A stretch of DNA of 51,451 bases from Eubacterium sp. GTDB taxonomy: Bacteria > Bacillota > Clostridia > Lachnospirales > Lachnospiraceae. The DNA lies in the NCBI GenBank assembly GCA_022769325.1, contig JALEKC010000140.1, forward strand, positions 1-51,451. Reading direction: 5' to 3'. The notes below the pieces were generated by a model, which worked only from the letters and a program-made list of their open reading frames with translations, was not told the origin of the DNA and did not search any database. Both the position numbers and the translations under genes were made by a program. Of this stretch, positions 1-51,451 are shown in pieces; position 1 is the stretch's first letter, and each line of letters opens with the position of its first letter.

Positions 1-735
1 TTCTTTCCAATAAGCAAACCACTCCAAATCCGTATCCGGTACACAGAAAAATTCAAGTTCCATCTGTTCAAATTCTCTGGTACGGAACGTAAAATTACCC
101 GGTGTAATCTCGTTTCGGAAGGACTTACCAATCTGTCCAATTCCAAAAGGAACTTTTTTACGGGATGTTCTCTGAACATTTTTAAAATTCACAAAGATTC
201 CCTGTGCGGTCTCCGGGCGAAGATATACTGTATTTTTCGCATCTTCCGTAACACCCTGGAATGTCTTAAACATCAAATTGAACTGACGAATCTCAGTAAA
301 ATTGTGTTTTCCGCAAGTCGGACATGGTACGGAATGCTCTTTGATAAAGCCTTCCATCTTTTCTTTGTCCCATCCATCCACAGAACCATCCAATTCGATA
401 TTATTTTCTTCTGCAAAAGCTTCAATCAACTGATCGGCACGAAATCTCTCATGACACTCTTTACAATCCATCAGAGGATCGGAAAAGCCGCCCAAATGTC
501 CGGATGCCACCCATGTCTGCGGGTTCATCAAAATAGCACAATCCACACCAACATTATATTTATTCTCCTGAATAAATTTCTGCCACCAGGCTTTTTTTAC
601 ATTGTTCTTCAACTCTACACCAAGGTTTCCATAATCCCATGTATTCGCAAGTCCACCATAAATCTCAGACCCCGGATAAATAAAACCACGTCCCTTAGCT
701 AAAGCTACAATTTTTTCCATTGTCTTTTCCATCAT
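1..735 (-). CDS. glyS: Glycyl-tRNA synthetase (class II, dimeric type), 3' part truncated by window edge
   Basis: Minus-strand translation begins [45 protein letters not shown]...[20 protein letters not shown], typical GlyRS. GGAGG lies just upstream of the start. Confidence 0.93.
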
Positions 736-784
736 TATCCTCCAATCAGGTGCCGGATGCACCTTTCTTTTTTATTCTTACACC

Positions 785-813
785 ATTTTACTATTGTTTG
801 GAAAGAATTTCAA
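785..813 (-). promoter_or_regulatory. Putative sigma-A promoter for glyS (TTGAAA-17-TAAAAT)
   Basis: Minus strand reads TTGAAA TTCTTTCCAAACAATAG TAAAAT upstream of glyS. Confidence 0.6.
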
Positions 814-828
814 CTAGAATTTTTGATT

Positions 829-864
829 AAAAAAAAATGAGCACGCCGCATAGCGGCGCACTCA
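829..864 (-). terminator. Rho-independent terminator of the LRR/Fn3 protein gene
   Basis: Minus strand: TGAGTGCGCCGC-TAT-GCGGCGTGCTCA followed by a T tract. Confidence 0.85.
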
Positions 865-891
865 AAACTTTGACCAATCTCTTTTGTCCTA

Positions 892-2547
892 TTATTTCAG
901 TTTATAACTTTTCACAGTAGAATAAGTTCCCCAAACTTTCTTACCATTTACCGTTGTGTATGCTCTTACTTTATAATAGTATGTTTTGTTGCGTGTCGTT
1001 GCCTTTGTATAAGATACACTGGCGCCGGAAGTCAGGGATTTAATGCGAGTAAATCCACTTGTTTTAGAAGTGGAACGATACACACGATATCCACTTGCTC
1101 CTGTTACACCATTCCAGGAAATTTTTACTTTTTTACGGGATGCTTTTGCAACTTTAACAGAACCCGGTGCTGCCGGTACTGGTTTGGCACTGACAACCGG
1201 TGAATACTCACCAAAGTAATAGTTTCCATCTACCAGACGATATGCACGTACTTTATAATAATAAGTCGTACCACAGGATAAACTGGAGTTGGTATATGTC
1301 ACTTTTGAATTTGATGTAATGGACTTGATTTTCTTAAATCCACTTGTCTTGGAGGTAGAACGGTATACACGATATCCGGTGGCTCCATCCACATTACTCC
1401 ATGTCAAGGTGACTTTATTGTATGCTTTGCTCTTAGAGGTAAGCGTTGCAACTTTATCAAGGGTAAGCACATTACTTACCATCTCTGTTTTATCTACATT
1501 CACAGTAACCGTTACCATTTGCTTGCTTCCGGTAATTGCATAAGTATAAGTGAATGAAGAAGGAACATCCGTTGCCTTATCCCAGATAATAGCCTTCTCT
1601 GCCTCCTTATATGTTCCACCGTTTGAAATTGTAACCGGTTTTGTGGCACCTGTAGGAAGAACTACACCGGCATCACTGGTAGAAACTTTTTGAAGTTTCA
1701 AAGTTACTTCACTTTTCCGATTTTCCAACACTTTCAGATTTTTCAGGGAGGAAACATCCATCGCTACAATGGCATTTCCATCTGAAACCAAAGTTTCCAA
1801 ACCTACAAGACCTTCCACTCCAAAAGCAGAAAGGGCATTGTCGCTGCAATCCAAAGTGGTCAGCTGGTACAAACCGGCAAGATTCAATGTGTTCAATTTG
1901 TTGTTACTTACATCCAATGACTTAACCGAAGTATATCCCGCAAGATTCAGTGTGGCCAAATTATTGTTTGCCAAATTGATGTTTTCCAGTTTTGCCTCTT
2001 TGGCAAATGTAACATCTGCCAAATCATTGTAGTCTGCTTTTACATTGGTCACATTTGGTAATTTCGATAAATCAAGCAACGCAATGGCGTTGTGAGAACA
2101 ATCTAATTCTGTAATTCCCGTAAAATACTGAATACCAAGAAGATTGCTGATTTCTTTTCCACGGATATCCAATTTCCCGGTATATTCACCAATCTTTTCC
2201 TGCATTGCCGCCGTCAAATTGTCATCATCTTTGACTCCACCGTTAAAAATCAATTCATTCACGGCTTTACGGAAATTTTCATCCGGAATCAAAGTCTTGA
2301 AGGCAGCCACCGTCGGAGTCGTTGTAGGTGATACAGCAGGTGTTGCTGATGCAGTAACAATTGGCGTTGCCGTTGCTGAAGCAACCGGTGTTGCCGTAGG
2401 AGTTGGTGTCTCTTCCACGCTACCGCTGGTTGTAACCGGTATCTGAGCAGATGGTACATCTTCTGCACTTACCGGTACCATCGCTAAAATCGGCACAAAC
2501 ATAAGTCCGCATGCGCCTATGCACATTTTCTTAAAAAACTTTCTCAT
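892..2547 (-). CDS. Secreted leucine-rich-repeat protein with Thr/Pro-rich linker and two C-terminal Fn3-like repeats
   Basis: Signal peptide, TPTPTATPVASATATP linker, LxxLxLxxNxL repeats, duplicated GYRVYRSTSKTSGF Fn3-like modules. No LPXTG seen. Confidence 0.85.
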   Translation of the reverse strand: MRKFFKKMCIGACGLMFVPILAMVPVSAEDVPSAQIPVTTSGSVEETPTPTATPVASATATPIVTASATPAVSPTTTPTVAAFKTLIPDENFRKAVNELIFNGGVKDDDNLTAAMQEKIGEYTGKLDIRGKEISNLLGIQYFTGITELDCSHNAIALLDLSKLPNVTNVKADYNDLADVTFAKEAKLENINLANNNLATLNLAGYTSVKSLDVSNNKLNTLNLAGLYQLTTLDCSDNALSAFGVEGLVGLETLVSDGNAIVAMDVSSLKNLKVLENRKSEVTLKLQKVSTSDAGVVLPTGATKPVTISNGGTYKEAEKAIIWDKATDVPSSFTYTYAITGSKQMVTVTVNVDKTEMVSNVLTLDKVATLTSKSKAYNKVTLTWSNVDGATGYRVYRSTSKTSGFKKIKSITSNSKVTYTNSSLSCGTTYYYKVRAYRLVDGNYYFGEYSPVVSAKPVPAAPGSVKVAKASRKKVKISWNGVTGASGYRVYRSTSKTSGFTRIKSLTSGASVSYTKATTRNKTYYYKVRAYTTVNGKKVWGTYSTVKSYKLK

Positions 2548-2578
2548 GATAAGGTTCCCCCTGTCTTATTTATTTTTC

Positions 2579-2601
2579 CCGGTGCCGGATTTTGACACCG
2601 G
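2579..2601 (-). other. 5' leader hairpin upstream of the LRR protein
   Basis: CCGGTG...CACCGG inverted repeat in the leader. Confidence 0.4.
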
Positions 2602-2680
2602 ATTTCATTTACAAATCTTAGTATACTCATGTCCTTTGACAGTTTTTTGTCCAAACTTTGGCAAAATAATGTCACTTTTT

Positions 2681-3574
2681 TCAGCCGCAGACATATTCAA
2701 TCGGGCGATAGCAGCAAGCTATCTCCACCCTTTTATGACTGCCGCCGTTTTCCCCATCTAAGGTATAAGCCACTTCCTGCTCAGAAGTAATGATAAAGGA
2801 ATCACTGTGTACCCCGATTATCTGTTCATTTGGCTTCAATGTCACAAAGGAATTGATAACCGCCTGGAGTTCCTGGGGATTTTTGGGCTTTCGAATAAAA
2901 ATCCCCTCAAACTTTCCGTCGTTTAAAGAAACCTGTCCCTTTTTAAAAAAGGAAAATCCGCCCACACTTTTTGCATTGCTTACCATACCAAATAAAAACT
3001 CATCGGTGATCCTTTCTTCCCCTGTCTGAATGGTCATGGGATAGGATTTGATATTGGCGACCTGACCCATTCCTTCTAAAAGATAAGCCGCACGGCCAAG
3101 AAGGTTTTTAAAGGTCTGGGGTGTTTCATAGGAAACCGACGTAAAAGCACCAAAGGCAGCAACATAGGTAAAAACTTCGCCATTCATAAGTCCGATATCC
3201 ATGGGCTTGATTTTATCCGTCACCGCAATTTTAGCTGCATTCCGAATGCGGGTAGGCAAATTTAATCCTCTTGCAAAATCATTGACAGTTCCTGTGGGAA
3301 TATAGCCACATACCGGTCTCTCTTCCGGTGGCATATTCATCAATCCCTGGGTCACTTCATGGAGTGTTCCATCTCCCCCGGAACAGATGATGCGATGAAA
3401 ATTTTTTCCCAATTCCATAACCAGTTCCGTAGCTTCTCTCTCTCTCTGCGTGGCATAGATAGTAACTTCATATTCTGCATGCATGAATGTCTCAATTACA
3501 TCGGAAAGTTTGGATTTCATCGTGCCTTTTCCGGCACATGGATTATAGATAAATAATAACTTTTTTTCTCTCAT
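2681..3574 (-). CDS. Diacylglycerol kinase family lipid kinase (YegS/DagK type)
   Basis: YNPCAGKG and CSGGDGTLHEV motifs. Confidence 0.9.
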   Translation of the reverse strand: MREKKLLFIYNPCAGKGTMKSKLSDVIETFMHAEYEVTIYATQREREATELVMELGKNFHRIICSGGDGTLHEVTQGLMNMPPEERPVCGYIPTGTVNDFARGLNLPTRIRNAAKIAVTDKIKPMDIGLMNGEVFTYVAAFGAFTSVSYETPQTFKNLLGRAAYLLEGMGQVANIKSYPMTIQTGEERITDEFLFGMVSNAKSVGGFSFFKKGQVSLNDGKFEGIFIRKPKNPQELQAVINSFVTLKPNEQIIGVHSDSFIITSEQEVAYTLDGENGGSHKRVEIACCYRPIEYVCG

Positions 3575-3582
3575 AGTCCCTC

Positions 3583-4611
3583 CTAGTCTGTAATGAACAT
3601 AGCATCCCCAAAAGAAAAGAAACGATACCTCTCTTTTACCGCCTCTTCATAGGCTTCCATGATAAAACCTTTGCCGGCAAGAGCGGAAACCAGCATAAGC
3701 AAAGTGGATTCCGGCAAATGAAAATTCGTGATTAATTCATCCATGATTTTAAAAGAATATCCCGGATAAATAAAAATCTCCGTATCTCCCTCACAGGCTT
3801 TTATATTGCCATTTTCATCTGCTGCCGATTCCAGGGTACGGCAGCTGGTGGTGCCCACGCAGATAATCCTACCTCCCTTTTTTTTGGCCTGCTGTATTTT
3901 TTTTGCCTCCTCCGGCTCAATAAAATAATGCTCTGAATGCATATGGTGTTTTGTCACATCGTCGACTTTAACCGGGCGAAAGGTTCCAAGTCCCACATGG
4001 AGTGTTACATTGGCCACAATCACTCCCTTTTTTTCCAATTTTTCAAATAACTCTTCCGTAAAATGAAGTCCCGCTGTAGGCGCCGCTGCCGAGCCATCGT
4101 ATTTGGCATATATGGTCTGGTAGCGATTCTTATCCTGTAATTTATGTGTGATATATGGAGGCAATGGCATCTGACCAAGCTGGTCTAATATTTCTTCAAA
4201 AATTCCTTCATAAGAAAATTGAATCAGACGGTTTCCATCTTCAAGCACCTCCACAATCTCCCCTCTAAGAAGTCCCTCCCCAAAGAGGATTTTGGCTCCG
4301 GTTCTTGCCTTCTTTCCCGGCTTAACCAAAGTTTCCCAGACATCTCCTTGTCTTCGCTTCAAAAGGAGAAGTTCAATCACCGCTCCGGTATCTTCTCTGG
4401 TTCCATATAATCTTGCCGGAATTACTTTGGTATTGTTTCGCACCAGACAATCTCCCGGCTCCAGATAATCAATAATATCTGTAAAATGTTTATGTTCAAT
4501 AGCACCTGTTTTTCGATGAATTACCATCAAACGTGAGGCACTTCTATCTTCCAAAGGGTCCTGTGCAATCAGTTCTTTGGGAAGTTCAAAGAAAAAATCA
4601 CTGGTTTTCAT
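3583..4611 (-). CDS. queA: tRNA preQ1(34) S-adenosylmethionine ribosyltransferase-isomerase
   Basis: [30 protein letters not shown]...[13 protein letters not shown]...[10 protein letters not shown], diagnostic of QueA. Internal Met preferred to the ORF-track start. Confidence 0.95.
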
Positions 4612-4742
4612 TTGAATTACACTCCTTCCAAAAAAGTACATTTCTATTTTATATGATTCTTTATTTCTTTGCAATAAAATACTAGTCTTTTGGTGAAAAA
4701 AATATTATAATAGAAGTAAGATAAATGAAGGGAGGCACTTCC

Positions 4743-6257
4743 ATGGTTATTACCACCTATGCAGCTATTGATGTCGGCTCCGATGCCCTTTCCATGAAAA
4801 TATATGAAGTGTCAAAAGGGAAAGGAATTGTGGAACTTACACATATTCGCCATAAACTGTCCATTGGGTCAGAAATTTTTGCCAGACATCAAATTACCTA
4901 TAAAACATTGTCTGAAATCTGTCGTGTGTTAAAAGATTTCAAAAAAATAATGGAAGAATATCATGTCACTTCCTATCAGGCATTTAGCGGCGATGCTTTG
5001 CGTGAAGCCTCCAATCGCCTGATTGTTCTTGACCAGATTAAATTGCAGACGGATATCAAAGTAAAGATACTCAGCAATAGTGAACAACGTTTTTTATACT
5101 ACAAAGCAATTTCCATGAAAGAATCATACTTTGATGATTTGATTGATGAAGGGGCTTTAATTGTCGACATGAGTGCCGGCAGTGTCCAGCTGTCCTTTTT
5201 CCAAAATGGGATATTGGAATTTACGCAAAATCTCAAACTTGGCTCCACCCGAATCAATGAACTTCTTCATACCATGGAATCGGAAGTTTTTCATTATAAT
5301 GAACTGATTTTGGATTATCTGGATAAAGACCTTACTACCTTTTACAATTTGAATCTCAGTGAGAAAAAGGTATGTCATATCATTGCTGTGGGAAGCAATC
5401 TGCCGGAAATCAAAGCCAAACTTTCCCAGCGAAATCCGGATTTTCAGGGATTGATTTCCAGAAGAGAGTTTGAAAAAATCAAAAATGCCAGCCATCTGGG
5501 GCTTTCCCATATGGACCAGATTTTGCCCACCTTACTCTTATTCCGGAAAATCGCATCCCTTACCAAATGCAATGATTTATACATCTCTGCCATTGATTTG
5601 TGTGACAGCATGGTGGCTGATTATGCAGAGCGTCGGGAAAGGATTCGTCCGGCTCATGATTTTACCAAAGATATCATTGAATGTGCGAAAAATATTGCCA
5701 TCCGTTATCATGCAGATATGGCTCATATCGAAAATGTCACCTACCTTTCCACCGAAATTTTCGATAACATTCGAAAACTTCATGGACTGGGAAAACGGGA
5801 GCGTCTCCTGTTACAAATTGCGGTGATTCTTCACAGTTGTGGTGCCTTTGTCAACATGGCACAAACCCGTGAAAATTCTTATAAAATTATTATGAGTACG
5901 GAAATCATAGGGATTTCCCATATTGAGCGGGTCATGATTGCCAATATTGTGCGTTACAATGACGAATTTTTCCCCAGTTATCCGGATATTGATGACGAAG
6001 AAATTACCAAAGACCAATACATTACCATTGTCAAACTGTGTGCCATTTTAAAACTAGCCAATGTCCTTGACAAAAGCAATCATCAACGAATTCAGAAAGT
6101 ATGTATGAATTTAAAAGAAAATTCCCTGCAAATCACTGCCTATACCTTGGAGGATATTACATTGGAAAAAGGATTATTCCACCATAAGGCAGATATTTTT
6201 GAAGAAGTATTTGGCATTCGTCCTGTACTTAAAAAGAAAGAAGGTAAGACATCATGA
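4743..6257 (+). CDS. ppx: Ppx/GppA family exopolyphosphatase with C-terminal HD-like domain
   Basis: AAIDVGSDALSMKIYE, ILSNSEQ, VDMSAGSVQLSFF; overlaps ppk by 4 nt; GGGAGG RBS. Confidence 0.88.
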   Translation: MVITTYAAIDVGSDALSMKIYEVSKGKGIVELTHIRHKLSIGSEIFARHQITYKTLSEICRVLKDFKKIMEEYHVTSYQAFSGDALREASNRLIVLDQIKLQTDIKVKILSNSEQRFLYYKAISMKESYFDDLIDEGALIVDMSAGSVQLSFFQNGILEFTQNLKLGSTRINELLHTMESEVFHYNELILDYLDKDLTTFYNLNLSEKKVCHIIAVGSNLPEIKAKLSQRNPDFQGLISRREFEKIKNASHLGLSHMDQILPTLLLFRKIASLTKCNDLYISAIDLCDSMVADYAERRERIRPAHDFTKDIIECAKNIAIRYHADMAHIENVTYLSTEIFDNIRKLHGLGKRERLLLQIAVILHSCGAFVNMAQTRENSYKIIMSTEIIGISHIERVMIANIVRYNDEFFPSYPDIDDEEITKDQYITIVKLCAILKLANVLDKSNHQRIQKVCMNLKENSLQITAYTLEDITLEKGLFHHKADIFEEVFGIRPVLKKKEGKTS

Positions 6258-8341
6258 CAAAATTTTACAATCGTGAATTAAGTTGGCTGGGATTTAACTA
6301 TCGGGTTCTCTCCGAAGCACGTGACAAAAATATTCCCCTTATGGAACGCTTAAAATTTTTAAGTATTACCGCATCCAATCTGGATGAGTTTTTTATGATT
6401 CGTGTGGCATCTTTGAAAGACATGGTTCATGCCAAATATACCAAAAAGGATATTTCCGGATTGACGCCGAAAGAGCAGCTTGCTATCATTTCCACCGGAA
6501 CCCATGAATTGGTAGAAAAACAATACAATACCTATAACCGCTCTTTCTTGCCATCCTTAAAGCATCAGGGACTCAATATCATTACCCAATATGAATCCCT
6601 GACAAAAGAGCAGGCAGACTTTGTGGACCGCTATTTCATGCGAGAAGTATATCCGGTTCTGACTCCTATGGCCGTGGACTCTTCCCGCCCCTTTCCTTTG
6701 ATTCGCAATAAATCCTTAAATATTGCAGCCCTGTTGATGGACAAAAAGCGAAAGGGCACTATTGATTTTGCCACGGTTCAGGTTCCTTCTGTTTTGCCAA
6801 GAATTGTCACAATTCCCTCTGAAAAAGAAGGAGAAACCTGTATTATTTTATTGGAACAAATCATAGAAAAAAATATACAAAAATTATTTTTAAATTATAA
6901 AGTACTGGATGCCACTCCTTACCGTGTTATGCGTAATGCCGATTTAACCATTGATGAAGATGAGGCGGCGGATCTTTTAATTGAGATTGAGCGTCAGTTG
7001 AAAAAGCGTCAATGGGGTGAAGCCATTCGGCTGGAAGTGGAACAAGGGATTGATAAACGCCTTTTGAAAATTCTGAAAAAGGAGCTTCACATCCAACAGG
7101 ACGATATCTTTACCATCCGTGGTCCTCTGGATCTGACATTTCTCATGAAAGTATATGGTATGGAGGGCTTTGACCATTTGAAAGAAAAGCCATATCTTCC
7201 ACAACCTCCCAAGGGGCTTGATATGGAGAAAGATTTGTTCGAGCAGATTCGCCAAAAGGATATTTTGCTCCATCATCCTTATGAGACTTTCGATCCGGTG
7301 GTGAATTTTGTCCGTCTCGCTGCCAAAGACCCGGATGTTCTTGCAATCAAGCAGACGTTATACCGTGTTAGCAGTAATTCCCCGATCATTGCTTCTCTGG
7401 CCCAGGCGGCAGAGAATGGCAAGCAGGTTACGGGTTTGGTAGAATTAAAAGCTCGTGTTGATGAAGAAAATAACATTGTCTGGGCAAGAAAGTTGGAAAA
7501 AGCCGGCTGTCATGTAATTTACGGACTGGTTGGATTAAAGACCCATAGCAAAATCACCCTGGTGGTTCGCAGGGAAGAAGAAGGCATTCGGCGCTATGTC
7601 CATTTAGGAACGGGAAATTACAACGATTCCACGGCAAAACTTTATACCGATATGGGAATGTTTACTTGCAAGCGTGCCTATGGCGAAGATGCCACCGCAG
7701 TATTTAATATGCTCTCCGGATATTCGGAACCCCTATCCTGGAACAAATTGGCACTTGCTCCCAACTGGCTTCGTTCTCGTTTTGTGGAGCTTATCAATCG
7801 CGAACGAGATTATGCTGCCATGGGAAAACCCGCACGTATCGTGGCAAAAATGAATTCTCTTTGCGATGCCGGCATCATTGAAGCCCTTTATGAAGCTTCC
7901 GCTGCCGGTGTAGAAATCGATTTAATCATTCGGGGAATCTGCTGTCTCAAGCAGGGGGTACCCGGCATGAGCGAAACCATTCGCGTCCGCTCCATCGTTG
8001 GTACTTTTTTGGAGCATTCCCGCATTTTCTTCTTTGAAAATGATGGAAATCCGGAAATATATATGGGAAGTGCTGACTGGATGCCTCGTAATCTGGATAA
8101 GCGTGTTGAAATTCTCTTCCCGGTGGAAGACGAAGATTTAAAAGATGAGATTCTTCATATTTTGAAAACTCAGCTGGCAGACAATACAAAAGCCCATCTT
8201 CTGCAACCGGACGGACTCATCAATCCGGAAAAAGACGGACTTGTCAAAGTATATGGTGGCTTTTATAAAAAAGCAGACCGTCGCGGTCATACCGCCGTCT
8301 GCTCCCAAATGCAATTTTGTAAAGAAGCATTGCGCAAGTAA
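6254..8341 (+). CDS. ppk1: Polyphosphate kinase 1
   Basis: FYNRELSWLGFNYRVL, GLVELKARVDEENNI, YVHLGTGNYN, MGSADWMPRNLDKRVE. Confidence 0.96.
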   Translation: MTKFYNRELSWLGFNYRVLSEARDKNIPLMERLKFLSITASNLDEFFMIRVASLKDMVHAKYTKKDISGLTPKEQLAIISTGTHELVEKQYNTYNRSFLPSLKHQGLNIITQYESLTKEQADFVDRYFMREVYPVLTPMAVDSSRPFPLIRNKSLNIAALLMDKKRKGTIDFATVQVPSVLPRIVTIPSEKEGETCIILLEQIIEKNIQKLFLNYKVLDATPYRVMRNADLTIDEDEAADLLIEIERQLKKRQWGEAIRLEVEQGIDKRLLKILKKELHIQQDDIFTIRGPLDLTFLMKVYGMEGFDHLKEKPYLPQPPKGLDMEKDLFEQIRQKDILLHHPYETFDPVVNFVRLAAKDPDVLAIKQTLYRVSSNSPIIASLAQAAENGKQVTGLVELKARVDEENNIVWARKLEKAGCHVIYGLVGLKTHSKITLVVRREEEGIRRYVHLGTGNYNDSTAKLYTDMGMFTCKRAYGEDATAVFNMLSGYSEPLSWNKLALAPNWLRSRFVELINRERDYAAMGKPARIVAKMNSLCDAGIIEALYEASAAGVEIDLIIRGICCLKQGVPGMSETIRVRSIVGTFLEHSRIFFFENDGNPEIYMGSADWMPRNLDKRVEILFPVEDEDLKDEILHILKTQLADNTKAHLLQPDGLINPEKDGLVKVYGGFYKKADRRGHTAVCSQMQFCKEALRK

Positions 8342-8371
8342 GCCTTGTGTAGCAATATAGTCTAAACTCTT

Positions 8372-8408
8372 ATGGAGAGGAAGATTTATTGAAATTCTTC
8401 CTCTCCAT
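8372..8408. terminator. Stem-loop at the convergent ppk/(p)ppGpp-synthetase boundary
   Basis: Perfect 13-bp arms ATGGAGAGGAAGA/TCTTCCTCTCCAT. No strong T tract, so termination is uncertain. Overlaps the 3' end of the minus-strand CDS. Confidence 0.5.
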
Positions 8409-9114
8409 GACATTGTTCAGCCAATCTTTGCATTTTTCTGTCAGCTCGTGCCATCAAATCGGCACAACGCTTTAATTGTTTATGCATCTCCGGCGTAAAA
8501 TTTCCCTCTTTTTTGTAGCGCAGCTGGTGCTCGGTACTTGCCCAAAAATTCATGGCAATGGTTCGAAACTGTATTTCGATAGGAACTTTTTTCTTTTCAT
8601 CGGAAAAGAACACATCCACCATCACAATCACATGCAGACTACGATATCCATTATCTTTCGGATGTTCTATGTAATCTTTCACACGAATCACTTCCACATC
8701 GGTCTGATTCATCAGCATAGCGGCCACATGGTAAACATCTGTTATGAAAGGACAAACCACCCGGACTCCGGCAATATCATAAATATTTCCCATCATACAA
8801 CTTATGGTAAGAGGTAATCCCTTTTTCTTCATTTTTCCTATGATACTATCTGCAGATTTCACTCTGCTTTTTATGTTTTCAATGGGATTTCGATCGTTGC
8901 AACATTGAAATTCTTTATTTAATATTTCTAATTTTGCTGTGATTTGCTGAATTCCCGCCTCATAAAAAAACATGATCTGACGGTATTGTTTTTCCATATC
9001 CAGCAGGTCTCCCGTCTGTGGTAAATATATTTCCTGTCCATCCTCCGGAACTACATTGACAACTTCTATGTCTCCCTGTTTCTTTGTCGTTAATCGATTT
9101 AATACATTTTTCAA
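8386..9114 (-). CDS. Small alarmone synthetase (RelQ-like, RelA/SpoT synthetase domain only)
   Basis: YDIAGVRVVCPF, DNGYRSLHVIV, EIQFRTIAMNFWASTEHQLRYK; no hydrolase domain. Confidence 0.9.
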   Translation of the reverse strand: MKNVLNRLTTKKQGDIEVVNVVPEDGQEIYLPQTGDLLDMEKQYRQIMFFYEAGIQQITAKLEILNKEFQCCNDRNPIENIKSRVKSADSIIGKMKKKGLPLTISCMMGNIYDIAGVRVVCPFITDVYHVAAMLMNQTDVEVIRVKDYIEHPKDNGYRSLHVIVMVDVFFSDEKKKVPIEIQFRTIAMNFWASTEHQLRYKKEGNFTPEMHKQLKRCADLMARADRKMQRLAEQCHGEEEFQ

Positions 9115-9191
9115 AATTTATCACTTCCTTCTCTTGTTTCTATCATATCCCACAAAGTTGAATAGAACGTCAAAAAAGTGTGAAATAACTG

Positions 9192-9815
9192 TTAAAAAAT
9201 TACGCTCTTTGCCAACTCATCCGCCCGATCATTGTAGTAATCTCCTGAATGACCTGTTACTTTCACAAATTGTACTTCCAGACGGTCTTTAATCGAGTCG
9301 TAAAATTGTTTATATGCTCTCGTTCCCTCTTTATTGGTTTTCCATTCTCCCAGACACCAAGATGCAATCCCCTGATAATCATGAACAATTTTTATTTTCT
9401 TGATTCCCAATGCGATGGCATGTTCCATGGCAAGCTGTGAGCCAAGAATTTCCCCAGCCACATTTCTCATCTGGGCAAGTTCCTCATCTTTTCCTTTTTC
9501 TGCCATAGTTTCTTCCTGACCCTGGTACAAAAATACCACACCACAACTATAATCTCCCGTTGCCACATTAAAACTTCCATCCACATAAGCAACGGCACAA
9601 TTTTCCTCTGCCACTGCCTTCGTTTTTTCTTCCCTTGGGGAATCGTCATCCTGGGAACTTTCGCCTTCCACATACTGCTCTGCCTGTTCTAAGGTAGGAA
9701 AACTTTTATAAATGGCTCCGGAAAATCCCTCTGTCTGTGCCTTACAATCCTCCCACGTCAGATAAATCCCCGGAGTCTTTCCTTTCTTTACTGCATAATA
9801 TTTCTTTTTTGCCAT
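9192..9815 (-). CDS. rnhA: Ribonuclease H with N-terminal viroplasmin-like hybrid-binding domain
   Basis: KKYYAVKKGKTPGIYLTWEDCKAQTEGFSGAIYKSF, then AYVDGSFN...GHSGDYYNDRADELAK. Confidence 0.92.
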   Translation of the reverse strand: MAKKKYYAVKKGKTPGIYLTWEDCKAQTEGFSGAIYKSFPTLEQAEQYVEGESSQDDDSPREEKTKAVAEENCAVAYVDGSFNVATGDYSCGVVFLYQGQEETMAEKGKDEELAQMRNVAGEILGSQLAMEHAIALGIKKIKIVHDYQGIASWCLGEWKTNKEGTRAYKQFYDSIKDRLEVQFVKVTGHSGDYYNDRADELAKSVIF

Positions 9816-10560
9816 TGGTCTGCTCCTTTAATTTCTCTATTTCCTGCTGGGTAAGCATGCGCCATTGCCCTTTTTCCAATGAATCATCCAAAGAAATCCC
9901 TGCCATCTCAACACGCTTGAGATAAACCACTTCTTTTCCCAATTGATGAAACATTCGCTTGACTTGATGATATTTCCCTTCGGTAATGGTAAGAAGGCAT
10001 TCTCTTTCCGATACAATTTCCATCTTTGCGGGCATGGTGCGTCTTTTTTCGCCAATATCCAGTCCCTCCGCCATTTTTACCACGTCCTCCCGGGTCACCG
10101 GGATATCCAGGCGCACCAGGTAAGTCTTTTCCACATGAAAACGTGGCGACAAAAGTCGATGGGCCAATGGACCGTCATTGGTGACAATCAAAAGACCTTC
10201 CGTATCTTTATCCAGTCTTCCCATGGGAAATAAGTCTTTGGCAAGATAGGCCGGCGGTTCGCCTTTTCCTGCAAAACCTCCACGAGAAATGGCATCCAAT
10301 ACCGTTTCCTCTCTGGCATCTTCCGTGGCAGAAACTAACCCCGCCGGCTTATGAAAAATAAGATACTGGTATTGGGATCCGCAGATTCGGTTTCCTTCCA
10401 GCTCAATTTCCTCATCTGCCACCACTTTAAATCCAGCATCTTTGATAATCACGCCGTTCACTCCAACAAGTCCGGCTGCCACTTTCTTTTTAATCTGACT
10501 TCTTGTCAGTTCGGTATGATCGGATAAAAACTTATCCAATCGAACTTTTTTCACTCCCAT
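9742..10560 (-). CDS. rsuA: RsuA/RluB family pseudouridine synthase
   Basis: N-terminal S4 domain, PMGRLDKDTEGLLIVTNDG, EGKYHQVKRMF. Confidence 0.92.
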   Translation of the reverse strand: MGVKKVRLDKFLSDHTELTRSQIKKKVAAGLVGVNGVIIKDAGFKVVADEEIELEGNRICGSQYQYLIFHKPAGLVSATEDAREETVLDAISRGGFAGKGEPPAYLAKDLFPMGRLDKDTEGLLIVTNDGPLAHRLLSPRFHVEKTYLVRLDIPVTREDVVKMAEGLDIGEKRRTMPAKMEIVSERECLLTITEGKYHQVKRMFHQLGKEVVYLKRVEMAGISLDDSLEKGQWRMLTQQEIEKLKEQTNGKKEILCSKERKDSGDLSDVGGL

Positions 10561-11150
10561 GAATCCTCCTTTAAACGCCCTTTCTCCACATTGGGGCGAA
10601 TAAATGTCTCATAGGCATACTTCCAAAGCACTTCTGACCCCTCTGCCGTCTTCTCATTTCTTTGCAAGACCTGAGAGAGATGCACGCCATGCTCTTCCCA
10701 TGCTTTTCCATCCGTGGCCGCATTGAGCATAAGTGGTTGAATGTTGTCCATGGTTCTGGCAAATTTTGCCTCAGGCGTTTTTCTTTCTTCAAACTCTTCC
10801 CACAAATCCCGCAATTTCCGTCCCTGTTCTTCGGGAAGCAGGGAAAAAATACGGTCTGCGGCCTTTTCTTCCCTTTCCCTCTGGGTGGCCTTTCCGGTCT
10901 CATCATAGGCATAGGTGTCCCCCGCATCAATTTCCACCAAATCATGAATTAACAGCATGGATATGGTCCGCAATACATCAATCTCTTCATTGGCATATTC
11001 GCTCAAAAAGAGGGTCATAACTGCCATATGCCAGGCATGCTCCGCATCATTTTCCTTCCGCCTGGCCCCTGTCAGATAGGTCTGCCTACCGATTTTCTTT
11101 TCCTTATCAATTTCCCGAAAAAAAGCGAATTGCTTATCTAATCTATCCAA
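10551..11150 (-). CDS. HD-domain hydrolase (YfbR/5'-deoxynucleotidase-like)
   Basis: DAEHAWHMAVM and LIHDLVEIDAGDTYAYD. TTG start preferred because AAAGGGAGAAAATCCATTG provides an RBS. Confidence 0.82.
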   Translation of the reverse strand: MDRLDKQFAFFREIDKEKKIGRQTYLTGARRKENDAEHAWHMAVMTLFLSEYANEEIDVLRTISMLLIHDLVEIDAGDTYAYDETGKATQREREEKAADRIFSLLPEEQGRKLRDLWEEFEERKTPEAKFARTMDNIQPLMLNAATDGKAWEEHGVHLSQVLQRNEKTAEGSEVLWKYAYETFIRPNVEKGRLKEDSWE

Positions 11151-11967
11151 TGGATTTTCTCCCTTTCTGACTCTTTGCAAGGATTTTTCTAGGATCTATC
11201 TCAATTTCGTCGGTTTTAAACCAGTTCCACACAATGGTGCCGCAAATCAGTGCCAAAATGGTAAGAACCACGAGAACAATCACTTTTTGCAGGATTCCCT
11301 CCGGGATCAGATTGACACACAATTGATTGAAGAGCATGATGACTTCATATGCAATTCCACCATAAATCCAAGCATGATGAACTTTTTTCTCTTCATAAAA
11401 TTTTGCCATAATCAACGTAATTGCCATAATGACAACAAACATCAGAATACATTTGTAAGTTCCCTCCAACATAGAGGAAATGGTGCTTGATTTCACTGCT
11501 TCCATGTAATCGGTCTTTTTGGTTACTTCCCCCATATTGAGACGAATGGATGCATAGGCACTGTAAAAGTAGGACTGTACCAATTCAAGAGCCACCTTTC
11601 CCAAAGCAAATCCAACTCCAACAACAGCGCTCCGATAAATGGAACGCTTCTTTTCATTGGTCAGATAAATGCCCCAGTACAGCGCTGCAATAGTAAAGGC
11701 AGTACTCAAAAAGGTAAGACCGATGGAGAGCCCCACTCTTCCTATCCCATTTGCACTTTTAAATACGGCTCCCACCAGATAGAGGGCAAGAAAAGAAAAA
11801 ATCAAATATTGCCATATAAAACCAAGGAATCCATAACCGAGAGCCCCCGGTAAACCGGTCTCCAGCTTGCTCGAGCGCTTATGTATCTTCCAATAAGCAA
11901 CTCCCAGAACAAAAAGTGCAATCAACGGACATACTATCATACAAATAATGTTTATCGTTGGAATCAT
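11143..11967 (-). CDS. Polytopic membrane protein, possibly YhfC-like
   Basis: Multiple hydrophobic segments over 274 aa. YhfC assignment is tentative. Confidence 0.55.
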   Translation of the reverse strand: MIPTINIICMIVCPLIALFVLGVAYWKIHKRSSKLETGLPGALGYGFLGFIWQYLIFSFLALYLVGAVFKSANGIGRVGLSIGLTFLSTAFTIAALYWGIYLTNEKKRSIYRSAVVGVGFALGKVALELVQSYFYSAYASIRLNMGEVTKKTDYMEAVKSSTISSMLEGTYKCILMFVVIMAITLIMAKFYEEKKVHHAWIYGGIAYEVIMLFNQLCVNLIPEGILQKVIVLVVLTILALICGTIVWNWFKTDEIEIDPRKILAKSQKGRKSIG

Positions 11968-12052
11968 AATCTAAACCCAGCCTTTCGAAATCATTTATAA
12001 AGACCATTATAGTTTATTTATTTCCATAAGTCAATTGCCAGTTGGAAGTCGC

Positions 12053-12658
12053 TTATTCCATGATTTCCTGGGATTTAATAATGGCAGGAATGAGCTGATG
12101 CAACTCTTCTTTGAGTTCCTCTAACCCCACCGGCACACCATGCAAAATCACATTATAGCAGGTAGAATTAATCAATTCCACAATCATGTAAATCATCAGT
12201 TCATGGTTTTTGAATTTGCGCCCGGAACTGGCAATTAATTCGGTATACCAGTCATAGAAACTTTTGGACACCTCGTTTTCGCCTTCCAACAAAACTTTAT
12301 GAAACACTCCCCATTGCAGATTTTTGGAAATGAATTCCAGTAAAGACTTGTTTTGATTGAGGTGGTCGATTATAATATCCGAGACACATATCACCGTATC
12401 TTCCAGAGAAGAAAAAGTCTTCCTATTCATTTGTTCATACGCAATGGAAAATAACTCCCCCGCTTTCTCGGTAATCAGCGTAATGCGTATATCATATTTA
12501 TCTTTGAAATACAAGTAAAAGGTTCCCTTTGCCATATTGGCTTTTTTGACAATATCGGAAATAGATGTGTCAAATACCCCTTTCGAGGTAAATAACTCGT
12601 AAGCCGCATGGAGTAAATCCTCACGCTTTTTTTTCTTTTTTTCATCGAGTCTTCCCAT
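12053..12658 (-). CDS. TetR/AcrR family transcriptional regulator
   Basis: N-terminal HTH: REDLLHAAYELFTSKGVFDTSISDIVKKANMAKGTFYLYFKDK. Confidence 0.93.
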   Translation of the reverse strand: MGRLDEKKKKKREDLLHAAYELFTSKGVFDTSISDIVKKANMAKGTFYLYFKDKYDIRITLITEKAGELFSIAYEQMNRKTFSSLEDTVICVSDIIIDHLNQNKSLLEFISKNLQWGVFHKVLLEGENEVSKSFYDWYTELIASSGRKFKNHELMIYMIVELINSTCYNVILHGVPVGLEELKEELHQLIPAIIKSQEIME

Positions 12659-12705
12659 TTGCCCACATCCTTTCCATAAATGTTTTGTTTTTATAGTGCC
12701 TGTTT

Positions 12706-14700
12706 TTACTCTTCATCCTCTTTTTTTACTTCCGCTGTCTCAATGACAAATTTTACATTTCCATCCATACCCTCAGAAATACCGGAGAAGTTTGTATAAT
12801 CTTTGGACATATCAACCAGTTTTTCCAAACGATTCTTCATGGTCTTCATATCCTCTTCATATACCTGATTTAATTTTTGAATGCCCTCACGGTCAAATCT
12901 ATTCATTCCTTCGTATAAATCATCGGCACCTTTCTGCAATTTCGTGATACCCTCTGCCACTTTTCCTGTGGCTGTATGAAGTTGACTACTTCCTTTTTTC
13001 AATTTTCCGGCACCCTGAATCAATTCTTTGCTTCCTGATTTTACCGATTTGCTTGCTTTCAAAATTTTCTTGGCACCTGCTAAAAGTTTACGATCATTAC
13101 TGCTAAGAGTCTTGCTTCCCTCACTTAGTTTTTTTACATTTGCTGTAAGGGTACCAATACTTGATGTCATTTTTTGGTCAGCACTTCGAAGAGCCGAAGA
13201 ATTTTGGGAAATTTCCTGGGCTCCACTTAATACTTTTTTGATACCGGCTGACACCTGGCTTGCACCGGTTTTCAATTGACTTTCCGCATTGGTTGCTGTC
13301 ACAAGGGCACCCACACTGGCTTTCTGTCCCTGATACAATTCTTCCAATTTTTGTACATAAGCAAGAATGGTTGCTTTTTGTGTAGAATCTTCAATTTGTG
13401 CTGCTTGAGCTTTCAAACCGTCCGCAATTAATTTGTAATTGTCATAAGAACTTTCCAACGTCCCCAAATTTTCATTCAGTGTTCCAATGCCCCCGATGAC
13501 AGCATCGGCACCGGAAGTCAGCTGATTGGCTGTAGTTGGTTCTGCCAGGGTGTCTACTCCTTTTGTATAAGCCTGAATTCCATCGGAAAATTCTTTATAG
13601 GAAGAAGGCATATTTTTTACTGCCTCATATAATTTCTGATTGCCCTCTGTCACCTGTTTTGCACCATTGACATAACTTTGCGTTCCCTTAGCCAAAGAAT
13701 CTACGCCGTCGGTATATTCCTTGACACCTTTTTGTAATGTTTCTCCTCCTTTCGCCAATTTTTTTATGCCTTTGTTTAGTTCTTTTTCTCCATCCTGATA
13801 GTCCTCAAATTTATCCTCTAATTCTCCCATTTTTTCAGATAATTTCTGGGAGCCCTGAACCAAGTCGTCGGAAGAATCCACCAATTTTTTCAAATTATCT
13901 TCTAAGTCATCCAAATCATCGATATCATCCAATTCCAAATCACTCAACATACTGGCACTTGCAAAGGTGAAGGTGTTTCCAATGGAAAAATCTGTCACCT
14001 CCGCTGTTATGGTAAATCCATCGGGAATTTTATCCGCATCTTCTCCTTCCAAATCAAGGCTTTCTGACATACCAGGCATACCAAAGCCAACTACAATACT
14101 GTTGGAACCTTCATTGATCATTTTACCATGTTCCACTTCTACATTGGTAAATTTATCATCGGGAAGAATGACTCCGGTTGCCATAACAAAAGGTGTATAC
14201 ATCTCCTGTTCTTCTCCCTCAATTGTCTGAGTCGTTTTGGAATAATTGCGATAGGTTACCTTCATCGTCAGCTTACCGCTTTTTCCCAGCAAGTCTTTGG
14301 CAGATATTTCCTTTCCATCCAGTTCATACTGAATTTCCACACCCACAGGGAGCTCTTTATCTGTCGTTCCCTGATAATAAATATCCTCAGAACCCGCATT
14401 CCATTTTACTATATCTCCCTCCTGGGTAAAGGTCTCCTCGCCTTTCACATTCTGGATGTCTTTCAATTCCGTTTCATCCTGGAGAGTACCCTGTATCCCG
14501 GCATTTTTCAGCCAATTGGATACTGTAATTTTGGTTGTCGCACCGCTCTCATCTGCATTTACAAAGACAGATTCATCTTTTGATATTTTTTGTGCTGCTG
14601 CATAAGTTCCATTGGAAACCACCAGACTTGTCACCAATAATCCGGATATTAATGTTTTACTGATACGATTTATTTTTCGATTTCGATTCATAATATTCAT
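12706..14700 (-). CDS. Secreted xxxLxxG heptad-repeat coiled-coil protein (YhgE/Pip-like repeats), probable partner of the MMPL transporter
   Basis: Signal peptide, then L..G heptads (LNKGIKKLAKGGETLQKGVKEYTDGVDSLAKGTQSYVNG; LSEGSKTLSSNDRKLLAGAKKI). Adjacent to the MMPL gene. Confidence 0.82.
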   Translation of the reverse strand: MNIMNRNRKINRISKTLISGLLVTSLVVSNGTYAAAQKISKDESVFVNADESGATTKITVSNWLKNAGIQGTLQDETELKDIQNVKGEETFTQEGDIVKWNAGSEDIYYQGTTDKELPVGVEIQYELDGKEISAKDLLGKSGKLTMKVTYRNYSKTTQTIEGEEQEMYTPFVMATGVILPDDKFTNVEVEHGKMINEGSNSIVVGFGMPGMSESLDLEGEDADKIPDGFTITAEVTDFSIGNTFTFASASMLSDLELDDIDDLDDLEDNLKKLVDSSDDLVQGSQKLSEKMGELEDKFEDYQDGEKELNKGIKKLAKGGETLQKGVKEYTDGVDSLAKGTQSYVNGAKQVTEGNQKLYEAVKNMPSSYKEFSDGIQAYTKGVDTLAEPTTANQLTSGADAVIGGIGTLNENLGTLESSYDNYKLIADGLKAQAAQIEDSTQKATILAYVQKLEELYQGQKASVGALVTATNAESQLKTGASQVSAGIKKVLSGAQEISQNSSALRSADQKMTSSIGTLTANVKKLSEGSKTLSSNDRKLLAGAKKILKASKSVKSGSKELIQGAGKLKKGSSQLHTATGKVAEGITKLQKGADDLYEGMNRFDREGIQKLNQVYEEDMKTMKNRLEKLVDMSKDYTNFSGISEGMDGNVKFVIETAEVKKEDEE

Positions 14701-14710
14701 CCTTTCTTTT

Positions 14711-16786
14711 TCAATAATTGATTTTTCGCATATCCCATGTGGTCTTGCATATCACTTTATCAAAGAGATAAAGCATGGCAGGTAATACTAAAATCACGCT
14801 GATGGTACTGATTACGGCACCTCTTGAAAGCAGGGTACAAATGGCATTGATCATATCAATGCTGGAATATGCAGATACCCCAAAGGTTACGGCAAAGAAA
14901 CTGAGTCCGCTGATGATAATAGATTTCATCGATGCCTTATGGGCAATCTCAATGGATTCTTTTTTTCCTTTTTGATTGATAACTCGTTCTTTGTGATACC
15001 TGGTTGTCATCAGAATGGCATAATCTACCGTTGCCCCCAATTGAATGGTTCCAATGACGATACTTGCCACGAAGGGTAGTTCCGTTCCACTGTAATAAGG
15101 AATGGACATATTCAGGAAAATGGCAAATTCTATGACACTGACCAAAATAACCGGCAGAGAAATGGATTTAAATGTCAATAAAATAATAAGGAATATCGCT
15201 CCAATGGACATATAATTTACTCTTGCCAAATCAATATCGGTAACATCTTCAAGGTCCTTTGTCAATGGTGCCTCTCCGATTACCATAGAATCTTTACTAT
15301 ATTTTTTCACAATGTCATGAATGGATGCAATCTGAGCATTTACCTCATCTGTTGCGGTCTTATAATCCGAGCAAATAAACTGCAATTCCCAATTGTCACT
15401 TTTTAACATATCTTTGTATTTGCTTGGAATCATATCATCCGGCACGCTGGCTCCTACGATAGAATTCATCCCCAGCATCCATTTGACACCATCTACTTTT
15501 TCTATCTCTGTTTTCATATCATTTTTTTCTTTATTCGTCAAACCATTTTTCAAGAGAAGAACATGCATATTGTTCATATTAAACTTCTCTTCCAATTTTT
15601 TATTGGCAATGGCCGAATCCAGTGTCTGCGGCAGTGCCTGGTCCAGATTGTAATATACCTTTACATGATTGTTACCATACAAAGCCGGAACAAACAAAAT
15701 CACAAACAAAATCAATGGAAGGATTCGATGCTTGGTTATAAAGGTGCTTGCTTTATGAAAATCAGGAAAGATGGCACGATGGGTCGTCTTATCAATCCAT
15801 TTATCAAAAAACAAAATCAATGCCGGCAGTAACGTAATACAAACAACAACACCGATTATTACGCCTTTCGCCATAACAATTCCCAAGTCTCTTCCCAAAG
15901 CAAAGGTCATGAAACATAGGGCTGCAAATCCTGCAACTGTGGTAATGGAACTTCCCACAACAGATTTGAAAGTGTTTCCAATGGCATGAGCCATGGCACG
16001 TTCTTTGTCATTATCAAATCTCTCTTTATTGGCCTGATAGCTTTCCAAAAGGAAAATGGAATAATCCATGGTCACACCAAGCTGAAGAACAGCGGTCAAA
16101 GCTTGTGTGATATAGGATATTTCTCCGAAAAATATATTGGTTCCCATGTTATATAGTATCGCGAGTCCGATACATATAAGAAATAAAACCGGTGTCACAA
16201 TGGACTCCATGGTAAGAAGCAAAACCAGCAGTGCAAGGACCGCTGCGATGACAATATATATTGGAAGTTCTGCCTGCACCAGATTTTTAATATCCGTTAC
16301 AATTCCGGACATTCCACTGATAAAAGCTTGATCTTTTACCTCTTTTCTCATTTCGGTAACCGCCTGCATGGTATCATCCGAGGAAGTGGTATTATCAAAT
16401 AACGCAATCATCATAGTGGCATTTCCATTAAACAATGCTTCTTTCAATTCATTGGGAAGCATATCCGTGGGCAGCGAAATATCTGCAACGCTGTCATACC
16501 AAATAATTTTTTCAACATGTTCTACCTTCTCAAGTTTTTCTTTTAAGGCAACCACATCTTTATTTTCCATATTTTCCACTACCACCATGGAAAAGGCTCC
16601 CATACCAAACTCATCCACCATAACATTCTGTCCGGATACTGTCTCCAATGAATCCGGCAGATAACTAAGTACATCGTAATTGATTCTTGTTTTTATCATA
16701 CCAATCATGGACGGAATGATAAGAAGAACACCGAGTAGAAGAATGATTAATTTGTGCTTCGTAATAAATTTTCCAAACTTAACCAT
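14711..16786 (-). CDS. MMPL/RND family transporter
   Basis: Duplicated RND architecture with TMDYSIFLLESYQ and TVDYAILMTTRYH motifs and multiple TM helices. Confidence 0.92.
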   Translation of the reverse strand: MVKFGKFITKHKLIILLLGVLLIIPSMIGMIKTRINYDVLSYLPDSLETVSGQNVMVDEFGMGAFSMVVVENMENKDVVALKEKLEKVEHVEKIIWYDSVADISLPTDMLPNELKEALFNGNATMMIALFDNTTSSDDTMQAVTEMRKEVKDQAFISGMSGIVTDIKNLVQAELPIYIVIAAVLALLVLLLTMESIVTPVLFLICIGLAILYNMGTNIFFGEISYITQALTAVLQLGVTMDYSIFLLESYQANKERFDNDKERAMAHAIGNTFKSVVGSSITTVAGFAALCFMTFALGRDLGIVMAKGVIIGVVVCITLLPALILFFDKWIDKTTHRAIFPDFHKASTFITKHRILPLILFVILFVPALYGNNHVKVYYNLDQALPQTLDSAIANKKLEEKFNMNNMHVLLLKNGLTNKEKNDMKTEIEKVDGVKWMLGMNSIVGASVPDDMIPSKYKDMLKSDNWELQFICSDYKTATDEVNAQIASIHDIVKKYSKDSMVIGEAPLTKDLEDVTDIDLARVNYMSIGAIFLIILLTFKSISLPVILVSVIEFAIFLNMSIPYYSGTELPFVASIVIGTIQLGATVDYAILMTTRYHKERVINQKGKKESIEIAHKASMKSIIISGLSFFAVTFGVSAYSSIDMINAICTLLSRGAVISTISVILVLPAMLYLFDKVICKTTWDMRKINY

Positions 16787-16824
16787 CTGTTAATAGCCTC
16801 CTTTTTGATAAATTTTATCAAAAA

Positions 16825-16837
16825 TGACCAACGGTCA
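16825..16837. promoter_or_regulatory. TetR-type operator palindrome TGACCAACGGTCA
   Basis: TGACC-N3-GGTCA inverted repeat between MMPL promoter and start codon. Confidence 0.75.
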
Positions 16838-16855
16838 TTTGATTAAATTATATGT

Positions 16856-16884
16856 AGTCTACCACAAAAATGACCATTGGTCAA
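16856..16884 (-). promoter_or_regulatory. Putative promoter of the MMPL operon (TTGACC-17-TAGACT)
   Basis: -35 overlaps the distal TGACC...GGTCA palindrome. Confidence 0.55.
16871..16883. promoter_or_regulatory. TetR-type operator palindrome TGACCATTGGTCA
   Basis: Second TGACC-N3-GGTCA repeat, 46 bp from the first. Confidence 0.75.
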
Positions 16885-16948
16885 CTATTTTTTTGTTTTT
16901 TTTGAGGTTTTTTTCGTTTTGTATGTGGAGGGTACACACTCCTTCATT

Positions 16949-17081
16949 CCGGGCTTGTGCTCGAGTAGGCTACCACCTACTCGCTTTCGCACTCGAACAT
17001 TCCGCACTTCCGTGCTTCATGTTCTTGCGCCCGACAAATACCTTTTCGTGCAAGCACGACGGTGTTTGTCGGGCTTGTGCT
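16949..17081. repeat. Multi-branched palindromic intergenic element
   Basis: Nested inverted repeats CGGGC/GCCCG, GTGC/GCAC, CGAGTAGG/CCTACTCG, GAACAT/ATGTTC, CCCGACAAATACC/GGTGTTTGTCGGG, and the identical 12-mer CGGGCTTGTGCT at 16950 and 17070. Confidence 0.7.
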
Positions 17082-17083
17082 AC

Positions 17084-17118
17084 AAAAAAGGACGAGGCCT
17101 AAACAGGCATCCGTCCTT
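17084..17118 (-). terminator. Rho-independent terminator, likely of the pfl transcript
   Basis: Minus strand AAGGACG-GAT-GCCT-GTTT-AGGC-CT-CGTCCTT then TTTT. Confidence 0.85.
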
Positions 17119-17137
17119 AAATTGCTATATTATTTTT

Positions 17138-17410
17138 CCTCCTTACAGACCGGGCGCCCCTTTTCCGGTCTCAGGTCTGTAATCTTCTTTTCCTCCTTAC
17201 AGACCGGCACCCTTTTTTCCGGCCTCAGGTCTGTAATCTTCTTTTCCTCCTTACAGACCGGGCGCCCCTTTTCTGGTCCCAGGTCTGTAATCTTCTTTTC
17301 CGCTTTACAGACCGGCGCCCCTTTTCCGGTCCCAGGTCTGTAATCTTCTTTTCCTCCTTACAGACCGGGCGCCCTTTTTCCGGCCTCAGGTCTGTAAATC
17401 CCAGGTCTGT
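17138..17410. repeat. Tandem array: five ~54-bp units plus a degenerate sixth, each with a TTACAGACC...GGTCTGTAA stem-loop
   Basis: TTACAGACC starts at 17143, 17197, 17251, 17305, 17358 (periods 54, 54, 54, 53). Confidence 0.95.
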
Positions 17411-17450
17411 GATCACCAAGTTTGTAAGCCCCTTTTTACATTCTCTTTTC

Positions 17451-18188
17451 TCAAGCCCTGTCTTCCAATATCCTTCTGGCATTTTCCACACGTTCCGCTG
17501 TTGGCGGATCAATTCCTTCCAATTGGTATGGAATTCCTAGGTTTTCCCATTTGAAAACACCCAAAGTATGATAAGGAAGAACTTCTACTTTTTCCACGGT
17601 CTTCAATGTCTTGATAAAATCAGCCAGACGATGAAGATATTCATCCGTATCATTACGCTCAGGCACAAGGACATGGCGAATCCACATGGGTTGCCCCAGT
17701 TCTGACATTTGTCTTGCCATCTCCAATATATTTTTTCCGGTATGTCCCGTCAGGATTTTGTGTTGTTCCTCATCAATGTGCTTGATATCAAGCATTACAA
17801 GGTCCGTCACTTTCATAAGTTCCAGCCATTTTGAATAAAATGGTTCTTCCGTCGTAAATGGATTTCCACTGGTATCCAATGTCGTATGAATGCCCATTTC
17901 TTTTGCCTTTGTAAACAAGTCCAGAAGAAAGTCAATTTGCAATAACGGTTCTCCTCCACTGACAGTAATACCGCCCTCACTTCCCCAGTAAGGACGGTAT
18001 CTATTTGCAGTTTTTAACAATTCGGAAGCCGTATATTCCTTGCCTGCTTTTATATCCCAGGTGTCCGGATTGTGGCAAAATTGACATCTCATATGACAAC
18101 CACTAAGAAAAATAATATATCGCACACCCGGTCCGTCTGCAGAACCGAAACTTTCTAAAGAATGGACATAGCCGATTCTTTCTTCCAA
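17451..18188 (-). CDS. pflA: Pyruvate formate-lyase activating enzyme (radical SAM)
   Basis: ESFGSADGPGVRYIIFLSGCHMRCQFCHNPDTW and TVSGGEPLLQ. Confidence 0.96.
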   Translation of the reverse strand: MEERIGYVHSLESFGSADGPGVRYIIFLSGCHMRCQFCHNPDTWDIKAGKEYTASELLKTANRYRPYWGSEGGITVSGGEPLLQIDFLLDLFTKAKEMGIHTTLDTSGNPFTTEEPFYSKWLELMKVTDLVMLDIKHIDEEQHKILTGHTGKNILEMARQMSELGQPMWIRHVLVPERNDTDEYLHRLADFIKTLKTVEKVEVLPYHTLGVFKWENLGIPYQLEGIDPPTAERVENARRILEDRA

Positions 18189-18212
18189 AATAAAACCTCC
18201 AATATTTAAAAA

Positions 18213-20468
18213 TTATAATGATTCATGACAAGTTCTTGCAATAACATCCAACTGCTGCTCTCTTGTCAAATCGATGAATTTAACAGCATATCCGGATACA
18301 CGAATCGTAAAGTTTGCATACTCTTCTTTTTCCGGGTGCTCCATAGCATCAATTAATTTTTCTTTACCAAATACATTGACATTCAAATGATGTGCTCCCT
18401 GGTCAAAATAACCATCCATCACTTGTACTAAATTCTTAACACGTTCTTCATGAGTATTTCCTAAAGCTCCCGGATTGATGGTCTGGGTATTGGAGATACC
18501 ATCCAGAGCCTCTTCATATGGCAGTTTTGCCACGGAATTCAAAGAAGCAAGAAGACCGTTCTGTTCTGCGCCATAAGCCGGGTTCGCACCTGGTGACAAT
18601 GGCTCGCCTGCTTTTCTTCCGTCTGGAAGAGCTCCTGTCGCCTTACCATATACAACATTGGAAGTAATGGTAAGAATGGATGTGGTAGGCTCTGAATCAC
18701 GGTAAGTATGGCAGTTACGAAGTTTATTCATAAAGGTACGAAGAAGCCATACTGCAATCTCATCGGCACGGGAGTCATCATTTCCATAACGTGGGAAATC
18801 ACCCTCTACTTTGTAATCCACTGCCAAGCCGTCTTCATCACGGATTACGTTAACTTTTGCATATTTAATCGCTGACAGAGAATCCACTACATGAGAGAAA
18901 CCAGCGATACCGGTTGCAAAAGTACGTCTTACATCCGTATCAATCAAAGCCATCTGGGAAGCTTCATAATAATATTTATCATGCATATAGTGAATCAAAT
19001 TCAATGTTTCAACATAAGTCTGTGCCAACCATGTCATCATTTCTTCGTATTTTTCCATGACTTCATCATAGTCAAGCACATCCCCTGTAATTGGACGGTA
19101 TTTTGGGCCAACCTGTTCCTTGGTTTTTTCATCAATACCACCATTGATGGCATAAAGCAAACATTTTGCAAGATTTGCTCTGGCGCCAAAGAACTGAATT
19201 TCTTTTCCAGTTTCCGTTGCAGATACACAGCAACATACCGAATAATCATCTCCCCATACCGGCCGCATAACATCATCATTCTCATATTGCACGGAACTGG
19301 TCTCAATGGAAATATGAGACGCATACTTTTTAAATGCTTCCGGCAAATGTGAAGAGTACAATACAGTCAGGTTTGGTTCCGGAGAAGGTCCCATATTTTC
19401 AAGGGTATGCAGGAAACGGAAACAGGTCTTGGTTACCTGGGAACGTCCATCCATACCGATACCGGCAACATCCAACGTAGCCCAAACCGGGTCACCGGAG
19501 AACAGCTGGTTGTAAGATTCGATACGGGCAAATTTCACCATACGGAATTTCATCGTCATATGGTCCACAAGTTCCTGCGCTTCCTCCTCTGTCAAAGTAC
19601 CATTTGCGAGGTCTCTTTCAATATAAATATCCAAGAATGTAGAAACACGTCCAACACTCATAGCCGCACCATTCTGTGTCTTAATGGCAGCGAGATAACC
19701 AAAGTATACCCACTGGAATGCTTCTTTGGCATCCTTTGCCGGCTCTGAAATATCAAAGCCATAAGAAGCAGCCATTTCTTTCATTCCCTTCAGACATTTA
19801 ATCTGCTCAACGATTTCTTCACGGATGCGATAATCCTTACTTCTCATGCAGCGACGCTCACTTCCGGCAAAATCTTTTTCTTTCTCTTCAATCAAAGCAT
19901 CGATACCATACAACGCCACACGACGATAATCACCCACAATACGTCCACGTCCGTAAGTATCCGGAAGACCGGTCAAAATCTTATTGTGACGCATCCTTTT
20001 CATCTCGGGTGTGTACACTTCAAACACCGCATCACTGTGGGTTTTATGGTATTTGGTAAAAATATCATGCAATTTTTCACTTGGCTGATAACCATACATA
20101 GTACAGGACTGCTCAGCCATACGAATACCACCATAAGGCATAAAGGCGCGTTTCAATGGCTTATCCGTCTGTAAACCTACTACTTTTTCCAAATCTTTTA
20201 AATCATCACTAATATATCCAGGTCCGTAGGAAGTCAACGTGGAAACCACTTCGGTTTCCATATCCAGAACGCCGCCTTTTTTTCTCTCTTCTTTCTGCAG
20301 TTCCTGCAATTTGCCCCAAAGTTTATTGGTAGCCTCTGTTGGTCCTGCCAAAAAAGACTCATCTCCATCATAGGGTTTGTAATTGTTTTGGATGAAATCC
20401 CGTACATTAATTTCTTCTTTCCAAAGTCTGCCGGAAAATCCTTCCCATTGTTTAAACTCGTTCATCAT
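18213..20468 (-). CDS. pflB: Formate C-acetyltransferase (pyruvate formate-lyase)
   Basis: Active-site Cys run [12 protein letters not shown] and glycyl-radical motif [12 protein letters not shown] before [11 protein letters not shown]. Confidence 0.96.
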
Positions 20469-20531
20469 AGGCCTCCATCTTTTTCTCATAACAAGTTTGC
20501 TTTGATATCTTTCATTATACCCAACTTGGCA

Positions 20532-20972
20532 CTATCCTATCATAAATTTAATTTCTGCTTCACAGGCAACTTTACCATCCACCGTAGCTACTGCTTTACC
20601 TACGCCCATGGGACCTTTGCATTTGATAATTTCAGTCTCCAGACGAAGACGGTCCCCCGGCACTACCTGTTTGCGAAATTTTGCCTTGTCAATGCCGCCA
20701 AAGAAAGCAAGTTTCCCTTTATTTTCAGGAAGACTAAGGACAGCTACGGCGCCAACCTGTGCCAGTGCCTCTACAATCAAAACTCCCGGCATAACCGGCT
20801 GCTGTGGAAAATGCCCCTGGAAAAAGGGTTCGTTTACGGTGACATTCTTATAGCCAACTGCTTTTACTCCAGGTTCCATTTCCTCAATACAATCAACAAG
20901 CAAAAATGGATAACGATGTGGTATAATTTCTTTGATACCATTTACGTCTAACAACATATCTTTGTCCTCCAT
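20532..20972 (-). CDS. fabZ: 3-hydroxyacyl-ACP dehydratase FabZ
   Basis: [12 protein letters not shown] and [20 protein letters not shown]. Confidence 0.96.
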
Positions 20973-21026
20973 ATCTGTATAACATATTTTTTTGTTTCTT
21001 TCAAGTGGAAAATCTATCCTGAAAAC

Positions 21027-21064
21027 GCGAGAAGTATTCTGCTATGATACTTCTCGCATTTTTT
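21027..21064. terminator. Stem-loop between fabF and fabZ
   Basis: GCGAGAAGTAT/ATACTTCTCGC perfect arms. T tract is stronger on the plus strand; minus side reads GTTTTC. Confidence 0.5.
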
Positions 21065-21097
21065 GATAAGATTCGTCATTTTAATAACGATATATAA

Positions 21098-22336
21098 CTA
21101 ATCATTAAATTTTTTGAAAATCAAAGATGCATTGTGTCCGCCAAATCCAAGAGAGTTACTAAGAACAGTATTTACTTCCATATCAATTCCCTGATCTTTC
21201 ACACAATCCAAATCACATTCCGGATCCTGGTTAGTCAAACCAGCGTTCATATGTACATAACTATCCTGGATGGATTTGATACAAGCGATGGACTCAACAC
21301 CACCGGCAGCACCAAGCAAATGACCTACCATAGATTTGGTAGAACTAATTTTACAATTGTAAGCTTCATCCCCCATAGCAAGTTTAATCGCTCTTGTCTC
21401 AAACATATCATTCATGTGTGTACTGGTTCCATGAGCGTTGATATAATCGATTTCTTCCGGTTTCACGTTAGCATCTTTCATAGCAAATTCAATCGCTTTT
21501 GCTGCTCCGCTTCCATCTTCTGCCGGTGAAGTGATATGATAAGCATCATTGGTAGCACCATATCCAATAATTTCAGCATAAATTTTTGCACCACGTTTTT
21601 TTGCATGCTCCAATTCTTCCATCACAAGAACGCCGGCACCTTCACCCATAACAAAACCATTGCGGTCTACATCAAATGGGATGGATGCTTTTTTAGGGTC
21701 TGTAGACAGAGACAATGCTGTCATACTGGTAAATCCGGCAACACCAAGCTCTGTAATTGCAGCCTCAGCACCTCCAGCCAGCATAACATCTGCTTCTCCA
21801 TACTGAATCGAACGGAAAGCCTCTCCAATGTTGTGATTTCCTGTAGCACAAGCAGTCACAATATTGATATTCTTTCCTTTCAATCCCAACTGAATGGCAA
21901 CATTTCCTGCCGCAATATTGGAAATCAACATCGGAATCATCAATGGAGAAACACGGCTTGGTCCCTTATCCACTAATTTTTTATACTCACGCTCCATGCA
22001 CTGGAGACTTCCGATACCACATCCAACACTGACACCAACCATGAATGGATCTTCTTTTTCCATATCCAATTCACTGTCCTCCATCGCCTGTTTGGAAGCA
22101 GCTACTGCAAACTGGGCAAAACGTTCCATACGACGTGCAGATTTGGGATCCATATACTCTTTGGGTTCAAAATCTTTTACCTCAGCTGCCAATTTTGCCT
22201 TATAATCTGTGGTATCAATCTGGGTAATAGGTCCAATGCCAACAACACCTTTTTTAATGTTGTCCCAAAATTCCTCCACATTGTTTCCAATTGGAGTAAT
22301 TGCGCCCATTCCTGTGATAACTACTCTTCTACTCAT
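21098..22336 (-). CDS. fabF: Beta-ketoacyl-ACP synthase II
   Basis: VVITGMGAITPIGNN, VTACATGNHNIGEAF, HGTSTHMND, KSMVGHLLGAAGG. Confidence 0.96.
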   Translation of the reverse strand: MSRRVVITGMGAITPIGNNVEEFWDNIKKGVVGIGPITQIDTTDYKAKLAAEVKDFEPKEYMDPKSARRMERFAQFAVAASKQAMEDSELDMEKEDPFMVGVSVGCGIGSLQCMEREYKKLVDKGPSRVSPLMIPMLISNIAAGNVAIQLGLKGKNINIVTACATGNHNIGEAFRSIQYGEADVMLAGGAEAAITELGVAGFTSMTALSLSTDPKKASIPFDVDRNGFVMGEGAGVLVMEELEHAKKRGAKIYAEIIGYGATNDAYHITSPAEDGSGAAKAIEFAMKDANVKPEEIDYINAHGTSTHMNDMFETRAIKLAMGDEAYNCKISSTKSMVGHLLGAAGGVESIACIKSIQDSYVHMNAGLTNQDPECDLDCVKDQGIDMEVNTVLSNSLGFGGHNASLIFKKFND

Positions 22337-22362
22337 GAAAAAATCCTCCTAAATCAATAATC

Positions 22363-23106
22363 CTACATGGCAATGCCGCCATCCACACAAATCACCTGGC
22401 CGGTAATATACTTGGCTTTATCCGAAGCCAAAAATACGACGGTCTCTGCAATATCTTCTACTTCGCCAAAATGTCCCAACGGAATGGTAGCTACAGCTGA
22501 CTCTTTTACGGAATCCGAAAGAACATCTGTCATCTCCGTTGCTATAAATCCAGGAGCCACAGCATTTACCGTAATGTTACGGGAAGCCAGTTCTTTGGCA
22601 GCCGCTTTGGTCAATCCGATAACGCCGGCCTTGGAGGCAGAATAATTGGCCTGTCCCATATTTCCGGTGACGCCGGATACCGACGCAATATTGATGATGC
22701 GTCCCTGACGCTGTTTCATCATAGGACGTGTCACAAATTTCACACCGTGGAACGTACCGGCAAGATTGGTCTGAATCACGCTTTGGAATTCGTCCTCGGA
22801 CATTTTCATCATAAGATTGTCCTTGGTAATTCCTGCATTATTAACAAGAATATCAATCTTTCCATACTCTTTTACTACGCCTGCATAAAACTCTTTTGCA
22901 GCCTCAAAATCGCTGACATTACACTGAATTGCTACTGCATTTCCGCCAGCCTGTTCAATGGTATTTACCACTTCTTCTGCACGCTCTTTTGAGCCATTAT
23001 AGTTGACAACAACCATAGCGCCTTCTCTTGCCAATGCAAGGGCAATACCGCGTCCGATCCCACGTCCGGCTCCTGTCACTACGGCAATCTTATTTTCTAA
23101 TAACAT
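22363..23106 (-). CDS. fabG: 3-oxoacyl-ACP reductase
   Basis: [30 protein letters not shown]. Confidence 0.95.
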
Positions 23107-23119
23107 AAGGTTTCCTTTC

Positions 23120-24052
23120 TTAACTAAGTGCTTCTACAACTGCTTCTAATTCTTCCATGGTTCCAACACTATATGTAGTCAGTTCTTTTCCAATGGCTTT
23201 TCCAATTTTTTTATTAAAACCGGCAAGGGTTCTGCCCGGTCCCAATTCAATAAATGTATCCACTCCGTCTGCCACCATAGCTTCCACTGACTGCTGCCAG
23301 CGCACTGACGAAGATACCTGTTTTACAAGTAAGGACTCAATTTCGCTTTCATCCGTCACATAAGAAGCTGTAACATTGGTTACATATGGAATCTGTGGCT
23401 TCTTAAATTCGATGGTATCCAAAACTTTTTCCAGTTTGTCTCCGGCTCCTTTTAATAAATCTGAGTGAAATGGTCCGCTGACATTGAGCATCACCGTACG
23501 TCTTGCTCCGGCTTCCTTACACTTTTCAGCCCCCAGTTCCACCGACTCTTTCTTTCCGGAAATGGCAATCTGTCCGGGACAATTATAATTTGCCACCTGA
23601 ACTTCAGGAATGTCCGCAATGGCCGTTTCAATCTCACTGCTCTCAAGGCCCATAATAGCAGCCATACCACCGACTCCTGCCGGTACCTCTTCCTGCATAT
23701 AAATGCCTCGTTTGCGAACGGCCTTTGCCGCATCAATATAATTCATGGAATCAGCCGCCACAAGGGCACAATATTCACCAAGACTAAGTCCTGCTGCCAC
23801 ATCCGGCTGAATTCCTCTTTCTTTTAAAACTTCCATGGTTGCCACACTTGTAGTCAGCAAACAAACCTGTGTATATTCGGTAATATTGATATCCTCATTT
23901 TCTTCAAAACATAAGGCTTTTAAGTCCAAATCAACCGCTTCACTGGCCTTATCAAAAATCTCTTTGGCAATCGGAGAAATCTCATAAAACTCTTTTCCCA
24001 TTCCAACTTTCTGGGCACCTTGTCCCGGAAAAATAAATGCAATCTTACCCAT
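23120..24052 (-). CDS. fabD: ACP S-malonyltransferase
   Basis: [31 protein letters not shown]. Confidence 0.96.
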
Positions 24053-24142
24053 CTTGTCCTCCATTCTGTATTGCTATAACAAAACAACACAACTTTAACA
24101 CCAGGAGCCTCTTGCTACTGATGATATTATTAGGTCCATATT

Positions 24143-24208
24143 TTGAAATGGTGGTTGTTAGTTTCGTCGTAAATAATCTCTGACAAAACCAGCAACCACA
24201 CCATTCAA
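24143..24208 (-). other. Long imperfect hairpin in the acpP-fabD intercistronic region
   Basis: Arms 24143-24168 and 24182-24208 are near-complementary over ~26 nt with a 13-nt loop. No following T tract. Confidence 0.7.
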
Positions 24209-24241
24209 CTTTGTTAGTCACAGTATTTTGGATGTAATTGA

Positions 24242-24472
24242 TTATTCTACTCCTTTTTCTTTGAGGAAGTTAATTACATCACCAACAGTATTAATGCTTT
24301 CCAAATCATCGGTAGGAATCTCTACATCATACTCTTCTTCCAGAGCCATAATTAATTCGTAAAGGTCCAATGAATCTGCTCCCAAATCATCTTTGAAAGA
24401 AGATGCTTCTGTGATGCTGTCTGCATCAACGCTCAACTGATCTGCGATAAGTTCCTGCATTTTTTCTAACAT
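24242..24472 (-). CDS. acpP: Acyl carrier protein
   Basis: [53 protein letters not shown]. Confidence 0.96.
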
Positions 24473-24563
24473 GACTATTTCTCCTTTTTTCTCTCCCTCT
24501 GAAATTGCTCCCAGGGGGATTATTAATTTCAATTCTTTTACTCAATCACTTGAGATATTCAGT

Positions 24564-24592
24564 ATTTTATCCTATCTCATGCAAATTGTCAA
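24564..24592 (-). promoter_or_regulatory. Putative sigma-A promoter of acpP (TTGACA-17-TAAAAT)
   Basis: Near-consensus hexamers with 17-nt spacing. Confidence 0.75.
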
Positions 24593-24609
24593 GTTTTCTC
24601 ATACAAATT
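24575..24609. repeat. Two 13-bp near-identical direct repeats (minus strand AATTTGYATGAGA), 22-bp period, flanking the acpP -35
   Basis: TCTCATGCAAATT at 24575-24587 and TCTCATACAAATT at 24597-24609. Confidence 0.6.
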
Positions 24610-24916
24610 ACAACATCATTCCTACAATAAGAATGACAATCATCAAAATCGCAACTCCAAAATAAATAAATGTAAATAATTTTTTCTCGGGGAAAAAGCG
24701 AATACCACTAATCACAAATAATACGGCCAACAATGCGAGGTCCACAGTATTGGTGGTAAAAATAGACATAATATCATTCAGTCCCATAAATGCGAATATA
24801 ATAATAACGGCAGACAAACTTATCTGTAAAAAACGAAGCACCCTCTGCCAAAGTGCCGTATCTTTTATCCATTCCTGAACACTTTCTTTGATTTCCTTTT
24901 GCTCGTCAACCACCAT
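24608..24916 (-). CDS. Small membrane protein of unknown function
   Basis: 102 aa with about three hydrophobic segments; located upstream of acpP. Confidence 0.65.
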   Translation of the reverse strand: MVVDEQKEIKESVQEWIKDTALWQRVLRFLQISLSAVIIIFAFMGLNDIMSIFTTNTVDLALLAVLFVISGIRFFPEKKLFTFIYFGVAILMIVILIVGMML

Positions 24917-25096
24917 CGTCTTCTCCCTTCTATAACATTCAACTCTATCACGCTAATCCTTTTTCATTTTTCAATCCACGCATTTATTATATAAGATTTG
25001 TTTGTAAAATGGAATTATCACACTCAAAAACTTTTATAAAGAAAAGGTAAACAACATTTTACAAACACTTTATTTTGCGCTCATGACATGCAAAAC

Positions 25097-25137
25097 AAAA
25101 AGGACAACAGATGGCTGAAACATCTATTGTCCTTTTT
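25097..25137 (-). terminator. Terminator downstream of the tRNA genes (near-symmetric)
   Basis: AAAAAGGACAACAGATG...CATCTATTGTCCTTTTT. Confidence 0.8.
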
Positions 25138-25145
25138 GTTTTTTA

Positions 25146-25218
25146 AGCTTCGAAAGGGACTTGAACCCTCGACCCCTTCATTACGAGTGAAGTGCTCTAC
25201 CAACTGAGCTATCGAAGC
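25146..25218 (-). tRNA. tRNA-Thr (anticodon CGT)
   Basis: GCTTCGATAGCTCAGTTGGTAGAGCACTTCACTCGTAATGAAGGGGTCGAGGGTTCAAGTCCCTTTCGAAGC folds as a cloverleaf; CGT in the anticodon loop. Confidence 0.92.
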
Positions 25219-25337
25219 AAAAAATCATCAACGAAATAAAGTATACATGGTATGAGCACTTTTGTCAATCCTTTTTTTAAACCATCTTTTTCATATATGC
25301 AAAGTCATTTGCAAAAGCCTCTCACAAAAATAAAAAG

Positions 25338-25411
25338 TCGGAGCAACAGGATTTGAACCTGCGACCTCACGGCCCCCAGCCGTGCGCGCTACCAAACTAC
25401 GCCATGCTCCG
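25338..25411 (-). tRNA. tRNA-Pro (anticodon GGG)
   Basis: CGGAGCATGGCGTAGTTTGGTAGCGCGCACGGCTGGGGGCCGTGAGGTCGCAGGTTCAAATCCTGTTGCTCCGA; loop CTGGGGG. Confidence 0.92.
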
Positions 25412-25548
25412 ATATATTCTATTGTATTAAATATCAACCAAAAATACAACACTTTTTTTATATTTTTTTCTTTCGCCCCATACAATCTCCAAACCGGGCA
25501 GTTCACTTACCGCAGTTTGGAGATTTGCACATTGTTTGGGGAATACTC

Positions 25549-27603
25549 TTATTTTTCTGCCAAAAGTTCCATGATTTCGTTGCTACGCAAAACAAATTCA
25601 GTCATTGCTTCCGGCTCAAGCGGTTTATGGCCAAGCATCGCCAAATCATAAAGCTGCTTACAGAATAAATCCGTCTTATCTCCGTCTTTATGATTTTCAA
25701 CATATTGAACCAATGGATTGGCTACATTCAGCACAAGAGTTTCGCCGCCAAAGTCTCCCATGGCTCCCATACCATTCATGGCATACATCTTCATCATATC
25801 TTGCATACGACGAGTTTCCTCAGACATGGTAATCATGGATGCAATCTTCTCATTTTTCATCTTTTCTACTCTCACATCCAGATTCTCTTTTCCAAGTGCT
25901 TTGCGGAAAATCTCTGTCAGGGCATCTTTCTTTTCTTTGATTTCTTCCTCACTCATTTCTTCCACAAAATCTTCCGTAACCTGGGCATCAATTCTCTGGA
26001 ACTTAATATTATCTTCGCCCATTTCCAAATTGGAGATAAATGGCTGATCAATATTGTGGGTCAAAACAAAGGCATTTTTGTTTTCCTCCCGGAACATATT
26101 AATATACTGACTTTGCTGCTTTTTATCTGTCACATAGTAGATTACCGTCTTTGGTGGTTCCTGTGGCTCACTATCGTTCTCTTCTTCGCCCTTTTCCACC
26201 ACTTCTGCTTCCGGAACGTCTACGTTTTCCAGATATTCTTTCATCGTCATATAGTTATCATCCAAATCCTTAAATAAGATATAGTCTTTCATCTTACTCT
26301 TGAACTTTTCATCTTTCAGGCAGCCGTATTTGATAAATGGGCTGATATCATCCCAATACTTCTCGAAGTTTTCTCGGTCTGTCTTGCACATTCCGCTCAA
26401 TTTGTCTGCCACTTTTTTCGTGATATAATCCGCAATTTTTGTCACAAATCCATCATTTTGCAACGCACTTCTTGAAACATTCAAAGGCAGATCCGGACAG
26501 TCGATAACACCCTTTAAGAGCATTAAAAATTCCGGTATAACTTCTTTGATATTGTCTGCGATAAACACCTGGTTATTATAAAGTTTGATAATTCCTTCCG
26601 CATTTTCATATTCCAGATTTACTTTCGGGAAGTATAAAATACCTTTTAAGTTAAATGGATAATCCATATTCAGATGAATCCAGAACAATGGCTCCTTATA
26701 ATCCTGAAATACTTTGCGATAAAACTCTTTATACTCTTCCTCGGTACATTCGTTTGGATGCTTTGTCCACAAAGGATGGGTATCGTTAATCGGCACCGGA
26801 CGCTTCAAAATCTTTGTCTTTTTAACCGGTTCTTTCTTTTCTTCATTTTCTCCCTCTTCCCCTTCTTCTCCGTCTTTTTCTGCCGCTTTTGGCTCTTCCA
26901 CAATTTCCTCAATAACCGTATCATCCTCTGTCACTTCTTCACTTGGAATGGTTTCATATTGAGGCTCAGCATTTTCATTGGTAAGGAAAATCTCAACCGG
27001 CATGAAGGAACAATATTTTTCCAACACTTCCCGGACACGATACTCATTGGAGAATTCATAACTGTCTTCATTCAAGTGAAGAATAATCTCGGTTCCAACC
27101 GTATCTTTGTCACTGTCACTCATTTCAAATTCAGTTCCACACTCAGACTCCCAATGAATTGCCTGTTCCCCTTCCAAATAAGAACAAGTATTGATTTCCA
27201 CCCGGTCAGCCACCATAAAAGCAGAATAAAATCCAAGTCCAAAATGTCCGATAATCTGATCTTCACTGGATTTATCCTTATATTTTTCCAGGAAAGCCGT
27301 TGCACCGGAAAACGCAATCTGATTGATGTACTCTTTCACTTCATCTTCCGTCATACCGATACCGTTGTCAACAAAACGAATGGTTTTTTCTTCTGCATTC
27401 ACATACACTTCCACTTTTTCTTTATAATCATCCGGAAGTGCTGTCTCGCCGATCATCTCCAGCTTTTTCAATTTGGTAATGGCATCGCAGCCGTTGCTGA
27501 CAAGTTCGCGAATGAAAATATCATGATCCGAATACAACCATTTCTTAATAATCGGAAAAATATTTTCGGAATTAATGGCCAAACTACCTTGCTCTTTTTT
27601 CAT
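25549..27603 (-). CDS. htpG: Molecular chaperone HtpG (Hsp90)
   Basis: IFIRELVSNGCDAITKLKKL, FVDNGIGMTEDEV, IGHFGLGFYSAFMVADRVE. Confidence 0.96.
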   Translation of the reverse strand: MKKEQGSLAINSENIFPIIKKWLYSDHDIFIRELVSNGCDAITKLKKLEMIGETALPDDYKEKVEVYVNAEEKTIRFVDNGIGMTEDEVKEYINQIAFSGATAFLEKYKDKSSEDQIIGHFGLGFYSAFMVADRVEINTCSYLEGEQAIHWESECGTEFEMSDSDKDTVGTEIILHLNEDSYEFSNEYRVREVLEKYCSFMPVEIFLTNENAEPQYETIPSEEVTEDDTVIEEIVEEPKAAEKDGEEGEEGENEEKKEPVKKTKILKRPVPINDTHPLWTKHPNECTEEEYKEFYRKVFQDYKEPLFWIHLNMDYPFNLKGILYFPKVNLEYENAEGIIKLYNNQVFIADNIKEVIPEFLMLLKGVIDCPDLPLNVSRSALQNDGFVTKIADYITKKVADKLSGMCKTDRENFEKYWDDISPFIKYGCLKDEKFKSKMKDYILFKDLDDNYMTMKEYLENVDVPEAEVVEKGEEENDSEPQEPPKTVIYYVTDKKQQSQYINMFREENKNAFVLTHNIDQPFISNLEMGEDNIKFQRIDAQVTEDFVEEMSEEEIKEKKDALTEIFRKALGKENLDVRVEKMKNEKIASMITMSEETRRMQDMMKMYAMNGMGAMGDFGGETLVLNVANPLVQYVENHKDGDKTDLFCKQLYDLAMLGHKPLEPEAMTEFVLRSNEIMELLAEK

Positions 27604-27655
27604 ATCAAGTCATCTCCTATATAAAAATTTATTGGTTTTTTTTGCTATAACAGGT

Positions 27656-27684
27656 ATTGTAATACATAAAAAAAGAGATGTCAA
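27656..27684 (-). promoter_or_regulatory. Sigma-A promoter of htpG (TTGACA-17-TACAAT)
   Basis: Minus strand TTGACA TCTCTTTTTTTATGTAT TACAAT. Confidence 0.8.
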
Positions 27685-27691
27685 GGATTTT

Positions 27692-27718
27692 TTAGCACTC
27701 ATTAAAGTTGAGTGCTAA
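27692..27718. promoter_or_regulatory. CIRCE element (HrcA operator) TTAGCACTC-N9-GAGTGCTAA
   Basis: Exact 9-9-9 consensus. Confidence 0.95.
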
Positions 27719-28157
27719 CAATTCCGTGTTTACTTAAGAATTTCAGGCAGTTTTCGTCCCAAATAATTTCTTGATTTCGTTCCAGAGAGAATTCCGCAGA
27801 AGTATAAGAAGACAGACAGGAAAGTTTTCCTGCTTCATATTGAATTCGCAGTCCGCCACAATCTCCATTTTCCCTATAATGTACGAATTGAATTTTCATA
27901 AATTCCGGTGTCTGCTTTCCCTTTATCAAGTCAAATACAATCGGACGCAACAACTTCCAGGGAACGTATTCGAAACCCTGATATTTTTCTGCCTCTTCCG
28001 GCGAAAGCCATTCATGACACAAATTTCCTTGAAAACGAATGGACACGAGGGTACGAATTTCTGCCATACTCACACAAAATTTGTCAAAGGTTTCCTGAAG
28101 AAGCAACTGTCCCATAAAAGGTTTCACATCTTCAATTTCATACATTTTCATACACAC
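27702..28157 (-). CDS. Conserved hypothetical protein (DUF5721-like by recall)
   Basis: Coherent 151-aa ORF with plausible composition. Family name from memory, not searched. Confidence 0.65.
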   Translation of the reverse strand: MCMKMYEIEDVKPFMGQLLLQETFDKFCVSMAEIRTLVSIRFQGNLCHEWLSPEEAEKYQGFEYVPWKLLRPIVFDLIKGKQTPEFMKIQFVHYRENGDCGGLRIQYEAGKLSCLSSYTSAEFSLERNQEIIWDENCLKFLSKHGIVSTQL

Positions 28158-28242
28158 AACCTCTTTATTCTTTGTATATTTTTTCTCCTTTTGCGAATAC
28201 TAATTCCTGTCAATCAATAAGTTGACCAGAAAGGAGAAAACC

Positions 28243-28434
28243 ATGAGAGCAAATGAAACTACCTATCGCAATGTTGCGAAAAACTGCAGCGCTTACAGTG
28301 CAAAAAATGAATGCAAGTGCACAAATTCAACAGGAGATTCTGATATTTCCTGTACCACCTGCAAACATTTTTCAAAGGAAGAATATTGCAAATTAGATTT
28401 GTTTGATCCTATCGTTGCGGAGCATCATTTTTAA
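28243..28434 (+). CDS. Small six-cysteine protein of unknown function
   Basis: MRANETTYRNVAKNCSAYSAKNECKCTNSTGDSDISCTTCKHFSKEEYCKLDLFDPIVAEHHF preceded by AAAGGAG. Confidence 0.75.
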   Translation: MRANETTYRNVAKNCSAYSAKNECKCTNSTGDSDISCTTCKHFSKEEYCKLDLFDPIVAEHHF

Positions 28435-28460
28435 TCTGCTGCCTTTGGGATAAAAAGCTG

Positions 28461-30308
28461 TCAACGCGCCGGTTTCCTGCGGATTTTCTTTTTAGATATC
28501 CGCGGATTCTCCGGCGTTTTGACAGTGTCAATACATTCAAATACCGCAATACTTCGTGATTCCATTTTATATTTTTTTACCACAATCTCATTCTCTGCGT
28601 TCTCTCTTCCGGTATCCAAAATACATTTCCAGCGCTTGTCCTTCTCCAAGGCCGGAAAAAAGAAAGTATGACTCTCCCAATGCATATTAAATATCATATA
28701 GATAGAATTTCCCCCATAATAGACTCCATAAAACAAAATACCCAAATCTCTGCTATAATAAGAAAAATCTGCTTCCCAGGGTTCTATCCCATGAGCCGAT
28801 ATAGCCGGTATTCCATAGCCTTTGCTGTCAATGGGCATCATGGTTTCCCTCCTGTGATATAGAGTATGTTCTTTTCGAAAGGCAATCAAATGACGGACAA
28901 AGTCGTAAATATCCTTGTTCTTTTCGATTAAATTCCAGTGCAGCCATGTAGTGGCATTGTCCTGACAATAAGCATTATTATTGCCTCGCTGGGTCTGACC
29001 AAATTCATCTCCCGCCAATATCATCGGTGATGCCAGGCCCAATAGCAGCATGGCAAGAGCATTTTTCGTCTGTTTGCGCCGCATCTGTAAAACGGATTTT
29101 TTGCGGCTGCTTCCCTCCTGTCCACAATTCCAGCTGTAATTATACTGAGTTCCATCTTGATTCTTCTCTCCATTGGCCTCATTGTGCTTAATATCATAAG
29201 ATACTAAATCCCGTAATGTAAAACCATTTTTTTGCGTAATGTAATGAACCCCCGCACATCCCGCTGCATCCCTGCAAAAGGCTTCATAAAAACCTGCCAC
29301 CTGTCCTTCGTCACTTTTCAGATAACGTCTGGCAACGGTCTGATAGGCATCATTAAATTCGGCCACTGTTCTTTGTCCTGCCACCTGTCCCATGGTTTTC
29401 CAGCCGGCTCCCAAAAACTTACATTGTCTGAGAATGGGATCCTGGCTCAACCATGCTTCCGACACGACCGATGTATCAATCAAAAAACCATCCACATGAT
29501 ATTCCATCACATAATATCTCAGACAGCGAAGAATAAACTGTGGCGGGCATTTTTGAAAATGCATATCGAAAATGACATTCATTCCCATCTGGTGAATTCG
29601 ACGAATCATGGTTTTGCACTCCTCCACGGCCCGTTCCGGACAGGACGCATAAGAGGCTTTGGGGGCAAAATAGCAGGCATCTTCCGTATATCCCCAATAA
29701 TTTATTTTTCCTTCCTGCTTTTCCATGATTTCATTAAAATCATACAAAGGAAGAAATACAATGGTATTGATACCAAGATATTCCAGTTCTTTTAATTTTT
29801 CACAAAATCCCAGATACGTCCCCGGTGCCTCCACTGCGGAACTGCTGTGTCTGGTAAATCCACGAAGATGACATTGATATAAAATCATGTCTTCAAACGG
29901 TACTTTTTTCCGGTTTTCTCCCTGCCAGTCAAAGTGAGAAAAATCAAATTTTCCACGCAATTTTCCCCTTTTGCCAAATACATTTCGCCCGGCAGTTGCC
30001 TTCATATAGGGATCCTGGCAAATCTGCTTTCCGGTCTCAAACACATATTCACACTGTTGCAAAAAATCACATATGCCTTCTCCCGTCAATCGTATGCCAT
30101 ACAAATCCGGTGCAGTCAACGAATCGCAGGGAAACATTTTTATTTTTTTCAAAGCAGCTTTATTCTGATATAATACCAATTGGCATTCCTTTTGTTCTTT
30201 CGCAAAAAATACGATTTCCACGCTTTTTCCGTCTTCGGAAACCGTAACTCCTTCCACCAGGCCTTTTGCCGGTTGTAACTCAAATTGCACAAATTCTTCT
30301 TGTCTCAT
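28461..30308 (-). CDS. GH13 family protein, GlgX/isoamylase-like, with degenerate catalytic motifs
   Basis: GFTLRDLVSYDIKHNEANGEKNQDGTQYNYSWNCGQEG and LAGDEFGQTQRGNNNAYCQDNATTWLHWNL are isoamylase/GlgX-type. Catalytic residues appear substituted (see findings). Confidence 0.88.
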   Translation of the reverse strand: MRQEEFVQFELQPAKGLVEGVTVSEDGKSVEIVFFAKEQKECQLVLYQNKAALKKIKMFPCDSLTAPDLYGIRLTGEGICDFLQQCEYVFETGKQICQDPYMKATAGRNVFGKRGKLRGKFDFSHFDWQGENRKKVPFEDMILYQCHLRGFTRHSSSAVEAPGTYLGFCEKLKELEYLGINTIVFLPLYDFNEIMEKQEGKINYWGYTEDACYFAPKASYASCPERAVEECKTMIRRIHQMGMNVIFDMHFQKCPPQFILRCLRYYVMEYHVDGFLIDTSVVSEAWLSQDPILRQCKFLGAGWKTMGQVAGQRTVAEFNDAYQTVARRYLKSDEGQVAGFYEAFCRDAAGCAGVHYITQKNGFTLRDLVSYDIKHNEANGEKNQDGTQYNYSWNCGQEGSSRKKSVLQMRRKQTKNALAMLLLGLASPMILAGDEFGQTQRGNNNAYCQDNATTWLHWNLIEKNKDIYDFVRHLIAFRKEHTLYHRRETMMPIDSKGYGIPAISAHGIEPWEADFSYYSRDLGILFYGVYYGGNSIYMIFNMHWESHTFFFPALEKDKRWKCILDTGRENAENEIVVKKYKMESRSIAVFECIDTVKTPENPRISKKKIRRKPAR

Positions 30309-30409
30309 TCATCCAGCCATCCTTTATCTTTAATACTTCTATTATACATAAATGTCCGGATTCTCACAATAATATTTTTTCTTCTTTCTATATTATTTTG
30401 GAAAAACAC

Positions 30410-30437
30410 TTGCAAAATCCCCATTTTTTAGTACAAT
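30410..30437 (+). promoter_or_regulatory. Putative promoter of the ABC-F gene (TTGCAA-16-TACAAT)
   Basis: Near-consensus hexamers upstream of 30493. Confidence 0.55.
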
Positions 30438-30492
30438 AGGTAATTAGATAACCAAATAAACGGATGTTTTACATCAAAATATGGAGGAAAAT

Positions 30493-32103
30493 ATGATTCA
30501 GGCAAATAATGTTACTCTGCGCTTTGGAAAAAAAGCGCTCTTTGAAGAAGTCAATATAAAATTTACCGAAGGAAACTGCTATGGTATCATTGGTGCCAAC
30601 GGAGCAGGAAAATCCACCTTTTTGAAAATCCTTTCCGGAGAACTGGAGCCAACCCAGGGTGATATCAGCATTACACCGGGGCAGCGTCTTTCGGTTCTGG
30701 AGCAGGATCATTTTAAATATGATGACTGTGTTGTATTGGATACCGTGATTATGGGAAATCAGCGTCTTTATGATATTATGAAGGAAAAAGATGCGATTTA
30801 TGCCAAGGAAGATTTCACGGAAGAGGACGGTATTCGCGCCAGCGAACTGGAAGGCGAATTTGCCACCATGAATGGCTGGGAAGCCGAATCCGATGCTGCC
30901 ACTCTTCTCAACGGACTGAATATCGATACCGAACTTCATTATAAACAAATGAGTGAACTCTCCGGTAGCGAAAAAGTCAAAGTTCTCCTTGCAAGGGCTT
31001 TGTTTGGCAATCCGGACATTCTTCTTTTAGATGAGCCTACCAACCATTTGGACTTAGATGCCATCCGTTGGCTGGAAGAATTTTTGATTAATTTTGAAAA
31101 TACTATTATCGTGGTATCCCATGACCGTTATTTCTTAAATAAAGTCTGCACCCATACCGTTGACATCGACTATGCGAAAATGCAATTATATGCCGGAAAC
31201 TACGATTTCTGGTACGAATCCAGCCAGTTGATGATCAAGCAGATGAAGGAAGCCAATAAAAAGAAAGAAGAAAAAATCAAGGAACTTCAGGATTTTATCC
31301 AGCGCTTCAGCGCCAATGCTTCCAAATCCAAACAGGCTACTTCGAGAAAACGTGCCTTGGAAAAAATCGAACTGGATACGCTCCGTCCTTCCAGTCGAAA
31401 ATATCCTTATGTTGATTTCAAGCCAAACCGGGAAATTGGAAATGAAGTACTTACCGTTACCAATCTTTCCAAAACCATCGATGGAGAAAAAGTCCTTGAC
31501 AACGTATCCTTTACAGTGGGCCATGATGACAAAATTGCATTTGTGGGTTCCTATGGAATCGCTGCCACCACATTATTCCAGATTCTCGCGGGAGAGATGG
31601 AGCCGGATGAGGGGGATTACAAATGGGGAATTACCACCAGTCAGGCCTATTTTCCGAAGGATAATACAAAGGATTTTGACAGCACCGATACCATCGTGGA
31701 CTGGTTGATGCCTTATTCTCCGGAAAAAGATGCCACCTATGTCCGTGGTTTCTTAGGACGCATGCTTTTCTCCGGTGACGACGGTTTGAAAAAGGTCAAC
31801 GTTCTTTCCGGAGGTGAAAAAGTCCGTGTCATGCTGTCCAAGATGATGATGCTTGGTGCCAATACTCTTATTTTAGATGAGCCTACCAACCACCTTGACA
31901 TGGAGTCCATCACTTCCGTCAACAATGGGTTAATCAAATTCCCTGGTGTTGTTTTATTTACTTCCCAGGACCACCAATTTATCCAGACCATTGCCAATCG
32001 TATCATCGAACTTACCCCAAATGGTATGATTGATAAAGTATCCACCTATGACGAATATCTTGACAGTGACGAGATGGCCCGTAAACGTCAGGCTTTGAGC
32101 TGA
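30493..32103 (+). CDS. ABC-F family ATP-binding protein (YbiT/YkpA-like)
   Basis: Two NBDs, GANGAGKSTFLKIL, two LDEPTNHLD motifs, linker between them. Confidence 0.93.
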   Translation: MIQANNVTLRFGKKALFEEVNIKFTEGNCYGIIGANGAGKSTFLKILSGELEPTQGDISITPGQRLSVLEQDHFKYDDCVVLDTVIMGNQRLYDIMKEKDAIYAKEDFTEEDGIRASELEGEFATMNGWEAESDAATLLNGLNIDTELHYKQMSELSGSEKVKVLLARALFGNPDILLLDEPTNHLDLDAIRWLEEFLINFENTIIVVSHDRYFLNKVCTHTVDIDYAKMQLYAGNYDFWYESSQLMIKQMKEANKKKEEKIKELQDFIQRFSANASKSKQATSRKRALEKIELDTLRPSSRKYPYVDFKPNREIGNEVLTVTNLSKTIDGEKVLDNVSFTVGHDDKIAFVGSYGIAATTLFQILAGEMEPDEGDYKWGITTSQAYFPKDNTKDFDSTDTIVDWLMPYSPEKDATYVRGFLGRMLFSGDDGLKKVNVLSGGEKVRVMLSKMMMLGANTLILDEPTNHLDMESITSVNNGLIKFPGVVLFTSQDHQFIQTIANRIIELTPNGMIDKVSTYDEYLDSDEMARKRQALS

Positions 32104-32182
32104 TTGTCAACATATTTGACAAATTGTCCTTTTTCCCCTATAATGGGGAAGTATATTAATTCTATGAATGGAGTGATTTTTT

Positions 32183-33484
32183 TTGGGGCCCAGTGACGCG
32201 AAAAATATCATATTACTTATTGTGTTGCTAGTATTATCTGCTTTTTTTTCATCGGCAGAAACCTCGTTGACCACAGTCAGTAAATTAAAGATGCGTGCTT
32301 TGGCAGAAGATAAAAATAAAGCTGCCCGGCGTGTACTGAAATTGTTGGAAAACCCTTCCAAGATGCTCAGTGCAATCTTGATTTGTAATAATGTAGTAAA
32401 CTTATCCGCATCTTCCATCTCGACATCCTATGCATTTTCTGTTTGTACACGGCTTGGTTTTAAAGAAAATACCAGTCTGGGTGCCGGCGTTGCCACGGGT
32501 GTATTGACCTTATTGATTTTGATTTTTGGTGAAATCACACCGAAAAATATGGCTACCTTAAAATCTGAAAAAATGGCACTTGCTTACAGTGGTACGATAT
32601 TGTTTTTAACCAATTTGCTAACTCCTGTCATTTTTCTTTTGGATCGGGTTACCCGCTTTATTTTATTTATTCTGCGGATTGACCCCGACGGGAAAGCCTC
32701 CCAGATTACGGAAGATGAACTTCGTACCTTTGTAGATGTGAGCCACGAAGAAGGCGTCATCGAAAGTGAAGAACGCCAAATGATAACCAATATCGTAGAT
32801 TTTGGTGATTCCATTGCCAAGGATGTCATGATTTCACGTCTTGACATCTGCATGGTGGAAATTAATACTTCTTACGATGATTTGCTTTCCGAATTTACCG
32901 AACATAAATTTGCGCGTATGCCGGTTTATGATGATACCATTGACAATATCGTAGGTATTATCAATCTGAAAGATTTTGTTTTTTACAATGGAGACAAAGA
33001 AAAGTTCAATCTCCGGGAATTGATTCGTGAAGCTCATATTACCTATGAGTACAAAAACGTATCCGAGCTTTTTATGGAAATGCGCCGTGATTCCATCCCC
33101 ATGACGATTGTATTGGATGAGTATGGTGCTCTCTCCGGATTAATCACCATGGAGGACCTTTTGGAAGAAATCGTCGGTGAAATCCGGGATGAATATGATG
33201 AAGATGAAGAAGATGAAATCCAGAAAGTAACGGACAATGAATATATCGTTCTGGGATCCACCAGTTTGGATGATATCGAAGATCGTATCGGACTTCCTTT
33301 GGAAGCAGAAGAATACGATTCCATTGCCGGTCATATCATCAACCTTTTGGAACATTTTCCTACTCCCGGCGAACATGCAGAAGATGAATATGCTGTCTAT
33401 ACCGTATTGGAAAGCGAAAAAAATCGCATTGACAAAATCCATCTTCTGATTAAACCTCGCCCGGAAGAGGAAGAAGAAGATTAA
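32183..33484 (+). CDS. Hemolysin/CNNM-CorC family protein (DUF21 plus CBS domains)
   Basis: LSAFFSSAETSLTTVSKLKMRALAE, EDELRTFVDVSHEEGVIESEERQMI, EYGALSGLITMEDLLEEIVGEI. TTG start. Confidence 0.92.
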   Translation: MGPSDAKNIILLIVLLVLSAFFSSAETSLTTVSKLKMRALAEDKNKAARRVLKLLENPSKMLSAILICNNVVNLSASSISTSYAFSVCTRLGFKENTSLGAGVATGVLTLLILIFGEITPKNMATLKSEKMALAYSGTILFLTNLLTPVIFLLDRVTRFILFILRIDPDGKASQITEDELRTFVDVSHEEGVIESEERQMITNIVDFGDSIAKDVMISRLDICMVEINTSYDDLLSEFTEHKFARMPVYDDTIDNIVGIINLKDFVFYNGDKEKFNLRELIREAHITYEYKNVSELFMEMRRDSIPMTIVLDEYGALSGLITMEDLLEEIVGEIRDEYDEDEEDEIQKVTDNEYIVLGSTSLDDIEDRIGLPLEAEEYDSIAGHIINLLEHFPTPGEHAEDEYAVYTVLESEKNRIDKIHLLIKPRPEEEEED

Positions 33485-33852
33485 TCGAAAAGCTGCCTGT
33501 CCCGGCAGCTTTTCGTTTGTTTGGTCCACTCTTCCACTCTCTCTTCTTTGATTCCATCCTCTCCTTTCCACTGTCCCATAACTGCCTGCATAGATATCCA
33601 TTCCACCATTTCTTTTTTTCGCAATATCTTTTTCCCTTTCTTTTGGGAAAATACAAGCATTTTAGGATTTTTCTTTCGTTTCCCTTCGTTTGGATTAATT
33701 ATCCTATACCCTTTTTTGTTTTTTTCCTTTTTTGTGCATTCGATACACAGGTTCCTATTGTTGCTTTCTTTTATTTTTCCGGTTCCCCCCAGACAAACTT
33801 CTCCCGGAATAAGAATCACTAACAATAGGATGAAAATCCATTGACGTTTCAA
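33481..33852 (-). CDS. Possible small secreted Lys-rich protein
   Basis: Signal-peptide-like N-terminus MKRQWIFILLLVILIPGEVCLGG, but TTG start, weak RBS and 3' end over a terminator. Confidence 0.35.
   Translation of the reverse strand: MKRQWIFILLLVILIPGEVCLGGTGKIKESNNRNLCIECTKKEKNKKGYRIINPNEGKRKKNPKMLVFSQKKGKKILRKKEMVEWISMQAVMGQWKGEDGIKEERVEEWTKQTKSCRDRQLFD
33486..33518 (+). terminator. Rho-independent terminator of the CorC-like gene
   Basis: CGAAAAGCTGCC-tgtccc-GGCAGCTTTTCG-TTTG. Confidence 0.85.
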
Positions 33853-33881
33853 TCTACCACTTCCATTCTAGTATCGTTATA

Positions 33882-34706
33882 TTAGCTTCCAACCAAAGCC
33901 AATTCCTGCCTCATGGCATGATGAAACAATGCTACCGTTTCTTTTGCTGCCTGCATAAATGGATAATTTACATTTTCACTTGTACAATTCCAATTTCGCA
34001 GCAGAAAAGATACGACACTACCCTTTGTCAACGCATCTGCAAATCGCCGGTTATGGGGAATGGTTCCCACTCTGTTCCCAGGCAGATGATAACTTTGCAC
34101 AATGGTACTTTTCGTAATGACAGATTCCTCACAATAATTTCCTATTACATAAAAAGCTTTTTTTTGAATTTCCGAGAAATTTCGGAAGAAATGAGATAAC
34201 AATTGAAAATTTTGACATAGATTAACCACAACCAAATCAACTTCCTGCAAAATTCGCCTGGAACTTTCCAACGTTGTGGATGATAAATCTACGATGACAT
34301 TTCCCAGATAAGATTCCAATAAATTCAAAATCTCTCCGGTCTGACGACATAGTCGGTATTCCAACAAATCCTGATTCAATCCTCCTGTAGGCAGATAAAA
34401 TACTCTCTGATCATAAACTGACAGACAAGTACGATATACCATGTCTGCATTGACAATGCCATGGTCACTGTTACAAAAAGATAAAACTCTTCCCAAACCA
34501 TTTTCAATAAAATAGGACTGTTTTTCATGTAATATATCATAGGAATTTGGATTAAGAAATGTACTGCCAAGATTATTCATGCTTACATGGTTCTCGAACA
34601 ATACCATCTTTGACGGCTCTGTAATAGCCGATAAGATACTGATACAGGAAAGATTTCCTGTCACTCCTGATTTACCCGGCGAATTGCTCCAAAAAGCAAT
34701 TTTCAC
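33882..34706 (-). CDS. MinD/ParA/CpaE-like P-loop protein with degenerate Walker A
   Basis: MKIAFWSNSPGKSGVTGNLSCISIL...NVIVDLSSTTLESSRRIL...VDLVVVNL fold pattern. Confidence 0.6.
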   Translation of the reverse strand: MKIAFWSNSPGKSGVTGNLSCISILSAITEPSKMVLFENHVSMNNLGSTFLNPNSYDILHEKQSYFIENGLGRVLSFCNSDHGIVNADMVYRTCLSVYDQRVFYLPTGGLNQDLLEYRLCRQTGEILNLLESYLGNVIVDLSSTTLESSRRILQEVDLVVVNLCQNFQLLSHFFRNFSEIQKKAFYVIGNYCEESVITKSTIVQSYHLPGNRVGTIPHNRRFADALTKGSVVSFLLRNWNCTSENVNYPFMQAAKETVALFHHAMRQELALVGS

Positions 34707-34760
34707 CTTTCCTAACCTCCTTTTGTTCGGTGGAATAAACCTATCATACCACGCAAAAGA

Positions 34761-34806
34761 AAAAAAGTAAATTGTTAATGCTATACAAAAAACAATCTAC
34801 TTTTTT
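34761..34806 (-). terminator. Terminator downstream of the 34815-35495 membrane protein
   Basis: AAAAAAGTAaATTGTT...AACAATcTACTTTTTT near-symmetric hairpin. Confidence 0.7.
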
Positions 34807-34814
34807 ATATCATA

Positions 34815-35495
34815 TTACAACTTTTCTTTCTTATCCCGATACTTTCTCTCACGAATACTCACAACCGGACTCCGTCCCAGATATTTTTTGGTAAACAAAA
34901 GGGAAATCCCGTAAAATAGCACAAAAACTGTCATAATAATCCGATAGACCCGGTTTACGCCACCATGACCTACAAAGGTTAAAAAGGTCATATAAACCCT
35001 AGCTATCGCCGTAATCCACCAGCTAAATAATATTCGGGTATTGGTGGCACGGTTTGCCAAATCATCTGTCATTCCTACCGTACAGTATAAGATAAAGTAT
35101 TCCATGGCAAGTTCTGCCACTGCATAACCAAAATAAACAACCAAAATCCAGATTACAAGTTTGGGACCCTGCTCAATAAATCCAGTGAAAGGAAGTAACA
35201 CCGACAGTCCCATAGCCACAAGGGAAAGTACCATCCCTTTGATAAATTCTTTGTTCTTTTTTACCAGCATACATCCGCCGATAAAGAGCAATAAACATCC
35301 TATGGCATCCGGCAACAAATCTATCTTTACCTGATTTCCCAGGATATTTCCCGTGGTATACAGCTGAATAGAAGGACTCAATTCATGAGTACCCACGGTT
35401 CCATCCACATGAAATGCCGGATAAGGCATATCCAGTACATGCCATAGGTCAATTCCTGTTATCATCAATCCAATTGCAATTATTATCACTGCCAT
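34815..35495 (-). CDS. Polytopic membrane protein of unknown function
   Basis: 226 aa with several hydrophobic segments; upstream PAP2 gene in same orientation. Confidence 0.7.
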   Translation of the reverse strand: MAVIIIAIGLMITGIDLWHVLDMPYPAFHVDGTVGTHELSPSIQLYTTGNILGNQVKIDLLPDAIGCLLLFIGGCMLVKKNKEFIKGMVLSLVAMGLSVLLPFTGFIEQGPKLVIWILVVYFGYAVAELAMEYFILYCTVGMTDDLANRATNTRILFSWWITAIARVYMTFLTFVGHGGVNRVYRIIMTVFVLFYGISLLFTKKYLGRSPVVSIRERKYRDKKEKL

Positions 35496-35507
35496 AACGA
35501 TTACCTC

Positions 35508-36062
35508 TCATTTCTTTATTGTTTTTCTGTTTTTCCACCAATCACTGACAACTGCTTTTTCCACACAATAAATACTAATCATGGCAAGAATCGTCCCCAA
35601 AAGGATTCCAGCAAATATATCTGTTGGATAATGTACATAAAAGTATAAACGGGATGCCATCATAACCACTGCCAATATCCAAGCAAGGATTCCATATTTC
35701 CGGTTCCAATGCCAGATACAGATACTGGCTGCCACGGAAGAAAAAGTATGTCCGGACGGAAAAGAATAGTCTTTAGGTATGGCTATCAACATCTGGATAT
35801 CATGAATTATGTGACAAGGCCGCGGTCTGGCAATCAGATTTTTCAAAATCCCATTGCCAAAAATAAGACATAACAATAAGGAAAACAATACCATACAACC
35901 ATATTTCTTTTCTTTCAAAGCAAATAGCATAAGGAATCCAAAGATAATCCATATTATACCGGCTTCTCCCAATTTGGTAATAATCATAAATATTTTTGTC
36001 AGGGCATCGTTATGAATCTGTTGAAACCATTGTAAGATTGTTTCATCCAAATAATCAATCAA
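35508..36062 (-). CDS. PAP2 family phosphatase
   Basis: KNLIARPRPCH, PSGHTFSSVAAS, SRLYFYVHYPTDIFAG. Confidence 0.92.
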   Translation of the reverse strand: MIDYLDETILQWFQQIHNDALTKIFMIITKLGEAGIIWIIFGFLMLFALKEKKYGCMVLFSLLLCLIFGNGILKNLIARPRPCHIIHDIQMLIAIPKDYSFPSGHTFSSVAASICIWHWNRKYGILAWILAVVMMASRLYFYVHYPTDIFAGILLGTILAMISIYCVEKAVVSDWWKNRKTIKK

Positions 36063-37487
36063 TTAAATATCCTCCGTTCTTACTTTTATGGATACTTTTT
36101 TCCCCGCCTTTTGTACTGTAAATTTTACGATACCTGCCTTTTTCACCCGAATGGTGCCTTTATTGGTGATGGATGCCACAGACGGATTGGAACTTTTCCA
36201 AACCACACTCTGGCCCAGTCTGGAAGGCCAAACCGTTGTCTGAAGACGCGTGGTCTCCCCGGTTTTTACCTTCTTTACTTTTATCTTTGCAATCCGGGAA
36301 AGCATATTATTCACTTCATATCTACATGCTTTTTTATACAGACTTTCATAACTGAACAAAATATAACCATTTGTCTTCTGACTTCTCCGAATCTTACTAA
36401 TCTGGCTGGCAATCACTTTCTTGCTTTTACGCCATCCCCGGTCAGAAGCATCTCGCATACCACCACGATACAACGCAAGTCCGATATACATTGGGACATT
36501 TCCTTTATTTAATTTTTTCCATTTGGCAAAACGATTGTCAAACATCCGCACTGTCTTAGTGCCGGTACGATATGAATTGGACCAGTAAATCTGTGGCACA
36601 ATGTAGTCCAGATACCCCGGAGCTTTCATCCAGGTTTTTACATCTGCTCCCAGGGATTCACTGTATTCCACATTTCCCGCCGGACTGATTCCAAAAAGGA
36701 GCTTTGGATTTTGCTCTTTTATGCTGATATACACCTTCTTAACCATATTATTTACATTGGCTTTCTTTTGTTTATTGGATAATGAGGCATACTTTTTATA
36801 TTGTTTATGTCCCTTTCCCGGATAAAAGTAATCATCAAAATGGATGCCATCCACCGGATAATTATCAATCACTTCGCGTACTGCCAGAAGAATCCGGCTT
36901 GTGGTGGCCTTTTTGGAAGGATCATATATTTTTTTCTGCGTGATGCGATAGGGATTCATCCAGGCATGAAATTGAATCCCATATCTATGTGCACTTTCAA
37001 CAAGAATAGCCAAAGGGTCATAATTTGGCTTCTTTTTTCCCATATAAGAACTAAATTTAAAATTATCCGACAGCCAGATGGCATCATCAAATGCCCTCAC
37101 ATGAAAAAATACGGCATTACAGCCATTACTTTTTATCTTTTGAAATAATTTGTCGGCGTTTTTGCGAAAAACCTTCTCTGACTTATCTTTTAATCCTGCT
37201 TTTTTATACTCATAAAATGCCACCCATACACCTCGTAATTCCTCTGTTACAGGAGCCGGAGTAAAAACGGGCTCCGGGGTCTTGGTTACTGCCGGAGTAG
37301 GGCTTTCGCTGGCCACAGGGGATGCAGATGGCGTCGGCACAAAGGTTTCAACCCCTCCGGTTTCCGGCTGTAACGTAGGCGCCGGTGTAGCCGCTTCTAC
37401 CCATTTATCTTCCTGAATCATCGGCATCATAGCTGCCGAAACTGCCACAATCAAAAGAAGAACCATCCATTTTTTTATCTGTTTCAC
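36063..37487 (-). CDS. Secreted family-10-like glycoside hydrolase (DUF187/YngK-like) with C-terminal BIG2-like domain
   Basis: Signal peptide, Pro/Thr linker, ELRGVWVAFYEY, FHAWMNPYRI, VDGIHFDDYFYPG; C-terminal VVWKSSNPSVASITNKGTIRVKKAG. Confidence 0.88.
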   Translation of the reverse strand: MKQIKKWMVLLLIVAVSAAMMPMIQEDKWVEAATPAPTLQPETGGVETFVPTPSASPVASESPTPAVTKTPEPVFTPAPVTEELRGVWVAFYEYKKAGLKDKSEKVFRKNADKLFQKIKSNGCNAVFFHVRAFDDAIWLSDNFKFSSYMGKKKPNYDPLAILVESAHRYGIQFHAWMNPYRITQKKIYDPSKKATTSRILLAVREVIDNYPVDGIHFDDYFYPGKGHKQYKKYASLSNKQKKANVNNMVKKVYISIKEQNPKLLFGISPAGNVEYSESLGADVKTWMKAPGYLDYIVPQIYWSNSYRTGTKTVRMFDNRFAKWKKLNKGNVPMYIGLALYRGGMRDASDRGWRKSKKVIASQISKIRRSQKTNGYILFSYESLYKKACRYEVNNMLSRIAKIKVKKVKTGETTRLQTTVWPSRLGQSVVWKSSNPSVASITNKGTIRVKKAGIVKFTVQKAGKKVSIKVRTEDI

Positions 37488-37506
37488 GTCATGTCACTCC
37501 ATTCCA

Positions 37507-38031
37507 CTAATAGTCTTTTAATTTCCGAATATAAGCAAAGGTTTCCTTTTCCCCCTTTTCTTTTAACATCGTCAAAAGAGATTCAATTAATTCTGAGGTT
37601 TCCGGATGAATCATCCGGCAATATTTCCCTTTTTCAAAATAAGCCAATGGCATATCCTGGGTATATCCTTTCCCATAATATATCTTACTGGCCGCCACCC
37701 GGTCACAGAACATCTCTTTTACATAACGAATGGGCATTTTAACCGGTTCTTTAAAACGTGTCTTTGGATTGTAATCCTGCCAATATTCAAAATGATGTTT
37801 ATTCCGTCCCTGATGATGCATCCAGGCAATGGAATAGCCATTGACTTCTCTCTCTTCTGCATTGGGACTTCGTGTTCCCTGATAATATCTTGCTCCCGGT
37901 ATAAATTCTGTCGGACTGTACTTGGATAAATCATGTCGCAATCCTTGCCAGAAAATACCTGCATGATAACAATTACGTATTACCTGATGGCGGTGTTTTG
38001 TAATTGTGCAAAAATGTTTCCATATATTCAT
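37507..38031 (-). CDS. Conserved hypothetical protein (DUF5662-like by recall)
   Basis: GIFWQGLRHDLSKYSPTEFIPGARYYQGTRSPNAEER, HHQGRNKHHFEYWQDY. Confidence 0.78.
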   Translation of the reverse strand: MNIWKHFCTITKHRHQVIRNCYHAGIFWQGLRHDLSKYSPTEFIPGARYYQGTRSPNAEEREVNGYSIAWMHHQGRNKHHFEYWQDYNPKTRFKEPVKMPIRYVKEMFCDRVAASKIYYGKGYTQDMPLAYFEKGKYCRMIHPETSELIESLLTMLKEKGEKETFAYIRKLKDY

Positions 38032-38122
38032 CTTTCTCACCATTTTTCCTTTTTATTATCATTTCTATGATACCAAAGAACTTTTTTTTTGGCAATAGAA
38101 AGAAGAAGAAAAATCTTTCCAT

Positions 38123-38179
38123 AAAAAGAAGCTACAAACCAACATAATGCTCTTGCTTCTGTTGATTTATAGCCTCTTC
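38123..38179 (-). terminator. Terminator of the Ig-like surface protein gene
   Basis: Imperfect inverted repeat GAGGCTATAAATCAACA.../...TGTTGGTTTGTAGCTTC followed on the minus strand by TTTTT. Confidence 0.7.
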
Positions 38180-38235
38180 TATTTTTTGTATCTTGTAACC
38201 ACTATATCATGTCACCAAGATATTCCTATCTGTAT

Positions 38236-40626
38236 TTATTCTCCCGGAGTATCATTCACATCCTGGGTAATTTTGAAAGACCTATAAGAATCGATATCGC
38301 CGTCTCCTACAAAATAGGTCTGACCAGCTGTCAATTCTACACTTTCATATCCTAAATTATTTCCGTTTGCATCATAGAAACTTACGGAACTATTACTATT
38401 ATTGATGGTATACTTTCCTGTCGCTTTCGGTACGAATTTGAATGCACTATAGGTGTCATTTTCATATCCGGATACATAGGTTTTCTGCAGGTAGTATGAA
38501 GAGCCATCTGCAGATGCCTGATATGTAGTATCCTTTGCAGCGGCATAAGTACAAGAATACGTATCTGATGCATTCTGGCTTACTACAGTCTCTGTTACCA
38601 TTGTCTGTACAGGAGCATTTGCCACGTTGGCAGTTGCCGTAAATTTCTTCACGGTTTTGGTTTCTGTATAAGTCACAGTTCCACCATTGAACCAGTCATA
38701 GGTACCAGTGCGTGTTGTGTCACCATAATAACTTGTTTCACCGGATTCCAATGCATAATTTCCGGCTTTCAAATAGATATTGGCACCATATCCCAGTCTC
38801 TCGTGATTGGAGTACCATGTCACATCACTCAAAGAAATGTTTTTGTCATTTGTCACCAATGCAACTTTATAAAGTGGCAATGTGATGTCAAATCCGGATT
38901 TAGATACGCTTAAATCTTGTTTGTAAAGATAATTTACAGCTTTTGCATTATCAGAATAATCACTATCGTCATTGTAGCTTGCTTCGATATCATAAGTACC
39001 CGCAGAAACGGTTGCAGAATAAGCACCATCTTTGTCTGTAGTAGTACTTGTGTATGTCATATAACGATCGGCGCGATTCTTATTGTCATATGAAATTTCA
39101 GCATTTGGAATGGCATTTCCAGCTGCATCTTTTACCATACCTACAATAGATACACCTTGTGCTACATGGATAACAACCGGAATATCACATGCCAATGCGG
39201 CATTATTCCTATCCACCACATGAAGGGTAACGGTATAGTTACCAGCTGCTACAAGGCGCGCACTGATTTCTCCATCATCGGAAGAACCATCGGATTCCAC
39301 ATCTGTAAATTTAGCTGCAGCACCGGTATCCCCAACGATAGTATATCGATAACTACCGCTTCCACCAACAACCGTTGGTTCTACATATACATTGTTACCC
39401 TCTGAAGTAGTAGCCAATGTGTAAACCGGATTTGCTGCACCAACAATCTTGTCCTTCGCTCCAACCAGGAAAGTGATGGTTTTTGTCATGGTATTACCCA
39501 TCTCATCTTTTGCTGTCATGGTAGCAACTGTAGTTCCAGATGCAGAAGGAGTTCCTTTGACATAAATGGAATTTCCTTTTACTTCATATGTAAGTCCGGC
39601 TGGAAGTCCGGTCAATGTATAAGAAGAATATCCATCTTCATAGAAGCCAAAGGACTTTGTATCATATTCATTTACTTCCCAGGTAGAAATGGCATCTGCA
39701 GTATATGCACACAAAGGCTCAGAATATTTTTTCTCCATAGATTTTACGGAACCAGGAAGAACCGGAATTGTAACTTTTACATAAGTATTGGTACTAATGC
39801 GATTGTCGCTGTTTACAACAATGGTATAATTTTTGTTATCCGCTGTTGTCATACTGTCAATCTTCAACTGACGATTGTAAGCACCATCAACATTTGCCTT
39901 ATTACTTACCTGAACATTTCCTGCGCTCAATGCCATAGCACGGTCCAAAGAGAACGTGATGGTCTGTGCATTCTGGACATCCATTGCTACAAGATTGATA
40001 TTATTTTTTACAGTCACTTTGCAAGTTGCTTTTTTACCGGAACCATCGGCAGCTTTTGCTGTAATTGTGGTTGTACCGGCAGCTTTTGCAGTCACTTTAC
40101 CCTTGGAAGAAACAACGGCAACTTTTTTATTGGAAGATGTCCAGTCAATCTTTGTGCTGGTATTCTTCGTAGGAGTTGCTTTTGCTTTCAACTGCTTTGT
40201 CTCTCCGATGGAAAGGCTTGCACGCTTTACATTTAATGTCACTTTTTTGATGGCTGCTTTCTTTACAACCACACGAATGCTTGCTTTTTTATTTTTTGCT
40301 TTTTTGGAAATTACCGTAATTTTAGTTTTTCCCGGTTTTACACCTTTTACAACACCTTTGCTATTTACGGATGCAATCTTACTATTTGCTGATTTGTAAG
40401 ATACTTTTTTGTTGGCACTCTTATTGGGAGATACCGTAACCTGACTGGACAGTTTCACTTTCTTTCCTTTGGCAATATAAGCCACTTTGCCGGATGGAGA
40501 AGTAACTGTCACTTTTTTTACTTTAACTTTAGCTGCAGATGCTTCTGGAGCAGCGACGGCTGTCATGCCCAAAACCATTGCTAAAGATAAAGTGCCTGTC
40601 AAAGCCTTTTTCACGAACTTTCTCAT
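38236..40626 (-). CDS. Secreted multidomain protein with two BIG2-like domains, Ig-like and carboxypeptidase-regulatory-like modules
   Basis: Signal peptide; VSYKSANSKIASVNSKGVVKGVKPGKTKITV; IDWTSSNKKVAVVSSKGKVTAKAAGTTTITAKA; VSIVGMVKDAAGNAIPNAEISYDNKN. Confidence 0.85.
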   Translation of the reverse strand: MRKFVKKALTGTLSLAMVLGMTAVAAPEASAAKVKVKKVTVTSPSGKVAYIAKGKKVKLSSQVTVSPNKSANKKVSYKSANSKIASVNSKGVVKGVKPGKTKITVISKKAKNKKASIRVVVKKAAIKKVTLNVKRASLSIGETKQLKAKATPTKNTSTKIDWTSSNKKVAVVSSKGKVTAKAAGTTTITAKAADGSGKKATCKVTVKNNINLVAMDVQNAQTITFSLDRAMALSAGNVQVSNKANVDGAYNRQLKIDSMTTADNKNYTIVVNSDNRISTNTYVKVTIPVLPGSVKSMEKKYSEPLCAYTADAISTWEVNEYDTKSFGFYEDGYSSYTLTGLPAGLTYEVKGNSIYVKGTPSASGTTVATMTAKDEMGNTMTKTITFLVGAKDKIVGAANPVYTLATTSEGNNVYVEPTVVGGSGSYRYTIVGDTGAAAKFTDVESDGSSDDGEISARLVAAGNYTVTLHVVDRNNAALACDIPVVIHVAQGVSIVGMVKDAAGNAIPNAEISYDNKNRADRYMTYTSTTTDKDGAYSATVSAGTYDIEASYNDDSDYSDNAKAVNYLYKQDLSVSKSGFDITLPLYKVALVTNDKNISLSDVTWYSNHERLGYGANIYLKAGNYALESGETSYYGDTTRTGTYDWFNGGTVTYTETKTVKKFTATANVANAPVQTMVTETVVSQNASDTYSCTYAAAKDTTYQASADGSSYYLQKTYVSGYENDTYSAFKFVPKATGKYTINNSNSSVSFYDANGNNLGYESVELTAGQTYFVGDGDIDSYRSFKITQDVNDTPGE

Positions 40627-40703
40627 ATTGAAGTTCCCCCTTATCTTTTATTCTGTGGTTACCCACACCGAAAAGTATAACATCTTTTGACTGGCTTTGC
40701 AAC

Positions 40704-41261
40704 CTACATATTATACATAAATACAATTTGGTTTCGAATTTCTTCTGCCTTTTCTTCGGATACCAGTTTGCGAATGAGCTGGAAACCAAATTCCATGGAA
40801 GTACCAAGCCCCCGGCTTGTAATTACATTTCCGTCTACCACCACCGGTTCCTCCACTACTTCTGCACCGATTAATTTATCTTCAAATCCTGGATAACAGG
40901 TCGCCCTTTTTCCTTCCAAAATTCCACATTTTCCAAGAACCGACGGGGCTGCACAGATAGCTGCTACAATCTTCCCATCCCGATTCATTTGTTTTAATGC
41001 CCCGGTCACTGCCACATCCACTCCGAGATTCATGGTTCCCGGCATTCCCCCCGGAATGATAATGGCATCTTCTTCTTTTAATTGAATATGGGATAATTTG
41101 GTATCCATGACAACGGAGATACCATGGGATCCGGTCACTGTCATTTCATCATTGATGGAAACCAGTCGAATGTCTACACCGGCACGTTTCAATAAATCCA
41201 CCGTCATCAAGGCTTCCACTTCTTCATATCCGTTTGCAAATAACATGACTGCTTTTTTCAT
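40704..41261 (-). CDS. DJ-1/PfpI family protein
   Basis: MLFANGYEEVEALMTVDLLKRAG, AAICAAPSVLGKCG. Confidence 0.93.
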   Translation of the reverse strand: MKKAVMLFANGYEEVEALMTVDLLKRAGVDIRLVSINDEMTVTGSHGISVVMDTKLSHIQLKEEDAIIIPGGMPGTMNLGVDVAVTGALKQMNRDGKIVAAICAAPSVLGKCGILEGKRATCYPGFEDKLIGAEVVEEPVVVDGNVITSRGLGTSMEFGFQLIRKLVSEEKAEEIRNQIVFMYNM

Positions 41262-41280
41262 CTTCTTTTCCTCCTGAAAT

Positions 41281-42243
41281 CTATATTTTCTTTATTTTAT
41301 TTACAATTTCTTCTTCTATCTCCTCTGCCAAAAAAGTCTTCGGTATGGGAGCAAAAAAATGACCTTCGGATATCTTTTCGAATGGCCTGTCAAGTTTTGG
41401 AAAAACCAATTCATAGGCATGTAAAAGCTGCCATGGCACCCCGGGATAACCACCTCCATATTTGGTATCCCCCAGGATAGGATGTCCCAGACTGCTCAAA
41501 TGACTTCGAATCTGATGTGGCTTTCCTGTCATCAAATGAACTCTTAAAAGGGTCATTTTTTTGGCTGTCACAAGGGGTTCATAGCCCGTTTTTATAAAAG
41601 AACTCCCCTTTTTTTCTTCTTGAAATATCTTCACGGTATTGGTTTTCGAATCTTTCAAAAGATAGCCTTCCACCACCTTGGATTCTGTCATCCTTCCTTT
41701 CACAATGGCTAGATAATATTTTTCAATTTCCCGCCTCCGGAATAATTCTGACATTTTCTGCAGGGCCGCAAGGGTTTTTCCCGCCACAACAATCCCACTT
41801 GTATTGCGGTCCAGACGATTACAAATTCCCGGGGAAAATCCCGGCTCACATCCCACATATTGCTGTAGTAGCTCTACGAGACTTTCGTCCTCCGGCCGCG
41901 CTTTTTGTGAAAGCAGCCCCGCCGGTTTATTGATAAGAAGAATCTGTTCATCTTCGTAGATAATGGGAAAAGCCGCTTTGGCAACTTTTGCTGCTTTCAT
42001 TGTTTTCTCTCTCCGGATTGTTTCCCCACAAAATTTTTCAAGGGTTTCCTCGGAAAAAAACAAAGTAATCACATCTCCCAGTTCCAGTTTTTCATTGCCC
42101 AGGGCCTTTTTCCCATTTAATGTTATATTTTTTTTTCGAAGCATTTTATACAAAAAGCTTTTGGATGCCTCACACAAATATTTTTGCAAGAACTTGTCCA
42201 AACGCTGTCCGCATTGATTGGTGGTAATCTCTATCTGCCGCAC
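41281..42243 (-). CDS. RluA/RluD family pseudouridine synthase with S4 domain
   Basis: GICNRLDRNTSGIVVAGKT, LMTGKPHQIRSHLSSLGHPILGDTKYGG. Confidence 0.92.
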   Translation of the reverse strand: MRQIEITTNQCGQRLDKFLQKYLCEASKSFLYKMLRKKNITLNGKKALGNEKLELGDVITLFFSEETLEKFCGETIRREKTMKAAKVAKAAFPIIYEDEQILLINKPAGLLSQKARPEDESLVELLQQYVGCEPGFSPGICNRLDRNTSGIVVAGKTLAALQKMSELFRRREIEKYYLAIVKGRMTESKVVEGYLLKDSKTNTVKIFQEEKKGSSFIKTGYEPLVTAKKMTLLRVHLMTGKPHQIRSHLSSLGHPILGDTKYGGGYPGVPWQLLHAYELVFPKLDRPFEKISEGHFFAPIPKTFLAEEIEEEIVNKIKKI

Positions 42244-42261
42244 GTATCCTTCCCTTTCTTC

Positions 42262-42837
42262 TTATACTGCTATCACAAGCAAATCATGTACTACCTTTTC
42301 CTGCACGGAATCCTTTTCCGTTGTAGTGGGATTTCCCTGCTTTTTTAACCTATCATAGAAGGCTTTTTCGCTATCCAGAAGATGGACCTGATATCCCCGG
42401 GAAGAAGCAGAAATTGTCTCCTTGAGATAGGTCTTGACATAATCATCCTCCATCTTTTTGTTTCCTTTGATTCCATATACATTTTTATTCATAACAATCA
42501 CAAAATCAAGTGCCATTACTTTTTCCGTGGACGTAAATACATAATCTGTCAAAAGGTCTGCCCCTTCCGGTAAAGCTCCTTTCATACGGTCAAACTGCTC
42601 TTTTCCCACAGAATGTCTGGGCATCATAAGTACCAAGGCAATTACCCGCTTGGCCGCCGGCAATACCATTAAGATTCCCAGAACCGTAAATAGATTGGCA
42701 CGGGTTTTATGCACAAGCAAACCAACGAAAAATAATCCGATACCGATTGCCACAAAAAGAAGCAGCATCCCAAATTGAAATTTCTTCTGTTTTCTGATAT
42801 AACCAAACTGACCTTTGGTTCCTTTCCATCGTTCCAT
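42262..42837 (-). CDS. Hypothetical membrane protein
   Basis: 191 aa with two N-terminal hydrophobic segments and a soluble C-terminal domain. Confidence 0.7.
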   Translation of the reverse strand: MERWKGTKGQFGYIRKQKKFQFGMLLLFVAIGIGLFFVGLLVHKTRANLFTVLGILMVLPAAKRVIALVLMMPRHSVGKEQFDRMKGALPEGADLLTDYVFTSTEKVMALDFVIVMNKNVYGIKGNKKMEDDYVKTYLKETISASSRGYQVHLLDSEKAFYDRLKKQGNPTTTEKDSVQEKVVHDLLVIAV

Positions 42838-42865
42838 CCTGCATCCATCCTTTTCTAATCCTTGT

Positions 42866-43651
42866 CTATTGTTCCAGCCATTTTAATATATAATACGGAT
42901 TGATACTTATCTCTTTTCCGCCTATATCTACATAAATTCCAAAGTGCAAATGCACATCAAATTTGCCTTTTGTTCCTTCTTCTCCATATCCGGTATTTCC
43001 AAGATAGCCCAGTAAATCCCCGGCTTTTACCACATCTCCCACAGCCAGCCCCTGCCGGTATGAATCCAGATGTGCATAATACAAATAAGCACCATGGGTA
43101 CTCCGTATCCCGAGGCGATAACCACCAAGTTCCAGCCATCCCATTTTCTCCACAATTCCATCGCAAACGCTCACCGCAGGAAAATATCCGGGTTCATTAT
43201 TGGACGTCATTAAATCCACCCCTTCATGCCTGCGATTTCCGCCATAATTCCTTACCATATTCCATGAATTTTCATAGGAAACCGTCTCTCCATTTATCCC
43301 ATCATAACCCACGGGGAAACAACTCAAATCACTGAGCACGGTAGCATAAGCATCCTCCCAGCCGGACAAAATATCCGGATTCAGTTGCCAGGTAAAAAAG
43401 CATGGCACCCTTTGATACTTTTTGCTTTGTATCGAATAAATCTGCTGAAGAGCCAGTTTTCGATAATTGGTATTTTCTTCCTCCACCGGCAGTTCAAATG
43501 CCCGAAAAGATTCCATAGCTTCTTCAATTGGTACCGCATCTGCCGCCATCACTCCCGTCAATACCCATCTTGTTTCCATGGGAATCAGGAGAACACAGAG
43601 AGCCAGGACAAACCATGTCCTTCCCTTTTTTCTTTTTCTTTCCCGCCTCAT
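42866..43651 (-). CDS. M23 family metallopeptidase (LytM-type)
   Basis: RRHEGVDLMTSN and DVHLHFGIYVD. Confidence 0.9.
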   Translation of the reverse strand: MRRERKRKKGRTWFVLALCVLLIPMETRWVLTGVMAADAVPIEEAMESFRAFELPVEEENTNYRKLALQQIYSIQSKKYQRVPCFFTWQLNPDILSGWEDAYATVLSDLSCFPVGYDGINGETVSYENSWNMVRNYGGNRRHEGVDLMTSNNEPGYFPAVSVCDGIVEKMGWLELGGYRLGIRSTHGAYLYYAHLDSYRQGLAVGDVVKAGDLLGYLGNTGYGEEGTKGKFDVHLHFGIYVDIGGKEISINPYYILKWLEQ

Positions 43652-43689
43652 TACACACCTGCTTTTCCAGCCATTATCAGGCCTCCCTA

Positions 43690-44502
43690 TCAATAAGCCT
43701 CTATATCTACAACCTGCGCCGAATTAACATGGCAGGAAAGAACATCATCCGCAAAAGAAATAAATTTTTCCATACCATCGCTAACATAATAATCATATGT
43801 GGGTTCCTCTTCCTCTATGCCTAATGTATTGAGCAGATTGTTTTCTGCCAGAAGTAGTTTGAGAGATTTGGCCGTCTCATAAGCCGGATTTACCAATTTG
43901 ACATTTTCACCGATTTCACGGCCTATGGTCCGTTTCAAAAGAGGATAATGGGTACATCCTAAAATCAGGGAATCAATATCATATTCTTTGAATTCATGCA
44001 GATATCTTCCCGCAATATCCTCTGTCACCCGGTCTTCCCACAATCCCTCCTCCACAAGAGGAACAAATAGAGGGCATGCCTTACTGACCACCGTGATTTC
44101 GGGATTGATCTTATGAAGATATTTACTATAGACTCCACTTTTTATCGTGCTTTCTGTACCAATGATACCAATGTTATTGGTCCTTGTGGTATTGGCTGCC
44201 ATAATAGCTCCGGGTTCTACCACACCAATAATGGGAATATCCAAATCCGCCCGGATTTCATCCAAGGCAAGAGCACTGGCTGTATTGCAGGCAACCACAA
44301 TGGCCTTCACCTGCTTGGTCTGCAAAAAGCGGACAATCTGTTTACTATATTTGCATACTGTTTTCTGAGATTTGCTTCCATAGGGAACTCTCGCCGTATC
44401 TCCAAAATATACCAGACTCTCTGCCGGAAGCTGGCGCATAATCTCCTTTACAACCGTCAGCCCCCCTACTCCCGAATCAAAAACACCAATTGGTGCATTC
44501 AT
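43690..44502 (-). CDS. murI: Glutamate racemase
   Basis: MNAPIGVFDSGVGGLTVVKEI, VACNTASALAL, ILGCTHYPLLK; GGAGG upstream. Confidence 0.95.
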   Translation of the reverse strand: MNAPIGVFDSGVGGLTVVKEIMRQLPAESLVYFGDTARVPYGSKSQKTVCKYSKQIVRFLQTKQVKAIVVACNTASALALDEIRADLDIPIIGVVEPGAIMAANTTRTNNIGIIGTESTIKSGVYSKYLHKINPEITVVSKACPLFVPLVEEGLWEDRVTEDIAGRYLHEFKEYDIDSLILGCTHYPLLKRTIGREIGENVKLVNPAYETAKSLKLLLAENNLLNTLGIEEEEPTYDYYVSDGMEKFISFADDVLSCHVNSAQVVDIEAY

Positions 44503-44552
44503 ATTTATCCATCCTCCAATCCAAGGCAAGAAATTCGATTTCACACATAACA

Positions 44553-44597
44553 TTTTGTGCAAGCACAATGGTCCTTGTCGGATTTGTGCTACAAAAA
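44553..44597. repeat. Truncated second copy of the 17043-17087 palindromic sequence
   Basis: TTTTGTGCAAGCACAATGGTCCTTGTCGGATTTGTGCTACAAAAA vs TTTTCGTGCAAGCACGACGGTGTTTGTCGGGCTTGTGCTACAAAAA. Confidence 0.8.
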
Positions 44598-44626
44598 GGC
44601 CATGAAGGATTACTCCTTCCATGACC
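44593..44626 (-). terminator. Rho-independent terminator of the RND permease gene
   Basis: GGTCATGGAAGGAGTAATCCTTCATGGCC then TTTTT on the minus strand. Confidence 0.8.
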
Positions 44627-44661
44627 TCTTTATTATATTCTTTTTCTATTTTTGTTGCAAC

Positions 44662-47600
44662 CTATTTTTCGGATTTCTTTTGTGTCTCCAGCTCCGGCAC
44701 CAAATCCTTCTTTCGATTTAATATCGCATAGATACAAGGTACCACAAACAGCGTCAAAAGTGTACCATAAATCAATCCACCGATGGTTACGATTGCCATA
44801 GGACGAATCATATCCGAACCACTGTCGGAACTGACAATCATTGGTATCAATCCAAGAATCGTAGTCAGAGCCGTCATCATAATAGGACGAAGTCTTGTCT
44901 TTCCGGCTTCCACGATTGCCTCATATTTGGTAATTCCCTGTTGACGCAACTGGTTGATGTAATCTACCAGCACGATACCATTGTTTACAATGATACCGGA
45001 AAGCATGACAAATCCAATCAATGCAATGACACTTACTTCACTGCCGGAAATCCAGAGTCCCATAAATCCGCCGGTAAAGGCAAGAGGAATCGTAAATAGG
45101 ATGATAAATGGTGACAGCAGGGACTGAAATTGTGCTACCATAATCAAATACATAAAGATTACGCCCACAATAAACATCAATGCCACCTGATTTATGGATT
45201 CATTGATTGTCTCATCTTCTCCGGTAAATTCCAATTCATAGCCGGAAGGAAGTTTGTAATCATCCAGAACTTTATGAACTTCCGTACTTACAAGACCTAC
45301 ATTGTAATCATCTCCCAACGTAAGGGACACGGTCATAAATCTCGTCTGACTGATCCGATTGATGGAAGATGGTGTGTCTGCCATACTAAAGTCTGCAATC
45401 TTGGACAGTTTTACCTTCTTGGTCTTTTGCGTCTGGGAATCGGTATACTCAATCGACATTTTTTCAAGGTCGCTCCGGTTCAGTTTTTCATCTTTTTCAT
45501 CACTTACAAAAACATCCAGATCTTCGGTATCCGTAGACAATGTTGTCACCGATGACGCATCCTTGATACGGGCATTGATTTGCTGGAATACTTGCGCCAC
45601 GGTAAGCGAATATTCCATGGCTTTGTCTTTTTTCACCGTGATACGCAATTCCTGACTGGCATCTTCCATTCCATTGGTAACTTCCGTAATTCCCTCGACA
45701 CCTTCCACCTTTTTCATAATCTCTTCGGAAATCTGCTGCAATTTATCCAAATCTTTTCCTTTGATACGCATGGTGATTCCGGCACCAAACATAGAACTCA
45801 TATCCATTGCCGAAGCCTCGATGGATACATCGCAAGGGATATCCTTCACTTTTTCTTCCATGTCTTTTTTGATATCCTTGTTGGAACGCTTATTCTCTTC
45901 CTTCAAAAGAATATAAACGGATATATTGTCAGAGCCTCCGGACATGGAAGACATCATTCCGCCGCCACCGGACATGGCACCTACAGTCTCCACTCCATCC
46001 ACTTTCATAAACTGCTCCATGATTTTATTGGAATTATCATACAATTCCTGCTGACTCATGGTATCATTATCCTCTGGAATGGAAATGGTAGCCGTCATCT
46101 GTGTGCTTCGCATCTCCGGCATAAAAGCTGTTCCCTTCGCTACCGAGAGTACCGCAAATAGTACCAGCAATGCCAGGGCACCAAGCAATACAAAGATTTT
46201 CTTATGAAGCAGTATCCGCAACACTTTTCCATATATATTTTGAATTATTACAATGATTTTGTTTGGTTTGGATTTTGCTCTGCGAAGCAATCCCTGGGAC
46301 ATGGCTGGCACCAGTGTCAAAGCCACTACCAGACTGGCCAGCAGGGAATATGCCAGCGTAAGCGCCAAATCCGTAAACAATTGTCTTGTAATTCCTTCCG
46401 TAAATACAATTGGCGCAAAGACGCATATGGTTGTTAGGGTGGATGCCAAAATAGCTCCTCCAACCTGCTTTGCTCCCTCAATAGAGGCTTCTTTGATACC
46501 ATATCCCTCTTCATTGCGGAGTCGGAATATATTTTCAATGACAACTACGGAGTTATCCACCAGCATACCAACTCCCAGCGCAAGACCGGAAAGAGAAATT
46601 ACATTTAAGGTTACTCCGCTAAAATACATCAATACCACTGCGGCCACCACACTCAACGGTATGGAACAGGCCACAATCAACGTTGGTTTCCAATCTTTTA
46701 AGAACAAAAGCAAAATGAGGATAGAGAACAACGCACCAAATATGAGATTATTTACCACGGAATCTACCACCAGGTCGATATAAAGTCCCTGGTTCATAAG
46801 AATGGTAGTATGTAATCCCTCATTGTCCTGTTCCAATTTTTCCAGACGGTCTGCCAGACGATTGGTCACATCACCGGTAGAATATCCTGTGGCTTTTTCC
46901 ATGACAACAGCCACTGCCGGATTTCCATTGACCATGGTATAAACATCCTCTGAATTATCTGTCACTGCAATATCTGCCACATCGGAAAGGCGAATGGGGT
47001 CCAAATCATCCAGTCCCATATCACAAATCACAAGATTTTCAATATCTTCCTGGCTCTCAACTTTCTCACCAACTTTCACCAGATAGGAAACATCCTTATC
47101 GGTGATATAACCTGCCGGCATATCAAAGTTTTCCGCCTTCAAAATATTTTCTACCATTGACTTGGTAATAATCTTTTTGAGATTGGAACCATCTTTTGTG
47201 GTCTTTTTATTGTCCTTTAACTGTTTTTCCGCTTCATCTAATTTACTTTCTCCGTCATTCACCTGTACTTCTGCCACACTCAATTTAATAGCTGCCAGAA
47301 CTTTTTGTTTATTAATCTCATTTTTTGCCTCTTCTACGGAGATTTGACCTTTTTCTAATTTATCTTTTGCCTCCAGCAATTTTTCTTTGCCTTCGGCCAC
47401 TTTTTTCTTACCACTGGTCAGCTGTTTTTTGCTTGTTGCCAATTTCTTTTCCTGGGTATTGATGGTTTGCATCCCTTCCTGGGCTTTCGTCAATCCAGCT
47501 TCCACCTCTGCCACCTTACCCGGCAGATCCTCTTGGGAAATTCCCTGCTCTGTCAATTTTTGCTGCATCACATTTAATTGTGAATTCACTGCATCCAACT

Positions 47601-48624
47601 GACCTTTCAGTTCTGCATTTTCTCCCACTGCTGCCAACTGGGTCTCCAATGCCTGTTTCTGCTGCGTCAATGCAGTCAGACTAGCCTGTAACTGCGTCAA
47701 AGATGTTTTTGTCGATGTCAAAGTCTTAATGGTAGCTTCCAGACTTGCTTTTTGTGTACTAAGCTGAGCCTGGCCGGATTTCAATTCTTTCTCTGCCTTC
47801 GCCAATTCCTTTTCCTTTGACTCAATAGTTTTTAAATTCGTATTGATAGTTTCCAGGGTTTTTTTCATCTTCTCCGAGGATTTATCTAATTTTGCCTCCC
47901 CCTTGGCAAGCTGATCCGCTGTCTGATTTTGCTTATCCGTCAGCGTCTCTTTTCCATCCTGGATTTTGTCTTTATTTTTCTCAATTTTTTCGGAAGCATC
48001 CTGCAGTTTTCCATCAATGGCATCCTGAACCTTCTGGTTCATAGCCTTGAGTTTGTCTTCCTGAATAATAACTTCCACTTTTTTATCCACTTCACCGGAG
48101 GTCGAAACAGAAGCTACTCCTTCTACATTTTCCAGATCCGGAATAATATCATTTTTCGCTTTTTCCGTAACCTGGATACTATCCATATTATCATAGTCAA
48201 GGGAAGCAACCATAATCGGCATCATATCCGGATTCATCTTCATAATAGTAGGACTACCGATGGTATCATCCCATTGGGCCGATACCATATCCAGACTCTC
48301 CCGCATGTCAATGGTTGCGGTATTCATGTCAGTATTTTCATTAAATTCCAAGATAACCACAGACATATTGCTATTCGATACAGATGAAACTTCTTTCATA
48401 TTGGTAATACTTGCCATAGCCTGTTCCACCGGTTTTGTCACAGCAGACTCTACCTCTTCCGGACTGGCTCCCGGATAAGTGGTCATAACAATGGCATAAG
48501 GAAATTCCATATCCGGCATCAAATCCGTGCTCATGTTGCTGATAGACAAAAAACCAAGAATAAGCACCAAAACAACTGCCACTAAGACAGTATATGGCTT
48601 TCTTACACTATATTTTGATAACAT
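44662..48624 (-). CDS. AcrB/HAE1-like RND efflux permease with a large coiled-coil insertion
   Basis: 1320 aa; YPGASPEEVESAVTKPVEQAM, LGMLVDNSVVVIENIFRLR, LSGIIVNNGIVLVDYINQLR; residues ~196-488 are Lys/Glu/Gln-rich coiled coil. Confidence 0.93.
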   Translation of the reverse strand: MLSKYSVRKPYTVLVAVVLVLILGFLSISNMSTDLMPDMEFPYAIVMTTYPGASPEEVESAVTKPVEQAMASITNMKEVSSVSNSNMSVVILEFNENTDMNTATIDMRESLDMVSAQWDDTIGSPTIMKMNPDMMPIMVASLDYDNMDSIQVTEKAKNDIIPDLENVEGVASVSTSGEVDKKVEVIIQEDKLKAMNQKVQDAIDGKLQDASEKIEKNKDKIQDGKETLTDKQNQTADQLAKGEAKLDKSSEKMKKTLETINTNLKTIESKEKELAKAEKELKSGQAQLSTQKASLEATIKTLTSTKTSLTQLQASLTALTQQKQALETQLAAVGENAELKGQLDAVNSQLNVMQQKLTEQGISQEDLPGKVAEVEAGLTKAQEGMQTINTQEKKLATSKKQLTSGKKKVAEGKEKLLEAKDKLEKGQISVEEAKNEINKQKVLAAIKLSVAEVQVNDGESKLDEAEKQLKDNKKTTKDGSNLKKIITKSMVENILKAENFDMPAGYITDKDVSYLVKVGEKVESQEDIENLVICDMGLDDLDPIRLSDVADIAVTDNSEDVYTMVNGNPAVAVVMEKATGYSTGDVTNRLADRLEKLEQDNEGLHTTILMNQGLYIDLVVDSVVNNLIFGALFSILILLLFLKDWKPTLIVACSIPLSVVAAVVLMYFSGVTLNVISLSGLALGVGMLVDNSVVVIENIFRLRNEEGYGIKEASIEGAKQVGGAILASTLTTICVFAPIVFTEGITRQLFTDLALTLAYSLLASLVVALTLVPAMSQGLLRRAKSKPNKIIVIIQNIYGKVLRILLHKKIFVLLGALALLVLFAVLSVAKGTAFMPEMRSTQMTATISIPEDNDTMSQQELYDNSNKIMEQFMKVDGVETVGAMSGGGGMMSSMSGGSDNISVYILLKEENKRSNKDIKKDMEEKVKDIPCDVSIEASAMDMSSMFGAGITMRIKGKDLDKLQQISEEIMKKVEGVEGITEVTNGMEDASQELRITVKKDKAMEYSLTVAQVFQQINARIKDASSVTTLSTDTEDLDVFVSDEKDEKLNRSDLEKMSIEYTDSQTQKTKKVKLSKIADFSMADTPSSINRISQTRFMTVSLTLGDDYNVGLVSTEVHKVLDDYKLPSGYELEFTGEDETINESINQVALMFIVGVIFMYLIMVAQFQSLLSPFIILFTIPLAFTGGFMGLWISGSEVSVIALIGFVMLSGIIVNNGIVLVDYINQLRQQGITKYEAIVEAGKTRLRPIMMTALTTILGLIPMIVSSDSGSDMIRPMAIVTIGGLIYGTLLTLFVVPCIYAILNRKKDLVPELETQKKSEK

Positions 48625-48747
48625 CGTATCCCTCCTTAAATCAATTGAACATAATTATTTAACCACGTTAAGTTTTGTCGTTTAGTTTTAGAGTATAGCA
48701 CATTCTTTCTGTTTGTCAATACGATTCTTATACTTTTTGCGAAAGTG

Positions 48748-49896
48748 TCATAAATCATACATTTCTTCCAATAAGTCCACAATTTCCTTTGCCGATTGTC
48801 CGGCCTTTTCTGTATGATATGTTTCTTTTGCCATCCTTCGTTCTTCCCCAAAAGAATCTTTTCCTTCCGCAATTTCCCGAAAAAAACATTGCAACTGGGA
48901 AAACTCTTCCACATAATATCCCTTCACCGCTTTCTTATAATCCGGAAAAGCCAGCGTAAAGTGTTGAAAATATTCCTCCTTGTCCTGTATCGTAAGAGCA
49001 ATAGGCTTATCCGTAAGCAAATAGTCAAAATAAACAGAAGAATAGTCGGTAATCAAAGCATCCGTCAGAGCCAGTAATTCATACAGTGTGCAATGGTATT
49101 TTGTCAAATAAGCATCATCTGCAATGACAATATGAGGAAGATGTTCCTCCTGAAAAACGGATAAATCCTGCACCGGATGGGGGCGAAACAAAAGCAGTAT
49201 TTCCTCTTTTTCCAATTGTTTTTCCAGAGCAAGAAGCTGTTCTTTTTTCTCCACCACCGGCATTCCATAGGGATACGGACTCTGAAGTGCCTTGTCCCGG
49301 TGAGCCCGGTGCTGACGATAGGTAGGCATCCAAATGACACATTTATGATAGGAAGTTCTATCCCTTTGCCACTCGGGCAATGCATGGGGATGAACCAGCA
49401 CATCATTGCGGGGATAACCCATAGAGCAAAGAATTTGTTCAGGAACCTGAATCTGTTTTTCGAAAATATCATACCAATAGGGGGACTGTACCATATATTG
49501 GTCACACTCCCCAAATTTTCTGCTATATTCCAAGTCTATTTTGATTGGCATACCATGTCCCAGATGAAAACGAATTTGTCCCTTTCTTCGTTTATTTACA
49601 AAAGAATTACAATCGAAAATATACCGACTGGTATTTAATACAAAGGCACGTTTTATCGTTTCTCTCAGTCCGGTGGGCTGGTTTTCAAAATAGGAAACGC
49701 CTTCCGGCAATTTCCAATCTGCTTTTCCGGCAAAAGTCTTCATCCAATACATTCGATATTTTTTTTGATAGCCTCTCCGTAAAAGTTCTTCATACAAGGC
49801 ATAGGTATTGTCCGACATATCCGGATGGCTCTCAAAAATCATGGCTTTTTGTAAAGGCAAAAGCCGCATCAATCCAACCAAAAGCTTTTTAATCAT
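48748..49896 (-). CDS. CDP-glycerol glycerophosphotransferase family protein
   Basis: RFHLGHGMPIKIDLEYSR, ITDYSSVYFDYLLTDKPI. Confidence 0.88.
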   Translation of the reverse strand: MIKKLLVGLMRLLPLQKAMIFESHPDMSDNTYALYEELLRRGYQKKYRMYWMKTFAGKADWKLPEGVSYFENQPTGLRETIKRAFVLNTSRYIFDCNSFVNKRRKGQIRFHLGHGMPIKIDLEYSRKFGECDQYMVQSPYWYDIFEKQIQVPEQILCSMGYPRNDVLVHPHALPEWQRDRTSYHKCVIWMPTYRQHRAHRDKALQSPYPYGMPVVEKKEQLLALEKQLEKEEILLLFRPHPVQDLSVFQEEHLPHIVIADDAYLTKYHCTLYELLALTDALITDYSSVYFDYLLTDKPIALTIQDKEEYFQHFTLAFPDYKKAVKGYYVEEFSQLQCFFREIAEGKDSFGEERRMAKETYHTEKAGQSAKEIVDLLEEMYDL

Positions 49897-49906
49897 TTTT
49901 TTCCCC

Positions 49907-51451
49907 TCATTTTTCTGTTTGCTGACAATTGTTTTCCTGGCGACTGGTGGTCTCATAGAAATTTGTCAATTTTTTATCGATGACTTTCTTCTCTTTTTTC
50001 TCTTTTTCTTTTTGATATTGGTACGTAGGCACCATATCTGCCACAATTTGTTTGATATTGGGCACTTCACTATAAGCCTCTTCATAGAGAATCTGCAAGC
50101 GGTCAAAGAACGCATTTTCATCAAATTTCAATGGCTTTCCGATATGAATCAGCTCATTCTCTGTCTGAGTCAGTCCTTCTTCGTCCATCAAAATTTCTTC
50201 ATATAATTTTTCGCCGGGACGAAGACCGGAGTATACAATTTTGATGTCTTCATCCGGCACATACCCGGACAACTTGATTAAATTTCTTGCCAAATCATCT
50301 ATTTTTACCGGTTCGCCCATGTCCAAAACAAATATTTCTCCACCTTTTGCAAAAGCTCCTGCCTGCAAAACCAAAGATACGGCTTCCGGAATTGTCATGA
50401 AATAACGGATAATACGTTTATCCGTCACCGTAACCGGACCTCCCTCTTCAATCTGTTTTTTAAACAGCGGAATCACACTTCCGTTACTCCCCAACACATT
50501 TCCAAAACGAACGGCCACAAATTCCGTGGAAGATTGACGGCTGAGTCCCTGCACAATCATTTCACAAATTCGCTTGGAAGCACCCATGATGTTGGTAGGA
50601 TTCACGGCTTTATCCGTAGAAATCAGCACAAATTTTTGTGCCCCATATTTATCTGCCGCCAACGCCACTTTATAGGTACCAAAAACATTATTTTTAATAG
50701 CTTCATTGGGACTGTCTTCCATCAAAGGCACGTGTTTATGTGCCGCCGCATGATATACAATATCCGGATGAAAGGTGGCAAATACCTGGTCTACGCGACT
50801 GGTATTTCGAACCGAGCCAATCAAAACTTCCAAATGAAGATATGGATAATGTCTTCTCAGCTCCTGCTGGATATCGTAGGCATTATTTTCATAAATATCA
50901 AATATAATAAGCATCTTTGGCTGATTTGCCGCAATCTGCCGACACAATTCACTCCCGATGGAACCACCGCCACCGGTCACAAGCACCACTTTATTTTTCA
51001 CATACCCGGTAATAGAATCTAAATCCGTCTTAACCGGTTCTCTGCCAAGTAAGTCCTCGATTTGAACCGGACGGATTTTTTCCACCGCTGCCTCGCCATT
51101 GACAAATTGGTATACTCCCGGCAGAATTTTCAAATCGGCTCCGGTATGCTGGCAAAGTTCCAAAATTTCTTTGACATCTTTTTTCGGTGCACTTGGCATA
51201 GCCACAATAATCTCGTTGATTTCATAATGTCTGGCGGCATCCAGAATCTTATCTCTTCCCCCGATGACCTTTATTCCATTGATAAATGTATTTTGCTTGG
51301 ATTTATTGTCATCGATGACACAACAAATATGACTATCTAACTTCTTACTCATTTTCAATTCATTAATAACCATATTTCCGGCTTCTCCGCCGCCGATAAC
51401 CATGGTGTTGCGCATGCCCACCCCATGAACATTTTCATTATATAAAAGGCG
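49907..51451 (-). CDS. Nucleoside-diphosphate-sugar epimerase/dehydratase (CapD/FlaA1 family), N-terminus beyond window
   Basis: VTGGGGSIGSELCRQIA, AAAHKHVPLMEDSPNEAIKNNVFGT, STDKAVNPTNIMGASKR. Frame stays open to 51451, so the track start at 51421 is not the real start. Confidence 0.93.
   Translation of the reverse strand, partial: RLLYNENVHGVGMRNTMVIGGGEAGNMVINELKMSKKLDSHICCVIDDNKSKQNTFINGIKVIGGRDKILDAARHYEINEIIVAMPSAPKKDVKEILELCQHTGADLKILPGVYQFVNGEAAVEKIRPVQIEDLLGREPVKTDLDSITGYVKNKVVLVTGGGGSIGSELCRQIAANQPKMLIIFDIYENNAYDIQQELRRHYPYLHLEVLIGSVRNTSRVDQVFATFHPDIVYHAAAHKHVPLMEDSPNEAIKNNVFGTYKVALAADKYGAQKFVLISTDKAVNPTNIMGASKRICEMIVQGLSRQSSTEFVAVRFGNVLGSNGSVIPLFKKQIEEGGPVTVTDKRIIRYFMTIPEAVSLVLQAGAFAKGGEIFVLDMGEPVKIDDLARNLIKLSGYVPDEDIKIVYSGLRPGEKLYEEILMDEEGLTQTENELIHIGKPLKFDENAFFDRLQILYEEAYSEVPNIKQIVADMVPTYQYQKEKEKKEKKVIDKKLTNFYETTSRQENNCQQTEK

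Follow-up and report, generated by a model that had tools for sequence, protein, structure and literature searches.

A GlgX/isoamylase paralogue widespread in Lachnospiraceae without catalytic machinery: a possible glucan-binding protein

The window analysed here (the whole stretch of 51,451 nucleotides from Eubacterium sp.) encodes a 615-residue descendant of GlgX that, according to a confident structural prediction, is well folded and devoid of catalytic machinery. The protein has lost its catalytic motifs and domain B, belongs to a clade of single origin that evolves under purifying selection, and is carried independently of active GlgX. For its role we lean, with somewhat more belief than doubt, towards a non-catalytic protein that binds α-glucan and serves glycogen metabolism as an adaptor or regulator, and that would have arisen once in Lachnospiraceae; its glucan binding, its adaptor function and its connection with glycogen are what we infer from descent, from the pattern of conservation and from the near-universal glycogen genes described below.

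Homology to GlgX and loss of the active site

The interval that a sequence-only reading had singled out (29220–29570, minus strand) corresponds to residues ~247–363 of the 615-residue open reading frame at 28461–30308. In a profile search the protein matches TIGR02100 (GlgX) with E = 8.8e-94 and 314.9 bits, and it matches PDB isoamylases, among them plant ISA1, TreX, Streptomyces GlgX and E. coli GlgX, with E-values down to 2e-75, which rules out a chance similarity. The score does not reach the TIGR02100 equivalog cut-off (640.9 bits). Homology in sequence and fold extends across the N domain, the barrel and the C domain, and the tree joins the protein to canonical GlgX, in keeping with descent within GH13_11; the CBM48 model matches just 4 of 46 clade members. 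The alignment to GlgX/isoamylase proposed in the earlier reading thus holds, and all the motifs quoted there were located, including GFTLRDLVSYDIKHNEANGEKNQDG and LAGDEFGQTQRGNNNAYCQDN.

The same reading had described all four catalytic motifs as degenerate, and the alignment to E. coli GlgX confirms it (Table 1). Asn265 and His266 are replaced by Gln and Lys, Arg334 by Leu, Glu371 by Ala, His442 by Lys and Asp443 by Asn (E. coli numbering), with the stretch around region IV reading TQKNGF (358–363), and the nucleophile position, Asp336, is the only one of these that still carries its residue. The window protein therefore lacks the Asp-Glu-Asp triad, the region I His, the region II Arg and the region IV His that mark an active debrancher. 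All seven positions (N265, H266, R334, D336, E371, H442 and D443) are invariant in the aligned active enzymes and scattered in the dead ones. None of the 129 members of the dead clade has the D/E/D triad, 86 of them have none of its three residues, and positions 371 and 443 vary freely. Loss of the region II Arg had been recognised correctly, and the Asp said to be kept in that motif is indeed present here, but it is no feature of the clade, since 127 of the 129 members carry another residue at the nucleophile position, most commonly Asn, and only two an Asp. Four dead-clade proteins (L088, L087, L145 and L177) keep E371 and D443 with the nucleophile Asp gone, and are possible intermediates of the loss.

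A further loss had escaped the earlier reading. In GH13 enzymes the β3–α3 loop constitutes the domain B segment, and in GlgX it carries the Asn-His pair of region I and the GNTLN segment. About 44 residues of this loop are deleted in the window protein. Its length is 8–9 residues in 129 of 129 dead proteins against 52–55 in 28 of 28 canonical GlgXs, so that the loop of ~50 residues expected of an active GlgX is found in none of the 129. With the loop gone, the -1 subsite has been dismantled along with domain B. The AlphaFold2 model of the window protein (pLDDT 93.5, pTM 0.92) contains all eight barrel strands and its best Foldseek matches are isoamylases; the structure prediction suggested with the earlier reading thus returned a high-confidence GH13 fold, predicted to be intact. 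The assignment as a pseudo-debranching enzyme is supported by the absence of the triad from every one of the 129 homologues, the uniform loop deletion and the single clade.

Table 1. Features of the window around the dead GlgX paralogue (window coordinates; residue numbers of the 615-residue protein).
Feature	Position	Strand	Basis or remark
Dead GlgX paralogue, coding sequence, 615 aa, ATG start	28461..30308	-	ORF list, translation, TIGR02100, AlphaFold2 (pLDDT 93.5)
Region I remnant DMHFQK, residues 248–253	29550..29567	-	Alignment block; loop lengths in 129 dead versus 28 canonical proteins
Region II GFLID, residues 274–278; Arg lost, nucleophile Asp present by exception	29475..29489	-	Alignment
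Region III AGWK, residues 301–304; acid/base Glu lost	29397..29408	-	Alignment
Region IV QKNG, residues 359–362; His and stabilising Asp lost	29223..29234	-	Alignment
β2–α2 loop segment, residues 203–220; N203 and K217 fixed only in dead clade	29649..29702	-	
β7–α7 loop, residues 362–400	29109..29225	-	Degree of conservation similar to that in active GlgX
β8–α8 loop, residues 432–458 (GDEFGQTQRGNNNAYCQDN...), conserved	28935..29015	-	Entropy-based conservation 0.78 dead, 0.84 live
Putative sigma-70-like promoter TTGTGA-17-TATAAT, 33 bp upstream of the dead-gene ATG	30341..30369	-	Consensus scan match only
ABC-F type ATPase, two ABC_tran domains; close to dead gene in many relatives	30481..32103	+	
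DUF5721 protein; syntenic in the window's own clade	27702..28157	-	
HtpG (Hsp90); syntenic in the window's own clade	25549..27603	-	

Distribution, selection and genomic context

The dead form turns out to be the normal state of the family and no peculiarity of the window's genome. Counted by sequence verification in 150 genomes drawn from Lachnospiraceae, it is present in 119 (about four in five) and active GlgX in 46; both forms occur together in 42 genomes, the dead form alone in 77 and the active form alone in 4, and active GlgX is accordingly undetected in 65% of the carriers (77/119). An intact second glgX, which the sequence-only reading had proposed to look for, was found neither in the window's genome (87% complete) nor in a 99%-complete congener. 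Among 196 genomes of the order and 341 of the class no dead form was found outside the family, unbroken hits without domain B being limited to Lachnospiraceae, and the canonical-type GlgXs checked from other families (eight or fewer) have R-D-E-H-D intact. The public contigs matched are labelled Lachnospiraceae apart from a few MAGs (e.g. Ruminococcus sp.). Two Ruminococcus-titled records (L045 and L044) fall inside the Lachnospiraceae dead clade, and their MAG titles are probably wrong. In a tree of 82 sequences all dead proteins fall into a single clade with an SH-aLRT of 100, for which one origin is the simplest reading. One genome (G126, contig C6) has a canonical GlgX ~2 kb from the dead paralogue (the L062/L123 pair), with an ABC-F gene between them; this arrangement may have been left over from the duplication that gave rise to the two.

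Four close pairs of dead genes give dN/dS values of 0.05–0.15 (pairs below 70% identity are saturated and were excluded), and intact frames of ~600 residues are found in ~120 genomes. Together with the synteny, the uniform loop deletion and the intact predicted fold, these values bear out the earlier suggestion of selection on the fold rather than decay. Across 46 neighbourhoods the gene order is kept among distant members in two main forms (neighbours lacking a Pfam call were named by reading their sequences). The first runs GltX, UvrD, a DUF1292-like protein, a sugar-binding lipoprotein, the dead GlgX and a DUF5662-like protein; in the second ABC-F adjoins the dead GlgX, accompanied by DUF5721 and HtpG in the window's clade. 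No glycogen gene adjoins the dead gene in these neighbourhoods. The order is conserved, but the neighbours are housekeeping genes (GltX, UvrD, ABC-F, DUF5662-like, HtpG), and the neighbourhood was rejected as a functional clue. The putative promoter sits in the gap between the dead GlgX gene and the divergent ABC-F gene. Elsewhere in the window, a gene for a Ppx/GppA-type exopolyphosphatase followed by one for polyphosphate kinase (4725–8341, plus strand) lies ~20 kb from the dead GlgX gene, polyphosphate being the other classic storage polymer, and a 664-residue ORF beside an MMPL-family transporter (12706–14700, minus strand) has no Pfam match at E<=1e-10.

The window's genome encodes GlgA, GlgD, GlgP, two GlgB and two GH13_20-like proteins, and GlgA, GlgD and GlgP are present in the 99%-complete congener; searches of these two genomes (the former 87% complete) revealed no GlgX and no type I pullulanase. 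The two GH13_20-like proteins (L002 and L003) are candidates for the removal of α-1,6 branches in the genus. GlgA and GlgD occur in ~148 of the 150 family genomes, and this near-universal presence of glycogen genes leaves the co-occurrence of the dead gene with glycogen synthesis without statistical power. GlgA and GlgP are still present in complete genomes that do not carry the dead gene, which is therefore not essential for glycogen metabolism. A link with glycogen is suggested by descent and by the near-universal glycogen genes, not by a specific association.

The conserved half of the cleft and its possible function

Per-residue conservation was compared between dead and active proteins for each loop at the barrel mouth, with the strands taken from the model. 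The mean loss relative to active GlgX is 0.08 for the loops after β1, β2, β7 and β8 and 0.38 for those after β3–β6. This difference was reached in 0 of 20,000 permutations and persists with the catalytic positions omitted, with the caveats that residues are taken as independent in the permutation, so that its strength is overstated, and that the dead set is the more diverse one. In the β7–α7 loop, modal-residue conservation amounts to 0.77 in the dead and 0.79 in the live proteins (0.71 and 0.81 on the entropy-based measure). Since the β7, β8, β1 and β2 loops neighbour each other, conservation extends over roughly half of the former substrate cleft; the other half (β3–β6) has been freed from constraint and shortened. 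Fixation in the dead clade but not in active enzymes is seen at N203, K217, E381 and D494, with position 502 a weaker case. The retained loops also include the conserved aromatic residues W205, W393 and W455. The pattern is as expected if half of the glucan cleft is kept for binding, and it accords with the glycogen binding or scaffolding proposed in the earlier reading.

In the mechanism that we propose, a GlgX/isoamylase paralogue would have arisen once in a Lachnospiraceae lineage, retaining the three-domain isoamylase fold and losing the catalytic triad, the -1 subsite and domain B. The β7-β8-β1-β2 half-cleft that remains would bind α-glucan, as chains or branch points of glycogen, and the protein would act as an adaptor or regulator instead of a hydrolase. 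The retained half-cleft, the residues fixed in this clade and the near-universal glycogen genes would make a non-catalytic glucan site the simplest explanation, although the conserved loops could have been kept for folding or for a protein interface and not for sugar. Most carriers have no detectable active GlgX, so the protein would act alone on the polymer or partner another enzyme. More tentatively, and at somewhat less than an even chance, it may be a stand-alone pseudo-isoamylase that needs no isoamylase partner to bind glycogen and to shape or organise the particle, converging with ISA2 in lost catalysis and not in mechanism.

Our ranking favours the glucan-binding adaptor or regulator and places a subunit of a different enzyme next. 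The conserved face would then be a docking surface through which the protein regulates or stabilises, within a heteromer, a non-GlgX enzyme such as GlgP, GlgB or a maltodextrin-type GH13_20, an arrangement that we consider unlikely. The window's genome supplies possible partners in GlgP, two GlgB and two GH13_20-like proteins, and noncatalytic subunits are established in ISA2 (PMC12510319) and in GlgD for GlgC (PMC10395257), but none of the 46 neighbourhoods contains a fusion or an operon with GlgP, GlgB or GH13_20. A bacterial equivalent of ISA2, that is, a dead subunit partnering active GlgX, is more doubtful still. In plant ISA2, a GH13_11 paralogue bound to active ISA1, four or more of the five catalytic residues are changed (PMC12510319); Foldseek places ISA1/ISA2 complexes among its top matches, and the ~2 kb spacing of the two genes in G126 would suit such a pair. 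As a general model it is refuted, because 65% of the carriers have no detectable active GlgX (77 of 119, the window's genome and the 99%-complete congener included), and it is conceivable only for the 42 genomes with both forms; the dead proteins, moreover, lack domain B and hence followed their own path of divergence.

The strong conservation of part of the cleft, with invariant acidic residues (D367, D385, E398, D434, E435 and D450) and E381 fixed only in the dead clade, could also be taken as a sign that the protein is still an enzyme whose catalytic residues have migrated or which has evolved a different reaction. This is improbable: the invariant acidic residues except E381 are conserved in active GlgX as well, where they do not belong to the triad, 127 of 129 members have no Asp at position 336, positions 371 and 443 are unconstrained and domain B is missing. 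Sensing of a second messenger, as by the GlgX of Streptomyces venezuelae that binds c-di-GMP, has very little to recommend it beyond the match of the model to c-di-GMP-bound SvGlgX, as the contacts E47, R49 and R56 of ExR(X)6R and R438 (PMC9530166) have no counterparts in the window protein in the alignments, and c-di-GMP binding is not general among GlgXs (PMC9530166). A decaying pseudogene or an assembly artefact, to which the vanished catalytic motifs might point, is effectively refuted by the open ~600-residue frames in ~120 genomes, the dN/dS of 0.05–0.15, the uniform loop deletion and the synteny, neither relaxed selection nor frame breaks having been found.

Relation to known systems and implications

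The chloroplast isoamylase ISA1 is an active starch-trimming enzyme with a full motif set. It provides the best structural match of the window protein (PDB 9j60 and 4okd; TMq up to 0.85), in which, unlike ISA1, the catalytic motif set is lost. With bacterial GlgX and TreX (GH13_11; 2wsk, 2vnc and 7u39) the dead protein shares the fold, the domain order and the β7 and β8 loops, and it differs from them in the absence of the triad, the -1 subsite and domain B and in its TIGR02100 score (315 against a cut-off of 641). Like plant ISA2 (9j6x and 9xvi) it is a GH13_11 paralogue with an isoamylase-like fold that has lost the triad and has long been kept; unlike ISA2, the dead clade is bacterial, has a separate origin and a deleted domain B loop, and most of its carriers are without an active GlgX to partner. 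GlgD, a GlgC paralogue (PMC10395257), is likewise derived from a glycogen enzyme, with a regulatory role and a near-universal presence in the same genomes, but it belongs to a different enzyme family and has a known partner in GlgC.

Since the defining catalytic features are absent, it would be wrong to annotate the dead protein as a GlgX enzyme despite its GlgX/isoamylase descent. No description of a bacterial inactive isoamylase was found in the open-licence papers searched, where only plant work was met. In surveys of gut bacterial genomes, glgX homologues are taken as a measure of the capacity for debranching, two glgX being listed for Blautia obeum, for example (PMC10395257); because the only GlgX homologue of most sampled carriers is dead, such predictions can be wrong, and the route of glycogen debranching in these bacteria comes into question. 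Why a noncatalytic isoamylase should persist is a question raised by work on ISA2 (PMC12510319), and a second, independent case in bacteria, lacking an ISA1-like partner, would permit direct tests of partner-independent functions.
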